From Chromohalobacter marismortui (GTDB lineage Bacteria > Pseudomonadota > Gammaproteobacteria > Pseudomonadales > Halomonadaceae): 64,000 nt of DNA. The stretch is from NCBI RefSeq assembly GCF_004364315.1, contig NZ_SOBR01000010.1, positions 1 through 64,000 of the forward strand, in the 5' to 3' direction. Position numbers and translations under genes: made by a program. The notes below the pieces were generated by a model. It worked only from the letters and a program-made list of their open reading frames with translations. It made no database searches and was not told where the DNA came from. Of this stretch, positions 1 to 64,000 are shown in pieces (within the stretch, counting starts at the first letter, position 1; every line of letters begins with the position of its first letter).

Positions 1-15
1 TTCGAGGTGCGGCGC

Positions 16-43
16 ATTCTACCGAATCCGGCGTCACTGTCAA
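16..43 (-). promoter_or_regulatory. strong sigma-70 promoter of rRNA/tRNA type reading out of the left edge
   Basis: On the minus strand a perfect -35 box TTGACA (38-43) is followed after 16 bases by a -10 box TAGAAT (16-21) and a GC-rich discriminator (GCGCC). This combination is typical of stringently controlled stable-RNA promoters. In Pseudomonas an rRNA operon lies near tyrS, so a 16S rRNA gene just beyond the left edge is a reasonable inference, but it is not visible here. Confidence 0.7.
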
Positions 44-206
44 GCGAGAAGCCTCGAGGCGAACCTGGAAATCTCAAGAAAGTCAGTCACTTGCGTCACC
101 TTCACACCGCCGGCCACGAAGCCCGTCGCCGGCAGCGGATGCGTACTCTACGGATACAGCGCCGTGAACGCAAGGGGTTTTTTCAGATGGCGCTTGATGC
201 GCGCTC

Positions 207-1403
207 TTACCCCAACGTCACCCGCGCATAACGCTTTTTACCCGCTTGAATGACATAACGCCGCCCGGTAACGAGCATGGCGTCCTTGGTGACGACTTCC
301 CCGTCGACCTTGACGCGTCCGTTACTGAGCATGTCCTTGGCCTGGGCACTGTTATTGGTCAGCCCCGAACGGTTGAGCACCGCCGCGATGGGTGCCTGTT
401 CGCCCTCGAATGCCACCTCGACGTCCGGCAAGTCCTCCGGCAGCTCGCCCTCGGCCAATTGGTTGCCCGCGGACTTGTGCGCGTTGGCGGCGGCTTCCTC
501 GCCGTGATAACGCCCGATCAGCTCCCGAGCCAATTCCATCTTGATATCACGCGGGTTGGCGCCTGACTCGATGGAGCGACGGATCTTCTCTATTTCGTCG
601 TTGGACTTCAGCGACAGCAGCTCGAAGTAACGCCACATCAGGCTGTCCGGCATCGACACCAGCTTGTTGAACATCACGCCCGGCGTATCGTCGACACCCA
701 CATAATTGCCCAGCGACTTGGACATCTTCTGCACGCCGTCCAGTCCTTCCAGCAACGGCATGGTCATGACCACCTGTGGCGCCTGGCCGAAGTGCTTCTG
801 GATCTCGCGGCCCATCAGCAGGTTGAACTTCTGGTCGGTGCCGCCCAGCTCGATGTCGGCCTCGAGTGCGACCGAGTCATACCCCTGGACCAAGGGATAG
901 AGGAACTCGTGGATGGAGATGGATTGATTGGCGGTATAACGCTTCTCGAAATCGTCGCGCTCCAGCATGCGCGCCACCGTGGACTGCGCCGCCAGCTCGA
1001 TCATGTCAGCCGCGGAGAGCTGGCTCATCCATTCGGCATTGAAACGCACTTCGGTGAGCGCCGGATCGAGGACCTTGAACACCTGCTCCTTGTAGGTCTC
1101 GGCGTTCGCCTTGACCTCGGCCTCGGTCAGCGGTTTGCGCGTGACGTTTTTCCCCGTGGGATCACCGATACGACCGGTGAAGTCGCCGATCAGGAACACG
1201 ACCTGGTGCCCCAGTTCCTGAAACTGACGCATCTTGGTCAGCAACACGCTATGCCCCAGGTGAAGATCCGGCGCAGTCGGATCGAATCCCGCCTTGATAC
1301 GCAGCTTTCGCCCGGACTCGAGCTTCTTTACCAACTCGTCTTCCAACAGGATTTCATGGGTGCCACGCTTGAGCAGCGCCAGCGCATCGGCGACGTCGGT
1401 CAT
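207..1403 (-). CDS. tyrS: tyrosyl-tRNA synthetase
   Basis: Class I aminoacyl-tRNA synthetase that charges tRNA-Tyr with tyrosine in the cytoplasm. The 398-residue protein has the HIGH-type motif DLHLGHS near residue 45, the KMSKS loop QKMSKSLGN in the middle, and a C-terminal S4-like RNA-binding domain ([14 protein letters not shown]). The start at 1403 ([11 protein letters not shown]) was chosen because the 14 codons upstream do not resemble the family. It is divergent from anmK, as in many gammaproteobacteria. The length suits the approximately 400-residue TyrS subgroup found in Pseudomonas rather than the longer E. coli-like form. Confidence 0.97.
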
Positions 1404-1502
1404 CGTATCCTTTCTCCGCAATGTGGGTGTCTTGGGCAATAACACGGGATGTTAGCATGACTCATCGGCGGCGGTTGAGCGCCCCGGCACATGGAGATGA
1501 GC

Positions 1503-2618
1503 ATGCCCCTTTATATCGGCCTGATGTCCGGCACCAGCCTGGACGGTATAGACGCTGCCCTTGTGCGTTGCGGTGAGGGTCGCCCCGAGTGGCTGGGTGC
1601 CACCGGCCTGCCCTTTTCCGCTGCACTGCACGATGACCTGCTGGCACTCTGCCTGGCACGCGAGGTTTCGTTCGCCGAGCTGGCACGCCTCGAGACCGCC
1701 TTCTGTGAATGCCAGGCCGAGGCGGTCAACCGCCTACTGCTCGAAACGGGCACGTCCCGGGAAGCGGTCACGGCCCTCGGCAGCCACGGGCAGACCATCG
1801 AGCACGCTCCCGGCAGCGTGCCGCCGCATACCTACCAACTCGACAATCCCAGCCTGCTCGCCGAGCTGACCGGTTGCGCGGTGGTGGGCGATTTTCGCCG
1901 CCGCGACATGGCCGCCGGCGGGCAAGCCGCACCGCTTGCGCCGGCTTTTCATGCTGCGCTGTTCACCGACCCCACACATACGCGTTTGATCCTCAACCTC
2001 GGCGGCATCGCCAATCTCACCCGTCTTCCTCCGAGCAGCGACCATGCCGCCGTTCTCGGCTTCGATACCGGCCCCGCCAACATGCTGATGGATGCCTGGT
2101 GCCAGCGCCACCTGGGCCATGCCTATGACGCCGACGGCGCCTGGGCCGCCGGCGGCCGCGTCGACGAGGCCTTGCTCTCTCGCCTCCTCGATGATCCCTA
2201 CTTCCGGCGTGCGCCGCCCAAGAGCACCGGGCGCGAGTATTTTCACCTCGACTGGCTGGCGACACACCTGACGGGGGACGAAGTCCCCCGAGACGTTCAA
2301 GCGACGCTCGCCGAGCTGACTGCCGCCAGCATCGCCACGGCCATCGCTCAAGGCGGCATGCGCTCGAACGACAACTGCGACGCGCTCATCCCCTGTGGGG
2401 GTGGCGCCCACAACGCGGACCTGCTGGTACGCCTGCACCGCCACGTGCCGGAAATACCGTTGACGCCCTGCGAGCATTTCGGCTGGTCGCCGGACTGGTT
2501 GGAAGCGGGGGCTTTCGCCTGGCTGGCACACCAGCGCATGGCGGGGCTTCCCGGTAACCTCCCCGAGGTCACCGGCGCTCGCGGCCCCCGGATTCTGGGA
2601 GGTGTCTATGCGCCCTGA
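1503..2618 (+). CDS. anmK: anhydro-N-acetylmuramic acid kinase
   Basis: Phosphorylates and opens 1,6-anhydro-MurNAc released from cell-wall turnover, giving MurNAc-6-phosphate for recycling. The N-terminal GLMSGTSLDGID signature is the family hallmark, and the FDTGPAN and PCGGGAHN phosphate/sugar-binding segments follow. Three in-frame ATGs lie at 1491, 1497 and 1503. The last is preferred because GGAG at 1493-1496 is then correctly spaced, giving 371 residues. It diverges from tyrS and converges with pilU. Confidence 0.95.
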   Translation: MPLYIGLMSGTSLDGIDAALVRCGEGRPEWLGATGLPFSAALHDDLLALCLAREVSFAELARLETAFCECQAEAVNRLLLETGTSREAVTALGSHGQTIEHAPGSVPPHTYQLDNPSLLAELTGCAVVGDFRRRDMAAGGQAAPLAPAFHAALFTDPTHTRLILNLGGIANLTRLPPSSDHAAVLGFDTGPANMLMDAWCQRHLGHAYDADGAWAAGGRVDEALLSRLLDDPYFRRAPPKSTGREYFHLDWLATHLTGDEVPRDVQATLAELTAASIATAIAQGGMRSNDNCDALIPCGGGAHNADLLVRLHRHVPEIPLTPCEHFGWSPDWLEAGAFAWLAHQRMAGLPGNLPEVTGARGPRILGGVYAP

Positions 2619-2623
2619 GGCGT

Positions 2624-3766
2624 TCATTCATCGTCGCCTTTCAAGGTGAATCGCTCGGCAGCGTCACTGGCTCGCGCCAGTTGCGGGCTGTCGGCATCGC
2701 CATAATCGATGCGCAACCGCAGGTCATTGGCGGAATCGGCATGTACCAAGGCCATTTTTTCGCTGATGCGCCCCTGCCGATAGAGGGTGTATAGCGCCTG
2801 ATCGAAAGTCTGCATGCCTTGATCGTGCGAGCGCTGCATGACCTCCTTGAGATCATGAATCGCGCCCTTGCGCACCAGGTCGCTGACCAGCGGCGAGCGC
2901 AGCATCACCTCGACGGCCGCACATCGCCCCTCGCCATCCGCGCGGGGTAACAGGCGCTGCGCGACGATGGCCTGCAAGTTGAGCGACAGATCCATCCACA
3001 CCTGCTCGTGACGTTCGCTGGGAAAGAAGTGCTGAATACGCTCCAGGGCCTGGTTGGCATTATTGGCATGCAATGTCGCCAGACACAGATGCCCGGTTTC
3101 GGCGAAGGTCAGCGCATGCTCCATGACTTCGCGCGAGCGCACCTCGCCGATCAGGATCACGTCCGGTGCCTGGCGCAGCGCATTCTTGAGCGCCACCTCG
3201 AAGGACTCGGTATCGATCCCCACTTCGCGCTGGTTGATGATCGCCCGTCCGTGGGGATGAATGTATTCGATAGGGTCTTCAATGCTGATGACATGCCCGC
3301 CCAGCGTCTGATTGCGGTGCTGAATCATCGACGCCAGCGTCGTCGACTTGCCACTGCCCGTGCCTCCGACGACGAATACCAGGCCGCGCTTGCGATTGAC
3401 CAGCTCGCTCAAGGCATCCGGCAACGCCAGGCTCGCCAAGTCGGGAATCTCGAAGGCGATACGACGCACGACCATTGCCATCTGGCTGCGCTGATAGAAG
3501 GCACTCACTCGAAAGCGCCCCTTGCCCGGCAGGCTGAGCGCGAAATTGGCCTCACGCTCCGCCTCGAAACGCTCCCCGACGCCCTGCGGCAGCGCCACCG
3601 AGACCAGCTCACGCACCTGCGACACCGACATTGCCTGCTCACCCAGCGTCACCAGCTCACCATCGATCTTGAGACTCGGCGGCGCGCCGGTGGAAATCAG
3701 CAGATCGGAGGCCTGCTGATCGAGCATGATATCCAGCAGCTGCGTCAGCCATTCATATGGCGTCAT
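2624..3766 (-). CDS. pilU: type IV pilus retraction ATPase PilU
   Basis: Hexameric PilT-family ATPase of the cytoplasmic membrane face that assists PilT in retracting type IV pili (twitching motility, DNA uptake). The 380-residue protein has Walker A GGTGSGKST, an Asp box after EDPIEYIHP, Walker B DVILIGEVR and the His box TGHLCLATLHANN. It lies directly downstream of pilT, 38 bases apart on the same strand, as in Pseudomonas. The chosen start MTPYEWLTQLL matches PilU N-termini; a longer form starting at 3808 would overlap the pilT end. Confidence 0.93.
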   Translation of the reverse strand: MTPYEWLTQLLDIMLDQQASDLLISTGAPPSLKIDGELVTLGEQAMSVSQVRELVSVALPQGVGERFEAEREANFALSLPGKGRFRVSAFYQRSQMAMVVRRIAFEIPDLASLALPDALSELVNRKRGLVFVVGGTGSGKSTTLASMIQHRNQTLGGHVISIEDPIEYIHPHGRAIINQREVGIDTESFEVALKNALRQAPDVILIGEVRSREVMEHALTFAETGHLCLATLHANNANQALERIQHFFPSERHEQVWMDLSLNLQAIVAQRLLPRADGEGRCAAVEVMLRSPLVSDLVRKGAIHDLKEVMQRSHDQGMQTFDQALYTLYRQGRISEKMALVHADSANDLRLRIDYGDADSPQLARASDAAERFTLKGDDE

Positions 3767-3804
3767 ATCGCGTTCTCCTTCGCGACTATCATTTGGTACC
3801 CGGC

Positions 3805-4845
3805 TCACACGCCCAGCACGCGCCCATCTCTCGCCTTGGCCTGCGCCTCGGCACGCGAGACGACTCCCTGCGCCACCAAGCGCGAAAGCGCCGCGTCCAG
3901 CGTTTGCATGCCCAGGCTGCCCCCGGTCTGAATCGAGGAATACATTTGCGCCAGCTTGTTCTCGCGGATCAGGTTGCGCACCGCCGCGCTGGCCACCAGG
4001 ATCTCGTGGGCCGCCACGCGTCCGCCGCCTTCACGCTTGAGCAGCACCTGCGAGATGACCCCCTGCAGCGACTCGGACAACATCGAGCGCACCATGCTTT
4101 TCTCATCGCCGGGAAACACATCGATGATGCGGTCCACGGTCTTGGCCGCCGACGTGGTGTGCAAGGTGCCGAACACCAGATGGCCGGTTTCGGCGGCCGT
4201 CAGCGCCAGACGGATGGTTTCCAGATCGCGCAGCTCGCCGACCAAGATCACGTCGGGGTCCTCGCGCAATGCCGAGCGCAGCGCCGTGGCGAAGCTGCGC
4301 GTATCGCGATGCAGCTCGCGCTGGTTGACGAGGCTGCGCTTGCTGCGATGTACGAACTCCACCGGATCCTCGATGGTCAGCACATGCTGATAATAGTTTT
4401 CGTTGACGTAGTCGATCATCGCCGCCAAGGTCGTACTCTTGCCCGATCCGGTCGGCCCCGCCACCAGCACCAACCCGCGCGGCAGCGAGGCCAGACGTCG
4501 AAACACGTCGCCCAAGTCCAGGTCATCGAGGGTGAGCACCTCACTGGGAATGGTGCGAAAGACGGCGCCCGCGCCGCGCCCTTGATGGAAGACATTGACA
4601 CGGAAACGCGCCACGCCCGGCACTTCGAACGAGAAATCATGCTCGAGCGCCTCTTCGTAGTCGCGGCGTTGCTGATCGTTCATGATCGCGTAGATCAACT
4701 TGCGGACCTCACGATCCTCGATCGGCGGCACGTTGAGCCGGCGAATGTCGCCGTCGACGCGAATCATGGGCGGCAAACCGGCGGACAGATGCAGATCGGA
4801 TGCCTTCTGTTTTGCCGAGAACGCCAGCAATTCGATAATATCCAT
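3805..4845 (-). CDS. pilT: type IV pilus twitching motility ATPase PilT
   Basis: Main retraction motor for type IV pili. The 346-residue protein begins MDIIELLAFSAKQKASDLHLS, a typical PilT N-terminus, which fixes the start at 4845. It has Walker A GPTGSGKST, Asp box EDPVEFVH, Walker B DVILVGELRD, the His-box stretch TGHLVFGTLHT, and an AIRNLIRE-like C-terminal segment (AVRNLIREN). It diverges from yggS with 34 bases between starts and is followed by pilU, so the two form a small operon. Confidence 0.96.
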   Translation of the reverse strand: MDIIELLAFSAKQKASDLHLSAGLPPMIRVDGDIRRLNVPPIEDREVRKLIYAIMNDQQRRDYEEALEHDFSFEVPGVARFRVNVFHQGRGAGAVFRTIPSEVLTLDDLDLGDVFRRLASLPRGLVLVAGPTGSGKSTTLAAMIDYVNENYYQHVLTIEDPVEFVHRSKRSLVNQRELHRDTRSFATALRSALREDPDVILVGELRDLETIRLALTAAETGHLVFGTLHTTSAAKTVDRIIDVFPGDEKSMVRSMLSESLQGVISQVLLKREGGGRVAAHEILVASAAVRNLIRENKLAQMYSSIQTGGSLGMQTLDAALSRLVAQGVVSRAEAQAKARDGRVLGV

Positions 4846-4879
4846 GCACTTCTCTCGCTCGCGGACAGGGTTTCCCAGT

Positions 4880-5587
4880 ATGCCAGATGTCACCATCGCC
4901 GAATCCCTCGAACGCGCACGCCAGCGCTTGGCCTGTGCCCTGGCGAGCGCCGGGCGTGACCACGAGGACGCCTGCCTGCTGGCCGTGAGCAAGACGCAAC
5001 CCGCAGCGAGCGTGCGCCAAGCCTTCGCTGCGGGACAGCGCGCATTCGGCGAGAACTATCTTCAGGAAGCGCTCGACAAACAGGCCTCGCTGGACGATCT
5101 CGAGGGTATCGTCTGGCATTTCATCGGTCCTTTGCAATCCAACAAGACCCGCGCGGTGGCGGAGCACTTCCAGTGGGTGCATACCATCGACCGTGCGCGC
5201 ATCGCCACACGCCTCGACGCACAACGCCCGGCAACACTGGAACCGCTGGATGTCTGTCTGCAGGTCAACATCTGCGGCGAAGCCAGCAAGTCCGGTGTGG
5301 CGCCCGAGGCCTTGCCGGCACTGGCCGACGCCGTGGTGGCACTGCCACGCTTGCGATTACGCGGCTTGATGACACTGCCTGCGCCGAGTAACGACCCGGC
5401 CGCCCAACGGCGCCCCTTCGCCGAGCTGCGCACCTTGCTCGAGACGCTCCGCCAGCGACATCCCCAAGCGCCTTTGGATACCTTATCGATGGGCATGAGC
5501 GGCGACCTCGAGGCTGCCGTCCTCGAAGGTGCCACCCTGGTCCGTCTGGGCACGGCCATTTTCGGGCAGCGCGCCGCGCATCCCTGA
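4880..5587 (+). CDS. yggS: pyridoxal-phosphate homeostasis protein, YggS/PROSC family
   Basis: PLP-binding TIM-barrel protein that buffers free pyridoxal phosphate and affects amino-acid pools; no enzymatic activity is known. The lysine of LAVSKTQPA (about residue 36) is the PLP Schiff-base site, and FGENYLQEA, WHFIGPLQSNK and SMGMSGDLEAA are the other family signatures. It has 235 residues from the ATG at 4880. It heads the yggS-proC-yggT-metX-metW run, a frequently conserved order. Confidence 0.94.
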   Translation: MPDVTIAESLERARQRLACALASAGRDHEDACLLAVSKTQPAASVRQAFAAGQRAFGENYLQEALDKQASLDDLEGIVWHFIGPLQSNKTRAVAEHFQWVHTIDRARIATRLDAQRPATLEPLDVCLQVNICGEASKSGVAPEALPALADAVVALPRLRLRGLMTLPAPSNDPAAQRRPFAELRTLLETLRQRHPQAPLDTLSMGMSGDLEAAVLEGATLVRLGTAIFGQRAAHP

Positions 5588-5636
5588 CCGCCTTGCCCCT
5601 AACCCACTGTGTCGCCGCGACACTTCAGGAGACCCC

Positions 5637-6461
5637 ATGACAAGCCAAGTCACATTCATCGGCGCCGGCAACATGGCCAGCGCCATTTTCGGCGGCATGA
5701 TCGAGGGCGGCTATCCCGCCGCGGCGATCACCGCCACCGGGCGCGACCCTCAGTCACTCGATGCGCTCGCGTCGCGTTACGGCATCCAGACCACATCCGA
5801 CAACGACGTGGCCGTCGAACACGCGGATGTCGTGGTGCTGGCCGTCAAGCCGCAAGTCATGCGCGAGGTATGTCACGAATTGCGCGATAGCGTGCAGCGT
5901 CAACGCCCGCTGATCGTCTCCGTGGCCGCCGGTTTGAGTGCCGAAACGCTGGATAACTGGCTGGGCGGAAACATGGCCGTGATCCGCTGCATGCCCAACA
6001 CGCCCAGCCTGGTCGGACAAGGCGCCGCGGGGCTTTACGCCAACGCCCGTGTCAGCGAAGAGCAAAAGCGATTGGCCACTTCGCTGCTGGAAACCGTCGG
6101 GCTCGTGGAGTGGGTCGCCGACGAACACCTGCTCGAAGCGGTCACCGCCGTGTCGGGTAGCGGGCCAGCCTATTTCTTTTTGATCATGGAAGCGCTCGAA
6201 GACGCCGGCAAGAAGCTCGGCCTTCCCGCCGACAGCGCCCGCCGCCTCGCCTTGCAGACGGCCTATGGAGCGGCCAGCATGGCCCGCGAGAGCGAATTCG
6301 AGCCTGCCGAACTACGCCGCCGCGTGACGTCACCCAACGGCACCACCGAACGCGCCATCAATAGCTTCGAGGACGACGGCCTCCGTCAACTGTTCGAGCA
6401 TGCAACGCAAGCGTGTGCGACACGTGCTCGTGAATTGGCCGACGAACTGAGCCGCGACTGA
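5637..6461 (+). CDS. proC: pyrroline-5-carboxylate reductase
   Basis: Catalyses the last step of proline synthesis, NAD(P)H reduction of pyrroline-5-carboxylate. The Rossmann motif GAGNMASAIFGG is at the N-terminus, and the substrate/dimer signature AVSGSGPAYFFLIMEAL is in the C-terminal half. The start at 5637 has a good Shine-Dalgarno sequence (AGGAGA) upstream, giving 274 residues. It lies 49 bases after yggS and 32 before yggT. Proline is a compatible solute in halophiles, but that role is not shown by the sequence. Confidence 0.96.
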   Translation: MTSQVTFIGAGNMASAIFGGMIEGGYPAAAITATGRDPQSLDALASRYGIQTTSDNDVAVEHADVVVLAVKPQVMREVCHELRDSVQRQRPLIVSVAAGLSAETLDNWLGGNMAVIRCMPNTPSLVGQGAAGLYANARVSEEQKRLATSLLETVGLVEWVADEHLLEAVTAVSGSGPAYFFLIMEALEDAGKKLGLPADSARRLALQTAYGAASMARESEFEPAELRRRVTSPNGTTERAINSFEDDGLRQLFEHATQACATRARELADELSRD

Positions 6462-6493
6462 ATTCTCTTAACCATTCGACACGGAGGAGCCCC

Positions 6494-7084
6494 ATGGGCA
6501 GCCAAATGGGAAGCGCCGGCTTGATGCTGGTCAACACGCTAGTCAATGTGTATCTGTTCGTCTTGATGCTGCGCTTTCTGCTGCAGTTCTCGCGCGCCGA
6601 CTATTACAACCCCGTCAGTCAGGCGGTGATCAAGGCCACGCGTCCGGTGGTCGCGCCGTTGCAGCGCATCTTTCGGCCACGCGGACGTTTCGATCCTGCC
6701 TCGCTGGTCGCCGGCTTACTGATCAAGGGGATCACCATCTTCGTGCTGCTCAAGCTCGTCGGCATCGGCATGCCGCCGATTCAGGGCGTGCTGGTGGCGT
6801 CGCTGGCCGGGGTCTTGAGCGCCATTCTCGATATCTATTTCTTTGCTCTGATCATCATGATCATTCTAAGTTGGGTCGCGCCACAAGCCAGTCATCCCGG
6901 CGCCATTCTCGTCCACCAATTGGTCGAGCCCATCATGGCGCCGGTGCGCAAGGTCATTCCCCCGCTGGGCATGATCGATCTGTCACCCATCGTGGTGTTC
7001 ATCGGCATCAGCCTGTTCGACAGTCTCATCGTCGGCGCCCTGGCTCGTGCTGCGGGATTGCCCGGCATGCTGGTAGGCTTCTGA
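6494..7084 (+). CDS. yggT: YggT family integral membrane protein
   Basis: Small inner-membrane protein of 196 residues with two copies of the YGGT domain. Hydrophobic helices lie near residues 10-30, 75-95, 100-125 and 165-185, and the repeated pattern PVSQAVIKATRPVVAPLQRIF / LVHQLVEPIMAPVRKVIPP precedes each second helix. The exact function is not established; relatives are linked to osmotic tolerance and cell-division or photosystem assembly. A GGAGGAGC-like ribosome site precedes it. It sits between proC and metX. Confidence 0.9.
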   Translation: MGSQMGSAGLMLVNTLVNVYLFVLMLRFLLQFSRADYYNPVSQAVIKATRPVVAPLQRIFRPRGRFDPASLVAGLLIKGITIFVLLKLVGIGMPPIQGVLVASLAGVLSAILDIYFFALIIMIILSWVAPQASHPGAILVHQLVEPIMAPVRKVIPPLGMIDLSPIVVFIGISLFDSLIVGALARAAGLPGMLVGF

Positions 7085-7144
7085 ACATTCACGACTCTGG
7101 CGCCATCGCGCGCTCCACGCTGGACACGGAAACCGACACACACG

Positions 7145-8305
7145 ATGCCCGACACGCTACCTCCCGACTCGGTCGGTCTGGTCACGCCGCAAACGGCGCA
7201 CTTCGATACTCCGCTGGCATTGGCCGGCGGCAAGGTGCTGTCCGACTACTCGCTGGTCTACGAGACGTATGGCACGCTCAACGCTGAACGCAATAACGCG
7301 GTGCTGATCTGCCATGCGCTTTCCGGCCATCATCACGCCGCCGGCTTCCATGACATGGGCGATCGCAAGCCCGGCTGGTGGGATGCGTATATCGGTCCCG
7401 GCAAGGCGATCGATACCGAGCGCTTCTTCGTCGTCTCGCTCAATAACCTCGGCGGTTGCCATGGCAGTACCGGTCCCGCGTCGATCAACCCCGATACCCA
7501 GCGTGCCTGGGGACCGGAATTCCCGGTCATGACGGTGGGCGACTGGGTGCATAGCCAGGCACGTCTGGCCGATCGGCTCGGCATCGAACGCTTCGCCGCC
7601 GTGATCGGCGGCAGCCTCGGCGGCATGCAGGTGTTGCAATGGGCGATGGCGTACCCCGAACGCATCGCCAATGCCGTGGTCATCGCCGCCACGCCACGCC
7701 TGTCGGCGCAGAACATCGCCTTCAACGAGGTTGCTCGCCAGGCGATCCGATCGGACCCTGACTTCCATGATGGCTGGTATGAGGAGCACGGCACGGTGCC
7801 CAAGCGCGGGCTCAAGCTGGCCCGCATGATCGGCCACATCACTTACCTGTCCGAGCACTCGATGGGGGCCAAGTTCGGCCGCGACCTGCGTACCGATCAG
7901 CTCAACTTCGGGTACGACGTGGAATTCCAGGTCGAATCGTATCTACGCCATCAGGGCGATACGTTCTCCACCAGTTTCGATGCCAACACCTACCTGCTGA
8001 TGACCAAGGCATTGGATTACTTCGACCCGGCCGCCCTGCATGGCGGCGACCTGGCGGCAGCACTGGCACCGGCACAATGTCCCTTCCTGGTGGTCAGCTT
8101 CACCACCGACTGGCGCTTCGCGCCGCCGCGTTCGCGGGAGTTGGTCGATGCCTTGATGCGCGCCGACAAGCCCGTCAGTTACGCCAGCATCGACTCACCG
8201 CACGGCCACGATGCATTCCTGCTGCCGCATCCGCGTTACGAAGCAGTGTTCGGCGGCTTCATGCGTCGCGTCGCCCGCGACCTGCAGCTCGAGGAGACGA
8301 CCTGA
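7145..8305 (+). CDS. metX: homoserine O-acyltransferase MetX
   Basis: Alpha/beta-hydrolase that activates homoserine for methionine synthesis. The 386-residue protein shows the nucleophile elbow GGSLGGMQ (Ser near residue 157), the Asp-bearing segment FTTDWRFAP and the His in SPHGHDAFL. Many gammaproteobacterial MetX proteins, including that of Pseudomonas, use succinyl-CoA rather than acetyl-CoA, so the acyl donor cannot be assigned from these motifs alone. The stop overlaps the metW start (TGATG), indicating translational coupling. Confidence 0.94.
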
Positions 8306-8904
8306 TGCGTGCCGACCTCAAACTGATCCACGACTGGATACCGCAAGGCGCGCGCGTGCTCGATCTGGGCTGCGGCGACGGCGCCTTGCTCGCCGCCCTG
8401 GCGCGTGACAAGCAGGTCGTCGGCTATGGACTGGAAATCGACCCCGACGGCATCACCGCCTGCATCGAGCGCGGAGTCAGCGTCATCGAGCAGGACATCG
8501 ACGACGGCCTGAACAATATCGAGGACGATGCCTATGACCTGGTGATCATGACCCAGGCGCTTCAGGCTCTGCAGCGCCCGGATCGTACCCTCGATGAAAT
8601 GTTGCGCGTGGGCCGGGAGTGCATCATCGCTTTCCCCAATTTCGCCTACTGGCGCCACCGCCTTTACCTCGGCATTCAAGGCCGCATGCCGGTCTCCAAG
8701 TCGCTCCCGCATGCTTGGTACGACACGCCCAACATCCACCTGTCGACGTTTCGCGACTTCGGCCAATTGTGCCGCGACAAGGGCCTGACCATCGTCGATC
8801 AGCGCGTCGGCAACGGCGACCATGAGCCGCATTGGAGCTCGCGGCTATGGCCCAACCTGTGCGGAGAGACGGCCATCTTTCGCGTCACTCGCGCGTCACG
8901 TTGA
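8305..8904 (+). CDS. metW: methionine biosynthesis protein MetW
   Basis: SAM-dependent methyltransferase-like protein of 199 residues that acts with MetX; in related bacteria MetW is needed for full homoserine acyltransferase activity. The nucleotide-binding motif VLDLGCGDGALL is near residue 20, with ECIIAFPNFAYW further on. The start at 8305 shares one base with the metX stop. The 3' end overlaps the convergent sfsA gene by 20 bases. Confidence 0.94.
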   Translation: MRADLKLIHDWIPQGARVLDLGCGDGALLAALARDKQVVGYGLEIDPDGITACIERGVSVIEQDIDDGLNNIEDDAYDLVIMTQALQALQRPDRTLDEMLRVGRECIIAFPNFAYWRHRLYLGIQGRMPVSKSLPHAWYDTPNIHLSTFRDFGQLCRDKGLTIVDQRVGNGDHEPHWSSRLWPNLCGETAIFRVTRASR

Positions 8905-9652
8905 CACAAGCGCTCGGCGGCTGCCGCTCGAGATCCACCCGCAGCCGCCGGGTCAATATCGCCTGGCCAGGCATGCCCTCCATGTCCCGGGTGACGCTGA
9001 CACCATAGGCCAGCACCTCGACGCCCTGGGCGGCGACGCGACGCAGCGTGTCGGCATAGGCCGGGTCGAGATGCGCGGCCGGCGCCACGGCGTCGATGCC
9101 GGTGTGCGCCACGCAAAACAAGAGCACGGCACGCTCGCCCAACGCGACTCGCGTCGCCAGACTCTCAAGATGCCGACGGCCACGCTCGCTGACCGCGTCG
9201 GGGAAATAGCCATGACCATCCTCTTCACGCAGCGTGACCTGCTTGACCTCGACGTGGGTCGTTTGCCCTGCACTGGCGAGGCGAAAATCGAGCCGCGCGC
9301 CTTCGACCTTCGCCTCCCGCTTGAGTGTCGTATACCCTGCCAGCTCGGCGATACGCCCAGCCCCCAGGGCTTCCTCGACCCAGTCATTGGCGCGCCCGGT
9401 ATGTATCGACGCCAGGGCCGGTGGCGCGCCAGGCATGGGCAGCTCGATCCACTCCCAGGTCCAGGCCAGCTTGCGCGCGGGGTTGCGGCTCGGCGAGAGC
9501 CACACGCGACTGCCCGGGACATTGACCGCTCGCATGGAGCCGGTATTGGGGCAATGCGCGACCACCTCTTCGCCCGATGCCAAGCGCACATCGGCCAGAA
9601 AGCGCTTGTAACGGCGGATCAGGATGCCGGACCTCAGTTGCGTATATTCCAT
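8885..9652 (-). CDS. sfsA: SfsA family protein (sugar fermentation stimulation homologue)
   Basis: 255 residues with the SfsA pattern: RRYKRFLADV near residue 13, HCPNTGSM, a WTWEWIEL stretch, and the C-terminal nuclease-like core (DFRLASAG, THVEVKQVTL, FPDAVSERGRRHLESL). SfsA was described as a DNA-binding regulator of maltose genes in E. coli, and its fold resembles endonucleases; the real role here is unknown. It lies upstream of and divergent from dksA; in E. coli sfsA, dksA and gluQ are also neighbours. Confidence 0.92.
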   Translation of the reverse strand: MEYTQLRSGILIRRYKRFLADVRLASGEEVVAHCPNTGSMRAVNVPGSRVWLSPSRNPARKLAWTWEWIELPMPGAPPALASIHTGRANDWVEEALGAGRIAELAGYTTLKREAKVEGARLDFRLASAGQTTHVEVKQVTLREEDGHGYFPDAVSERGRRHLESLATRVALGERAVLLFCVAHTGIDAVAPAAHLDPAYADTLRRVAAQGVEVLAYGVSVTRDMEGMPGQAILTRRLRVDLERQPPSACVNVTRE

Positions 9653-9897
9653 CGCCCCCTCTTGAACCTCGGGTATGTCACATCTTGGGACAAAAAATCA
9701 CATTCTCGCCAGCATCGTCGCGTGGCCGCGTGATGCGCGCTCCAGCAGCTTGTCCGAGACCGGAAAACACCATTTCCTTTCCGGGAATGGTTGCAAAGCC
9801 GGCACTTTTCCGCTAAATAAGCAAGGCTTCGGGCGGGCGCCCAAGCCCTACCCTGGCCAGGCATCGGCCCAAGTCACTTGCGTAATGAGGCAGTCCC

Positions 9898-10335
9898 ATG
9901 CCAGTAGCGGAAATCAAAACGGAAGCGCCAAAAAAATTCACCCCGTACGAGCCGGCACCGGGTGAAGAGTACATGAACGAGCAGCAGCTCGCGCACTTCC
10001 GCCAAATCCTGCTCATCTGGAAACAGGAGCTCATGGAAGAGGTGGATCGCACGGTGCGCCACCTGCAGGAAGAAGCCAACAACTTCGCCGATCCGGCCGA
10101 CCGGGCCACCCAGGAAGAAGGCTTCAACCTGGAATTGCGTACCCGTGATCGCGAGCGCAAGCTCCTCAAGAAGATCAACGAGACCATCGAAAATATCGAT
10201 GAGGACGATTACGGCTTCTGTGAAGCCTGCGGCGTCGAGATCGGCATTCGTCGTCTCGAGGCCCGCCCCACCGCCACCTTGTGTGTCGACTGCAAGACAC
10301 TGGCGGAGCTCAAGGAAAAACAACTCGGCGGCTGA
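9898..10335 (+). CDS. dksA: RNA polymerase-binding transcription factor DksA
   Basis: Inserts a coiled coil into the RNA polymerase secondary channel and works with ppGpp in the stringent response. The 145-residue protein has an N-terminal extension, the long coiled coil (residues about 30-105) with the DPADRATQEE tip containing the key acidic residues, and a C4 zinc finger formed by CEACG and CVDCK. The A-rich start context reads MPVAEIKTEAP. An intrinsic terminator follows, then gluQ. Confidence 0.96.
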   Translation: MPVAEIKTEAPKKFTPYEPAPGEEYMNEQQLAHFRQILLIWKQELMEEVDRTVRHLQEEANNFADPADRATQEEGFNLELRTRDRERKLLKKINETIENIDEDDYGFCEACGVEIGIRRLEARPTATLCVDCKTLAELKEKQLGG

Positions 10336-10358
10336 TACCCTTTCCAGAACATTTCCTC

Positions 10359-10385
10359 AACGGGCACCTGCAGGTGCCCGTTTGT
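10359..10385 (+). terminator. intrinsic terminator after dksA
   Basis: A perfect stem AACGGGCACCTG / CAGGTGCCCGTT runs directly into TTTGTC. It separates dksA from gluQ and may be partial, because gluQ starts only 23 bases later. Confidence 0.75.
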
Positions 10386-10407
10386 CATTGCGCAGGCCAC
10401 GTCATTC

Positions 10408-11283
10408 ATGTCGTATATCGGTCGTTTCGCACCGACACCCTCGGGCCCCCTTCACCTAGGATCACTGATCGCAGCCCTGGCAAGCTTTCTCGATGCACGC
10501 CATGCACAGGGGCGCTGGCTCGTGCGTATCGAGGATATCGACCCACCACGCTGCCCCCTAGGCACCACCGATACGATTCTCCATCAGTTGAACGCCTTCG
10601 GCCTGGTCTGGGATGGCCCCGTGCGCTATCAGAGCGAGCGGCACGTCGCTTACCAGGCAGCGCTCGAGCGTCTCATCGAACAAGGACTGGCCTATCCGTG
10701 CAGTTGCTCGCGCAAGGAATGGCGCGGATATGCCATCTATCCCGGCTGGTGTCGGAACGGGCCGCTGCACCCCGAGCGCCCTCTGGCCTGGCGGCTGCGC
10801 AGCGATCTGGGCCTGCGCCCCGTCGAATGGGACGACCGACGCCTGGGACATCAACGCTTCGATCCCGCCGCCCTCGGCGACGTGGTCCTCAAGCGCAAGG
10901 ACGACCTCTGGGCCTATCAGCTCGCGGTGGTCGTCGATGACGCCGACCAAGGCGTGTCCGATGTGGTGCGCGGTGCCGACCTGCTCGACAACACGCCCTG
11001 GCAACGTCAGCTGCAGAACGCGCTGCAATATCCGGTGCCACGCTACCTGCATCTTCCCCTGGTGCTGGGTGACAACGGTCAGAAGCTCTCCAAGCAGAAC
11101 CTTGCCCCCGCGCTGCCGACCGATGAAGCCGGTATTCGCCACACCCTGCACCACGCTTTGCAGCGGCTCGGTCAACAACCGCCTGCCGACATGGCGCACG
11201 CCCACGTCGTCGACCAACTCGAGGCGGCCATCAACGCCTGGCATCCCGAATACTTGCGTCACATCACGACCGACACGCCCTGA
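10408..11283 (+). CDS. gluQ: glutamyl-Q tRNA(Asp) synthetase
   Basis: Truncated GluRS paralogue of 291 residues that attaches glutamate to the queuosine base of tRNA-Asp rather than to a tRNA 3' end. It has RFAPTPSGPLHLGSL (HIGH-type motif), a cysteine-rich zinc element (YPCSCSRKEW ... GWC) and KLSKQN in place of KMSKS, and it lacks the anticodon-binding domain. It follows dksA, as in E. coli and Pseudomonas. Confidence 0.95.
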   Translation: MSYIGRFAPTPSGPLHLGSLIAALASFLDARHAQGRWLVRIEDIDPPRCPLGTTDTILHQLNAFGLVWDGPVRYQSERHVAYQAALERLIEQGLAYPCSCSRKEWRGYAIYPGWCRNGPLHPERPLAWRLRSDLGLRPVEWDDRRLGHQRFDPAALGDVVLKRKDDLWAYQLAVVVDDADQGVSDVVRGADLLDNTPWQRQLQNALQYPVPRYLHLPLVLGDNGQKLSKQNLAPALPTDEAGIRHTLHHALQRLGQQPPADMAHAHVVDQLEAAINAWHPEYLRHITTDTP

Positions 11284-11434
11284 ACACCGCTAGGGGGCGA
11301 CATCCGTATCATGCCATGGTCGCACACCCCATCACTTGATTCGCCCAGCCGGCAGGGGTCAGGATAAAAACCCAGCGAGCGCCGCCAGAGCCGACGTTCG
11401 GCCGCCCCCATGCATTCACGCGACCATGAGGCCC

Positions 11435-12799
11435 ATGAGCCGAATTCTGATCGTCGAAAACGAAGCATCCCTCCGCCAGGCCCTGAAGGACCTGCTCGAG
11501 CGCCAGGCCTATCACGTCGCCATCGCGGCATCGCTCGACGCCGCCCAGGCACTGGCCCCGCAAACCTTTGACCTGGTGATCTGCGATTTACGTCTTGCGG
11601 GCGAAGACGGCACGCAAATGCTCGCGCTGAGCGCCCCGATCCCGGTACTGGTCATGACCGACCACAGCAGCCTACGCAAGGCCGTGATCGCGCTCAAGGA
11701 AGGGGCCGTCGACTGTATTGCCAAACCCGTCGATGACGATGACGTCCTGGCGACCGTGTCACGGGTGCTATCGCGTCCGGCACCTCGAGAAGCGTCTCGT
11801 CCCAGTGGCGTTCCACGCGGCATGATCGGCGAGTGTGCCGCCATGCAGCGTGTCTACGAACGCATTCGCAAGACGGCGCCCGCCGACGTCACCGTGCTGG
11901 TACAGGGCGAATCGGGTACCGGCAAGGAACTGGTCGCACGCGCCCTGCACCGCCAGAGCCGCCGCACCAAGGCACCGCTGATCTGCGTCAACTGCGCGGC
12001 GATTCCCGAGACCCTGATCGAATCCGAGCTGTTCGGCCACGAAAAAGGCGCTTTCACGGGCGCCAACAGTGCACGCACGGGCCTGGTCGAAGCCGCCGAT
12101 GGCGGCACGCTCTTTCTCGACGAGATCGGCGAGCTCCCGCTGGACGCTCAGGCTCGGCTGCTACGGGTTCTTCAGGAAGGCGAGATCCGGCGTATCGGCT
12201 CGGTAGAAACACGTTACGTCGATGTACGTCTGATCGCCGCTACGCATCGCGATCTTCACTCTCTGTCACGCAGCGGCGAGTTCAGGCTCGATCTCTACTA
12301 TCGCCTCAATGTCATGCAGATCGAGTTGCCACCGCTACGCGAGCGCGAGGACGACATACTTTCCATTGCCCAGACACTGCTCGAACGTGCCTGCACGCGC
12401 CATGCACGCCCCGGATTGCGCTTATCACGCGCCGCACGCCGCGACATCCTCGGCTATGCATGGCCCGGCAATGTGCGCGAGCTGGAAAACGCACTGGAGC
12501 GCGGCGTTATTCTCGCCGAAGGCTACCTCATTCATCCTGACGACCTTGGTCTCCCCCTGGAACGCCGACAAGAGCCGCCCGCCGCATCTCCCGAACCATC
12601 CGACGCCGCGGAGGAAGACGGTGTCCCCGACGACGACCTCTCCCTGGAAGATTACTTCCAGCATTTCGTCCTCGAGCACCAAGCGCAGATGAGTGAAACC
12701 GAACTGGCCCAGAAACTGGGCATCAGCCGCAAATGCCTGTGGGAGCGTCGCCAGCGGCTGGGTATCCCGCGCAAGAAGAGCGCGCGCCGCCCAGCGTGA
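11435..12799 (+). CDS. cbrB: sigma-54-dependent response regulator, CbrB-like
   Basis: NtrC-family activator of 454 residues. The receiver domain (1-115) has the phospho-acceptor Asp in VICDLRL, Thr in VMTDHSS and Lys in IAKPVD. The AAA+ domain follows with Walker A GESGTGKE, the sigma-54 contact loop GAFTGA and Walker [13 protein letters not shown]-terminal Fis-type helix-turn-helix ([19 protein letters not shown]) ends it. Position between gluQ and pcnB and domain order match CbrB of Pseudomonas, which controls carbon/nitrogen use and crcZ. The partner kinase gene cbrA is not present next to it. The start at 11435 is preferred over 11426 and the more distant 11336. Confidence 0.85.
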
Positions 12800-12854
12800 T
12801 ACGCCCACATGCTACTTTCGAACGATTTTTGCCCTTATCGCGACTATGGTCTAA

Positions 12855-12889
12855 GCGCATCTGTCGGTCTTTTTAGAGACCCTATGCGC
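12855..12889 (+). terminator. two-part hairpin after the cbrB-like gene
   Basis: An outer stem GCGCAT (12855-12860) / ATGCGC (12884-12889) encloses an inner stem GGTCT (12866-12870) / AGACC (12877-12881). There is no clear U tract after it, so it could be a weak terminator or an RNA processing structure between the regulator gene and the downstream RNA. Confidence 0.4.
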
Positions 12890-12915
12890 CATCGGGAAGA
12901 GGCAGCTGCACCAGT

Positions 12916-12966
12916 TGTTACCATCCCACACAAGGAATGCCCCTTTATGCGGCAACTTCGGTAACA
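12916..12966 (+). promoter_or_regulatory. candidate activator site (TGTTAC...GTAACA dyad) upstream of the sigma-54 promoter
   Basis: TGTTAC (12916-12921) and its inverted copy GTAACA (12961-12966) lie 75-125 bases upstream of the sigma-54 promoter. CbrB targets in Pseudomonas are reported to carry the same half-sites, with a shorter spacer; here the spacer is 39 bases. This is the expected upstream activating position for an NtrC-family regulator. Confidence 0.6.
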
Positions 12967-13007
12967 CCACATGCTTTCAGCTCGCGAGGAACTTTCAAGA
13001 ATAACCA

Positions 13008-13020
13008 TAACACCTTGATT
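13008..13020 (-). promoter_or_regulatory. IHF binding site
   Basis: On the minus strand the sequence AATCAAGGTGTTA fits the IHF consensus WATCAANNNNTTR at every defined position. It lies between the activator dyad and the -24/-12 promoter, where IHF typically bends DNA to bring a sigma-54 activator to RNA polymerase. Confidence 0.65.
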
Positions 13021-13040
13021 TAAAATAAAAAAACACACAG

Positions 13041-13056
13041 TGGCACGGCCGCTGCA
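13041..13056 (+). promoter_or_regulatory. sigma-54 (-24/-12) promoter of the CrcZ-like RNA
   Basis: TGGCAC (13041-13046), five bases, then CTGCA (13052-13056) match the sigma-54 consensus TGGCAC-N5-TTGCW with a single change, C for T at the first base of the -12 element. The GG and GC dinucleotides have the obligatory 10-base separation. Transcription would start about 12 bases beyond the GC, near 13067. Confidence 0.8.
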
Positions 13057-13355
13057 ATATATAGGTCAAGAAAAACAACAACCGGACGCCTAAGGTGAAC
13101 GAACAACGACAATAACGTATGCCTCAGGTGCTCAGTCCGGCATCGGCCACAACAAACACAACACCGCCGGACTGGAACATCGCAAGCGATTCGCTAACAA
13201 CAACAAACGAGACGCAACGCGAACCGACCCCAATAACAACAAGCCGGTCGGCATCCGGAACCGAACCAGGACGCGACGCTTCATGCGAGGCCCAACAAGA
13301 ACAACGCCCTCGCTCGAAGCATCCCGACAACAACAACAAGACGTCGGGAGAAACG

Positions 13356-13424
13356 ATGTCGTCGTGGTTGGATTATTGTTTTGAATACGAGGTGGTCACC
13401 TTGCGGGAAGAGCCACAACAATAA
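13356..13424 (+). CDS. possible 22-residue peptide inside the CrcZ-like RNA
   Basis: A short ORF starts at ATG 13356 with GGGAG at 13346-13350 as a well-placed Shine-Dalgarno sequence, and ends with TAA at 13422-13424, inside the last CA cluster. The peptide is mixed acidic/aromatic (MSSWLDYCFEYEVV at its start) rather than the Asn/Thr/Gln-rich sequence that the CA repeats give elsewhere in the same frame. It has no recognisable family. It may be a chance ORF; if real, the RNA would be dual-function. Confidence 0.25.
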   Translation: MSSWLDYCFEYEVVTLREEPQQ

Positions 13425-13530
13425 GAACACTGCTTGCCTGCCGGATCCCATTGGTGACTGTGGTGCGTATTCAAGGCGATGCGCCATCACGAAGAAGAAA
13501 TAGCAGCAAGGACGTTGCATAGCATACTTA

Positions 13531-13556
13531 GGGGAGGCCCATCGGGTCTCCCCTTC
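13531..13556 (+). terminator. terminator hairpin at the end of the CrcZ-like RNA
   Basis: The stem GGGGAGGCCC (13531-13540) / GGGTCTCCCC (13544-13553) has a 3-base loop and one G-U pair, followed by TTCT. It ends the putative RNA about 125 bases before pcnB. The U tract is short. Confidence 0.65.
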
Positions 13557-13682
13557 TACTGTGGCCTATCACCGTCCACTCTTCATGCGCCTGCCCACAG
13601 GTCCATGCACCACATTTTTTGCAAGCCGGAGAGTGTCGGCTTACACTAGGCCACTTCGCTTTCCGCGAGTCGTTAACGACGC

Positions 13683-15101
13683 ATGTTCAAAGGATTTACC
13701 CGCTTTCTCCAACGCCCCGGTGAACGTTTGAAGACCCTGTTTGGCGCCCAAGAGTCCTCCGGTCCTTCCACGCCCACGCTGCGCGTCATTCCACGCGATC
13801 AGCACGACGTGTCACGGCGTCTATTCAGCGACAGTGCCCTCAAAGTCCTGTATCGCTTGCACAACGCCGGTCATGAGGCTTACTTGGTGGGCGGTTGTGT
13901 ACGTGATTCCCTGTTGGGCAAGATCCCAAAGGACTTCGATATCGCCACCGACGCCACGCCGGAAGAGGTGCGCACCCTATTTCGCAACTCGCGGATCATC
14001 GGGCGCCGCTTCCGTATCGTTCACGTACGCTTCGGCCGTGAAATCATCGAGGTCACGACCTTTCGTGGACGTCCCGACGACGATCATGACACGAAGCATG
14101 CCCAGCAATCCGACGATGGTTTGCTGCTGCGCGACAACGTCTGGGGCACCATCGAGGAAGATGCGCTACGGCGCGACTTCACGGTCAATGCGCTGTACTA
14201 CAACATCGCCGACTTCTCGATACACGACTGGGCCGACGGCGTGCACGACCTTGAGGCCCGCACCCTGCGCTTGATCGGCGACCCCGACGTACGCTATCGA
14301 GAGGATCCGGTGCGCATGCTGCGTGCCGTGCGTTTCGCCGCCAAGCTGGACTTCGACATCGAGCCACGCACCGAGACCCCGATTCTCGAATTGGCTCCTT
14401 TGCTGTTACAGATCCCCCCGGCACGCTTGTTCGAGGAAGTACTCAAGCTTTTCCTATCCGGACAAGCACTACGAACCTTCGAATTGCTCCGCGAATACGG
14501 CCTTTTCGCCATGCTATTCCCGGAGGTGGAAGAGGCCATTGCGGAGCGCACATGGGCAAAGCCGCTCATCGAGCAGGCCTTGATCAACACCGATCGGCGT
14601 ATCCAGGAAGAACGCCCCGTCACACCAGCGTTTCTGTACGGCGCCCTGCTGTGGCCCGGTATGCGTCTACGCGCCGAGCGTCTCGAGGGAGACGGTATGC
14701 CACCTGTCCCTGCGCAACAAACGGCCTCGCAACAAAGCATCTCTCGGCAACAGCAACACACCTCGATCCCCAAGCGGTTCAGCATCCCGATGCGTGAAAT
14801 CTGGGACCTGCAACAGCAGTTGCCCAAGCGCCGTGGCAAACGCGCCTTCCAGACCTTGGAACATACCCGTTTTCGGGCCGCTTATGACTTTCTCCTGCTG
14901 CGGGAAAGTGCCGGTGAAATCGCCCCGGGGCTCGGCGACTGGTGGACGGCGTTCCAGGAAGGCGACGATCATGAGCAGGCACGCTTGATCAGCAAGACCA
15001 GCGGCTCCCCGGCCGGCACGTCCGAGCGACCCAAGCGGCGGCGGCGGCGGCGGCGGCGTAACGCGTCCTCCGAGCACGATAATGACGGACACCAGGAGTG
15101 A
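13683..15101 (+). CDS. pcnB: poly(A) polymerase I
   Basis: Adds 3' poly(A) tails that promote RNA decay. The 472-residue protein has the nucleotidyltransferase core HEAYLVGGCVRDSLLG with catalytic carboxylates in KDFDIATDA, the RRDFTVNALYYN segment and the tRNA-nucleotidyltransferase-like neck/body REDPVRMLRAVRFAAKLDF. The C-terminus ends in a basic low-complexity tail with a run of Arg codons (seven CGG then CGT, 15036-15059), as expected for a PAP I tail but made by a trinucleotide repeat. It overlaps folK by 20 bases, as in Pseudomonas. Confidence 0.95.
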   Translation: MFKGFTRFLQRPGERLKTLFGAQESSGPSTPTLRVIPRDQHDVSRRLFSDSALKVLYRLHNAGHEAYLVGGCVRDSLLGKIPKDFDIATDATPEEVRTLFRNSRIIGRRFRIVHVRFGREIIEVTTFRGRPDDDHDTKHAQQSDDGLLLRDNVWGTIEEDALRRDFTVNALYYNIADFSIHDWADGVHDLEARTLRLIGDPDVRYREDPVRMLRAVRFAAKLDFDIEPRTETPILELAPLLLQIPPARLFEEVLKLFLSGQALRTFELLREYGLFAMLFPEVEEAIAERTWAKPLIEQALINTDRRIQEERPVTPAFLYGALLWPGMRLRAERLEGDGMPPVPAQQTASQQSISRQQQHTSIPKRFSIPMREIWDLQQQLPKRRGKRAFQTLEHTRFRAAYDFLLLRESAGEIAPGLGDWWTAFQEGDDHEQARLISKTSGSPAGTSERPKRRRRRRRRNASSEHDNDGHQE

Positions 15102-15582
15102 TCGCATAGCGGCCTACATTGGCCTGGGCAGCAATCTGGATGGGCCGCGCACGCATGTCTCGCGCGCCTTCAGCGAACTCGATGCTCTGCCGCTTACCCA
15201 ACTGGCGGGGCATTCTTCCTTGTACGCCTCGACACCCGTGGGGCCCCAGGATCAACCCGACTTCATCAATGCCGTCGCCCGGGTGTTCACGCGGCTCTCA
15301 CCGCTGGCCTTGCTCGATCAACTGCAAGCCCTCGAACAACGTCATCGCCGGGTGCGCCAACGTCACTGGGGGCCGCGCACGCTGGATCTCGATCTATTGC
15401 TCTACGCGAATCTCGAATGGCAAACGCCGCGCCTGACGCTTCCTCATCCAGCCATGCACGAGCGAGCCTTCGTGCTCATTCCTCTGGCGGAACTCGCCCC
15501 CGAGATCGTGCTCGATGGGTACACGGCGGCCACACTGGCCATGCCTCATCAGGGGCGGGACTTGCGTCGCCTCGTCCCCTAA
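15082..15582 (+). CDS. folK: 2-amino-4-hydroxy-6-hydroxymethyldihydropteridine pyrophosphokinase
   Basis: Transfers pyrophosphate from ATP to 6-hydroxymethyl-dihydropterin in folate synthesis; its product is used by FolP, encoded at 31 kb in this window. The 166-residue protein has AYIGLGSNLDGP at the N-terminus, QPDFINAVA, and the Mg/ATP signature WGPRTLDLDLLLY, with LPHPAMHERAFVLIPL after it. The start lies inside the pcnB 3' end. Confidence 0.95.
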   Translation: MTDTRSDRIAAYIGLGSNLDGPRTHVSRAFSELDALPLTQLAGHSSLYASTPVGPQDQPDFINAVARVFTRLSPLALLDQLQALEQRHRRVRQRHWGPRTLDLDLLLYANLEWQTPRLTLPHPAMHERAFVLIPLAELAPEIVLDGYTAATLAMPHQGRDLRRLVP

Positions 15583-15602
15583 AAGTAGAGTTGCACCCGT
15601 TT

Positions 15603-15651
15603 TGTTACCGATCCACACTCCCACCACCCTCGGGTAACGCTTGCGGTAACA
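15603..15651 (+). promoter_or_regulatory. TGTTAC...GTAACA dyad upstream of panB
   Basis: TGTTAC (15603-15608) and GTAACA (15646-15651) repeat the same half-sites and nearly the same spacing (37 versus 39 bases) as the dyad upstream of the CrcZ-like RNA. An extra GTAAC lies at 15634-15638. No -24/-12 sigma-54 promoter is visible between it and panB, so its role is uncertain. Confidence 0.35.
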
Positions 15652-15696
15652 CTTACCGTCCGGGTCTGCCAGGACCGACAAACCACGAGACTTTTC

Positions 15697-16488
15697 ATGA
15701 AAACCGTCACATTGAGCCGTCTCAATGCCTTCAAGCATGCCCAAGAGCCGTTCAGCTGCCTGACGGCCTACGATGCCTCGTTCGCCCAGCACGCCGATGC
15801 AGCCGGTATCGATGTCTTGCTGGTCGGCGACTCGTTGGGCATGGTGCTGCAGGGCCATGCCAGCACGCTTGCCGTGACGCTCGACGACATCCTCTACCAC
15901 ACGCGCTGCGTGGCACGCGGCAAGCAACGCAGCCTGTTGATGGTCGACTTGCCCTTCATGAGCAACGCCGACACCGGGCAATTGCTGCGTGACGCCGGCG
16001 CCTTGATGCGGGCCGGCGCCGAGCTGGTCAAGATCGAAGGCGCGGGCTGGATGCACGACGATGTCCGTGCCCTCACGCGGCGCGGCGTGCCGGTGTGCGC
16101 GCATCTCGGGCTGACGCCCCAGAGCGTGCATCAGTTCGGAGGCTACAAGGTACAAGGCCGCGAGCAGGACGACGCTCAGCGCATCATCGACGACGCCCGC
16201 TTGCTGGTCGAGGCCGGTGCCTCGGTGATCCTGCTGGAATGCGTGCCTGCGGCGCTCGGTCGGGCCGTCCGCGACGCCGTGGACGTCCCCGTGATCGGTA
16301 TCGGCGCCGGCCCCGAGGTGGATGGGCAGATCCTGGTGATGCACGATGTGATCGGCGTGACGCATGGACGCCCCCCACGCTTCGCCAAGAATTTCCTGGC
16401 GGGTCGTGACAGTATCCAGGCGGCGTTCGACGCCTATCGCGATGCCGTCAAGACGCGCCAATTTCCCGCCGAGGAGCATTGTTTCTGA
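15697..16488 (+). CDS. panB: 3-methyl-2-oxobutanoate hydroxymethyltransferase
   Basis: First committed step of pantothenate synthesis: ketopantoate from alpha-ketoisovalerate and 5,10-methylene-tetrahydrofolate. The 263-residue TIM barrel has VLLVGDSLGMVLQGH (metal-binding Asp), LMVDLPFMSN, VKIEGAGWM and AHLGLTPQSVH, plus the conserved ECVPAAL and GIGAGPEVDGQILVMHD segments. It overlaps panC by one base (TGATG), indicating translational coupling. Confidence 0.96.
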   Translation: MKTVTLSRLNAFKHAQEPFSCLTAYDASFAQHADAAGIDVLLVGDSLGMVLQGHASTLAVTLDDILYHTRCVARGKQRSLLMVDLPFMSNADTGQLLRDAGALMRAGAELVKIEGAGWMHDDVRALTRRGVPVCAHLGLTPQSVHQFGGYKVQGREQDDAQRIIDDARLLVEAGASVILLECVPAALGRAVRDAVDVPVIGIGAGPEVDGQILVMHDVIGVTHGRPPRFAKNFLAGRDSIQAAFDAYRDAVKTRQFPAEEHCF

Positions 16489-17339
16489 TGTTGACGCTGC
16501 ACGACATCGCCGATTTGCGTGCCCAGCTGAACGCTCAGCGCCGCGACGGCAAGCACATTGCCTTGGTGCCGACCATGGGCAATCTGCATGCAGGCCACCT
16601 GGCTCTGGTCGACGCCGCGCGACGCGACGCGGACGTGGTCGTCACGACCATCTTCGTCAATCCGCTCCAATTCGGTGCCAATGAGGACTTCGCGAGTTAC
16701 CCACGCACGTTCGAAGCCGATACACGAGCACTCTCGGAACACGGCTGCGATATCGTCTTCGCCCCCGATGCCGATACGCTCTATCCGCAAGGGCGCGATC
16801 ACCAGACCCACGTCAATGTCCCCCTCGTATCGGAAGGCTTGTGCGGGGCAAGTCGGCCGGGACATTTCAGTGGCGTGGCCACGGTCGTCAGCATGCTTTT
16901 CAACCTGGTACAGCCGGACGCGGCCTATTTCGGGCGCAAGGATTACCAGCAGTTCATGGTCATCCGGAAACTGGTGGCGGATCTGCATTTCCCGATCGAG
17001 ATCGTGGGTGTCCCGACGCGACGCGCCGAGGACGGCCTGGCCCTGTCATCACGCAATGGCTACCTGAGTGCCACGGAGCGCCAGCAAGCGCCGGCGCTTT
17101 ACCGTACGCTATGTCACGTGCATGACACGCTGCGTGCGGGCGAGGCCCCGCCGACGGCCCTGCGTGACGGTCTCGCGGCCCTCACCAAGCAGGGTTTCAA
17201 ACCCGACTACCTGGAGCTGCGTCGCGCCCGGGACCTCGGCCCCATCGCCCCCGATACCCAGGAAGCGATCTTGCTGGTCGCCGCACATCTCGGCACCACC
17301 CGCTTGATCGATAATCTTCCGGTCAGCCTGCCGCGTTGA
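16488..17339 (+). CDS. panC: pantoate-beta-alanine ligase
   Basis: ATP-dependent condensation of pantoate with beta-alanine to give pantothenate. The 283-residue protein has [15 protein letters not shown] (HIGH-like ATP site), [45 protein letters not shown] and the KMSKS-like [10 protein letters not shown]. The start at 16488 shares a base with the panB stop and has GAGGAG upstream. Its beta-alanine substrate is made by the next gene, panD. Confidence 0.96.
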
Positions 17340-17370
17340 GCGTCGACGCGGCGTCACGACGAGGTTTTTC

Positions 17371-17751
17371 ATGTACACCATCATGCTCAAGGCCAAGCTG
17401 CACATGGCGCGTGTCACGCACGCAGTGCTCGACTATGAGGGCTCCTGTGCCATCGACGGCGAACTGCTGGATCTTGCCGGCATCCGCGAGAACGAGCAGA
17501 TCCAGATCTACGATGTCGAGAACGGCAATCGCTTCACGACTTATGCGATCCGCGGCGAGGCAGGGTCGCGGCTGATCTCGATCAATGGTGCCGCGGCCCA
17601 CCAGGCACAGGTGGGCGATCGTGTCATCATCTGCAGCTACGCGCATTATGCGGAGCACGAGTTGGACGCTCACCAACCGGCCCTGATCTACCTGCAAGAA
17701 GGCAATCAGATCAGTCACACCAGTCATGCGATTCCGGTTCAATTCGCCTGA
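17371..17751 (+). CDS. panD: aspartate 1-decarboxylase (pyruvoyl-dependent)
   Basis: Makes beta-alanine from aspartate. The 126-residue proenzyme self-cleaves at Gly24-Ser25 in YEGSCAID to form the pyruvoyl group; Lys9 in [12 protein letters not shown] and the [17 protein letters not shown] segment are conserved. It completes panBCD, 31 bases after panC. Confidence 0.96.
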
Positions 17752-17876
17752 AAACCATCACATGGCGCCGGCCCGTCCTCTCATACCGACAGTCTACGCC
17801 TATTACCTGATTGTCGCGTGGCAGAGTACTCGCCTATGCTCAAAGGAATGCCCCTCTAGGCCGATAGGAGTTTCTC

Positions 17877-19055
17877 ATGCAAGACGTGGTGATCGTAGCC
17901 GCACGGCGTACCGCCATCGGCAGTTTCGGCGGCGCCCTCGCCAGCCTCCCCGCGACCCGGCTCGGTGCCATGGTCATCGCGGACTTGCTCACGCACACCG
18001 GCGTGGCCCACGACCAGGTTGATGAGGTCCTGCTCGGCCAAGTGCTGGCCGCGGGGTGCGGCCAGAACCCGGCCCGCCAGTCGGCAATCAACGCAGGCTT
18101 GCCCTCCTCTGTCCCCGCCATGACCATCAACAAGGTCTGTGGTTCGGGCCTCAAGGCACTGCATCTGGCCACACAGGCCATCCGCTGCGGTGACGCCGAG
18201 TTGATCATTGCCGGTGGCCAGGAAAACATGTCGCTTTCCCCACATGTGCTACCGCACTCGCGTACCGGACAACGCATGGGCGACTGGGCGGCGGTGGACA
18301 CGATGATCCGCGACGGCCTGTGGGACGCTTTCAACGATATCCACATGGGAATCACCGCCGAAAATCTTGCCGCCAAATACGCCATCACCCGCGAGGACAT
18401 GGACGCTTTTGCCGCGGCATCCCAACAAAAGGCGGCGGCCGCCATCCAGGAAGGCCGCTTCGCCGGCCAGATCGTTCCGGTCGACATTCCCCAGCGCAAA
18501 GGCGATCCGCTCCACGTCACTACCGACGAAGGGCCTCGCGCGGGCGTGACCGCCGAGCAACTCGCCGGCATGCGTCCCGCATTCAAGCCCGATGGCACTG
18601 TCACCGCCGGTAACGCTTCCTCGCTCAATGATGGTGCTGCCGTGGCCATGCTGTGTTCGGCGGACAAGGCCAAGGCACTGGGGCTGGAACCGCTCGCGGT
18701 GATCAAGGCCTATGCCAATGCCGGGGTCGACCCCGCCATCATGGGCATCGGCCCTGCCCCCGCCACGCGGCGTTGCCTGGAACGTGCAGGATGGTCACTC
18801 GACGAGCTGGACTTGATCGAAGCCAACGAGGCCTTCGCCGCTCAAGCGCTCGCCGTCAACAAGGAGCTCGGCTGGGATCCCGACAAGATCAACGTCAATG
18901 GGGGCGCCATTGCGCTGGGACATCCTATCGGCGCTTCCGGGTGTCGGATACTGGTCACCTTGCTGCACGAAATGATCGCCCGTGATGCCAAGAAAGGGTT
19001 GGCCACGCTGTGCATCGGCGGCGGCCAGGGCGTGGCGCTGGCCATCGAGCGCTAG
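17877..19055 (+). CDS. acetyl-CoA C-acetyltransferase (thiolase)
   Basis: Biosynthetic-type thiolase of 392 residues that condenses two acetyl-CoA to acetoacetyl-CoA; homologues serve polyhydroxybutyrate synthesis (PhaA) or acetoacetate use (AtoB). Active-site Cys in [12 protein letters not shown] (about residue 88), His in [14 protein letters not shown] and the second Cys in [13 protein letters not shown] are all present. It stands alone: no phaB or phaC is nearby. A weak -35/-10 pair (TTGTCG 17811, TATGCT 17835, 18-base spacer) and a GATAGGAG ribosome site precede it. Confidence 0.92.
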
Positions 19056-19085
19056 GCTCGAAGCTCGAAAGCAGAGCATAACGAA

Positions 19086-19120
19086 ACCGCCCCCATGGCA
19101 CTGCCATGGGGGCGGTCGTT
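19086..19120. terminator. bidirectional terminator between thiolase and pnp
   Basis: A 13-base-pair stem ACCGCCCCCATGG / CCATGGGGGCGGT (19086-19098 and 19104-19116) lies between two convergent genes. It is followed by CGTTCTTT on the plus strand and by TTTCG on the minus strand. Confidence 0.75.
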
Positions 19121-19139
19121 CTTTCGACGTCTGGATTAG

Positions 19140-21272
19140 TTAAAGCTGGGTATCGACGGTTTCCGCTTCGAAGGCAGCTTTTTCTTCTGCGGTGATTTCC
19201 TTGATGGAAAGCTTCACGCGGTTGCGGTTGTCGATATCGAGGACCTTGACGATGACGTCCTGACCTTCGCTCAGATAATCGCGCACGTCATTGACGCGCT
19301 CGGGGACGATCTGCGAGATGTGCACCAGACCATCGGTACCCGGCATGAAGGTGACGAAGGCGCCGAAATCGGTGATACGCGCCACGGTACCCCGATACAG
19401 CTTGCCGATTTCCGGTTCGGCGGTGATCGCCAGCACGGTATCGATCGCCGCCTTGGCGGCCGTCTTGTCCTCGGCATAAATGCGCACGGTGCCATCATCA
19501 TCAAGATCGATGGACGCGCCGGTATCGTCGCAGATCTTGCGAATGGTCGCGCCACCCTTGCCGATCACATCACGAATCTTGTCGGGATCGATCTTGATCG
19601 TGGCCATCGATGGCGCATTGTCCGAGACTTCGCTGCGACTTTGGCCGATGACGGTATTCATCTGCTCGAGGATATGCAGGCGCGCTTCATGCGCTTGCTG
19701 CAGCGCAGTCTCCATGATCTCTTCGTTGATGCCCTCGATCTTGATGTCCATCTGCAGGGCCGTCACACCGGCGGTGGAACCCGCCACCTTGAAGTCCATA
19801 TCGCCGAGGTGGTCTTCATCGCCGAGAATATCGGTCAACACCGCAAAGCCATCTTCATCCTTGACCAAGCCCATGGCGATACCCGCCACCGGTGCCTTGA
19901 GCGGGACGCCGGCATCCATCAACGCCAGCGAAGAACCGCATACCGACGCCATGGAGCTGGAGCCGTTGGACTCGGTGATTTCGGATACCACGCGAATGGT
20001 ATAGGGAAACGCCTCCTCACTGGGCAGCATGGCCTGCACACCGCGACGCGCCAGACGTCCGTGGCCTATCTCACGGCGCTTGGGACCGCCCATGAAGCCG
20101 GCTTCCCCCACGCAGTAAGGAGGAAAGTTATAGTGCAGCATGAAGCGGTCCTTGCGTTCACCCTCCAGCGATTCGATCAACTGGGAATCGCGCAGGGTGC
20201 CCAGCGTCGCTACCACGACCGCCTGGGTCTCGCCGCGCGTGAACACCGCCGAGCCATGCGTCTTGGGCAGGTTACCGACCTCGATCGCCAGCGGCCGCAC
20301 GGTCTTGTGATCGCGACCGTCGATGCGTGGCTCGCCTTTGATCACCCGTGAACGTACCACACGCTTCTCGAGGCCGGCGAAGGCGCTCTTGACCTCGTCG
20401 GCGTCGAACTGTCCCTGATCCTCATCGGCCAGCTGGGCAACCGCTTCATCCTTCAACGCGGACAAGGCATCCTGACGCGCCATCTTGTCGGTAATGCGGT
20501 ACGCCTCACCCACCTTGGACTCGAAACCGTTCGCCAGAGCCTCCTTCAGGGAAGTGTTCTCGGCAGCCGGCTGCCAGTCCCAACGCGGCTTGCCGGCCTC
20601 GGCGGTCAGCTCGTTGATAGCGGTGATCGCGACCTGCATTTCCTGATGGCCGAAGAGCACCGCACCGAGCATTTCATCCTCGAGCAGTTCGTTGGCCTCG
20701 GACTCAACCATCAGCACGGCTTTTTCGGTACCCGCCACGACCATGTTCAATTCGGAGCTGCCCAGCTCTTCCACCGTCGGATTGAGGAAATAGCCCTTGT
20801 CCTCGGTGAAGCCGACACGCGCGGCCCCGATGGGCCCGTTGAAGGGCACCCCCGAAATGGCCAGCGCTGCGGACGTCCCCAGCATCGCCGCGATATCCGG
20901 ATCGTGGTCGCGATCGGTGGACAGTACCGTACACACGACCTGCACCTCGTTCATGAACCCATTGGGGAACAACGGGCGAATCGGCCGATCGATCAGCCGC
21001 GAGGTCAGGGTTTCCTTCTCGGTGGGGCGCCCTTCGCGCTTGAAGAAACCACCGGGGATCTTGCCCACCGCGTAGGTCTTTTCCTGATAATGAACAGACA
21101 GCGGGAAGAAGGGTTGCGCAGGGTTGACGTCTTTCTTGGCCACCACGGTGCATAACACCACGGTGTCATCCATGGTCACCATCACGGCACCGGTAGCCTG
21201 GCGGGCGATGCGGCCCGTTTCCAGGGTGACGGTACTGCGACCGTATTGAAACGTTTTCTTGACCGGGTTCAC
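19140..21272 (-). CDS. pnp: polyribonucleotide nucleotidyltransferase (PNPase)
   Basis: Phosphorolytic 3'-5' exoribonuclease and degradosome component. The 710-residue protein has two RNase PH-like domains (the first with [21 protein letters not shown], the second with [21 protein letters not shown]-type core) and the linking helical domain, then KH ([18 protein letters not shown]) and S1 ([16 protein letters not shown]) domains. It is last in the rimP-to-pnp run, downstream of rpsO, the universal gammaproteobacterial order. In E. coli its leader is cut by RNase III. Confidence 0.98.
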
Positions 21273-21382
21273 GGCAATGTCCTTAACTTTTCATCTCATG
21301 TATGGGTCGTCTCGACTCGGCGACCATTTTAGGAGGTCACACGCCGTGGGGCCACTCATTACGGAACGCGGAGCTGACGAAA

Positions 21383-21416
21383 CAAAAACGGGCAGCCCCG
21401 AAGGACTGCCCGTTTC
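21383..21416 (-). terminator. rpsO terminator
   Basis: Read on the minus strand, AACGGGCAGTCC and GGGGCTGCCCGTT form a stem with a TTCG-type loop, followed by TTTTTGTTT. It is placed between rpsO and pnp, as in E. coli, where it terminates only part of the transcripts. Confidence 0.88.
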
Positions 21417-21470
21417 CAACAACCATGCGTCATCGCTAGCGTCATAAGGTCGCCGCGAGCGCACTTTTCC

Positions 21471-21740
21471 TTAGCGACGCAGGCCGAGACGCTGGATCAG
21501 CGACTGATAGCGCTCGAAATCCTTGCGCTTCAGGTAATCCAGCAGCTTGCGACGCTGGTTGACCATGCGAATCAGACCACGACGAGAGTGGTGATCCTGC
21601 TTGTTGCTCTTGAAGTGATCCTGCAAGCCATCGATGTTGGCGGATAGCAGAGCCACCTGAACTTCAGGGGAACCGGTATCGCTTTCGCCACGACCGTATT
21701 CATTCACGATGGTGGCTTTCTGTTCAGCGGTCAGTGCCAT
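21471..21740 (-). CDS. rpsO: 30S ribosomal protein S15
   Basis: Primary-binding 16S rRNA protein of 89 residues, full length. [47 protein letters not shown] and the C-terminal RLGLRR are diagnostic. It lies between truB and pnp. The 175-base leader contains several hairpins and may carry the S15 autoregulatory site. Confidence 0.98.
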
Positions 21741-21915
21741 TTGTCTCTCCAGTAAACAATATGCCTGAGCAATGAATGTCGGAGACCACGCATATTTGCA
21801 GTCCCCAGGTACTACCCGTGAAATACGGGCACCATGTCGAAGGCCGCGCGGCCTTCATGCACGCCAATAGTCTCGGCATACCCCGGCGCACATGGCGCTC
21901 GCCGGGTGTCACGCC
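21741..21915 (-). promoter_or_regulatory. structured rpsO leader
   Basis: Between truB and rpsO the minus strand holds a CCCGGCG/CGCCGGG arm, a perfect GAAGGCCGCGCGGCCTTC palindrome (21838-21855) and a CCCGT/ACGGG arm. S15 leaders commonly fold into structures that S15 binds to repress its own translation; which of these arms would do so cannot be told by eye. Confidence 0.4.
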
Positions 21916-22839
21916 TCACTCGCTAACGGATGAGGCGATATTTCGCAAGCGTCGCGGCGCGACTTCCCCCGGCGCCGTAACGCGCACAAGCCCCAGGAAA
22001 ATACCCTCGTGATACAAGCGCGCCGTGTCATCCGAGACCAACGTGCCTGTATCCACCCTGGCGCGCTGTCCATGCAGCAGCCGCCGCGATTCGATCGACG
22101 CCACTTCAAGCGGCGGCATATGGGACAACAGCGTATCAATGGATAGCAATCGCGCCTGACGCGAGGACTCGTCCAGTTGCGCGAGCCCCTCGAAATGTTG
22201 CATGGCATCAGCAGCGAAAGGTCCGCTATGTAGTCGACGCAGGGACGTTATGTGCGCGCCGCATCCCAATGCTTGGCCGATATCCTCGGCCAAGGTGCGG
22301 ATGTACGTGCCCTTGCTGCAGCGGACCTCAAGCTCGAAGCTTTCGGCCTCCCGCGACAGCAGGCGCATATCATAAACCTTCACGCGGCGTGACGCACGCT
22401 CGACCTGCTTGCCTTCGCGCGCGAGTTCGTAAAGCGGACGTCCCTGATGCTTGAGCGCCGAATACATCGGCGGCACCTGTTCGATGTCCCCTCGAAACCG
22501 CGCCAATGCGGCCTCGATATCGTGCTCGCCGAACGCGGGCACCGGATGACGTTCGACCAGCGTGCCTTCGGCATCCCCGGTGTCGGTCACCTCACCCAGC
22601 CTGACCCACGTACGATACGTCTTGTCGGCATCGAGCAGGTAGGCGGAGAATTTCGTCGCCTCACCAAAGCAAATTGGCAGCAAGCCGGTGGCCATGGGAT
22701 CCAGCGTGCCGGTATGGCCGGCCTTTTGCGCCGCGTAGAGGCGACGCACCTGCTGCAAGGCGCGGTTGGACGATATGCCCTGAGCCTTATCGAGCAGCAA
22801 CACGCCGTCTATCGGCAGGCCACGACGACGTCGCGCCAT
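21916..22839 (-). CDS. truB: tRNA pseudouridine(55) synthase
   Basis: Makes pseudouridine-55 in the T loop of tRNAs. The 307-residue protein has GVLLLDKAQGISSN, the catalytic Asp in AGHTGTLDPMATGLLP (about residue 48), KTYRTWVRLG and CSKGTYIRTLAEDIG, plus a C-terminal PUA-like extension. Its ATG overlaps the rbfA stop by one base (TAATG). Confidence 0.97.
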   Translation of the reverse strand: MARRRRGLPIDGVLLLDKAQGISSNRALQQVRRLYAAQKAGHTGTLDPMATGLLPICFGEATKFSAYLLDADKTYRTWVRLGEVTDTGDAEGTLVERHPVPAFGEHDIEAALARFRGDIEQVPPMYSALKHQGRPLYELAREGKQVERASRRVKVYDMRLLSREAESFELEVRCSKGTYIRTLAEDIGQALGCGAHITSLRRLHSGPFAADAMQHFEGLAQLDESSRQARLLSIDTLLSHMPPLEVASIESRRLLHGQRARVDTGTLVSDDTARLYHEGIFLGLVRVTAPGEVAPRRLRNIASSVSE

Positions 22840-23237
22840 TAACGTACCTCGTCTTCGTCTTCTTCATCGCCATGGCGGCGACGATCATCGGCGACCGCCT
22901 CATCGATCAACGACGACAGACGCTGACCACGCACGACACTTTCATCATAATGAAAGCGTAGCTCCGGCACATGCCGCAGCTTGACACGCTGGGCGATCTG
23001 ACTCCGCAGGAAGCCACCTGCATGGCGCAGCACTTTGAGGTTCTCATCGATGCGCGTGGCATCATTCTCGCCCAACAGCGTGATGTAAACATCCGCATAG
23101 CCCAGGTCTCGACTGACCTTCACCGCACTGACGGTGACCATTCCCAGGCGCGGATCCTTGATCTCGCGCTGGATGAGAACAGCCAACTCCTGCTGCAGTT
23201 GATCGGCCACGCGATCGGTACGTTTGAATTCGCGCAT
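22839..23237 (-). CDS. rbfA: 30S ribosome-binding factor RbfA
   Basis: KH-fold factor for late 16S rRNA 5' processing and cold adaptation. The 132-residue protein begins MREFKRTDRVADQLQQELAVLIQREIKDPRLGMVTVSAVKVS (family N-terminus) and has LRHAGGFLRSQIAQRVKLRHVPELRF. The C-terminal tail is acidic (about DDRRRHGDEEDEDEV). It sits between infB and truB. Confidence 0.97.
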   Translation of the reverse strand: MREFKRTDRVADQLQQELAVLIQREIKDPRLGMVTVSAVKVSRDLGYADVYITLLGENDATRIDENLKVLRHAGGFLRSQIAQRVKLRHVPELRFHYDESVVRGQRLSSLIDEAVADDRRRHGDEEDEDEVR

Positions 23238-23296
23238 CGTTATCTCCCGCGATTCGCCGCTCGGAGGGCGGACGATGACTCGTCGTCCGCCCTACC

Positions 23297-25834
<2,538 letters not shown>

Positions 25835-25861
25835 TACGACCCTCCTGAGCCCGTGACCAGA

Positions 25862-27355
25862 TTACTGTTCGCTCTCGAACCAAGGCGCACGAGCGGTCAT
25901 TATCAGCGCCGCGGCGCGCTCTTCGTCCACATCGTCGATGTCCTTGAGATCATCGATGGACTGCTCGGCCAAGTCCTCGCGAGTGACGATGCCTCGACTG
26001 GCGAGCGTGAATGCCAAGTGACGTTCCATGCCCTCCATTTCAAGGAGGTCGTCATCGGGCTGCGCACCGTCCAGCGCCTCTTCGGAGGCAATGGCCAGCG
26101 TCAGCAGTTCGTCCTTGGCTCGAGCGCGCAGCGTCTCGATCAGTGCTTCATCCAATTCCTCGATTTCGAGCAACTCTTCAAGCGGCACATAAGCCAGCTC
26201 TTCGAGCGAGGTGAACCCCTCCTCGACGAGTAGACGCGCCAGTTCCTCGTCGACTTCGAGGTGATTGATGAAGTACTCGATCAGGCTGTCGATTTCTTGC
26301 TCGCGCTTGCCTTCGGCCTCTTCCTCGGTCATCACGTTGAGCGTCCAGCCCGTCAGCTCGGAAGCCAGGCGAACGTTCTGGCCGCTGCGGCCGATGGCCT
26401 GCGCCAGGTTATCCTCGGCGACGGCGACATCCATGGAGTGGGCGTCTTCGTCGACGAGAATGGAGCCGACTTCCGCAGGCGCCATGGCGTTGATCACCAA
26501 TTGCGCCGGGTTGTCGTCCCAGGTAATGATGTCCACGCGCTCGTTACGCAGCTCGTTGGACACCGCTTGCACGCGTGATCCACGCATGCCGACACACGCA
26601 CCGACCGGATCGATGCGCTTGTCATTGGTCTTCACCGCGATCTTGGCACGTGCCCCCGGATCGCGCGCCGCGCCCTTGATCTCGATGAGTTGCTCGGCGA
26701 TCTCGGGCACCTCGATCTTGAAGAGCTCGACGATCATGTCGGGGCGTGTACGCGTCAGGATCAACTGCGAACCGCGCGCCTCGGCATCGACCTTCCACAG
26801 CAGGGCACGCACGCGCTCGTTCATGCGATAGCGTTCGCCGGGGATCATCTCGTTACGGGGCAGGAACGCCTCGGCGTTCTCGCCCAGATCGACCACGAGA
26901 CCTTCACGCGTGGTCTTCTTGACGATGCCCGCCACCAATTCGCCCTCACGCTCGGCGTACTGACGCACGACCTCTGCACGCTCGGCTTCACGTACCTTCT
27001 GTACGATGACCTGCTTCGCGGTCTGAGCGGCGATGCGCCCGAAAGCCACCGACTCGACTTGTTCCTCGACCACGTCGCCGAGGGCCAGCGGTGGGTCGCG
27101 ACGCGCGGCCTCGGAGAACGGAATCTCGCTGTCCGGATTCTCGAACGCCTCGTCATCGACGACGGTCCAGCGGCGGAACGTATCGTAATCACCGCTGACA
27201 CGGTCAATCTTGACGCGGGTGCTCACTTCCTGACCGTCGAAGCGCTTGCGCGATGCGCTCGCCAGCGCCGACTCGACGGCCTCGAAGATCACTTCTCGCG
27301 GCACCCCCTTTTCGTTCGAGATCGCATCCACGACCAGCAGAATCTCTTTACTCAT
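25862..27355 (-). CDS. nusA: transcription termination/antitermination factor NusA
   Basis: RNA polymerase-associated pausing and antitermination factor. The 497-residue protein contains the N-terminal domain, an S1 domain (near residues 135-200), KH domains ([18 protein letters not shown]) and two C-terminal acidic repeats ([21 protein letters not shown] and the later [21 protein letters not shown]), the arrangement of the E. coli type. It lies between rimP and infB. Confidence 0.98.
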
Positions 27356-27381
27356 GCCTATGCCTCGCAGAAAAGCTGTCC

Positions 27382-27843
27382 TTAATTATCGAACTGAGGC
27401 ACCACCCGCGCCTGCTCGATGCTTTCGATGGGAAAGCAATACTCTTGTCCGTCGAGATGCAGCAGAATCTCGTCGCCCTCGACCCCGGCCAACTGGCCCT
27501 GAAACTTGCGACGCCCGTCGAAAGGCGTGCTCAACTTCAGCTTGATGTGGCTACCCTTGAAACTCGCGAATTGCTCAAGCGTGAACAAGGGACGATCCAT
27601 GCCCGGTGAAGACACCTCCAGCCGGTACTCTCCCGCGATGGGGTCTTCCACATCCAGCACGCCACTGACCTGACGGCTGATTGATGCACAATCGTCCACC
27701 GTCACGCCCTCGGCGCTCTCGATATAGATGACCAACCGGGAATGTTTACCCTGGGCAAGATAGTCGATTCCCCAGAGCTCGAAACCCATGGCCGTCACGA
27801 CCGGCTCGATGAGCGCTTTCAGTGCAGCGTCCTTGTTTGCCAC
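27382..27843 (-). CDS. rimP: ribosome maturation factor RimP
   Basis: Small-subunit assembly factor, 153 residues. Family segments include [53 protein letters not shown] and the C-terminal beta domain with [15 protein letters not shown]. It heads the rimP-nusA-infB operon, 26 bases before nusA, with the initiator tRNA gene upstream as in the E. coli metY operon. Confidence 0.96.
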
Positions 27844-27939
27844 AGACAGAGGCTCCCACTAGCAGTTGCATCAGGCACCTGACCAGGAGTAAAGAGGAAA
27901 GCTAGGTGGCTGATTGGCGTTATCGTCGCAAGTGATAAC

Positions 27940-27964
27940 AAAAAGCCCCTTCATAGGAAGGGGC
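27940..27964 (-). terminator. terminator between initiator tRNA and rimP
   Basis: On the minus strand the stem GCCCCTTC / GAAGGGGC (27945-27964) with loop CTAT is followed by TTTTTGTT. It would end tRNA transcripts, with read-through or an extra promoter feeding rimP-nusA-infB. Confidence 0.85.
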
Positions 27965-27980
27965 CTTTCGTAAAAAAACT

Positions 27981-28057
<77 letters not shown>

Positions 28058-28165
28058 TCAGTGGCTGACGATTATACTGGCCGACGCTTATAAGGTCAAG
28101 ACGCCCAACCATCGTCATAATTTTGCCAATCTCTAATCGGGTCAATAGCTTACATTGACTCAATT

Positions 28166-28252
28166 TGGTGCCGAAGGCGGGACTTGAACCCGCACGACCA
28201 TGAGGTCACTACCCCCTCAAGATAGCGTGTCTACCAATTCCACCACTTCGGC
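28166..28252 (-). tRNA. tRNA-Leu (GAG)
   Basis: 87-base tRNA with the long variable arm of class II, encoded CCA, acceptor GCCGAAG / CTTCGGC and anticodon loop TTGAGGG, reading CUC/CUU leucine codons. It sits between secG and the initiator tRNA, as in Pseudomonas. Confidence 0.95.
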
Positions 28253-28384
28253 ACAGGGGCCAGGCTATCGACACAAGACACTCAGTGCCTTTCACGTGCA
28301 TCGCTTCACCTGCTAGTGCTCACCCATGACCAGCGCTTGCTTCACTGGCTCTAGCGATGAGCTAACTCGATGACGACATTGACG

Positions 28385-28744
28385 TTATTCGCCGCCGTCC
28401 TCGAGCACTGGCGCTGCATTCTGCTTGCTTTGTTTCTCTTCGTCAATAGATGGCGAGGATTTTTGTTGCTCAATAACCTGCGCATCAGGCACGCCTGCCT
28501 GCGGTGCGTCGCCTTCCTGCGAGACCAGGTACGCCAGGCCCAGCGATGTCACGAAAAAAATCGCTGCCAGCACACCCGTCAATTTGGCGAGGAAGTTCCC
28601 GCTGCCTTGTGACCCGAAGACCGTTTGCGAGGCACCGCCCCCGAAGGACGCGCCGGCATCGGCCCCCTTGCCTTGCTGTAGCAACACCAATACCACCAGG
28701 GCAATGGCGATCACCACATGAACCAACAACACCCCAATATACAT
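28385..28744 (-). CDS. secG: protein-export membrane protein SecG
   Basis: Auxiliary SecYEG translocon subunit of the inner membrane. The 119-residue protein has two hydrophobic helices (residues about 4-23 and 55-74) separated by the conserved QQGKGADAGASFGGGASQTVFG, and a low-complexity acidic/Gln tail. It is 4 bases downstream of tpiA. Confidence 0.94.
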   Translation of the reverse strand: MYIGVLLVHVVIAIALVVLVLLQQGKGADAGASFGGGASQTVFGSQGSGNFLAKLTGVLAAIFFVTSLGLAYLVSQEGDAPQAGVPDAQVIEQQKSSPSIDEEKQSKQNAAPVLEDGGE

Positions 28745-28748
28745 CGCG

Positions 28749-29498
28749 CTACCTTGCTGAATGACAAATGGCTAGAAAATCGTCGACCTTGAGCGAAGCG
28801 CCGCCCACCAGGCCGCCGTCGATATCCGGCTGCGCCAGCAGCTCGGCCGCGTTGGCCGCGTTCATGCTGCCGCCGTAAAGCAACCGCATCGCTTGCGCCA
28901 AGCCGGGGTCGAAACCGGCTTGGTACTCGCGAATAGCGGCCATGACTTCCTGCGCCTGCTCAGGCGTCGCCGTACGCCCAGTGCCGATGGCCCATACGGG
29001 CTCATAGGCAATCGTCACCCGTGCGCGTTGCTCGGGCTCGAGAGGCGCCAACGCATGGCCGATCTGACGCAGCACGACATCATTAGTATGCCCTGCATCG
29101 CGCGCCTCGAGCGTCTCGCCCACGCATAGAATCGGGTGAAGGCCGGCATTGAGTGCGGCCAGCAATCGATCATAGACGTCATCATCGGTTTCCCGATAAA
29201 GCTCACGCCGCTCGGAATGCCCCACGAGCACGTAGTCGACACCGAACTCCTTGAGCATGCCTCCGCTGACCTCGCCAGTATGCGCACCGGCGTGCGAAGG
29301 GTTGAGCGTCTGTGCACCGAGTCGTACCGATACATTGGCCAATGCACCACGCGCCGCCTCGAGATAGGGAAATGGCGGCAACATGACAACTTCCAGCGAA
29401 TCGGGAAGCGCGGCGTCGGCGAAAGCACGACCAAACGCCTCCACCAGCGCGTGCGAGCCGTTCATTTTCCAGTTGCCCGCAATCAGTGGCGTGCGCAT
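28749..29498 (-). CDS. tpiA: triosephosphate isomerase
   Basis: Interconverts dihydroxyacetone phosphate and glyceraldehyde-3-phosphate. The 249-residue barrel has NWKMNG at the N-terminus, catalytic His in LVGHSERR, catalytic Glu in AYEPVWAIGTG and the phosphate-binding YGGSMN and GGLVGGASL. The start at 29498 (MRTPLIAGNWKMNG) was chosen because upstream codons do not match the family and a GAGGACTG ribosome site precedes it. Confidence 0.97.
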   Translation of the reverse strand: MRTPLIAGNWKMNGSHALVEAFGRAFADAALPDSLEVVMLPPFPYLEAARGALANVSVRLGAQTLNPSHAGAHTGEVSGGMLKEFGVDYVLVGHSERRELYRETDDDVYDRLLAALNAGLHPILCVGETLEARDAGHTNDVVLRQIGHALAPLEPEQRARVTIAYEPVWAIGTGRTATPEQAQEVMAAIREYQAGFDPGLAQAMRLLYGGSMNAANAAELLAQPDIDGGLVGGASLKVDDFLAICHSAR

Positions 29499-29562
29499 AG
29501 AACAGTCCTCCGAATGGAGCGCCATGGTATAGGAGGCGTATTGACAACACAATATGCGCGCC

Positions 29563-30924
29563 TCAGCGCAGCATTTGCCCTTCGATGTCGTCCGCAATGC
29601 GCTTTGCCAACGCGTCGACGTCAAAATGCGGTCGCCCTTCGACCATGACGCGGATCAGGGGCTCGGTGCCCGACGGGCGCAACAGGACACGGCCTTCATC
29701 GCCCAACTCCGCCTCGACCGAAGCAACGGCATGACGCACTTGCTCATTGTCCATGAGCGTCGCGTTGACGACACCCGGGGCCAGGCGCACATTGACCAAC
29801 GCTTGCGGCGCCTTCTCGAACCCCTTGAGCAGGCCCGACAGCGATGATGACTCGCGCACCATGATCGCCAGCACCTGAAGCGCCGACACGATCCCATCGC
29901 CGGTCGACTGCACATGGCCACAGACGATATGGCCAGACGACTCGCCCCCCAGTTGCCAACCATTGGCCGCCAAGCGCTCCATCACGTAACGGTCTCCAAC
30001 TTTGGCTCGCTCAAAGGGAATGCCCAATCCTTCCAGTGCAGCCGCGAGACCGAAGTTGGACATCAGTGTCCCGACCACGCCGCCGCCCAACATATCTCGC
30101 ATGTTCCGATCACGCGCAATCAAGTAAAGAATATCGTCGCCGTCGACTTCATGCCCTTGGGCATCAACGAGAATCACCCGGTCGCCATCGCCGTCCAGCG
30201 CCATGCCGAGATCAGCGCCCCGCTCGATGACCGCCGCGCGCATGGCATCGGGGTGCGTTGACCCCACGTCCTTATTGATGTTGAGCCCATCCGGATCGGC
30301 ACCGAGCAAGCTGACGTCGGCGCCTAATTCACGCAATACACTGGGCGCGATGTGATAGGTTGCTCCATGCGCGCAGTCCAGCACCACCTTCAAGCCTTCC
30401 AGCGTCAGCCGGTCGGGCACCGTGGATTTACAGAACTCGATGTAACGCCCTGCGGCGTCCGAGATGCGCAGCGCTTTGCCCAAGGCCGCTGGAGCGACCG
30501 TGGTCAGTGGCTGCTCGAGCTCCGCTTCGATTTCCTCCTCGACGGCATCGGCAAGCTTTACACCCTCGGCGGAGAAGAACTTGATGCCATTGTCCTGAAA
30601 CGGATTGTGCGACGCGGAAATGACGATCCCCGCATCGGCGCGAAACGTCCGGGTCAGGTAGGCGATGCCCGGCGTGGGCATTGGCCCCAGCAAGGATACG
30701 TCAACACCGGCCGCCGACAGCCCTGCTTCCAGAGCGGACTCGAACATATAGCCTGAAATTCGCGTATCCTTGCCGATCAATACCTTGGCGCGGGACTTGC
30801 GCCCCGTGTGACGCGATAGTACACGGCCCATCGCCCAGCCCAGCTTCAATACGAAATCGGCGGTAATGGGGGGCTCCCCCACCGTGCCGCGAATACCATC
30901 GGTTCCAAAATAGCGTCGTGTCAT
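29563..30924 (-). CDS. glmM: phosphoglucosamine mutase
   Basis: Converts glucosamine-6-phosphate to glucosamine-1-phosphate for UDP-GlcNAc synthesis. The 453-residue protein starts [13 protein letters not shown], has the phosphoserine loop [16 protein letters not shown], the metal loop DGDGDRV, the sugar loop GEQSSGH-type GGESSGHI and the phosphate-binding [12 protein letters not shown]. Its ATG overlaps the folP stop by 3 bases (ATGA), indicating coupling. Confidence 0.97.
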
Positions 30925-31787
30925 GCGTCGGTGCCTTCCTGTAGCACTGCCCAAGTCATATTCACCGCATCCACCGTCGGCCCCACATCGTGGACACGCA
31001 CGATACGCGCCCCACGCTCTACCGCCATCGTGGCAAGCGCCAGGCCACCCGGCAGGCGCTCTTCGACGGGACGCGCCAGCACTTTGCCGATCATACTCTT
31101 GCGTGACATGCCAGCCAGCAAGGGAAGCCCAAAATCAGTCAATGGTTGCATGCGATTCAGTAGCCGCAGATTATGTTCGACACGCTTACCGAAACCAAAG
31201 CCTGGGTCCAGCACCAGCTGATCGCGCCGTACTCCTGCCGCCTGGCATTCGGCGATACGCGTCTCTAGGAAAGCGGCCACCGCCTCCTCGATCGGTACCT
31301 CATAATGCGGTGCCCGCTGCATATCGGTAGGCTCGCCCAGCATATGCATCACGCACACCGGCAAGCCGCTCATCGCTGCGGCCTCCAGCGCACCGGGCCA
31401 GCGCAGGCTGCGTACGTCGTTGATCATGCCTGCACCCAGCGACGATGCCTCACGCATCACCTCTCCGCGGCTGGTATCCAAGGACACCAGTGCATCGAGC
31501 TCATTGACCAGTCGCTCGACCACGGGCAGCACGCGATCCATCTCTTCTTGAAGCGGTACCGGAGAAGCGCCAGGACGTGTCGACTCGCCACCGATATCGA
31601 TGATCGCCGCCCCCTCGGCCAGCATGGATTCGGCATGCCGCAAGGCGTCGTCCAACGCGTTATGGCGACCGCCATCGGAAAACGAGTCCGGCGTGACATT
31701 GAGGATCCCCATGACACGGGGGTAGGAAAGGTCGAGCTGATGGCGCCCACAGCGCAACTGTGCGGGCATGGCATAGCGGTCTTGCAT
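30921..31787 (-). CDS. folP: dihydropteroate synthase
   Basis: Condenses p-aminobenzoate with dihydropterin pyrophosphate; sulfonamide target. The 288-residue protein has [53 protein letters not shown] and LDPGFGFGK. It lies between ftsH and glmM, as in E. coli. Confidence 0.97.
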
Positions 31788-31857
31788 GATCAGGGCCGTT
31801 GCAACGTCAAACGTCTACCTTACCATGCCGCCATCGACGTGTAAGCACGCTCCAAAC

Positions 31858-31890
31858 GCCAACGGGCGCCGCAATGCGGCGCCCGTTGGC
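31858..31890 (-). terminator. perfect 16-bp inverted repeat between ftsH and folP
   Basis: GCCAACGGGCGCCGCA (31858-31873) and its exact inverse (31875-31890) are separated by one base. Only GTTTGG follows on the minus strand, so it may be a weak terminator or an mRNA-stabilising hairpin between the genes. Confidence 0.6.
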
Positions 31891-31909
31891 AGATAACACA
31901 CCCTTGCTA

Positions 31910-33871
31910 TCAGTGGCCAGCCGGCCCACCCAGCGGGTCCGAGGGGCGCCGTCGCGCATCGTCATCTTCGTCGCTGCTGGTGTCGGGTTCCTCTTCCGAC
32001 GTGCCTACAGGCTGTCCTGATCCCGTGGTCGGCCCATTATCATCCCAATCTTCGGGCGGACGCGGCTTGCGGCCTTCCATGATATCGCGGATCTGGTTGG
32101 CATCGATGGTTTCGTACTGCATCAGCGACTCCGCCATCAGGTCCAGCTTTTCACGATTGTCTTCCAGGATCTGACGGGCCTTGTTATAGCACTCGTCAAT
32201 GATCCGGCGTACTTCCTTGTCGAGGCGCGTCGTGGTCTCCCCGGATTTCAGCTTACCGCCTTGACCACCGCCGCCCAGGAACTGATGCGACTCATCCTCG
32301 TCGTACATCAGCGGCCCCATCTCTTCGGAGAGCCCCCACTTGGCGACCATGTTGTGGGCCAATTCGGTGGCACGCTTGATGTCGTTGGAGGCACCGGTGG
32401 TGACGCCGTTCGCTCCCAGCGTCATTTCCTCGGCGAGACGACCGCCGAACAGCGAGCATATCTGGCTGATGATCTGCTGACGGGAGAGGCTATAGCGATC
32501 CTCTTCCGGCAGGAACATGGTCACGCCCAGTGCACGACCACGCGGAATGATCGTCACCTTGTAGACCGGATCATGCTCGGGCATCAGAAGCCCGATGATG
32601 GCATGACCCGACTCGTGATACGCGGTATTACTCTTTTCCTTCTCGGACATGACCATCGAGCGCTTTTCGGCCCCCATCAGGATCTTGTCCTTGGCCATCT
32701 CGAGCTCGTCCATGCCCACCAGGCGCTTATTGCGTCGCGCCGCGAACAATGCTGCCTCGTTGACCAGGTTCGCCAGATCGGCACCGGAAAACCCCGGGGT
32801 GCCGCGTGCGATGAAGCTCGACTTGACATCATCCGCCAGCGGCACCTTACGCAGGTGTACGCCAAGGATGTGTTCGCGACCGCGGATATCGGGCAGCCCC
32901 ACCGTGACCTGCCGGTCGAAGCGACCGGGGCGCGTCAGCGCGGGGTCGAGCACATCGGGACGGTTGGTCGCGGCGATGACGATGATGCCTTCATTGGCCT
33001 CGAAACCGTCCATCTCGACCAGCAGCTGGTTGAGCGTCTGTTCGCGCTCGTCGTTGCCACCGCCCATGCCAGCGCCACGCGAACGCCCGACGGCATCGAT
33101 CTCGTCGATGAAAATGATGCACGGCGCCTGCTTCTTGGCTTGCTCGAACATGTCACGGACACGCGAGGCCCCTACGCCAACGAACATCTCCACGAAATCG
33201 GAACCCGAGATCGAGAAGAACGGCACCTTGGCTTCGCCGGCGATCGACTTGGCCAACAGCGTCTTGCCCGTACCCGGCGGCCCCACCATCAGGACACCGC
33301 GAGGAATCTGCCCCCCGAGGCGCTGGAACTTGCTGGGATCCTTGAGGAAGTCGACGAGTTCCTCGACTTCTTCCTTGGCCTCGTCACACCCCGCCACATC
33401 GGCGAAGGTGGTCTTGATCTGGTCTTGGGTAAGCAGTTTGGCCTTGGACTTGCCGAAGCTCATCGGACCGCCCTTGCCGCCACCGCCGCCTTGCATCTGA
33501 CGCATGAAGAAGATGAAGATCGCCAGAATGATCAGTATCGGGAAGCTGGCCACGAGCAGGCGCGTCCATAGACTCTGCTCCTCGGGCTTCTTGCCCACCA
33601 CCGTGACGTCATTGGCCAGCAAATCGTCCATCAGCTTGGGATCTTGCGCCGCAGGCCTGATGGTCTGGAACTTCGAACCATCTTCGCGCACGCCATGGAT
33701 GGTGTACCCTTCGATCGTCACGCTGCGCACTTGATCATTCTGCACTTGCTGGACGAATTGAGAGTAGCTCATCGTCTGGGGTGCACTGTCGGTACTGAAA
33801 TTGTTGAACACCGTCAGCAATACCGCCGCGATGACCAACCAGAGAATCAGGTTCTTCGCCATGTCGTTCAA
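31910..33871 (-). CDS. ftsH: ATP-dependent zinc metalloprotease FtsH
   Basis: Membrane-anchored AAA+ protease that degrades misfolded membrane proteins and regulators such as sigma-32 and LpxC. The 653-residue protein has two N-terminal membrane helices (about 6-22 and 105-125), Walker A GPPGTGKT, Walker [10 protein letters not shown], the SRH region and the zinc site HESGH near residue 417. The C-terminus is disordered and acidic. It follows rlmE, as in E. coli. Confidence 0.98.
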
Positions 33872-34009
33872 GGGAATACCCTCATTGCATGCAACTGTCT
33901 GCCAAGCAGGACCATGAATTGGACACTACACCACACGAGAGGTTTCGACTACCAAGTCATTATGACTATCGAGTCGATGCATCAGTGGGCACATCCCATG
34001 GGCGCAAGC

Positions 34010-34642
34010 TCAGCCGTGGAATCCATCTGCAAGTAGGTAGACTTCTCGTGAGCGGGCACGCGAGGCCTCCGGCTTGCGAGTCGTCACCTTGCGGAAACTG
34101 CCGCGCAGTTCCTTCAAATATGCATCAAACCCTTCTCCCTGGAACACCTTGGCCAGAAAGCGCCCGCCTGGCGACAAGGTTTGACGCGCCAGATCAAGCG
34201 CCAGCTCGGCGAGGTACATCGCCTGCGGCTGATCGATGGCCGCCATACCACTCATATTGGGGGCCATATCAGACATCACAAGGTCGACACGGCGCCCATC
34301 CAGCGCGGCCAGAACCCGTTCGAGCACATCCATCTCGGTAAAGTCACCTTGCACGAACGCGACACCTGCCAGGGCATCCATCTCCAGGAGGTCGGACGCC
34401 ACCACACAGCCCTTGGCGCCCACCTTTTCGGCGGCGATCTGGCTCCAGCCCCCCGGTGCAGCGCCAAGATCGATGACGGTCATGCCCGGCTTGAAAAGCG
34501 TATCCTTGGCATCGATTTCGAGTAGCTTGTAACTGGCCCGCGAACGATAGCCATCTTGCCACGAACGCTGCACGTAGCGATCGTCGAAATGCTCTTTGAG
34601 CCAAGAGGCCGAGCTCTTGCTAGTATGCGAGGATCGTACCAC
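34010..34642 (-). CDS. rlmE: 23S rRNA (uridine-2552-2'-O) methyltransferase
   Basis: Methylates U2552 in the A loop of 23S rRNA. The 210-residue RrmJ/FtsJ protein shows [12 protein letters not shown], the SAM-binding [24 protein letters not shown] and [10 protein letters not shown] with the K-D-K-E catalytic set, and ends [13 protein letters not shown]. It is divergent from yhbY and upstream of ftsH. Confidence 0.97.
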
Positions 34643-34897
34643 GGTTCACCTAAATCGATAGCCGTCAGAACTCTTCCGGAAGGCGGGAGCGGGCTAGCTA
34701 GGCGGGCGCCACGGCCTTTCCAAGACGCCGCTTTCCCCGTAACATGGCGCGTTCTATCTTTTCTCGGCGCCGCATATCGCATCGGCCACAGGCTAGAATG
34801 ATCGACAGCCGCTGCGCCAACATGCGATTTGGTCGCATTCAGATAACGCTCTCGGCGATACGCCGAGCGTCCGCCAACCCGGAACAGTCACGATACC

Positions 34898-35224
34898 ATG
34901 AGCTTGTCACAGGCACAAAAGAAAGCATTTCGTAGCATCGGCCACCACCTGAACCCCGTTGTGACGGTGTCGGAGAACGGGCTTTCCGAAGGCGTTCTGG
35001 CCGAACTCGACCGCGCTCTGGAAGATCACGAGCTGGTCAAGGTCAAGCTAGCCCTCGGTGATCGCAACGACCGCCAGGCCATGATCAACGATCTGACCGA
35101 GGCCAGCCGCGGCGAACTGGTCCAGACCATCGGCAAGGTCGCGCTGCTTTACCGCCACAACCCTCGCGTCAACCCCAAGCTGTCCAACATCCAGCGCTTC
35201 GAAAACCACCACGGACGACGCTGA
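34898..35224 (+). CDS. yhbY: ribosome assembly RNA-binding protein YhbY
   Basis: Single CRM-domain RNA-binding protein associated with pre-50S particles. The 108-residue protein begins LSQAQKKAFRSIGHHLNPVVTVSENGLSEGVL and has the GxxG-type KVKLALGDRNDRQ and GKVALLYRHNP. It is divergent from rlmE, with 255 bases between starts where no further gene is seen. Confidence 0.93.
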   Translation: MSLSQAQKKAFRSIGHHLNPVVTVSENGLSEGVLAELDRALEDHELVKVKLALGDRNDRQAMINDLTEASRGELVQTIGKVALLYRHNPRVNPKLSNIQRFENHHGRR

Positions 35225-35283
35225 GCGGCCGGGCTTTGCCCGGCGCTAGAAGCTGGATGTCGACAGGATCACAGTCGTAGATG

Positions 35284-35324
35284 CGAAATACCCCCGCTGC
35301 CATGGCAGCGGGGGTATTTTTCTT
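35284..35324. terminator. strong terminator between yhbY and greA
   Basis: The stem AAATACCCCCGCTGCC / GGCAGCGGGGGTATTT around AT is followed by TTTCTT on the plus strand. A smaller GCCGGGC/GCCCGGC hairpin lies just upstream (35228-35244). It can serve the convergent greA transcript as well. Confidence 0.85.
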
Positions 35325-35370
35325 CCGACTTCAAGCGTCCAGGCGCGAAGCGCCGCTCTTCAAGCTTGGG

Positions 35371-35843
35371 TCAAAGATGCTCGACGCTGGCGATCTCGTA
35401 TTCGACATCGCCCCCGGGCGTCCGCACGAGCACCGTATCGCTTTCTTCCTTGCCAATCAGGGCACGTGCGATCGGCGATGTCACGGAAATCCGCCCCTCC
35501 TTGATGTCGGCCTCGTCTTCGCCGACGATCCGATAGCGCACTTCCTCGTCGTTTTGCAGGTTGATCAATTCCACCGTCACGCCAAAGATCACCTTGCCGG
35601 TCTTGGGCAGCTTGGTGACGTCGATCACCTGCGACGCGGACAGCTTGCCTTCGATCTCCTGGATGCGCCCTTCGATGAACCCTTGCTGCTCGCGCGCAGC
35701 GTGGTATTCGGCATTCTCCTTGAGATCGCCATGCTCACGCGCCTCGGCAATGGCGTTGATCACCTGGGGACGCTCCACGCTCTTGAGGTGCTCGAGCTCT
35801 TCTCGCAGACTTTGCTCGCCCGCAACGGTCATCGGGACCTTGT

Positions 35844-35847
<4 letters not shown>
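35371..35847 (-). CDS. greA: transcription elongation factor GreA
   Basis: Stimulates RNA cleavage in backtracked RNA polymerase. The 158-residue protein has the N-terminal coiled coil with [22 protein letters not shown] and the acidic tip [17 protein letters not shown], and a C-terminal FKBP-like domain ending [24 protein letters not shown]. Its start overlaps the carB stop (ATGA), so it is coupled to carB. Confidence 0.97.
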
Positions 35848-39074
<3,227 letters not shown>

Positions 39075-39146
39075 GACGATTCCCGCTAGACTAGGTGACA
39101 AACGACGGTGCGACGGTGCGCCGCCTCTCGCGGAGGCGGCGGTGGC

Positions 39147-40292
39147 TCAACGACGGGCCTGCATCAGCGCGATGAAGCGGTCGAACAGCGGTGCGACATC
39201 ACGTGGGCCGGGGCTGGCCTCGGGGTGCCCTTGAAAGCTGAACGCCGGGCAGTCGGTACGCTCGATGCCTTGCAAGGTGCCATCGAACAGCGAGCGGTGC
39301 GTGGCCCGCACGTTGGCCGGCAGGCTCGCCTCGTCGACCGCGAAGCCATGGTTCTGACTGGTGATCATCACGCGACCGCTATCGAGATCCTCAACCGGGT
39401 GATTGGCCCCATGATGGCCGTTGTTCATCTTCACCGTGCGCGCGCCAGAGGCCAGGCCCAGCAGTTGATGCCCCAGGCAGATGCCGAACAGCGGCACCTC
39501 GGCGGCGATCACTTCACGGATCGCCTCGATGGCGTAACCGCAGGGCTCGGGATCGCCCGGCCCATTGGCCAGGAAGACACCATCCGGCTGCATCGCCAGC
39601 ACCTCGGCGGCCGGGGTCTGCGCGGGCACCACCGTCAGGCGGCAGCCGCGCGAGGCCAGCATGCGCAGGATGTTGAACTTCGCGCCATAATCGTACGCTA
39701 CCACGTGATAAGGATGCTCACCCTGGGAGGCATCGGCGTAGCCGCTGCCCAGTTCCCATTCGCCTTCGCTCCATTCATAGGTATCGTGACAGCTCACTTC
39801 CTTGGCGAGATCCATGCCTTTGAGGCCGGGAAAGGCCCGCGCCGCTGACAAGGCCCGTTCGACGGCATCCTCGCCCTGGGCATCGCGACCCGCCAGGATC
39901 GCACCGTTCTGCGCGCCCTTTTCGCGTAACAGCCGGGTCAGGCGCCGGGTATCGATATCGGCAATGCCCAGCACGTCGTGACGCTTGAGATACGCGTCCA
40001 GGCTTTCTTCGCTGCGAAAGCTGCTGGCGGTAAGCGGCAAATCACGAATTACCAGGCCGGCGGCGGCGATGGCGCCGGATTCGACGTCTTCTGAATTGAT
40101 GCCGGTATTGCCGATATGCGGATAGGTGAGGGTGACGATCTGTCGTGTGTAGGAGGGGTCGGTGAGAATTTCTTGATAGCCAGTCATGGCCGTATTGAAG
40201 ACCACCTCACCACTGGTCTGCCCATCGGCTCCGATGGCACTGCCATGAAATACGCTGCCGTCTTCCAAGGCCAATATCGCGGGTCTGATCAA
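39147..40292 (-). CDS. carA: carbamoyl-phosphate synthase small subunit
   Basis: Glutamine amidotransferase subunit that feeds ammonia to CarB. The 381-residue protein has [11 protein letters not shown] at the N-terminus, the nucleophile Cys in [13 protein letters not shown] and the triad His/Glu in [11 protein letters not shown]. The carA-carB-greA order on the minus strand downstream of dapB is the Pseudomonas arrangement. Confidence 0.97.
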
Positions 40293-40402
40293 CGCAACGT
40301 CCTCCCCTTGTCATGCGCGAGTCTGGGCCGGGGCCGGCGTAACGCCAGACCCCTCGTATTCAAGGAGCACTAAGCGTATTGACGACCGCTGCTCGCGGGT
40401 CG

Positions 40403-40447
40403 TAAAAAAGCGGGACGAAACCTGAAAGAAGCCCGGTTTCATCCCGC
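40403..40447 (-). terminator. dapB terminator
   Basis: On the minus strand GCGGGATGAAACC and GGTTTCGTCCCGC form a long stem (40410-40422 with 40435-40447), followed by TTTTTTACG. It separates dapB from carA. Confidence 0.85.
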
Positions 40448-40534
40448 CTTTTGTCATTCGCTCGGTTCCCTGTGGCCGCCAACGCGTTTGCCCGGCCAAA
40501 TTGGCTCGATGATACGCGAGTTACGGGTCGCAGA

Positions 40535-41425
<891 letters not shown>

Positions 41426-41465
41426 TCATAGATATGACGTGATCGCGGATGAAGCCACGCCGGTA

Positions 41466-41756
41466 TCACGTCACAGCAGGCTGCCAGACAATATCGAGCG
41501 CATCGCGGTTCGCCATTCGCTCGAGATGCACCGCCACGACCTCTTCGAGGCGCTCGCGGGTCGCCACATCCTCGGCTGTCAGTTGCAGATGCAAGGCACC
41601 CGCCTCGGCGCGCATGTGGCACACCCCACCATCGAACGTGACGCGCCCCTGGTGCTCGTCATGGGCAACGCTCAGCTTGTGCTGCCAGTGCTTGCACAGG
41701 CGATTGATATACCGCGAACCGGATGTCGTCGAGACGACGGCGTGAGAAACAGGCAT
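41466..41756 (-). CDS. DUF2218 domain protein
   Basis: Small 96-residue protein with the DUF2218 pattern: VVSTTSGSRYINRLCKHWQHK at the N-terminus, a GRVTFDGG beta segment, and EEVVAVHLERMANRD towards the end, with conserved Cys/His (LCKHW ... H). Biochemical function is unknown; such genes often lie beside siderophore or iron ABC importers, and here it is divergent from one. The start at 41756 has AGGA eight bases upstream; a longer form from 41846 lacks support. Confidence 0.8.
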   Translation of the reverse strand: MPVSHAVVSTTSGSRYINRLCKHWQHKLSVAHDEHQGRVTFDGGVCHMRAEAGALHLQLTAEDVATRERLEEVVAVHLERMANRDALDIVWQPAVT

Positions 41757-42037
41757 GAAGATTTCCTCGTGGGATAGCCGCTCAATCAGCCTACCATTAT
41801 GGCATGCGCCCGCGACGCGCACCGGCAACGCTCCGTTCATCAACACGCGACGCGAGCGCCAAGAGGTCGGTCACACCTAGCCACTCCGCACCTTGCATGG
41901 CTCGACTCACCCGGGAGAGACAGGCATACTACAGCCAAATGCAAACAGCAATGAGTCGCAAAAATAAACGTCACGGATTAACGTTTTCTTGGCGTCTTTC
42001 AGCGTATCCAAATCACACAGCCAACTCGACACTCCCC

Positions 42038-43165
42038 ATGCCCATCTCACTACTGAAAGTCGCCGCCGGCGCGGCCCTCGCCTTCGTCGCCACGGCCGCC
42101 CTGGCTGAGGAAGTCACCGTCACCGACGTCGCCGGTCGAGAGGTGACCGTCGAGACCCCCGTGGATCGCGTTATCCTCGGCGAGGGACGCCAGATCTATC
42201 TGCTGGCCGCCCTGCAGCCGGAAAACCCTTTCGCGCACGTGGTGGGCTGGCGCGAGGATTTCTCCCAGGCCGACCCGGACAACTATGCCGCCTATGCCGC
42301 CAAGTTTCCCGAGATGACGCAGATCCCCACCTTCGGCGGCTTCAAGGACGGCACCTTCGATGTGGAGCAGGCGGCTGCGCTGCAGCCGGATGTCGTGTTG
42401 ATGAACCTGGAAGCCAAGGCCGCCACCGAGGATGCCGCCTACGACACCAAGTTGGCCCAACTGGGTATCCCGATCGTCTACGTCGATTTCCGCGAGAAGC
42501 CGCTCGAGCACACCATTCCCTCGATGCGCCTGATGGGACGCCTGTTGGGCGAGGAGAAAAGAGCCGAGGCGTTCATCGCCTTTGCCCAGGTCCAGATGGC
42601 GCGCGTCACCGAGACCATCGAGGCCGCCGACCCCGAACGTCCGCGCGTCTTCATCGATCGCGCCGGCGGCTATACCGACGACTGCTGCCTGAGCTTCGGG
42701 CCAGGCAACTTCGGTGAATACGTCGAGCTCGCCGGGGGAACCAACATCGCCGACGGCATCATTCCCAACACCTTCGGCCGACTGAACCCGGAGCAGATCA
42801 TCGCCGCCGATCCACAACAGGTGGTGGTGACCGGCGGCCACTGGGATGCCTACGTGCCCGGCGGCGACTGGGTGGGCGTGGGCCCCGGCGCCGATCTGGA
42901 CGCTGCCCGTGCCAAGCTCGAGGCCCTCACCAAGCGCACTGCCATGACCGGCATCGACGCCGTGGAAACCGGCAACGTCCACGCCATTTGGCACCAGTTC
43001 TACAACAGCCCCTACTACTTCGTCGCCGTTCAACGGCTGGCCAAGTGGTTTCATCCCGAGCTGTTCTCCGACCTCGACCCCGAGGCGACGCTCAGGACAT
43101 TGCATGAACGCTTCCTGCCGGTCGACTTTGAGCCTGGCTATTGGGTCTCGCTGAAGAATGACTGA
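42038..43165 (+). CDS. periplasmic substrate-binding protein of an iron/siderophore ABC importer
   Basis: 375 residues with a Sec signal peptide (LLKVAAGAALAFVATAALA, cleavage near residue 24) and a PeriBP_2 (FecB/BtuF) fold: VTVTDVAGREVTVETPVDRVI, LNLEAKA, then GGTNIADGI and IAADPQQVVVTGG. A Cys pair in TDDCCLSFG and the HAIWHQFYNSPYYFVAVQRL segment mark a subgroup usually linked to ferric siderophores. It overlaps the permease gene by 8 bases. The substrate is inferred from family only. No good Shine-Dalgarno sequence is seen before 42038. Confidence 0.85.
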   Translation: MPISLLKVAAGAALAFVATAALAEEVTVTDVAGREVTVETPVDRVILGEGRQIYLLAALQPENPFAHVVGWREDFSQADPDNYAAYAAKFPEMTQIPTFGGFKDGTFDVEQAAALQPDVVLMNLEAKAATEDAAYDTKLAQLGIPIVYVDFREKPLEHTIPSMRLMGRLLGEEKRAEAFIAFAQVQMARVTETIEAADPERPRVFIDRAGGYTDDCCLSFGPGNFGEYVELAGGTNIADGIIPNTFGRLNPEQIIAADPQQVVVTGGHWDAYVPGGDWVGVGPGADLDAARAKLEALTKRTAMTGIDAVETGNVHAIWHQFYNSPYYFVAVQRLAKWFHPELFSDLDPEATLRTLHERFLPVDFEPGYWVSLKND

Positions 43166-44249
43166 CATGCACACCGGCGTCGACACCGTGCCTTCCGAGC
43201 AATCTGCCGCCGAGGAAGGCCGCACCTTCTATCGCAGCCTGGTGGTTCGCCGTCAGCTGACCCTCGCCGCCCTGGCGCTGGCGCTGTTCCTCAGCTTGTG
43301 TACCGACCTCGCCCTGGGGCCGGCCCCGTTCAGCATCGGCGAGGTACTCGCCGCATTGTTCACGCCGGAAGACGTTAGCCAGCAGGCCCGCGTGATCCTG
43401 TGGGAAATCCGCATGCCGGTGGCACTGATGGCCTTGGTGGTGGGCGCCAGCCTGTCGGTGGCCGGCGCCCAGATGCAAACCATCCTCAGCAACCCCCTGG
43501 CCAGTCCCTTCACGCTGGGCATCTCCGCCGGGGCCAGCTTCGGTGCCGCCCTGGCGCTCGCTTTCGGCGTGGCGATCATCCCGACCGCAGTGGACTATGT
43601 CATCCCGATCAACGCCTTCGTCATGGCCATGCTGACCGCCTTCGCGATTCACCTGCTGAGCATGCGTCGCGGCGTGACGATCGAGACCATCGTGCTGCTG
43701 GGTATCGCCATGGTCTTCATCTTCAACTCGCTGATGGCGCTGATCCAGTTCTTCGCCAGCCAGCAGGCCGTGGCGGCGGTGGTGTTCTGGACCATGGGTA
43801 GCCTGACCAAGGCCACCTGGCCCAAGCTGTGGATCGCCCTGGGCGTGCTAGCCATGGTCATGCCGCTACTGGCGCGCCACGGCTGGGCGCTGACCGCCAT
43901 GCGCCTGGGCGACGCCAAGGCCGAGAGCCTGGGGGTGAAGCCCCGCACACTGCGCCTGGAAGTGCTGGTGCTCGTCTCGCTGCTGGCCGCCATCGCCGTG
44001 GCCTTCGTCGGGACCATCGGCTTCATCGGCCTGGTGGGGCCCCACATTGCCCGCCTCCTGCTGGGCGAAGATCAGCGCTTCTTCCTGCCCGGCGCGGCGC
44101 TGTGCGGGGCGTTGATCCTGTCGATCGGCTCGGTGCTGTCGAAGGTGCTGATTCCGGGCACCATCATTCCCATCGGCATCATCACGTCACTGGTCGGCAT
44201 TCCTTTCTTCCTGTTCCTCGTCCTCAGCAACAAGAAGGCCTCATGGTAA
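43158..44249 (+). CDS. FecCD-family permease of the iron ABC importer
   Basis: Inner-membrane permease, 363 residues with about nine to ten hydrophobic helices. FecCD signatures include VALMALVVGASLSVAGAQMQ, NPLASPFTLGISAGASFGA, and the ATPase-contact region GFIGLVGPHIARLLLGEDQR. Start is either 43158 or 43167. It overlaps both neighbours (8 and 7 bases), so the three genes form one translationally coupled operon. Confidence 0.9.
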   Translation: MTDMHTGVDTVPSEQSAAEEGRTFYRSLVVRRQLTLAALALALFLSLCTDLALGPAPFSIGEVLAALFTPEDVSQQARVILWEIRMPVALMALVVGASLSVAGAQMQTILSNPLASPFTLGISAGASFGAALALAFGVAIIPTAVDYVIPINAFVMAMLTAFAIHLLSMRRGVTIETIVLLGIAMVFIFNSLMALIQFFASQQAVAAVVFWTMGSLTKATWPKLWIALGVLAMVMPLLARHGWALTAMRLGDAKAESLGVKPRTLRLEVLVLVSLLAAIAVAFVGTIGFIGLVGPHIARLLLGEDQRFFLPGAALCGALILSIGSVLSKVLIPGTIIPIGIITSLVGIPFFLFLVLSNKKASW

Positions 44250-44992
44250 CGCTCACCCTCGATGGCCTAACGGCCCGCTACGGCCGCCGCCAGATTCTCT
44301 CCGCAATCACCGTGCCGCCCCTCGTAGGCGGCCAGGTGGTCGCCGTCCTCGGTCCCAACGCCGCCGGCAAGTCGACCCTGTTCCGGCGCATCTTCGGGCT
44401 GCTCGCCGGTGGTGGCACGGTGCGGATCACTGACGCCATCAGCGAGCGCCCCGTGGCCTACATGCCCCAGGAAACCGGCGTCAACGCCGTACTGACGGTC
44501 TACGAGTCGGTACTGCTGGCACGCATGCAGGGCCGGCGCCTGAACGTGAAGCCCGAGGATCTGGCCGAGGTGGACCGCGCCCTGGACGAACTGGGCATCG
44601 TCGCGCTCGGCGAGCGCGACATCGGCGATCTCAGCGGTGGGCAGCGACAACTGGTGGGGGCGGCCCAGGCGCTGGTGCAGAATCCCGAGATCCTGCTGCT
44701 CGACGAACCGACCTCGGCGCTGGACCTGCATCGCCAGATCCAGCTGCTGTCGATCCTGCGCCGACTGGCCAAGGAACGGGGCATGCTGGTAATCGCCGCA
44801 CTGCACGACCTGGGCCATGCACTGCGCTTCACCGACCAGGCACTGATACTGCAGGAGGGTAGACTGGCGGCCTGTGGCGCCACCGACGACGTCGTCACGC
44901 CAGAGCTGCTACGGCGCGTCTTTCAGGTCGAGGCCCGCATCGAGTCCTGCTCGCGGGGTCGCCCCCAGCTCATTGTCGAAGCGGCCATCTGA
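44243..44992 (+). CDS. ATP-binding protein of the iron ABC importer
   Basis: 249-residue cytoplasmic ATPase with Walker A GPNAAGKST (note Ala-Ala instead of Gly-Ser), Q-loop in YMPQET, signature LSGGQRQLV, Walker B LLLDEPTSALD and H-loop ALHDL. It belongs to the FecE/FepC type. It completes the three-gene importer; no outer-membrane TonB receptor is encoded in the window. The 3' end overlaps the convergent EamA gene by 23 bases. Confidence 0.9.
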   Translation: MVTLTLDGLTARYGRRQILSAITVPPLVGGQVVAVLGPNAAGKSTLFRRIFGLLAGGGTVRITDAISERPVAYMPQETGVNAVLTVYESVLLARMQGRRLNVKPEDLAEVDRALDELGIVALGERDIGDLSGGQRQLVGAAQALVQNPEILLLDEPTSALDLHRQIQLLSILRRLAKERGMLVIAALHDLGHALRFTDQALILQEGRLAACGATDDVVTPELLRRVFQVEARIESCSRGRPQLIVEAAI

Positions 44993-45863
44993 ACCGGCGT
45001 CCTTCGAGGGCCGCCAGTATGGCGCCACTCAGCACCAGCGGCAGGGCCACCAGGAAACCACTGGATGGCATCAGCCCGAAGATCAGCAGGTCGGCCAGCA
45101 CCGGCCAGACCAACGCCACGTACTCGAAGGGCGCCAGGCGCGAGACCTCGGCGTAGCGTAGCGCCAGGGTCATGCAGATATGTGCGGCGCCGCCGAACAA
45201 TCCCGCCAGCACCAGTAGCGCCAGCGTCGGCCCCGAAACCGCTATCCAGCCAAGCGGCAACGTGGCGAGCCCCGCCAGCGCTGTGACCAGCACGAAGTAG
45301 AAGGCAATCGAAGCGGCCGTCTCGGTACGCGAGATACGCCGCACCGTCACCAGTGCGCCCGCCGTCAGCAGCGCGGCCAGCACGCCCAGGCCGTAACCCA
45401 GCACCTGCCCCCGAGACTCGCCCAGGTCGGGCATCACCAGCGCCGCCACGCCCGCCAGCACCAACGCGAAGGCTGCCGCCCGGTGGAGGGTGAAGCGCTC
45501 GCCAAGCAGCAGCACGCCGCCCACCGCCATGGCCACCGGCGACAGCTGCGCCAGCAGCGTCGCCTCGGCTACCGGCAGCCGCGCCACCGCCGCGAAGGAA
45601 GCGAACATCGCTGCCGCGCCCAGTCCCGAGCGCACCAGATGCCCCACCGGTTTGCGCGTCGCCAGCGCCCGGGGAAATTCGCGGCGCCAGGTCATGAAGA
45701 TCACGATCGGCAGCAGCGCGAAGGCCGAGCGGAAGAATACGGTCTGGCCCAGCGGCACCTGCGTGCTCACCGCCTTGACGCACACCATCATCCCGGTGAA
45801 GAGAATGCCCGACAGCAGTCGGAGCACGATGCCGGCCAGCGGCCGATCCGAAACGTTATCCAT
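44970..45863 (-). CDS. EamA/DMT-family transporter
   Basis: 297-residue inner-membrane protein with about ten hydrophobic helices arranged as two EamA repeats (N-half with FFRSAFALLPI and VAEATLLAQLSPV, C-half with EVSRLAPFEYVALVWPVLADLL). Members export metabolites or amino acids; the substrate cannot be told. It sits between the iron importer and dnaJ. Confidence 0.85.
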   Translation of the reverse strand: MDNVSDRPLAGIVLRLLSGILFTGMMVCVKAVSTQVPLGQTVFFRSAFALLPIVIFMTWRREFPRALATRKPVGHLVRSGLGAAAMFASFAAVARLPVAEATLLAQLSPVAMAVGGVLLLGERFTLHRAAAFALVLAGVAALVMPDLGESRGQVLGYGLGVLAALLTAGALVTVRRISRTETAASIAFYFVLVTALAGLATLPLGWIAVSGPTLALLVLAGLFGGAAHICMTLALRYAEVSRLAPFEYVALVWPVLADLLIFGLMPSSGFLVALPLVLSGAILAALEGRRFRWPLRQ

Positions 45864-45981
45864 GAGCGTCCTTGAGCATCATTCACGCGAGCGGGCCCGG
45901 CGAGTCCGAGAGCCGTCAAGATAGCAGTCAACATAGGCACAATGATCGTTGCCAACCGATATTCGCGGACTAGCACACGAC

Positions 45982-46013
45982 GAGGCCCCGCCTCCTTGCG
46001 GAGTACGGGGCCT
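45982..46013 (-). terminator. hairpin after dnaJ
   Basis: The stem AGGCCCCG (45983-45990) / CGGGGCCT (46006-46013) has an inner CTCC/GGAG pairing. The U tract is poor, so this is a moderate candidate for the end of the grpE-dnaK-dnaJ transcript. Confidence 0.55.
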
Positions 46014-46038
46014 GGAACATACCGCCGACGAGACCGCT

Positions 46039-47187
<1,149 letters not shown>

Positions 47188-47277
47188 GGATGGTCCGCCT
47201 CCGTGTCGGCGCTGCGCAAACAGCAGCGCGGGAGAATACCCCCCGCGCTGCCGTCATGCGAGCATCAGACGTCGTGG

Positions 47278-49212
<1,935 letters not shown>

Positions 49213-49282
49213 TGGAATACCTCAAAATCGTTGCTTGACTGTTTCGTCTTCGTCGGCGGCTTCGCCGCCTCGTTGTTCGTCT

Positions 49283-49311
49283 ATTTGGGGGGTGGGGTCA
49301 CGCCTTTCAAG
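49283..49311 (-). promoter_or_regulatory. candidate sigma-32 promoter of dnaK
   Basis: On the minus strand CTTGAA (49306-49311), 15 bases, then CCCCAAAT (49283-49290) fit the heat-shock consensus CTTGAA-N13-17-CCCCATNT closely. It lies in the 130-base grpE-dnaK gap; a GGCGGC/GCCGCC hairpin (49256-49270) sits between it and the dnaK start. Confidence 0.6.
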
Positions 49312-49342
49312 GGTGTCGGCGTCACATCACGCCCCTGCCACA

Positions 49343-49975
49343 TCAATTGGCGGCTTGGCTGACGACCACCATCGCCGGACGTACCAGACGTCCATTCAAC
49401 AGATACCCTTTCTGCATGACCTCGATCACGGTATTGGGCTCAACCTCGGGGTTGGGCACCATGGTCATGGCTTCATGCACTTGTGGGTCGAACGGCTCGC
49501 CTTGCGGATCGACGGCTTCCACGCCGAATTTGCTCAGTACATCGAGCTGCAATTTCAGGGTCATCGACACACCCTCACGATGCACCTCGCTGGCACCTTC
49601 CTGCATCGACTCCAGTGCCTTTTCCAGGCTGTCGACGACCGGCAGCAACTCATTGACGAACTTCTCGAGCGCGAACTTGCGTGCCTTTTCGACATCCTGC
49701 TCGGCACGGCGACGCACGTTCTGAGCCTCTGCGGCGGCGCGTGCCGTCTGGTCCTTGGCATCCGCCAAGGCTTGCTCCAACTCTTCGACGCGTGCGGCCA
49801 GCGCATCGGCTTCCGGATTCTCGAGAGCGTCGGCATCGGCCTCGCTGGCCTCGACATCCTCGACGACGCCTTCGAGGTCGGCGTCATCGCCAGTGGCGTC
49901 ATCCGGCTGGGGTTCGGCATCGCGATCGGCTCGAACCAACTCTTCGTCGGTGGGGGTCTGCGGGTCTTTGGCCAT
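49343..49975 (-). CDS. grpE: nucleotide exchange factor GrpE
   Basis: Releases ADP from DnaK. The 210-residue protein has a long acidic N-terminus, a coiled coil ([27 protein letters not shown], given here as positions about 65-95) and the beta domain with [45 protein letters not shown] (positions about 155-205). It is first in the grpE-dnaK-dnaJ order and divergent from recN. Confidence 0.96.
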
Positions 49976-50033
49976 AAGTTTCTCCTGACAGCTGGCGCGG
50001 CCCGAAGCCGCATCTAATGAGCGATTGCCTCCT

Positions 50034-50061
50034 ATATGGGGATGCGGTGAACGATCTCAAG
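50034..50061 (-). promoter_or_regulatory. sigma-32 heat-shock promoter of grpE
   Basis: On the minus strand CTTGAG (50056-50061), 14 bases, then CCCCATAT (50034-50041) are an almost perfect sigma-32 promoter. It lies about 60 bases upstream of the grpE ATG and explains heat induction of the grpE-dnaK-dnaJ cluster. Confidence 0.85.
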
Positions 50062-50160
50062 CCACTCTTATCGCTTGCGACGACTGGCAATTGAAGCCCC
50101 ATCCCAACTACTGTATAAACACACAGAGATCAGCTTCGTTTCCGACGCCCGGAGGTTTTC

Positions 50161-51834
50161 ATGCTGATACAGCTTGCCATTCGCGACTACGCCATCGTCG
50201 AGCGCCTCGATCTGGACCTGCACGACGGTATGACGGCCATCACCGGCGAGACCGGCGCCGGCAAATCGATCATGCTCGGCGCCTTGGGCTTATGCCTGGG
50301 AGAGCGCGCCGACGCCGGTAGCGTGCGTCATGGCTGCGAGCGCGCGGACATCAGCGCACGCTTCGATATCGCCCGACTCACCGCTGCTCGCGCCTGGCTC
50401 ACCGAGCGTGAGCTGGCGCATGACGAATGCCTGCTCCGGCGTGTCGTCACCGCGTCGGGGCGCTCCAAGGCCTGGATCAACGGCCAACCGGTCACGGTGA
50501 GCGACCTGAAAGCGCTCGGCGAGCATCTCATCGAGGTCCACAGCCAACACGCCCATCAAGCGCTCTTGCGCGAAGAAACGCATCTGCGCCTGCTCGACAG
50601 CTACGCCGGGCAGACCGAGGCCGTCGCCACCCTTGGCGAGCACTTTCATCACTGGCGCGCACGCCGACGGCGGCTACGTGATCTGCAAGAAAGCGGCGAC
50701 GAGGTGCAGGCACGGCGTCAGCTATTGCGTTATCAAGTCGAGGAGCTCGATCAACTGGCGCTCGAAGAGGGGGAACTGGATACCCTGGAGGACGAGCAGA
50801 CCCAACTGGCCAACCTCGAGGAAGTCCTGGGCGACGCGCAGTTCGCCGCCGACTGTTGCGATCAGGACGAGCACGGTGCGCGCGCATTGCTGCACCATGC
50901 CACCGCACGCCTGGGGAATGCCCCCGAACAGACTCGTCAGCAACTGGCGGATGCGCTGGGCATGCTGAACGAGGCGCAAATCCAGATCGAGGAGGCGGCG
51001 CGCGAGCTGCATCGCTTCGTCGACACCACCGAGCTCGATCCGCAGCGCCTGGCGGAGGTCGAAGCTCGTCTCGGCGAAGTACATCGCATCGCGCGCAAGC
51101 ATCATGTCCTGCCCGAGGAGCTGCGCGACCTGCATCAGCGTTTGAGCGACGAGCTGGCCAGCCTGGAAGGCGATGAGCATGACCTCGAGGCGCTCGCCGA
51201 AGACGCCGAGCGGGCGCGCGACACTTACCGAGAACAAGCGCGGTCGATCAGTGAGGCGCGTCTCGAGGCGGCGCGCGACTTCGGCGAGGCCGTACAGGCG
51301 CAACTGGCCTTCCTGGGATTGGGCAAGGCAACCTTCGAGGTCGCCGTTGCGCCCCGCGAAACGCCCCAAGCCGAAGGGCTCGACCAGGTACGCTTCATGA
51401 TCAGCGCCAACCCCGGCCAGCCATCACGCCCGCTGAACAAGGTCGCCTCAGGCGGCGAGCTGTCGCGTATCAGCCTCGCAATCCAGGTCGTCGCCGCACA
51501 GCACAGCACGGCGCCCAGCATGGTCTTCGACGAAGTCGATGTCGGCGTGTCGGGGGCCATCGCGGAAATCGTCGGCCAGTTGCTGCGACGCCTCGGTGCC
51601 CAAGGGCAGATCCTGACCGTGACGCACCTGCCGCAAGTCGCCGCCCAGGCGCATCATCATCTACATATCGAAAAGCGTGCCGAGCAAGACACGACACTCA
51701 CGCACATGGCACTGCTCGACGATGCCGGGCGCGTGCGTGAACTGGCCCGCATGCTCGGCGGCGTCAAGCTCTCCGACCGCACTCTGGCGCACGCCCGCGA
51801 AATGCTCGACGCCAGCCAGCACGCGCAACACTGA
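50161..51834 (+). CDS. recN: DNA repair protein RecN
   Basis: SMC-like ATPase for double-strand-break repair. The 557-residue protein has Walker A GETGAGKSIMLGAL, a long coiled coil (residues about 160-370) and the C-terminal ATPase half with SGGELSRISLAIQ, Walker B MVFDEVDVGVSG and VTHLPQVAAQAHHH. It is divergent from grpE. No clear LexA box was recognised in the 185-base gap. Confidence 0.97.
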   Translation: MLIQLAIRDYAIVERLDLDLHDGMTAITGETGAGKSIMLGALGLCLGERADAGSVRHGCERADISARFDIARLTAARAWLTERELAHDECLLRRVVTASGRSKAWINGQPVTVSDLKALGEHLIEVHSQHAHQALLREETHLRLLDSYAGQTEAVATLGEHFHHWRARRRRLRDLQESGDEVQARRQLLRYQVEELDQLALEEGELDTLEDEQTQLANLEEVLGDAQFAADCCDQDEHGARALLHHATARLGNAPEQTRQQLADALGMLNEAQIQIEEAARELHRFVDTTELDPQRLAEVEARLGEVHRIARKHHVLPEELRDLHQRLSDELASLEGDEHDLEALAEDAERARDTYREQARSISEARLEAARDFGEAVQAQLAFLGLGKATFEVAVAPRETPQAEGLDQVRFMISANPGQPSRPLNKVASGGELSRISLAIQVVAAQHSTAPSMVFDEVDVGVSGAIAEIVGQLLRRLGAQGQILTVTHLPQVAAQAHHHLHIEKRAEQDTTLTHMALLDDAGRVRELARMLGGVKLSDRTLAHAREMLDASQHAQH

Positions 51835-51897
51835 ACGTACCGGGCTGGCGTTCTTGGATACATCGTCGCGTGATATCGGGAGGGGCATGAAACGACA

Positions 51898-51920
51898 CAA
51901 CCGGCCATGAAGGCCGGTTG
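51898..51920. terminator. terminator between recN and fur
   Basis: The perfect stem CAACCGGCC / GGCCGGTTG with loop ATGAA lies between the convergent recN and fur genes. The U tract is weak on both sides. Confidence 0.6.
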
Positions 51921-51949
51921 CATCATCGCGACATGCTGACTGCTCGGGG

Positions 51950-52402
51950 TTACTTCTTGCCGGGCCCTGAGCCTTCCTGGCGCGTCACGCTGGACCCCTT
52001 GGGGCGCACGTACAACACCAGCGCATGATCGACGAGTTCGAAGCCATGCTCTTCGGCGATCTCGCGTTGACGCCGCTCGATGGTATCGTCGAAGAACTCG
52101 ATGATCTCGCCACTTTCCAGGCACACCATATGATCGTGGTGTTCTTCCTGCGACAGCTCGAACACGGCGTGCCCGCCATCGAAGTTGTGGCGAATGACCA
52201 ACCCCGCCGTCTCGAACTGCGTCAAGACACGATATACGGTTGCCAGACCGACATCATCACCTGCGTCGAGCAAAGCCTTATAGACGTCTTCGGCGCTCAG
52301 ATGATGTTGGTCCTGCGTGCTTTCGAGAATTTGCAGGATCTTGACGCGCGGCAGGGTGACTTTTAGCCCTGCCTTGCGCAGTTCATGGTTCTGATCGGCC
52401 AT
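51950..52402 (-). CDS. fur: ferric uptake regulator Fur
   Basis: Iron-sensing repressor, 150 residues. Winged-helix domain with VKILQILEST and GLATVYRVLTQFETAGLV, then the metal-binding dimerisation domain with EEHHDHMVCLESGEIIEF and the C-terminal EEHGFELVDHALVLY. Only one Cys of the E. coli CxxC structural zinc site remains, as in Pseudomonas-type Fur. It is divergent from bamE, 78 bases apart, a conserved pairing. It may govern the iron importer at 42-45 kb. Confidence 0.97.
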   Translation of the reverse strand: MADQNHELRKAGLKVTLPRVKILQILESTQDQHHLSAEDVYKALLDAGDDVGLATVYRVLTQFETAGLVIRHNFDGGHAVFELSQEEHHDHMVCLESGEIIEFFDDTIERRQREIAEEHGFELVDHALVLYVRPKGSSVTRQEGSGPGKK

Positions 52403-52480
52403 GGTTGCGGTTGCTCTTCGCAGTATCGTGGTAGGTCAGGTATGATCAACCCAGGCAACGATAGTGAATGATAGGCGCAA

Positions 52481-52912
52481 ATGCAAAACCTGATTAAAAC
52501 AGTCACCTTCTCCGTCGCCCTGGCGCTCGTCAGCGGCTGCAGCTACGTCGGCGTTTACAAGCGCGACCTGGTTCAGGGCAATCTTATCACTCAGGACATG
52601 GTCTCGCAGCTCGAGACCGGCATGACCAAGGAGCAGGTTCGCTATGTCATGGGCAGTCCCCTACTCAAAGGCCCGTTCAACGAGGACCGCTGGGACTATG
52701 TCTTCTACCTCGACGAGGCCTATGACGATGTAGAAGAAAAGCGTGTCACGCTGACCTTCCAGAACGACCGCTTGACCGACATCGAGCGTGAAGGCGATCT
52801 TGAAGATGATGTCGCCCTCTCCAACCAAGGCGGTCCCGGCCCCGCCGTGGAAGGTTCCGGCGCCGGCAGCAGCACTGCAGCCGCCGGCCCCGGCTATGGC
52901 CCCGTGGAATAA
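52481..52912 (+). CDS. bamE: outer-membrane assembly lipoprotein BamE (OmlA/SmpA)
   Basis: Lipoprotein of the BAM complex. The 143-residue precursor has a lipobox LVSGC (Cys20), the SmpA/OmlA domain (LVQGNLITQDMVSQLETGMTKEQVRYVMGSPLL at about residues 30-62, then WDYVFYLD), and a Gly/Ala/Pro-rich tail. It is divergent from fur and convergent with rnfH. Confidence 0.95.
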   Translation: MQNLIKTVTFSVALALVSGCSYVGVYKRDLVQGNLITQDMVSQLETGMTKEQVRYVMGSPLLKGPFNEDRWDYVFYLDEAYDDVEEKRVTLTFQNDRLTDIEREGDLEDDVALSNQGGPGPAVEGSGAGSSTAAAGPGYGPVE

Positions 52913-52921
52913 CCGCCTCGT

Positions 52922-53224
52922 TCAGTCGCCTCCCCGAGCCCGCGCCAAGCGCGCTTGCTTGGGGTCGACAACCAACGGGCGGTAGACCTCGACGCGATCT
53001 CCCTGCTCCAACACTCGATGGTCAGGCGCCTTGAGCGCCTGGCCGAAAATCCCCAGCGGCGCCCGCTCGAAGAAAGCGGCGTCTCGCTCGGGGAAAAGAG
53101 ACGGCAGTTCCGCCTCTCTCACGGCGTCACGTGCCGACGTCCCCGGCGCCACCGCCAATGCCACCACCCGCTGACGGTGTGGCTCGGCATAAGCGACCTC
53201 GATCATGATACGAGAGGCTGGCAT
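52922..53224 (-). CDS. rnfH: RnfH family ubiquitin-like protein
   Basis: Small beta-grasp protein of 100 residues, start MPASRIMIEVAYAEPHRQ, two bases after the ratA stop. VEVAYA-type N-terminus, APLGIFGQALK and DRVEVYRPLVVDPKQARLARA are family hallmarks. Function is poorly known (earlier called RatB). The ratA-rnfH pair next to smpB and bamE is widely conserved. Confidence 0.92.
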   Translation of the reverse strand: MPASRIMIEVAYAEPHRQRVVALAVAPGTSARDAVREAELPSLFPERDAAFFERAPLGIFGQALKAPDHRVLEQGDRVEVYRPLVVDPKQARLARARGGD

Positions 53225-53225
53225 G

Positions 53226-53666
53226 TCATTGGGCGCCATAAAGCGCATCCGCACGCCGCGTGAAGGCATCGACCAACTGGCCGGCGACTTGCTGGAACAG
53301 CTTGCCGAACGCCACGCCCAACAGGCGATTGGAAAACTCGAATTCCATCTCCAGGCTCACGCGGCACGCCGACTCGCCCATCGGCGTGAACAACCAGCGC
53401 CCACTGAGACGCTTGAAAGGCCCCCGATCGAGCGATAGATCGATCCGCTCATGAGGGTAAAGCTCATTACGTGTGGCCAGGGTCTGCTCCACGCCCCCCT
53501 TGGCCAGTGTCATCTCTCCTATCAGGTAGCGCCCTTCTTCGTGCTCGATGACCCGTGCGCGGCGACATCCCGGCAAGAATTCAGGGTAACTCTCGAAATC
53601 ATTGACCAGATCGAACATCGCCTTGCAGGAATGTCTCACCAAGGCAGACCGGTTGACCGTAGGCAT
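53226..53666 (-). CDS. ratA: RatA/Coq10-type START-domain protein
   Basis: 146-residue START/polyketide-cyclase-like protein. ALVRHSCKAMFDLVNDFESYPEFLPGC at the N-terminus and FKRLSGRWLFTP, FEFSNRLLGVAFGKLF are typical. In E. coli RatA is described both as a 50S association inhibitor and as a Coq10-like ubiquinone binder. It is divergent from smpB. Confidence 0.92.
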   Translation of the reverse strand: MPTVNRSALVRHSCKAMFDLVNDFESYPEFLPGCRRARVIEHEEGRYLIGEMTLAKGGVEQTLATRNELYPHERIDLSLDRGPFKRLSGRWLFTPMGESACRVSLEMEFEFSNRLLGVAFGKLFQQVAGQLVDAFTRRADALYGAQ

Positions 53667-53796
53667 TCACCACTCCGCTGACTTTGTTGCGCCGTGCGCG
53701 TATGATGGAAGGTTAACGTCAAGGCCTTGAATGATATCACGCCTTCCCCCATTTCATGGGGCTAGCGGATTCGGCGCATAGTAATGTAGAGGTTCC

Positions 53797-54270
53797 ATGG
53801 CCAAGAAAAAAGGCAACATAGGCTCGAGCACCATCGCGCAAAACAAGAAGGCTCGCTTCGAATACCATATCGACGAGACCTTCGAGGCCGGCTTGTCGCT
53901 GGCCGGGTGGGAAGTCAAGAGCTTGCGCGCCGGCAAGGCGCAGCTCACCGACACCTACATCCTGATCAAGAATGGCGAGGCATGGCTGCTGGGCAGTCAT
54001 ATCACGCCACTCAATACCGTCAGTACGCATGTGGTGGCGGATCCTTCGCGTACACGCAAGTTATTGCTGCACCGCAAGGAAATCGCCAAGATCTTCTCGC
54101 GCACCCAGGACAAGGGGCATACCTGCGTGCCGCTGAAACTGTACTGGAAGAAAAACCTCGTCAAATGCGAGCTCGCGCTGGTACGCGGCAAGAAGATGCA
54201 CGACAAGCGCGCCACGGAAAAGGCCCGCGACTGGGATCGCGAAAAGGCCCGCATCATGCGTGCCCACTGA
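53797..54270 (+). CDS. smpB: SsrA-binding protein SmpB
   Basis: tmRNA partner in trans-translation. The 157-residue OB-fold protein has [37 protein letters not shown] (positions about 13-49), [10 protein letters not shown] and a basic C-terminal tail ([25 protein letters not shown]). It lies 68 bases upstream of the tmRNA gene. Confidence 0.97.
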
Positions 54271-54338
54271 CGATTTTCGCCAATGAGGTTGAACTGGCCT
54301 CGAACGGTCCCCATCTGTTAGACTGTAAGACGCTTTAC

Positions 54339-54718
54339 GGGGGCGACATGGCTTCGACGCCGGTGACAATCCCTGAGGTGCATGCCGAGAGCGTAACGTA
54401 TCTCGTAAATCCAACGTTACGATAAAATAGTCGCAAACGACGACAACTACGCTCAGGGCGCGCTGGCAGCGTAACAACTGCTAGCTTCTAGTCCGGCCCG
54501 GAGGTGATGTGCCCATTCATCACCGATGGGATACGAGCTCAGACTGATGGGATCGCGGCTGGCTTTGTCCTCGCGTCAGCCGCTAAAACTTAGAGGAATC
54601 GCGTCGCTGGATCCTGCCCGTCGGAGCCAGAGGCGCTAAATCAAAAGACGGACCTAAGCATGTAGAGCCGATGGGTGAGTGCCGGCGGACGGGGGTTCAA
54701 TTCCCCCCGCCTCCACCA
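54339..54718 (+). ncRNA. ssrA: transfer-messenger RNA
   Basis: 380-nt tmRNA with encoded CCA (54716-54718). The 5' acceptor GGGGGCG pairs with CGCCTCC and includes the G3-U70 pair required for alanine charging. The reading frame resumes at GCA (54433) and encodes ANDDNYAQGALAA before TAA (54472-54474), three residues longer than the E. coli tag. The T arm GGGGGTTCAATTCCCCCC ends it. It directly follows smpB. Confidence 0.97.
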
Positions 54719-54725
54719 AACACCG

Positions 54726-54756
54726 AAAAAGCCAACCTCTAGGGGTTGGCTTTTTT
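54726..54756 (+). terminator. tmRNA terminator
   Basis: The stem GCCAACC / GGTTGGC (54731-54750) with a TCTAGG loop is followed by TTTTTTCGTT, a classic intrinsic terminator. Confidence 0.92.
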
Positions 54757-54797
54757 CGTTACCAGGGCCGAGTAACCCTGAGCTTGATCAGAGGGAC

Positions 54798-55658
54798 TTA
54801 CGACGCCGGCAGCCACTCCTGGACCAGATCCTGGTTGTCCTCCACCCACTGCTTGGCGTTCTCGTAGGGGTCGGAGTCCTCCTCCTGATTCATCAGCATG
54901 ACTTCGCCCATGTCTTCGGCGGTCCACTCGAAGGCATCCAGAATGGCGTAGGCTTCCGGCATGTCCTCCTTGAGCCCCTGACGAACGATGGTATGGATCT
55001 GCTCGGCACCGCCATAGACGTTCTTGGGGTCGTCCAGGTACTTGAGATCCCAGCGCGTGAACATCCAGTGCGGCGTCCAACCGGTCACGGCGATCTCTTC
55101 ATCGTTGGCAATGGCGCTTTTCAGCGCCGCTGTCATGGTCGCGCCGCTGCCGCTTTGCAAACTTAGATCGAGATCGTACTCCTCGATGACCTTGTCGGTG
55201 AGGCGCATGATCCCGGCACCCGGGTCGATACCGGTGATCTTGTTGTCGAAGTCACCGGCATGCGCATTGAGATCCGCAATCGAATCGACCTCGCTATAGG
55301 CCGGCACCACCAGCCCCAGTTTGGTGCCATCCAGGTTGACGCCCGTATCGACCAGTTGATCCTTGAGTTGAGCGTAGTAATCCTCATGCGTGGTCGGGAG
55401 CCAACCGGCCAGCAGTGCATCGGTGTCTCCAGTCGCCACGGACTGCCACATTGCGGCTGCCGACAGCGAGGACGTCTCGACGTCGTAACCGGCTTGTTCG
55501 AGCACAGCCCGCATCACGTTGGTAGACGCCACGGTAGAAGACCATTCGACATACGCCAGATTGATGGTGCCTTTGTCCTGGGCCTGCGCAGTGGTGGCCG
55601 CCAAGCCGGCACCGGCCATCAAGGCCAAACCGGCGAGATACATCGAACGCTGAGCCAT
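54798..55658 (-). CDS. glycine betaine/choline-type ABC transporter substrate-binding protein (OpuAC family)
   Basis: 286-residue secreted protein with a signal peptide (LAGLALMAGAGLAATTAQA) and an OpuAC/ProX-type fold: INLAYVEWSSTVASTNVM, LLAGWLPTTHEDYY, GIDPGAGIMRLTDKVIEEY and VTGWTPHWMFTRWDLKYLDDPKNVYGG (positions about 190-216) with the Trp residues that form the betaine cage. No permease or ATPase gene is adjacent, so it must work with components encoded elsewhere or act as a sensor partner. Compatible-solute import suits a halophile. Confidence 0.88.
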   Translation of the reverse strand: MAQRSMYLAGLALMAGAGLAATTAQAQDKGTINLAYVEWSSTVASTNVMRAVLEQAGYDVETSSLSAAAMWQSVATGDTDALLAGWLPTTHEDYYAQLKDQLVDTGVNLDGTKLGLVVPAYSEVDSIADLNAHAGDFDNKITGIDPGAGIMRLTDKVIEEYDLDLSLQSGSGATMTAALKSAIANDEEIAVTGWTPHWMFTRWDLKYLDDPKNVYGGAEQIHTIVRQGLKEDMPEAYAILDAFEWTAEDMGEVMLMNQEEDSDPYENAKQWVEDNQDLVQEWLPAS

Positions 55659-55806
55659 GGGGAAATGCCTTTATTGGAAGTGTGCTTCAAGCATGCCGAG
55701 AAGGAGGAAACGTTGCAAACCTGTGTCCGGGCCATGCAAGGGCCGAATACAACGATGCCACTCCCCGGGCCGAAGAGTGGCATCGCATGCGCACGCCGGC
55801 GACTCG

Positions 55807-56016
55807 CTACCCCACCCGCTTCTCGTGTGACACGGCGCCACGCGGCGCCGTGGCTCCATGAACAGCCGACATCGCGCGCTCCAGATCATCGCTTTTGCAT
55901 TTGAAGGCGTGACATTCCGCGCAGCGGATGTCATCGAGCTGCTCGTCGCCGGTGGGGATGACGAAGCGCTCCCCATGGCAAACGTTGCAACGCAGATCGA
56001 GTGTCACTTTCAGCAT
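55807..56016 (-). CDS. small zinc-ribbon protein
   Basis: 69 residues with two CxxC knuckles (CNVC at 10-13, CAEC at 32-35) and an extra Cys in FKCKSDD, separated by the beta-rich GERFVIPTGDEQLDDI. This is a rubredoxin-like zinc ribbon of unknown function. A GGAGGACAGGGAC stretch upstream of the ATG provides a ribosome site. It lies 46 bases downstream of another zinc-ribbon gene on the same strand. Confidence 0.65.
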   Translation of the reverse strand: MLKVTLDLRCNVCHGERFVIPTGDEQLDDIRCAECHAFKCKSDDLERAMSAVHGATAPRGAVSHEKRVG

Positions 56017-56062
56017 GTCCCTGTCCTCCTTGACCGTTGCTCTTCACATGTCAGCCGGGGCA

Positions 56063-56278
56063 TCACGCCCGCATACCCATGTGTCTTGCCATGGCGCGCG
56101 TCTTGAGGCAGGCCTCGTCCAGGGGTGGCAAGTAATCAACCGCGCGCTGCGCCAGTCCCAGACATGTATCGATGAATTCATCACACTCGATGCATGTCAC
56201 TTCGTCCCACTCGAAGGCGGTATCCGGGGTGTTCAATGCGCGACTCCCGCAACGCGGGCAGATCATATCGTTGGTCAT
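56063..56278 (-). CDS. small zinc-ribbon protein
   Basis: 71 residues with CPRC (7-10) and CIEC (29-32) knuckles and a C-terminal helical part (TCLGLAQRAVDYLPPLDEACLKTRAMARHMGM). AAGGAGGGTGACAC upstream gives a strong Shine-Dalgarno sequence. It shares architecture, not sequence, with the next gene, so the two form a tiny operon. Function unknown; structural zinc binding is inferred. Confidence 0.65.
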   Translation of the reverse strand: MTNDMICPRCGSRALNTPDTAFEWDEVTCIECDEFIDTCLGLAQRAVDYLPPLDEACLKTRAMARHMGMRA

Positions 56279-56566
56279 GTGTCACCCTCCTTGGTTAGAC
56301 ACGTCACTGCAGTACTGGCCAACAATGGCCATGTATAAATAAAGTGCCAGATATCATCGACTCGTACAAGGATGGTACAAAAAAGTAAGAAGCCGTTATC
56401 ATGATACTAGCGACGGTTCATTGCCCTTTCGTGATACGGTGCCGACGAAACGCTGTTTGCTTCCCTCGACGCTCGTCAATGAGCCGCCTAGTGTTAGTAT
56501 TGATAAGCAAATTCATCATAAATGATGTGGCTTAGTTAGCCACTTTCTGCACAAGGAGGTCAATGC

Positions 56567-58939
56567 GTGCCGACTCTACGTCTCGATACGTGGCTCAGCC
56601 GTTGGTTGTTGCTGTGTCTGCTCTTCGTGATGGCGCCGGCCGTGGCTCAGCAGAGCACACCAGCCGCTGACGCCGACGCCCCCGCCTATTCGACGCTGGC
56701 CGATATGCTCGAGAACGAGAAGACGCGCCAGACGATCATTGATCAGTTGCGTGCCCAAGCGGCCCAGGAAAACACTCTGGACGCCGCAGGCGCTTCTTCT
56801 GCCGCAGCCATCGCCGACGATGCCCCCAGCGACCAGACGGCCGCAGAGGTTTCTTTCCCCCGCCGACTGGCCGACGCGACCAGCCATATCGCGGCGAACC
56901 TGGGGGGCCAGCTCAAGAGCCTGAGCGCAGCTCTGGTCGGCTTGTTCAGCACTCGCGATGCCGGCGCCAGCGGTCCGAGCTTCGATACCGGGACCTTCCT
57001 GATCGCCACCCTCAACTTCGCGTTGGTGGTCATCGGTGCCTTCGTGGCGCTGTTCGTCCTACGCCGTCTCGCGTCCCCCTTGTTCGGCAAGCTCGGTCAG
57101 TGGTCGTCCCAGCGTGCCGAGAAAAGTGCCTTGCTACGAACCGTTGTCGCGGTCGTGCTAGCGGCCCTCGTGGATATCGTGGTCGTCGTGCTGGCGTATG
57201 TAGCGGGCAACCTGCTGGCGACGTTCGCTATCGGCGAAGCGGGCAACATGGCAACGCGCTTTTCGCTGTTCCTGAACGCCTTCTTGATGATCGAGCTGTT
57301 CAAGGCCGCGCTGCGCATGTTGTTCTCATCGCATTACGAGGGGTTGCGCCTGATGCCCATTGCCTCGCCGCAGGCCTCTTACTGCAACCGCTTCCTCGCA
57401 CGTCTGGCCGGCTTCATCGGCTACGGCATGCTGGTGGTCGTGCCCATCATCAATTTCAACCTGTCGCCGGCACTCGGCCAGGGACTCGGCACGCTGATCA
57501 TGCTGCTGGCATTGATCTACGCCACGACGGTGATCCTCAAGCATCGCGTGACACTGCGCGATGTCCTGATGCAGCGCGCCGAAAACGCCGACATGAGTGC
57601 CTCGCGCTTCGCGCTGCGTCTGCTGGGGCGTATCTGGCATGTGCTGGCCCTGGCCTACGCACTGGTGGTGTTCGCCGTCACCGTGCTGCATCCGGAGACT
57701 GCATTGCCCTACGTGCTGCTGGCCACGCTCAAGACGGTCATCACCGTGGGCATCGGCATGCTGGTATCGGGCGTGCTGACCCAGTTGATTGGCCGTCGCA
57801 TTCGCCTGAGCGGCGATATTCAGCGTCGTCTGCCACTGCTGGAAACACGCCTCAATGCCTACGTACCGACCGCTCTCAAGGTAATTCGGGCCATCATCCT
57901 GATCGTCGTGGCGATGTTCGTGCTCAGTGCCTGGCAGGTGTTTGATCTTGCCGCCTGGTATGCGTCCGAGGCTGGCGCGAACACCGTCGGCACCACGCTG
58001 AACGTGATCATCATTCTGCTGGTCGCTATCGCCGCGTGGATTGGACTCGCCAGCCTGATCGAGCACCGTCTGAACGCAGATGCCGGTACAGGTGAGCCCT
58101 CGGCCCGCGCCAAGACACTCCTCTCGCTGTTCCGCAATGCATTGGCGATCGCCTTGATCACCATGACGGCAATGATCATATTGGCCGAGATCGGCATCAA
58201 TATCGGTCCGCTGATCGCCGGTGCCGGGGTCCTCGGTCTGGCCATCGGCTTCGGTTCGCAAAAGCTGGTGCAGGACGTCATCACCGGGGTCTTCATCCAG
58301 TTGGAAAACGCCATGAACACCGGCGACGTCGTCACCGTGGGCGGCACCACCGGTACGGCAGAACGCATCAGCATTCGCTCTGTGGGGATCCGCGATTTGT
58401 CGGGGACCTACCACATCGTGCCGTTCTCCTCGGTGGATACCGTCTCCAACTACATGCGTGAATTCGGTAACCATGTCGGCGAATACGGCATTGCCTACCG
58501 CGAGAGCATCGATGATGCCATCGAACAGCTGCAGGTGGCCTTCGACGCCCTCAAGGAAAGCGAGCACGGCCACAAGCTGCTCGAACCGCTCAGCGTGGCA
58601 GGCGTCACCGCCCTGGCCGACAGCTCGGTCAACATTCGCGTAATCATCAAGACCACGCCGGGCGACCAGTGGGCCGTGGGCCGTGCCTACAACCGCCTGG
58701 TCAAGCTGTACTTCGACGCTGCCGGCATCGAGATTCCGTTCCCGCACACCACGCTCTACTTCGGACAGGAGAAGGATGGCAGCGCCCCGCCCGCCAATCT
58801 GCGCATCCTGTCCCAGAAGGGCGAGGTGGTGGACAGCCAGTCGCCTTCAGGGAACGCGTCGCCTTCGCCCGATGCACCATCGGACGAGAACATCAATCCC
58901 GAGCATACCAAGCCGGACAACGACGAGACCCCGAACTGA
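56567..58939 (+). CDS. ybiO: moderate-conductance mechanosensitive channel, YbiO-like
   Basis: 790-residue MscS-superfamily channel that releases solutes on hypo-osmotic shock. It has a signal peptide, a YbiO-like periplasmic segment (YSTLADMLENEKTRQTIIDQL), several membrane helices, and the MscS pore/beta core LIAGAGVLGLAIGFGSQKLVQD (positions about 552-573) with GVFIQLENAMNTGDVV. The start is GTG at 56567, set by AAGGAGG at 56553-56559; an ATG at 56563 is out of frame. The acidic C-terminal tail is longer than in E. coli. Useful for a halophile facing dilution stress. Confidence 0.88.
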   Translation: MPTLRLDTWLSRWLLLCLLFVMAPAVAQQSTPAADADAPAYSTLADMLENEKTRQTIIDQLRAQAAQENTLDAAGASSAAAIADDAPSDQTAAEVSFPRRLADATSHIAANLGGQLKSLSAALVGLFSTRDAGASGPSFDTGTFLIATLNFALVVIGAFVALFVLRRLASPLFGKLGQWSSQRAEKSALLRTVVAVVLAALVDIVVVVLAYVAGNLLATFAIGEAGNMATRFSLFLNAFLMIELFKAALRMLFSSHYEGLRLMPIASPQASYCNRFLARLAGFIGYGMLVVVPIINFNLSPALGQGLGTLIMLLALIYATTVILKHRVTLRDVLMQRAENADMSASRFALRLLGRIWHVLALAYALVVFAVTVLHPETALPYVLLATLKTVITVGIGMLVSGVLTQLIGRRIRLSGDIQRRLPLLETRLNAYVPTALKVIRAIILIVVAMFVLSAWQVFDLAAWYASEAGANTVGTTLNVIIILLVAIAAWIGLASLIEHRLNADAGTGEPSARAKTLLSLFRNALAIALITMTAMIILAEIGINIGPLIAGAGVLGLAIGFGSQKLVQDVITGVFIQLENAMNTGDVVTVGGTTGTAERISIRSVGIRDLSGTYHIVPFSSVDTVSNYMREFGNHVGEYGIAYRESIDDAIEQLQVAFDALKESEHGHKLLEPLSVAGVTALADSSVNIRVIIKTTPGDQWAVGRAYNRLVKLYFDAAGIEIPFPHTTLYFGQEKDGSAPPANLRILSQKGEVVDSQSPSGNASPSPDAPSDENINPEHTKPDNDETPN

Positions 58940-58980
58940 GCTCGTTGCGCCGCCGTTCTGACGGCGGCGCCTTGACATCA

Positions 58981-59011
58981 AAGGGCCGCCCTGCCGGGGC
59001 GGCCCTTTTTT
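58981..59011 (+). terminator. terminator after the YbiO-like channel
   Basis: The stem AAGGGCCGCC / GGCGGCCCTT (58981-58990 with 58998-59007) is followed by TTTT. Confidence 0.9.
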
Positions 59012-59079
59012 CGGTCACGGCCTTTCTCGGTCACGGCCGCCCTCGGGGACACCGGGGGCAGCCATGATCGCTCAACGGC

Positions 59080-60441
59080 TTATTGCGTCGTTACCAGCAT
59101 GATCGCGCAGAGTACTGCCGTCACCCACATGGCAGGCTTGATCTCGGTCAGGCGTCCCGTGCACAGCTTGATCGCCACGAAGCTCAGAAAGGCGAAGGCG
59201 ATGCCCAGCGTGATCGAATACGTCAGCGGCATGACAATGATCGCCAGAAACGCCGGGAAGGCCTGGTCCATCTTCTGCCACTCGATACGTCCCACCGGCG
59301 CCAGCATGAATACCCCGACCATCACCAGCGCCGGTGCGGTGGCGATGGCCGGCACCAATGACAGCAGTGGCGACAGGAACAGGAACGGCAGGAACAACAA
59401 ACCACAGACAACGCCGACGATACCCGTGCGTCCGCCCTGGGCGACCCCCACACCGGACTCGATGAAGGTCTGCGCGGCGCTGGTCCCCAGCGGCGCGGCA
59501 ATCATCGAGGCGAAGGCATCCACGGTCATCGAGCGTTTGAGGTTGCGCGGCTGCCCCTTGTCATCCTTGAGATCGGCAGCTTCCGAGAGCGCCAGGAAGC
59601 ATGACAGCGCATCGAAGAAGTTGGTGAACAGCATCACGAAGATGAACGGCCAATAAGCCACCTGGAGCGCGCCCCATAGATCCACCTGCCACATGGCGCT
59701 GAAATCCGGCCATGCCGCCAGACCGCTCCAGGCCACGATCACATCCGCCCCCCAGAGGCGCCCCAGCGGTATCGCCACCAACGTGGTGATGACGATACCG
59801 AGTACCAGCGCACCGTTGACGCGCAGCGTGACCAGTATCGCGGTCAGCAGCATCCCGGCGATGAAGGTGATCAGCGCAGGCGTCAGTTCGCCCAGGGAAA
59901 CCAGCGTCGCGCCATTATCGACGACGAACCCCGCATTCTTGAAGCCGATGAAGGTAATGAACAACCCGATCCCGCAGGTAATCCCGAAACGCAACGAATC
60001 GGGAATCGCCTCGACGATGGCCTTGCGCACATTGAAAAAGGCCAGCAAGGCGAACAGTACCCCGGACCAGAAGACACAGCCCAGCGCCACTTGCCACGGC
60101 AGGCCCGCGCCCTGCACCAGGGTATAGGCAAACAACGCGTTCATCCCCATGCCGGGCGCCACGAGGATAGGATTTCGTGCATACAGCCCCATCGCCAGGC
60201 TGCTCAGGAAACTGATCAGCACCGTCGCGGAAAGCCCTGCCGAGAACGGAATCCCTGCATCGCTCAAGATCGAGGGGTTGACCACGATGATGTACATCGC
60301 TGCCAGGAAGGTCGCCAGGCCGGCCAGTAATTCGGTGCGCAAGGTCGAACCATAACGGCGAATGCCGAAGTAACGCTCCAGAGTGCTGTCCTGTTGCGTC
60401 ATCGATGACGTGGCAGTACGTCGATGGGGGGTCTGCGCCAT
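59080..60441 (-). CDS. adenine/guanine/hypoxanthine permease (AzgA-type NCS2)
   Basis: 453-residue inner-membrane purine:H+ symporter with 12-14 helices. It has TELLAGLATFLAAMYIIVVNP, VAPGMGMNALFAYTLV, TNFFDALSCFLALSEAADL and APLGTSAAQTFIESGVGVAQGGRTG (positions about 310-334), all AzgA hallmarks. An alternative start lies at 60402 (MTQQDSTLERYF). No purine riboswitch was recognised upstream. Confidence 0.92.
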   Translation of the reverse strand: MAQTPHRRTATSSMTQQDSTLERYFGIRRYGSTLRTELLAGLATFLAAMYIIVVNPSILSDAGIPFSAGLSATVLISFLSSLAMGLYARNPILVAPGMGMNALFAYTLVQGAGLPWQVALGCVFWSGVLFALLAFFNVRKAIVEAIPDSLRFGITCGIGLFITFIGFKNAGFVVDNGATLVSLGELTPALITFIAGMLLTAILVTLRVNGALVLGIVITTLVAIPLGRLWGADVIVAWSGLAAWPDFSAMWQVDLWGALQVAYWPFIFVMLFTNFFDALSCFLALSEAADLKDDKGQPRNLKRSMTVDAFASMIAAPLGTSAAQTFIESGVGVAQGGRTGIVGVVCGLLFLPFLFLSPLLSLVPAIATAPALVMVGVFMLAPVGRIEWQKMDQAFPAFLAIIVMPLTYSITLGIAFAFLSFVAIKLCTGRLTEIKPAMWVTAVLCAIMLVTTQ

Positions 60442-60596
60442 GATGTGTTCCCTATGTGTATCATTGTTGTCATGAAGGAAGCCCTGACGTTACCCACACT
60501 TTGACCGACTGGACAAGAGTCTAGAAACATCAACGGCCCACAGGCCACCCCGATAAGGCACCTGCAGGCCGCAACTCGCCCTTCATGACGGACGAT

Positions 60597-60620
60597 AAAA
60601 AAGGGCGCCCGCAGGCGCCC
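60597..60620 (-). terminator. terminator after hemY
   Basis: On the minus strand the stem GGGCGCC / GGCGCCC (60603-60620) with loop TGCG is followed by TTTTTTATC. Confidence 0.88.
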
Positions 60621-60640
60621 AGGAGAGCAAAAACCGTTCG

Positions 60641-61870
60641 CTAGCGTGTACGTTCGCTAGGCTGGGGTAACGCTGGCAATGAGCGATCGAGCAGCTCCAC
60701 GCTCTGGCGGTAGAAGAGCTGGCTCTTCTGATGCTCGCCCAGATTGGCGTAGAGGCGCGCCAGCTCGGCACATACCACCCCGCTGGGACGCTGGCGTTGA
60801 CTGGCTTCGAAGTATTCCTGCGCCTTGCCCCAATAAGCGTTGCGTAACGATAAACGCCCCAGGCTCAGTAGTAAATCGGGATCATTGGGGCGTTCCTGAA
60901 GCCATTTCTCGGCATACGCCAGCTGACGCCCGGCATCCACGTTGAGCAGACCATAACGCAGCACCAGACGCGTATCCCAGTGCTCCTTGAGGGAGTGCCG
61001 CAGCAAACGCTCGGCCATCGCTTCCTCGCCATCATTGACCAGCGCCTCGGTATACAGCACCACCAGCTCGACATCGCTGCGCAGATAGTCGGGCATATCC
61101 GCCCATAGGTTGGGCACCCGGTTGGCGTCGGCATTGGGATGACGCTGGACCGCCTGAAGGATCAGCTCACGATAGGCACGCTGTTCAAGCTCGCGACGTT
61201 CTTCTTCGGTAATCAGTTGCTGCTTGTCGAGCTTGGGTAGCAGATGGCGCAACCCTTCCCAGTCGTTGACGCTGAGGTAGGCCTGGCGCAACAGCTTGAG
61301 CACCTGCGGATGGTTGGGGAGCTGCTTTTCCAGGCGCGTCAGCGTCGCCAGCGCCTCCTCGAACTGCTGGCGATCGAGCATCAGTTGCGCCTGCACCATG
61401 CCCACCGCGTTATCGGCCCCCTCGGTGCTGTGATGGGCGCGTTTGAGCAGCGTATCGGCGTGGTCGAAACGCCCTTGGTAATGCGCCGCCAATGCGGCGG
61501 AAAGATAATTGACCAGCGGCGTGCTGGAATCGTCCGCCGCCTTGACCAAGTCTTTCTCGGCACGCTTCCAGCGACCTTCGGCCAGGGCCACCAGGCCTCT
61601 CACAGTACGCTTCATGGCATTGCGGTTACGCGTGCGACTGTTCCAGACCTTGAGTCGGCTGACCGGACGACGCAGCCGATGGAGGACGCGCAGCAGGAAA
61701 TGCAGGGCCAGAAACACCGCCAGCAGTATCACCAGCCCCAGCCAGAACGACGTCTGAAGCGAGGTGTCACCCACCCGGACCAGCCAGTACCCGGGCGTCG
61801 ACTGCATTAGCTGGCCGAACAGCGCCCCGACGGCCAGCCCCACGACGATGAGAAGAATCAGCTTTCTCAT
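60641..61870 (-). CDS. hemY: HemY protein (TPR membrane protein of the hem operon)
   Basis: 409 residues: two N-terminal membrane helices (about 3-20 and 42-62), then a HemY_N domain and tetratricopeptide repeats (LVNYLSAALAAHYQGRFDHAD, AEKWLQERPNDPDLLLSLGRL, AQEYFEASQRQRPSGVVCAELARLY by position). Role in tetrapyrrole metabolism is suggested by gene order but not defined. Its start overlaps the hemX stop (ATGA). Confidence 0.92.
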   Translation of the reverse strand: MRKLILLIVVGLAVGALFGQLMQSTPGYWLVRVGDTSLQTSFWLGLVILLAVFLALHFLLRVLHRLRRPVSRLKVWNSRTRNRNAMKRTVRGLVALAEGRWKRAEKDLVKAADDSSTPLVNYLSAALAAHYQGRFDHADTLLKRAHHSTEGADNAVGMVQAQLMLDRQQFEEALATLTRLEKQLPNHPQVLKLLRQAYLSVNDWEGLRHLLPKLDKQQLITEEERRELEQRAYRELILQAVQRHPNADANRVPNLWADMPDYLRSDVELVVLYTEALVNDGEEAMAERLLRHSLKEHWDTRLVLRYGLLNVDAGRQLAYAEKWLQERPNDPDLLLSLGRLSLRNAYWGKAQEYFEASQRQRPSGVVCAELARLYANLGEHQKSQLFYRQSVELLDRSLPALPQPSERTR

Positions 61871-63378
61871 GCGCTGTCTCCTTCATCACCCGGTTTGGCC
61901 GCAGTCCCGTTACCGTTCTGCTGGACCGCCTCACCGCGATTGCCGCCGTTGTCCTGTAAACGCGTCTCCATGAACTTCTGGAGCGCCTGCTGGGACTTGC
62001 TGATGTCCGGCAGCTCGGGGCGAATGGTCTTGTCACGCAACGACTCGAGGCGCTCGAGCGATGCCTTCACCGCCTCCTGCTGGGTATCGTAATAGCGCTC
62101 GATCAGGGTGATGGCTTTGCCGAGGCTCGCTTGATAGAGCTTGGGCTCAGCCTTGAGCAAGGCGAGCTGGGCCTGCTCGAGCAAGAGACGCACATTCTGG
62201 CGTAGGTAGGACTCCTGCTCAGGCGTCACCAAAGCCTCCAGCGCTTCATCGTGGCGGCGTATGACGACGAGATCCTTGAGCTCGCCACCGAGCTGGGCAA
62301 GCTGTTCACGCCAGCCGCCCTTGAGCGGTGCCTGATCATCCTTTTGTGCCGCCATCTCTTCGACCTCCTGTTCGAGGGGCAGCGTCGCCAGTTGTTCCTG
62401 CTGCGCCATCAATGCCAGGTACAGTCCGGTGCGGTCCACCGTGGGCACCGAGTCCAACGCCGCCAGTTCGGACTGAATCGCCCGACGCACGGGAATCAGC
62501 GCCGGATTGTCCGCCTTGGCCAAACGTTGGTCGGCCGTCTCGAGCAGCGCCTTGGCGCCACGCACGTCACGCTCGAGGCGTAGGCGCTGATTGGCAAGCC
62601 GTAACAAGTACTCGGCCTCGGCATACAGCCATTCGCGTGGGTCGGCCTCCTGCTCCTCGGCCAATTCGGCCAGTACCTTGTCCAGGTTCGCATCAAGCTC
62701 CTTGCGGTATGCCTGGAAGTCATCGCGCAGCGACGCGAATGCCTGTTCGCGCCGATCGAGACGCTGACGCAACTTTTCGATGGCCTGGGCGTTAGCGTCA
62801 ACAGTATTCGCCAACTCGGCCTGCTGGGTCTGCTGCGCCTGCAAGCGTTTCCAGCCATATCCCAGCCCCAGCACCAGGACGATCGCCACGACCACGGCAA
62901 CGACCAGCGCCACGAGCGCCAAGCCACGGCCACTGCCGCTTTGCGATGTTGGCCCGGCAGGGGGCGAAGTACCATTGCCGGCACCACCAGCGTTAGCCGA
63001 CGCCTGTGTCTTGGCCTGCGCGGCACTCCCCGCCTTGGGCTTGCCTGCGTCCTTGGCCGGCTTGTCCGGCGTTGCGTGCTGTGCCTTGGAGCCACCTTTA
63101 GCGGTGGACGACGAGGCGCCGCTTGCGGATGGCGTCTCGCTTGACGTGGGCGACGCCGCATCAGAGGCAGGCCGGGACGCCGCAGGGCCGGTCGTCGATG
63201 CCTTGGACGACGCAGCATCCGCCGCCTTGTCCGAGGCACCGCGCGTCTCGTCGGCTACCTGACCGTCGGCATCGACCTGGTGAGTCTCGGAGGAGACCGA
63301 CGACTGAGACGTCTCATCGGTGGACGTCGACGCATAGGTGGGCGTGTTCTTGTCATCCTGATCCTGTCGTTTGCTCAT
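61867..63378 (-). CDS. hemX: HemX protein (uroporphyrinogen-III C-methyltransferase-like)
   Basis: 503 residues with a long Ser/Thr/Ala-rich disordered N-terminus (1-145), one membrane helix (about 148-172), a coiled coil (ANTVDANAQAIEKLRQRLDRREQ region) and the HemX domain with DPREWLYAEAEYLLRLANQRLRLERD (positions about 246-271). Despite its family name it lacks a SAM-methyltransferase motif. It is placed between hemD and hemY, as in E. coli. Confidence 0.92.
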   Translation of the reverse strand: MSKRQDQDDKNTPTYASTSTDETSQSSVSSETHQVDADGQVADETRGASDKAADAASSKASTTGPAASRPASDAASPTSSETPSASGASSSTAKGGSKAQHATPDKPAKDAGKPKAGSAAQAKTQASANAGGAGNGTSPPAGPTSQSGSGRGLALVALVVAVVVAIVLVLGLGYGWKRLQAQQTQQAELANTVDANAQAIEKLRQRLDRREQAFASLRDDFQAYRKELDANLDKVLAELAEEQEADPREWLYAEAEYLLRLANQRLRLERDVRGAKALLETADQRLAKADNPALIPVRRAIQSELAALDSVPTVDRTGLYLALMAQQEQLATLPLEQEVEEMAAQKDDQAPLKGGWREQLAQLGGELKDLVVIRRHDEALEALVTPEQESYLRQNVRLLLEQAQLALLKAEPKLYQASLGKAITLIERYYDTQQEAVKASLERLESLRDKTIRPELPDISKSQQALQKFMETRLQDNGGNRGEAVQQNGNGTAAKPGDEGDSA

Positions 63379-63422
63379 GTGTCGCTAGCCTTTTCAAACT
63401 CATCGTGATCAACGTCGGCGCG

Positions 63423-64000
63423 TCACGTATCGCCTACTTCCTGTACGGCGGTCACCAAGGCCTCGGGTGTCGCACCCTGCGCCACGTGTAGCGAGGCAAA
63501 GCCCATCGTGTCTGCCAGTGTAGCCAAACGCTGACTGGAAACGATGAGCGGTTTATTCAACGCCGCCTGTCCGCACCAGATAACCAGATGCTCGAGCAAT
63601 TCGCCACTGGTCACTGTCATGGCCGTGAAATCACCGTTGGCCAACCAACCGGCGGCGGTCTCATCCGGCGCAGTGTAAACACGCCGATAGAGTGCCAGCT
63701 TGGTGGCTCGCGCGCCACGCGCCTCGAGCGTCTGGGCTAGCGTCTGGCGCCCACCCACTCCGCCGACGACCAGCACACGCTGGCCGTCGAGCCGAGCCAA
63801 CGAGCGCATTGCCAACAGCGTTTCGCTGGTCGTGCCCCGATGGGGATCGGGCACGTTCGCCTTGATGCCCAGGCCCTGGTGCAACATGGCCGCCGTGGCC
63901 ACGCCCAACGCATAGAAGCGCGGTCCCTGCGGCAATTGCGGCCAATACCGGTCGAGCCAATCGACCAGGCACTCGGCAGCGAAGGGGCTGGTCACGATCA
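63423..64000 (-). CDS. hemD: uroporphyrinogen-III synthase (5' part missing, cut by window edge)
   Basis: C-terminal about 191 residues of HemD, which cyclises hydroxymethylbilane to uroporphyrinogen III. The frame stays open to the right edge, so the start lies beyond 64000. LIVTSPFAAE-type start of the visible part, FYALGVATAAML, GVGGRQTLAQTLEARGA and MTVTSGELLEHL are typical. It is followed by hemX and hemY in one operon. Confidence 0.9.
   Translation of the reverse strand, partial: IVTSPFAAECLVDWLDRYWPQLPQGPRFYALGVATAAMLHQGLGIKANVPDPHRGTTSETLLAMRSLARLDGQRVLVVGGVGGRQTLAQTLEARGARATKLALYRRVYTAPDETAAGWLANGDFTAMTVTSGELLEHLVIWCGQAALNKPLIVSSQRLATLADTMGFASLHVAQGATPEALVTAVQEVGDT

Follow-up and report, generated by a model that had tools for sequence, protein, structure and literature searches.

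The closest described counterpart of the locus analyzed here is the CbrA–CbrB two-component system of Pseudomonas and Azotobacter (PMC8871633, PMC6296734, PMC6591292). Except for a basal activity on glucose, activation of crcZ in P. putida strictly requires CbrA (PMC6591292). The published CbrB site reads TGTTAC-N12-14-GTAACA-N15-19-GTAACA (PMC8871633). Two of these papers call CbrAB exclusive to Pseudomonadaceae (PMC8871633, PMC6296734). The system is spread well beyond that family: CbrA is matched in 107 of 145 Pseudomonadales genomes.

A second point of comparison is the set of atypical response regulators that includes HP1043, ChxR, and FleQ (PMC12632262, PMC8345958, PMC3960148). These proteins are orphans that keep the receiver fold, lack one or more catalytic residues, and are thought to act without phosphorylation. 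Specifically, a pseudo-receiver is defined as a receiver lacking any one of five residues: the pair DD, the acceptor D, T, and K (PMC12632262). In true receivers, both DD1 and DD2 carry acidic side chains, and DD2 is a direct ligand of the metal (PMC12632262). Position T+1 is typically occupied by a small residue. According to the same 2025 review, pseudo-receivers seem to have evolved many times, their switching is a mystery, and their functional convergence is unclear (PMC12632262). Constitutively active receivers are also known from the laboratory, among them D-to-E regulators and CheY D13K (PMC6211767, PMC4671073).

Here, we describe a locus in the window, by which we mean the whole 64,000-nucleotide stretch of Chromohalobacter marismortui DNA that was analyzed. 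The locus has the regulator family and gene order of the Pseudomonas and Azotobacter system and shares with it a sigma-54 target of the crcZ kind, the TGTTAC and GTAACA subsites, and an RNA with CA motifs. It differs in lacking CbrA, CbrX, and DD2 and in having other residues at T+1, T+2, and K+2. Among the open-access papers listed in the literature searches, judged by titles and abstract openings, none describes CbrB without CbrA. An orphan atypical regulator is a known kind of protein; a replicated, staged conversion with the target still attached is new, as far as the literature searched extends.

Loss of cbrA and cbrX beside a retained target

The genome that carries the window is 3.55 Mb in size and 99.99% complete, a draft in 23 contigs. 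The locus contains the following features.

9898..10335, + strand: dksA, first gene of the conserved order (NCBIfam TIGR02420, above cut-off)
10408..11283, + strand: gluQ (GluQRS), directly 5' of the deletion site (TIGR03838 and NF004314, above cut-offs)
11284..11434, no strand: gluQ–cbrB gap, 142-151 gene-free bases at the position of cbrX-cbrA in relatives
11435..12799, + strand: cbrB, NtrC-type sigma-54 activator (Pfam Response_reg, Sigma54_activat, AAA_lid_14)
12916..12966, + strand: CbrB subsites F1 TGTTAC (12916-12921) and R2 GTAACA (12961-12966), 39 bases apart
13041..13055, + strand: sigma-54 type (-24/-12) promoter TGGCACGGCCGCTGC of the CrcZ-like RNA, a pattern match without shuffle control
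13066..13553, + strand: CrcZ-like small RNA with repeated AANAANAA (Hfq/Crc) motifs, ends approximate
13683..15101, + strand: pcnB, the downstream flank (TIGR01942, above cut-off)

A sequence-only reading of this DNA had called the regulator cbrB-like, placed it about 150 gene-free bases from gluQ in an order that was otherwise intact, RNA included, and stated that cbrA lies between gluQ and cbrB in Pseudomonas. Each of these points holds. The protein consists of a receiver, an AAA+ domain, and a DNA-binding end; it is a sigma-54 activator standing in the order gluQ-(cbrXA)-cbrB-crcZ-pcnB, and the output-domain tree nests it within the Halomonadaceae CbrB clade. Among the matches listed, it is 72-78% identical to the CbrBs of other genera. 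On the + strand, dksA, gluQ, cbrB, the CrcZ-like RNA, and pcnB follow one another, with dksA, gluQ, and pcnB identified by NCBIfam. The gap measures 142 bases if cbrB starts at ATG 11426 and 151 bases if it starts at ATG 11435, the more likely start judging from conservation across the window's genus. As for the relatives, gluQ, cbrX, cbrA, and cbrB stand in a row in two genomes of the same family (G102 and G073), the first with a cbrX-like frame of 58 codons and a CbrA that is a transporter-kinase of ~990 aa. Halomonas maura (L133) and Pseudomonas fildesensis (L135) likewise carry cbrA at this position, flanked by gluQ and cbrB.

All ten genomes of the window's genus have cbrB directly after gluQ, and the CbrBs of the nine others are 86-94% identical to the window's. 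CbrA is absent at E <= 1e-120 from all ten, one of which is a single contig (G233). A Halomonadaceae CbrA query against the window's whole assembly returned no CbrA, only the SSS part of a hybrid kinase and ordinary kinase domains; the cognate transporter-kinase is missing from this genome. The gap holds no remnant of cbrA or cbrX above chance (best match E 0.57), and the best match in the nine other gaps of the genus has E 0.23. Remnants of cbrA do persist elsewhere, in G308, G153, G265, G221, and G229, with a weak one in G156 (E 8e-5).

The sequence-only reading had considered that cbrA might have moved, and an assembly gap at this place would have hidden a linked copy. The assembly is indeed a draft of 23 contigs. 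Against a relocated or hidden cbrA stand the near-complete assembly, the genome-wide absence of CbrA, and its absence from all ten genomes of the genus, including the single-contig one. An assembly gap is excluded because the locus lies ~11 kb inside a 94,705-base contig and the same arrangement, with no linked cbrA, recurs in all ten. The probability that cbrA was relocated or overlooked is thus very small, and for the genomes examined the idea is already refuted: cbrA is lost, not relocated, in the ten genomes of the window's genus.

What lies downstream of cbrB is kept. Both the -24/-12 element (such elements were called by alignment and a looser pattern) and the exact TGTTAC-N39-GTAACA pair are present in all ten genomes of the genus. 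Among the other family loci without cbrA, 9 of 15 have the exact pair, the exceptions being the six genomes of group g96; among cbrA-bearing family loci whose sequence extends far enough, the figure is 22 of 23. Loci from outside the family have the pair in 4 of 33 cases when cbrA is present and in 0 of 18 when it is absent. Shuffling of the window's stretch produced the exact pair once in 20,000 trials. Owing to the degeneracy of R1, the middle subsite, the three-subsite score of the window did not exceed that of shuffles (10 of 60 scored as high); it is the exact two-hexamer pair that beats the shuffles. Nine AANAANAA motif clusters lie between cbrB and pcnB, seven of them after the promoter, against a shuffle mean of 0.4, and the RNA ends at an inverted repeat (13531-13553). 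Rfam matched no family at E <= 1 in window positions 9000-16000, and the label "CrcZ-like" rests on place, promoter, and motifs rather than on a covariance-model match.

The target-control sites, that is, the promoter, the subsites, and the CrcZ-like RNA, are therefore retained throughout the window's genus. Sigma-54 promoters need an activator. A crcZ control region that is kept without CbrA points to a CbrB that no longer needs CbrA. Given that crcZ of P. putida depends on CbrA, a lineage that keeps this region after losing the kinase should have compensated.

Several smaller features accompany the locus. The gap at 11284-11434 contains stretches conserved through the window's genus, TCATGCCATGGTCGCA ... 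CTTGATTCGCCC ... CAGGATA, which may hold the cbrB promoter; a consensus scan of the gap for a sigma-70 site found none. An element resembling GCGACCATGG, inverted, lies upstream of cbrB at 11308-11324 and recurs with small changes in all ten genomes of the genus. The same element appears as GCGACTATGGTCTAA at 12840-12854, just 3' of cbrB and upstream of crcZ, where its GAC(C/T)ATGGTC form is present in 15 of 25 aligned family loci.

Receiver decay and the order of events

Four sites in cbrB bear on the receiver.

11459..11461, + strand: codon of Asn9, at the position (DD2) normally held by the second metal-binding Asp; Asn throughout the genus (10 of 10 genomes)
11585..11587, + strand: codon of Asp51, the phospho-acceptor position, kept (alignment)
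11657..11665, + strand: Thr75, kept, with Asp76 at T+1 and His77 at T+2 (receiver alignment)
11723..11731, + strand: Lys97, kept, with Val99 at K+2 (receiver alignment)

The acid pair is Glu8-Asn9 in the window (VENE, versus VEDE) and E-N in every genome of the genus, whereas DD2 is Asp in all 134 loci with a full cbrA. In the same 134 loci, T+1 is always Ser, T+2 is Tyr in 131 and Phe in 3, and K+2 is Phe in 131 and Tyr in 3; K+2 is Val, Ala, or Leu in all ten genomes of the window's genus. Asp51 and Thr75 are kept in all ten and Lys97 in nine (one has Arg). The statement of the sequence-only reading that the receiver keeps its Asp, Thr, and Lys is thus right for these three residues; the five-residue active site is nonetheless broken, because DD2 is Asn. 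Under the definition given above (PMC12632262), the window's CbrB has a pseudo-receiver. T+1, T+2, and K+2, the other replaced positions, bear on phosphotransfer and on the active conformation.

The altered receiver is still under constraint. In the window's genus, omega is 0.12 for the receiver and 0.05 for the output domain, so that both are constrained, the receiver less so. The receiver/output omega ratio is 2.3-2.5; in cbrA-bearing genera this ratio is noisy, ranging from 0.40 to 3.79, and we therefore use the comparison only to show purifying selection. An AlphaFold model keeps the receiver fold (pLDDT blocks of 76-94 over residues 1-110); its whole-chain pTM of 0.46 means that the domain arrangement is not readable.

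The comparison across relatives proposed by the sequence-only reading reveals that cbrA loss has recurred in the order. In 145 evenly sampled Pseudomonadales genomes, with CbrB called at E <= 1e-100 and the receivers of all 125 CbrBs inspected, CbrB occurs in 125 genomes, CbrA in 107, and CbrB without CbrA in 20. A broken active site is found in none of the 105 genomes with CbrB and a CbrA somewhere in the genome and in 18 of the 20 without CbrA, the exceptions being G002 (75% complete) and G078. A family sample of 250 genomes (CbrB at E <= 1e-150, CbrA at E <= 1e-120) has CbrB in 206 and CbrA in 186, leaving 64 without CbrA; 7 of 24 family genera lack CbrB at that threshold. Of the 183 family genomes with both genes, 32 had their receivers read and all 32 are intact; of the 23 with CbrB and no CbrA, 19 are degenerate.

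Over all 180 loci read, a full adjacent cbrA goes with an intact receiver in 134 of 134. When four doubtful rows are dropped, the counts become 133 of 133 intact with cbrA versus 38 of 43 degenerate without. The rows left out of these counts, the trees, and the Pagel test are L258/G120 and L284/G092 (contig edge or fragment; CbrA is present in both genomes), L230/G002 (75% complete genome), and L231/G107 (a CbrB frame of ~186 aa). Three of the four are intact receivers without a full adjacent cbrA, and L231 is intact with one. Two of these rows merit a remark of their own: L230 has cbrB directly after dksA, with no gluQ or cbrA detected, and L231, where CbrA is present, may be a case of a damaged cbrB following an intact kinase gene.

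The decayed receivers differ in what they have lost. DD2 has become Lys and T has become Ala in the six g96 genomes. The acceptor D is replaced by E in three lineages, represented by G221 and G229, three genomes of family f13, and five of f15. G160 combines D to T, T to Ala, and K to Q; G231 has T to Ala and K to Q; G156 has K to Q. DD2, T, and K are all lost in two further f13 genomes, and decay is wholesale in f27 (four genomes) and f39 (three genomes). K+2 is changed in the window's genus, f13, and f15. Two genomes, G282 and G078, have no cbrA (G282 at most a chance-level trace) and keep all five residues. An equation of f27 with Acinetobacter was rejected, the named Acinetobacter genome giving no match.

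The g96 loci (L120-L125) are unusual in other respects as well. Their CbrB is longer, with frames of ~501-544 aa, and they lack an exact TGTTAC-N39-GTAACA; the -24/-12 element and CA motifs remain. DNA recognition by this CbrB may have shifted.

No broken receiver was found beside a standing cbrA (0 of 133; 0 of 134 before the rows were dropped), and therefore the kinase goes first. By parsimony on the output-domain tree (176 rows), the state of cbrA changes 11 times and that of the receiver 8 times. On this tree, which was midpoint-rooted and is partly weakly supported, and with the root fixed as cbrA present and receiver intact, a Pagel test favored dependence over independence (2dlnL 55.7, 4 d.f., p = 2e-11); the estimated rate of receiver decay was 0 with cbrA and 5.3 once it was lost. 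An independent-pairs sign test was not significant, with four pairs on supported branches and none contrary. Early stages are visible too: remnants of cbrA stand beside receivers with all five residues intact in G308, G153, and G265. Remnants do not always accompany an intact receiver, since G221 and G229 already have D to E and G156, with its weak remnant, has K to Q.

The receiver/output branch-length ratio is 3.4x background in the window's genus and 2.4-7.1x background in other degenerate lineages, measured against a null of 172 cbrA-bearing clades (95% at 2.06, maximum 2.70). G156 (2.4x) and G221/G229 (2.6x) stay below that maximum. G153 (0.9), G308 (1.6), and G078 (1.6) fall within the null. 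In G265 (3.7) and G282 (3.0), the five residues are intact and the receiver is already fast.

Proposed activation of crcZ without CbrA

Recurrent loss of cbrA, usually followed by receiver decay with the target kept, suggests that the switch now works without a sensor signal. We consider it probable that the window's CbrB is a kinase-independent, phosphate-free activator of crcZ whose output is proportional to the amount of CbrB. The proposed course of events is that the ancestor of the window's genus lost cbrX and cbrA by deletion and kept cbrB. The receiver would then have become a pseudo-receiver, still folded and under selection, as the metal ligand at DD2, the gating positions T+1/T+2, and K+2, a conformational residue, were replaced. 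Such a receiver could rest in, or cease to oppose, the active oligomerizing state, leaving the AAA+ domain unchecked. Most likely, CbrB would then need no phosphorylation to activate the sigma-54 promoter that drives the CrcZ-like RNA, and we infer that crcZ output would track the abundance of CbrB instead of signals from a membrane sensor. By parsimony, this succession of kinase loss and receiver change occurred repeatedly in the Pseudomonadales.

Some of the natural substitutions have precedents in the laboratory constitutive receivers introduced above. D to E has arisen in three CbrB lineages without cbrA, and Glu at the acceptor position is phosphomimetic in many regulators (PMC12632262), with NmpR as a D-to-E precedent (PMC6211767). 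DD2 to Lys, found in g96, corresponds to the constitutively active CheY D13K; the same changes in EpsW are not activating (PMC4671073). In CheY, active conformations are favored when K+2 is Ala, Ile, Leu, or Val (PMC12632262), a set that includes the K+2 residues of the window's genus. For the Asn that replaces DD2 in the window's genus, no constitutive precedent was found in the literature searched, nor was any paper on a PhoB D10A precedent. The replacements vary from lineage to lineage, and D to T, K to Q, and the general decay seen in f27 and f39 do not resemble specifically activating changes. In P. putida, basal activity on glucose does not require CbrA, and there is read-through transcription into crcZ, so that some phosphate-free output is not new in itself.

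The main rival to the kinase-independent reading is that Asp51 of CbrB continues to receive phosphate, from a different sensor kinase or from acetyl phosphate, through an Asn9 receiver that is slower but works. The sequence-only reading leaned this way, holding that CbrB probably still needs a phosphate donor and that another kinase might feed the switch. Retention of Asp51, Thr75, and Lys97 speaks for it, since a wholly phosphate-free protein would not obviously need them, as do the purifying selection on the receiver, the 21 HATPase_c matches in the window's genome, and the ability of wild-type P. putida CbrB to take phosphate from acetyl phosphate in vitro (PMC7096432). The acceptor D can, however, serve dimerization in pseudo-receivers (PMC12632262), and the active site argues against a working phosphoreceiver: the residue that binds the metal directly in true receivers, where both DD positions are acidic (PMC12632262), is Asn in all ten genomes, T+1 is Asp where small residues are usual and where every locus with a full cbrA has Ser, and T+2 and K+2 are replaced as well. 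The search of the whole genome for an SSS-domain kinase of the CbrA type, which the same reading had proposed, yielded no CbrA and one nearest relative, P0001, an SSS-PAS-kinase 31% identical to CbrA over the transporter part.

P0001 is a hybrid kinase with two PAS domains, encoded near an ActP-type symporter. It resembles the CrbS/MxtR/ErcS'-NahK hybrid kinases in being an SSS-PAS-kinase and, unlike CbrA, carries a C-terminal receiver. We take it to be CrbS/MxtR; the model matches themselves are NahK/ErcS'. Relatives at 79-100% occur in all 13 family genomes tried, four with cbrA and nine without, and in 15 of 17 genomes overall, the misses (G012 and G039) both lacking cbrA. Because it is present in relatives with and without cbrA, P0001 was rejected as a newly recruited substitute for CbrA. 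In sister lineages, moreover, the acceptor itself is gone, and a substitute kinase is therefore not the general answer. Neither a continuing need for a phosphate donor nor feeding by another kinase is supported, and we regard phosphorylation of Asp51 as an unlikely account of the window's CbrB; another kinase or acetyl phosphate may retain a residual role at the kept Asp51. More improbable still is that CbrB is on its way to becoming a pseudogene, its receiver changes being drift and crcZ being served by read-through or by another sigma-54 activator. The raised receiver rate, the receiver/output omega ratio, and the family genera without CbrB fit such a course. Against it, the full open frame is present in all ten genomes of the genus, output-domain omega is low and receiver omega far from neutral, and the exact subsite pair and the -24/-12 element are kept throughout.

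With the kinase-independent reading preferred for the window, a broader one is more tentative, and we would place its chances a little below even: that CbrB represents a replicated natural conversion of a two-component system to a one-protein switch, in ~8 or more lineages, with crcZ kept expressed and with receivers moved toward kinase-free activity partly via the positions of laboratory constitutive mutants. In contrast to HP1043, ChxR, and FleQ, the ancestral working CbrA–CbrB pair survives in close relatives and kinase remnants stand beside intact receivers, which makes the order of events readable. Within this one regulator family, the ancestral pair can be compared with early stages and with several completed pseudo-receivers, and most lineages of the Halomonadaceae still have the target in place. 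Survival of a regulator after loss of its kinase could therefore be tested by swapping a few residues. If the kinase-independent reading is true, a global carbon-repression switch would operate without its sensor in a whole genus; under the broader reading, carbon catabolite control in these bacteria would be governed solely by CbrB level, with no upstream transporter-sensor.

Finally, a second SSS-like sensor kinase, of ~920 aa and with no receiver, is encoded in G163 (L332:5720-8488) and its relatives. Pfam finds only HisKA and HATPase_c in it, and the N-terminal region can be aligned to the SSS portion of P0001. Its gene adjoins that of an exonuclease-domain protein and occurs in 163 of the 250 family genomes. 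This kinase is absent from all ten genomes of the window's genus and from G282, G160, G156, G219, G231, and G265, and is present in G308, G153, G221, and G229. It is not strictly co-lost with cbrA: some genomes that have cbrA, for example G147, are also without it.
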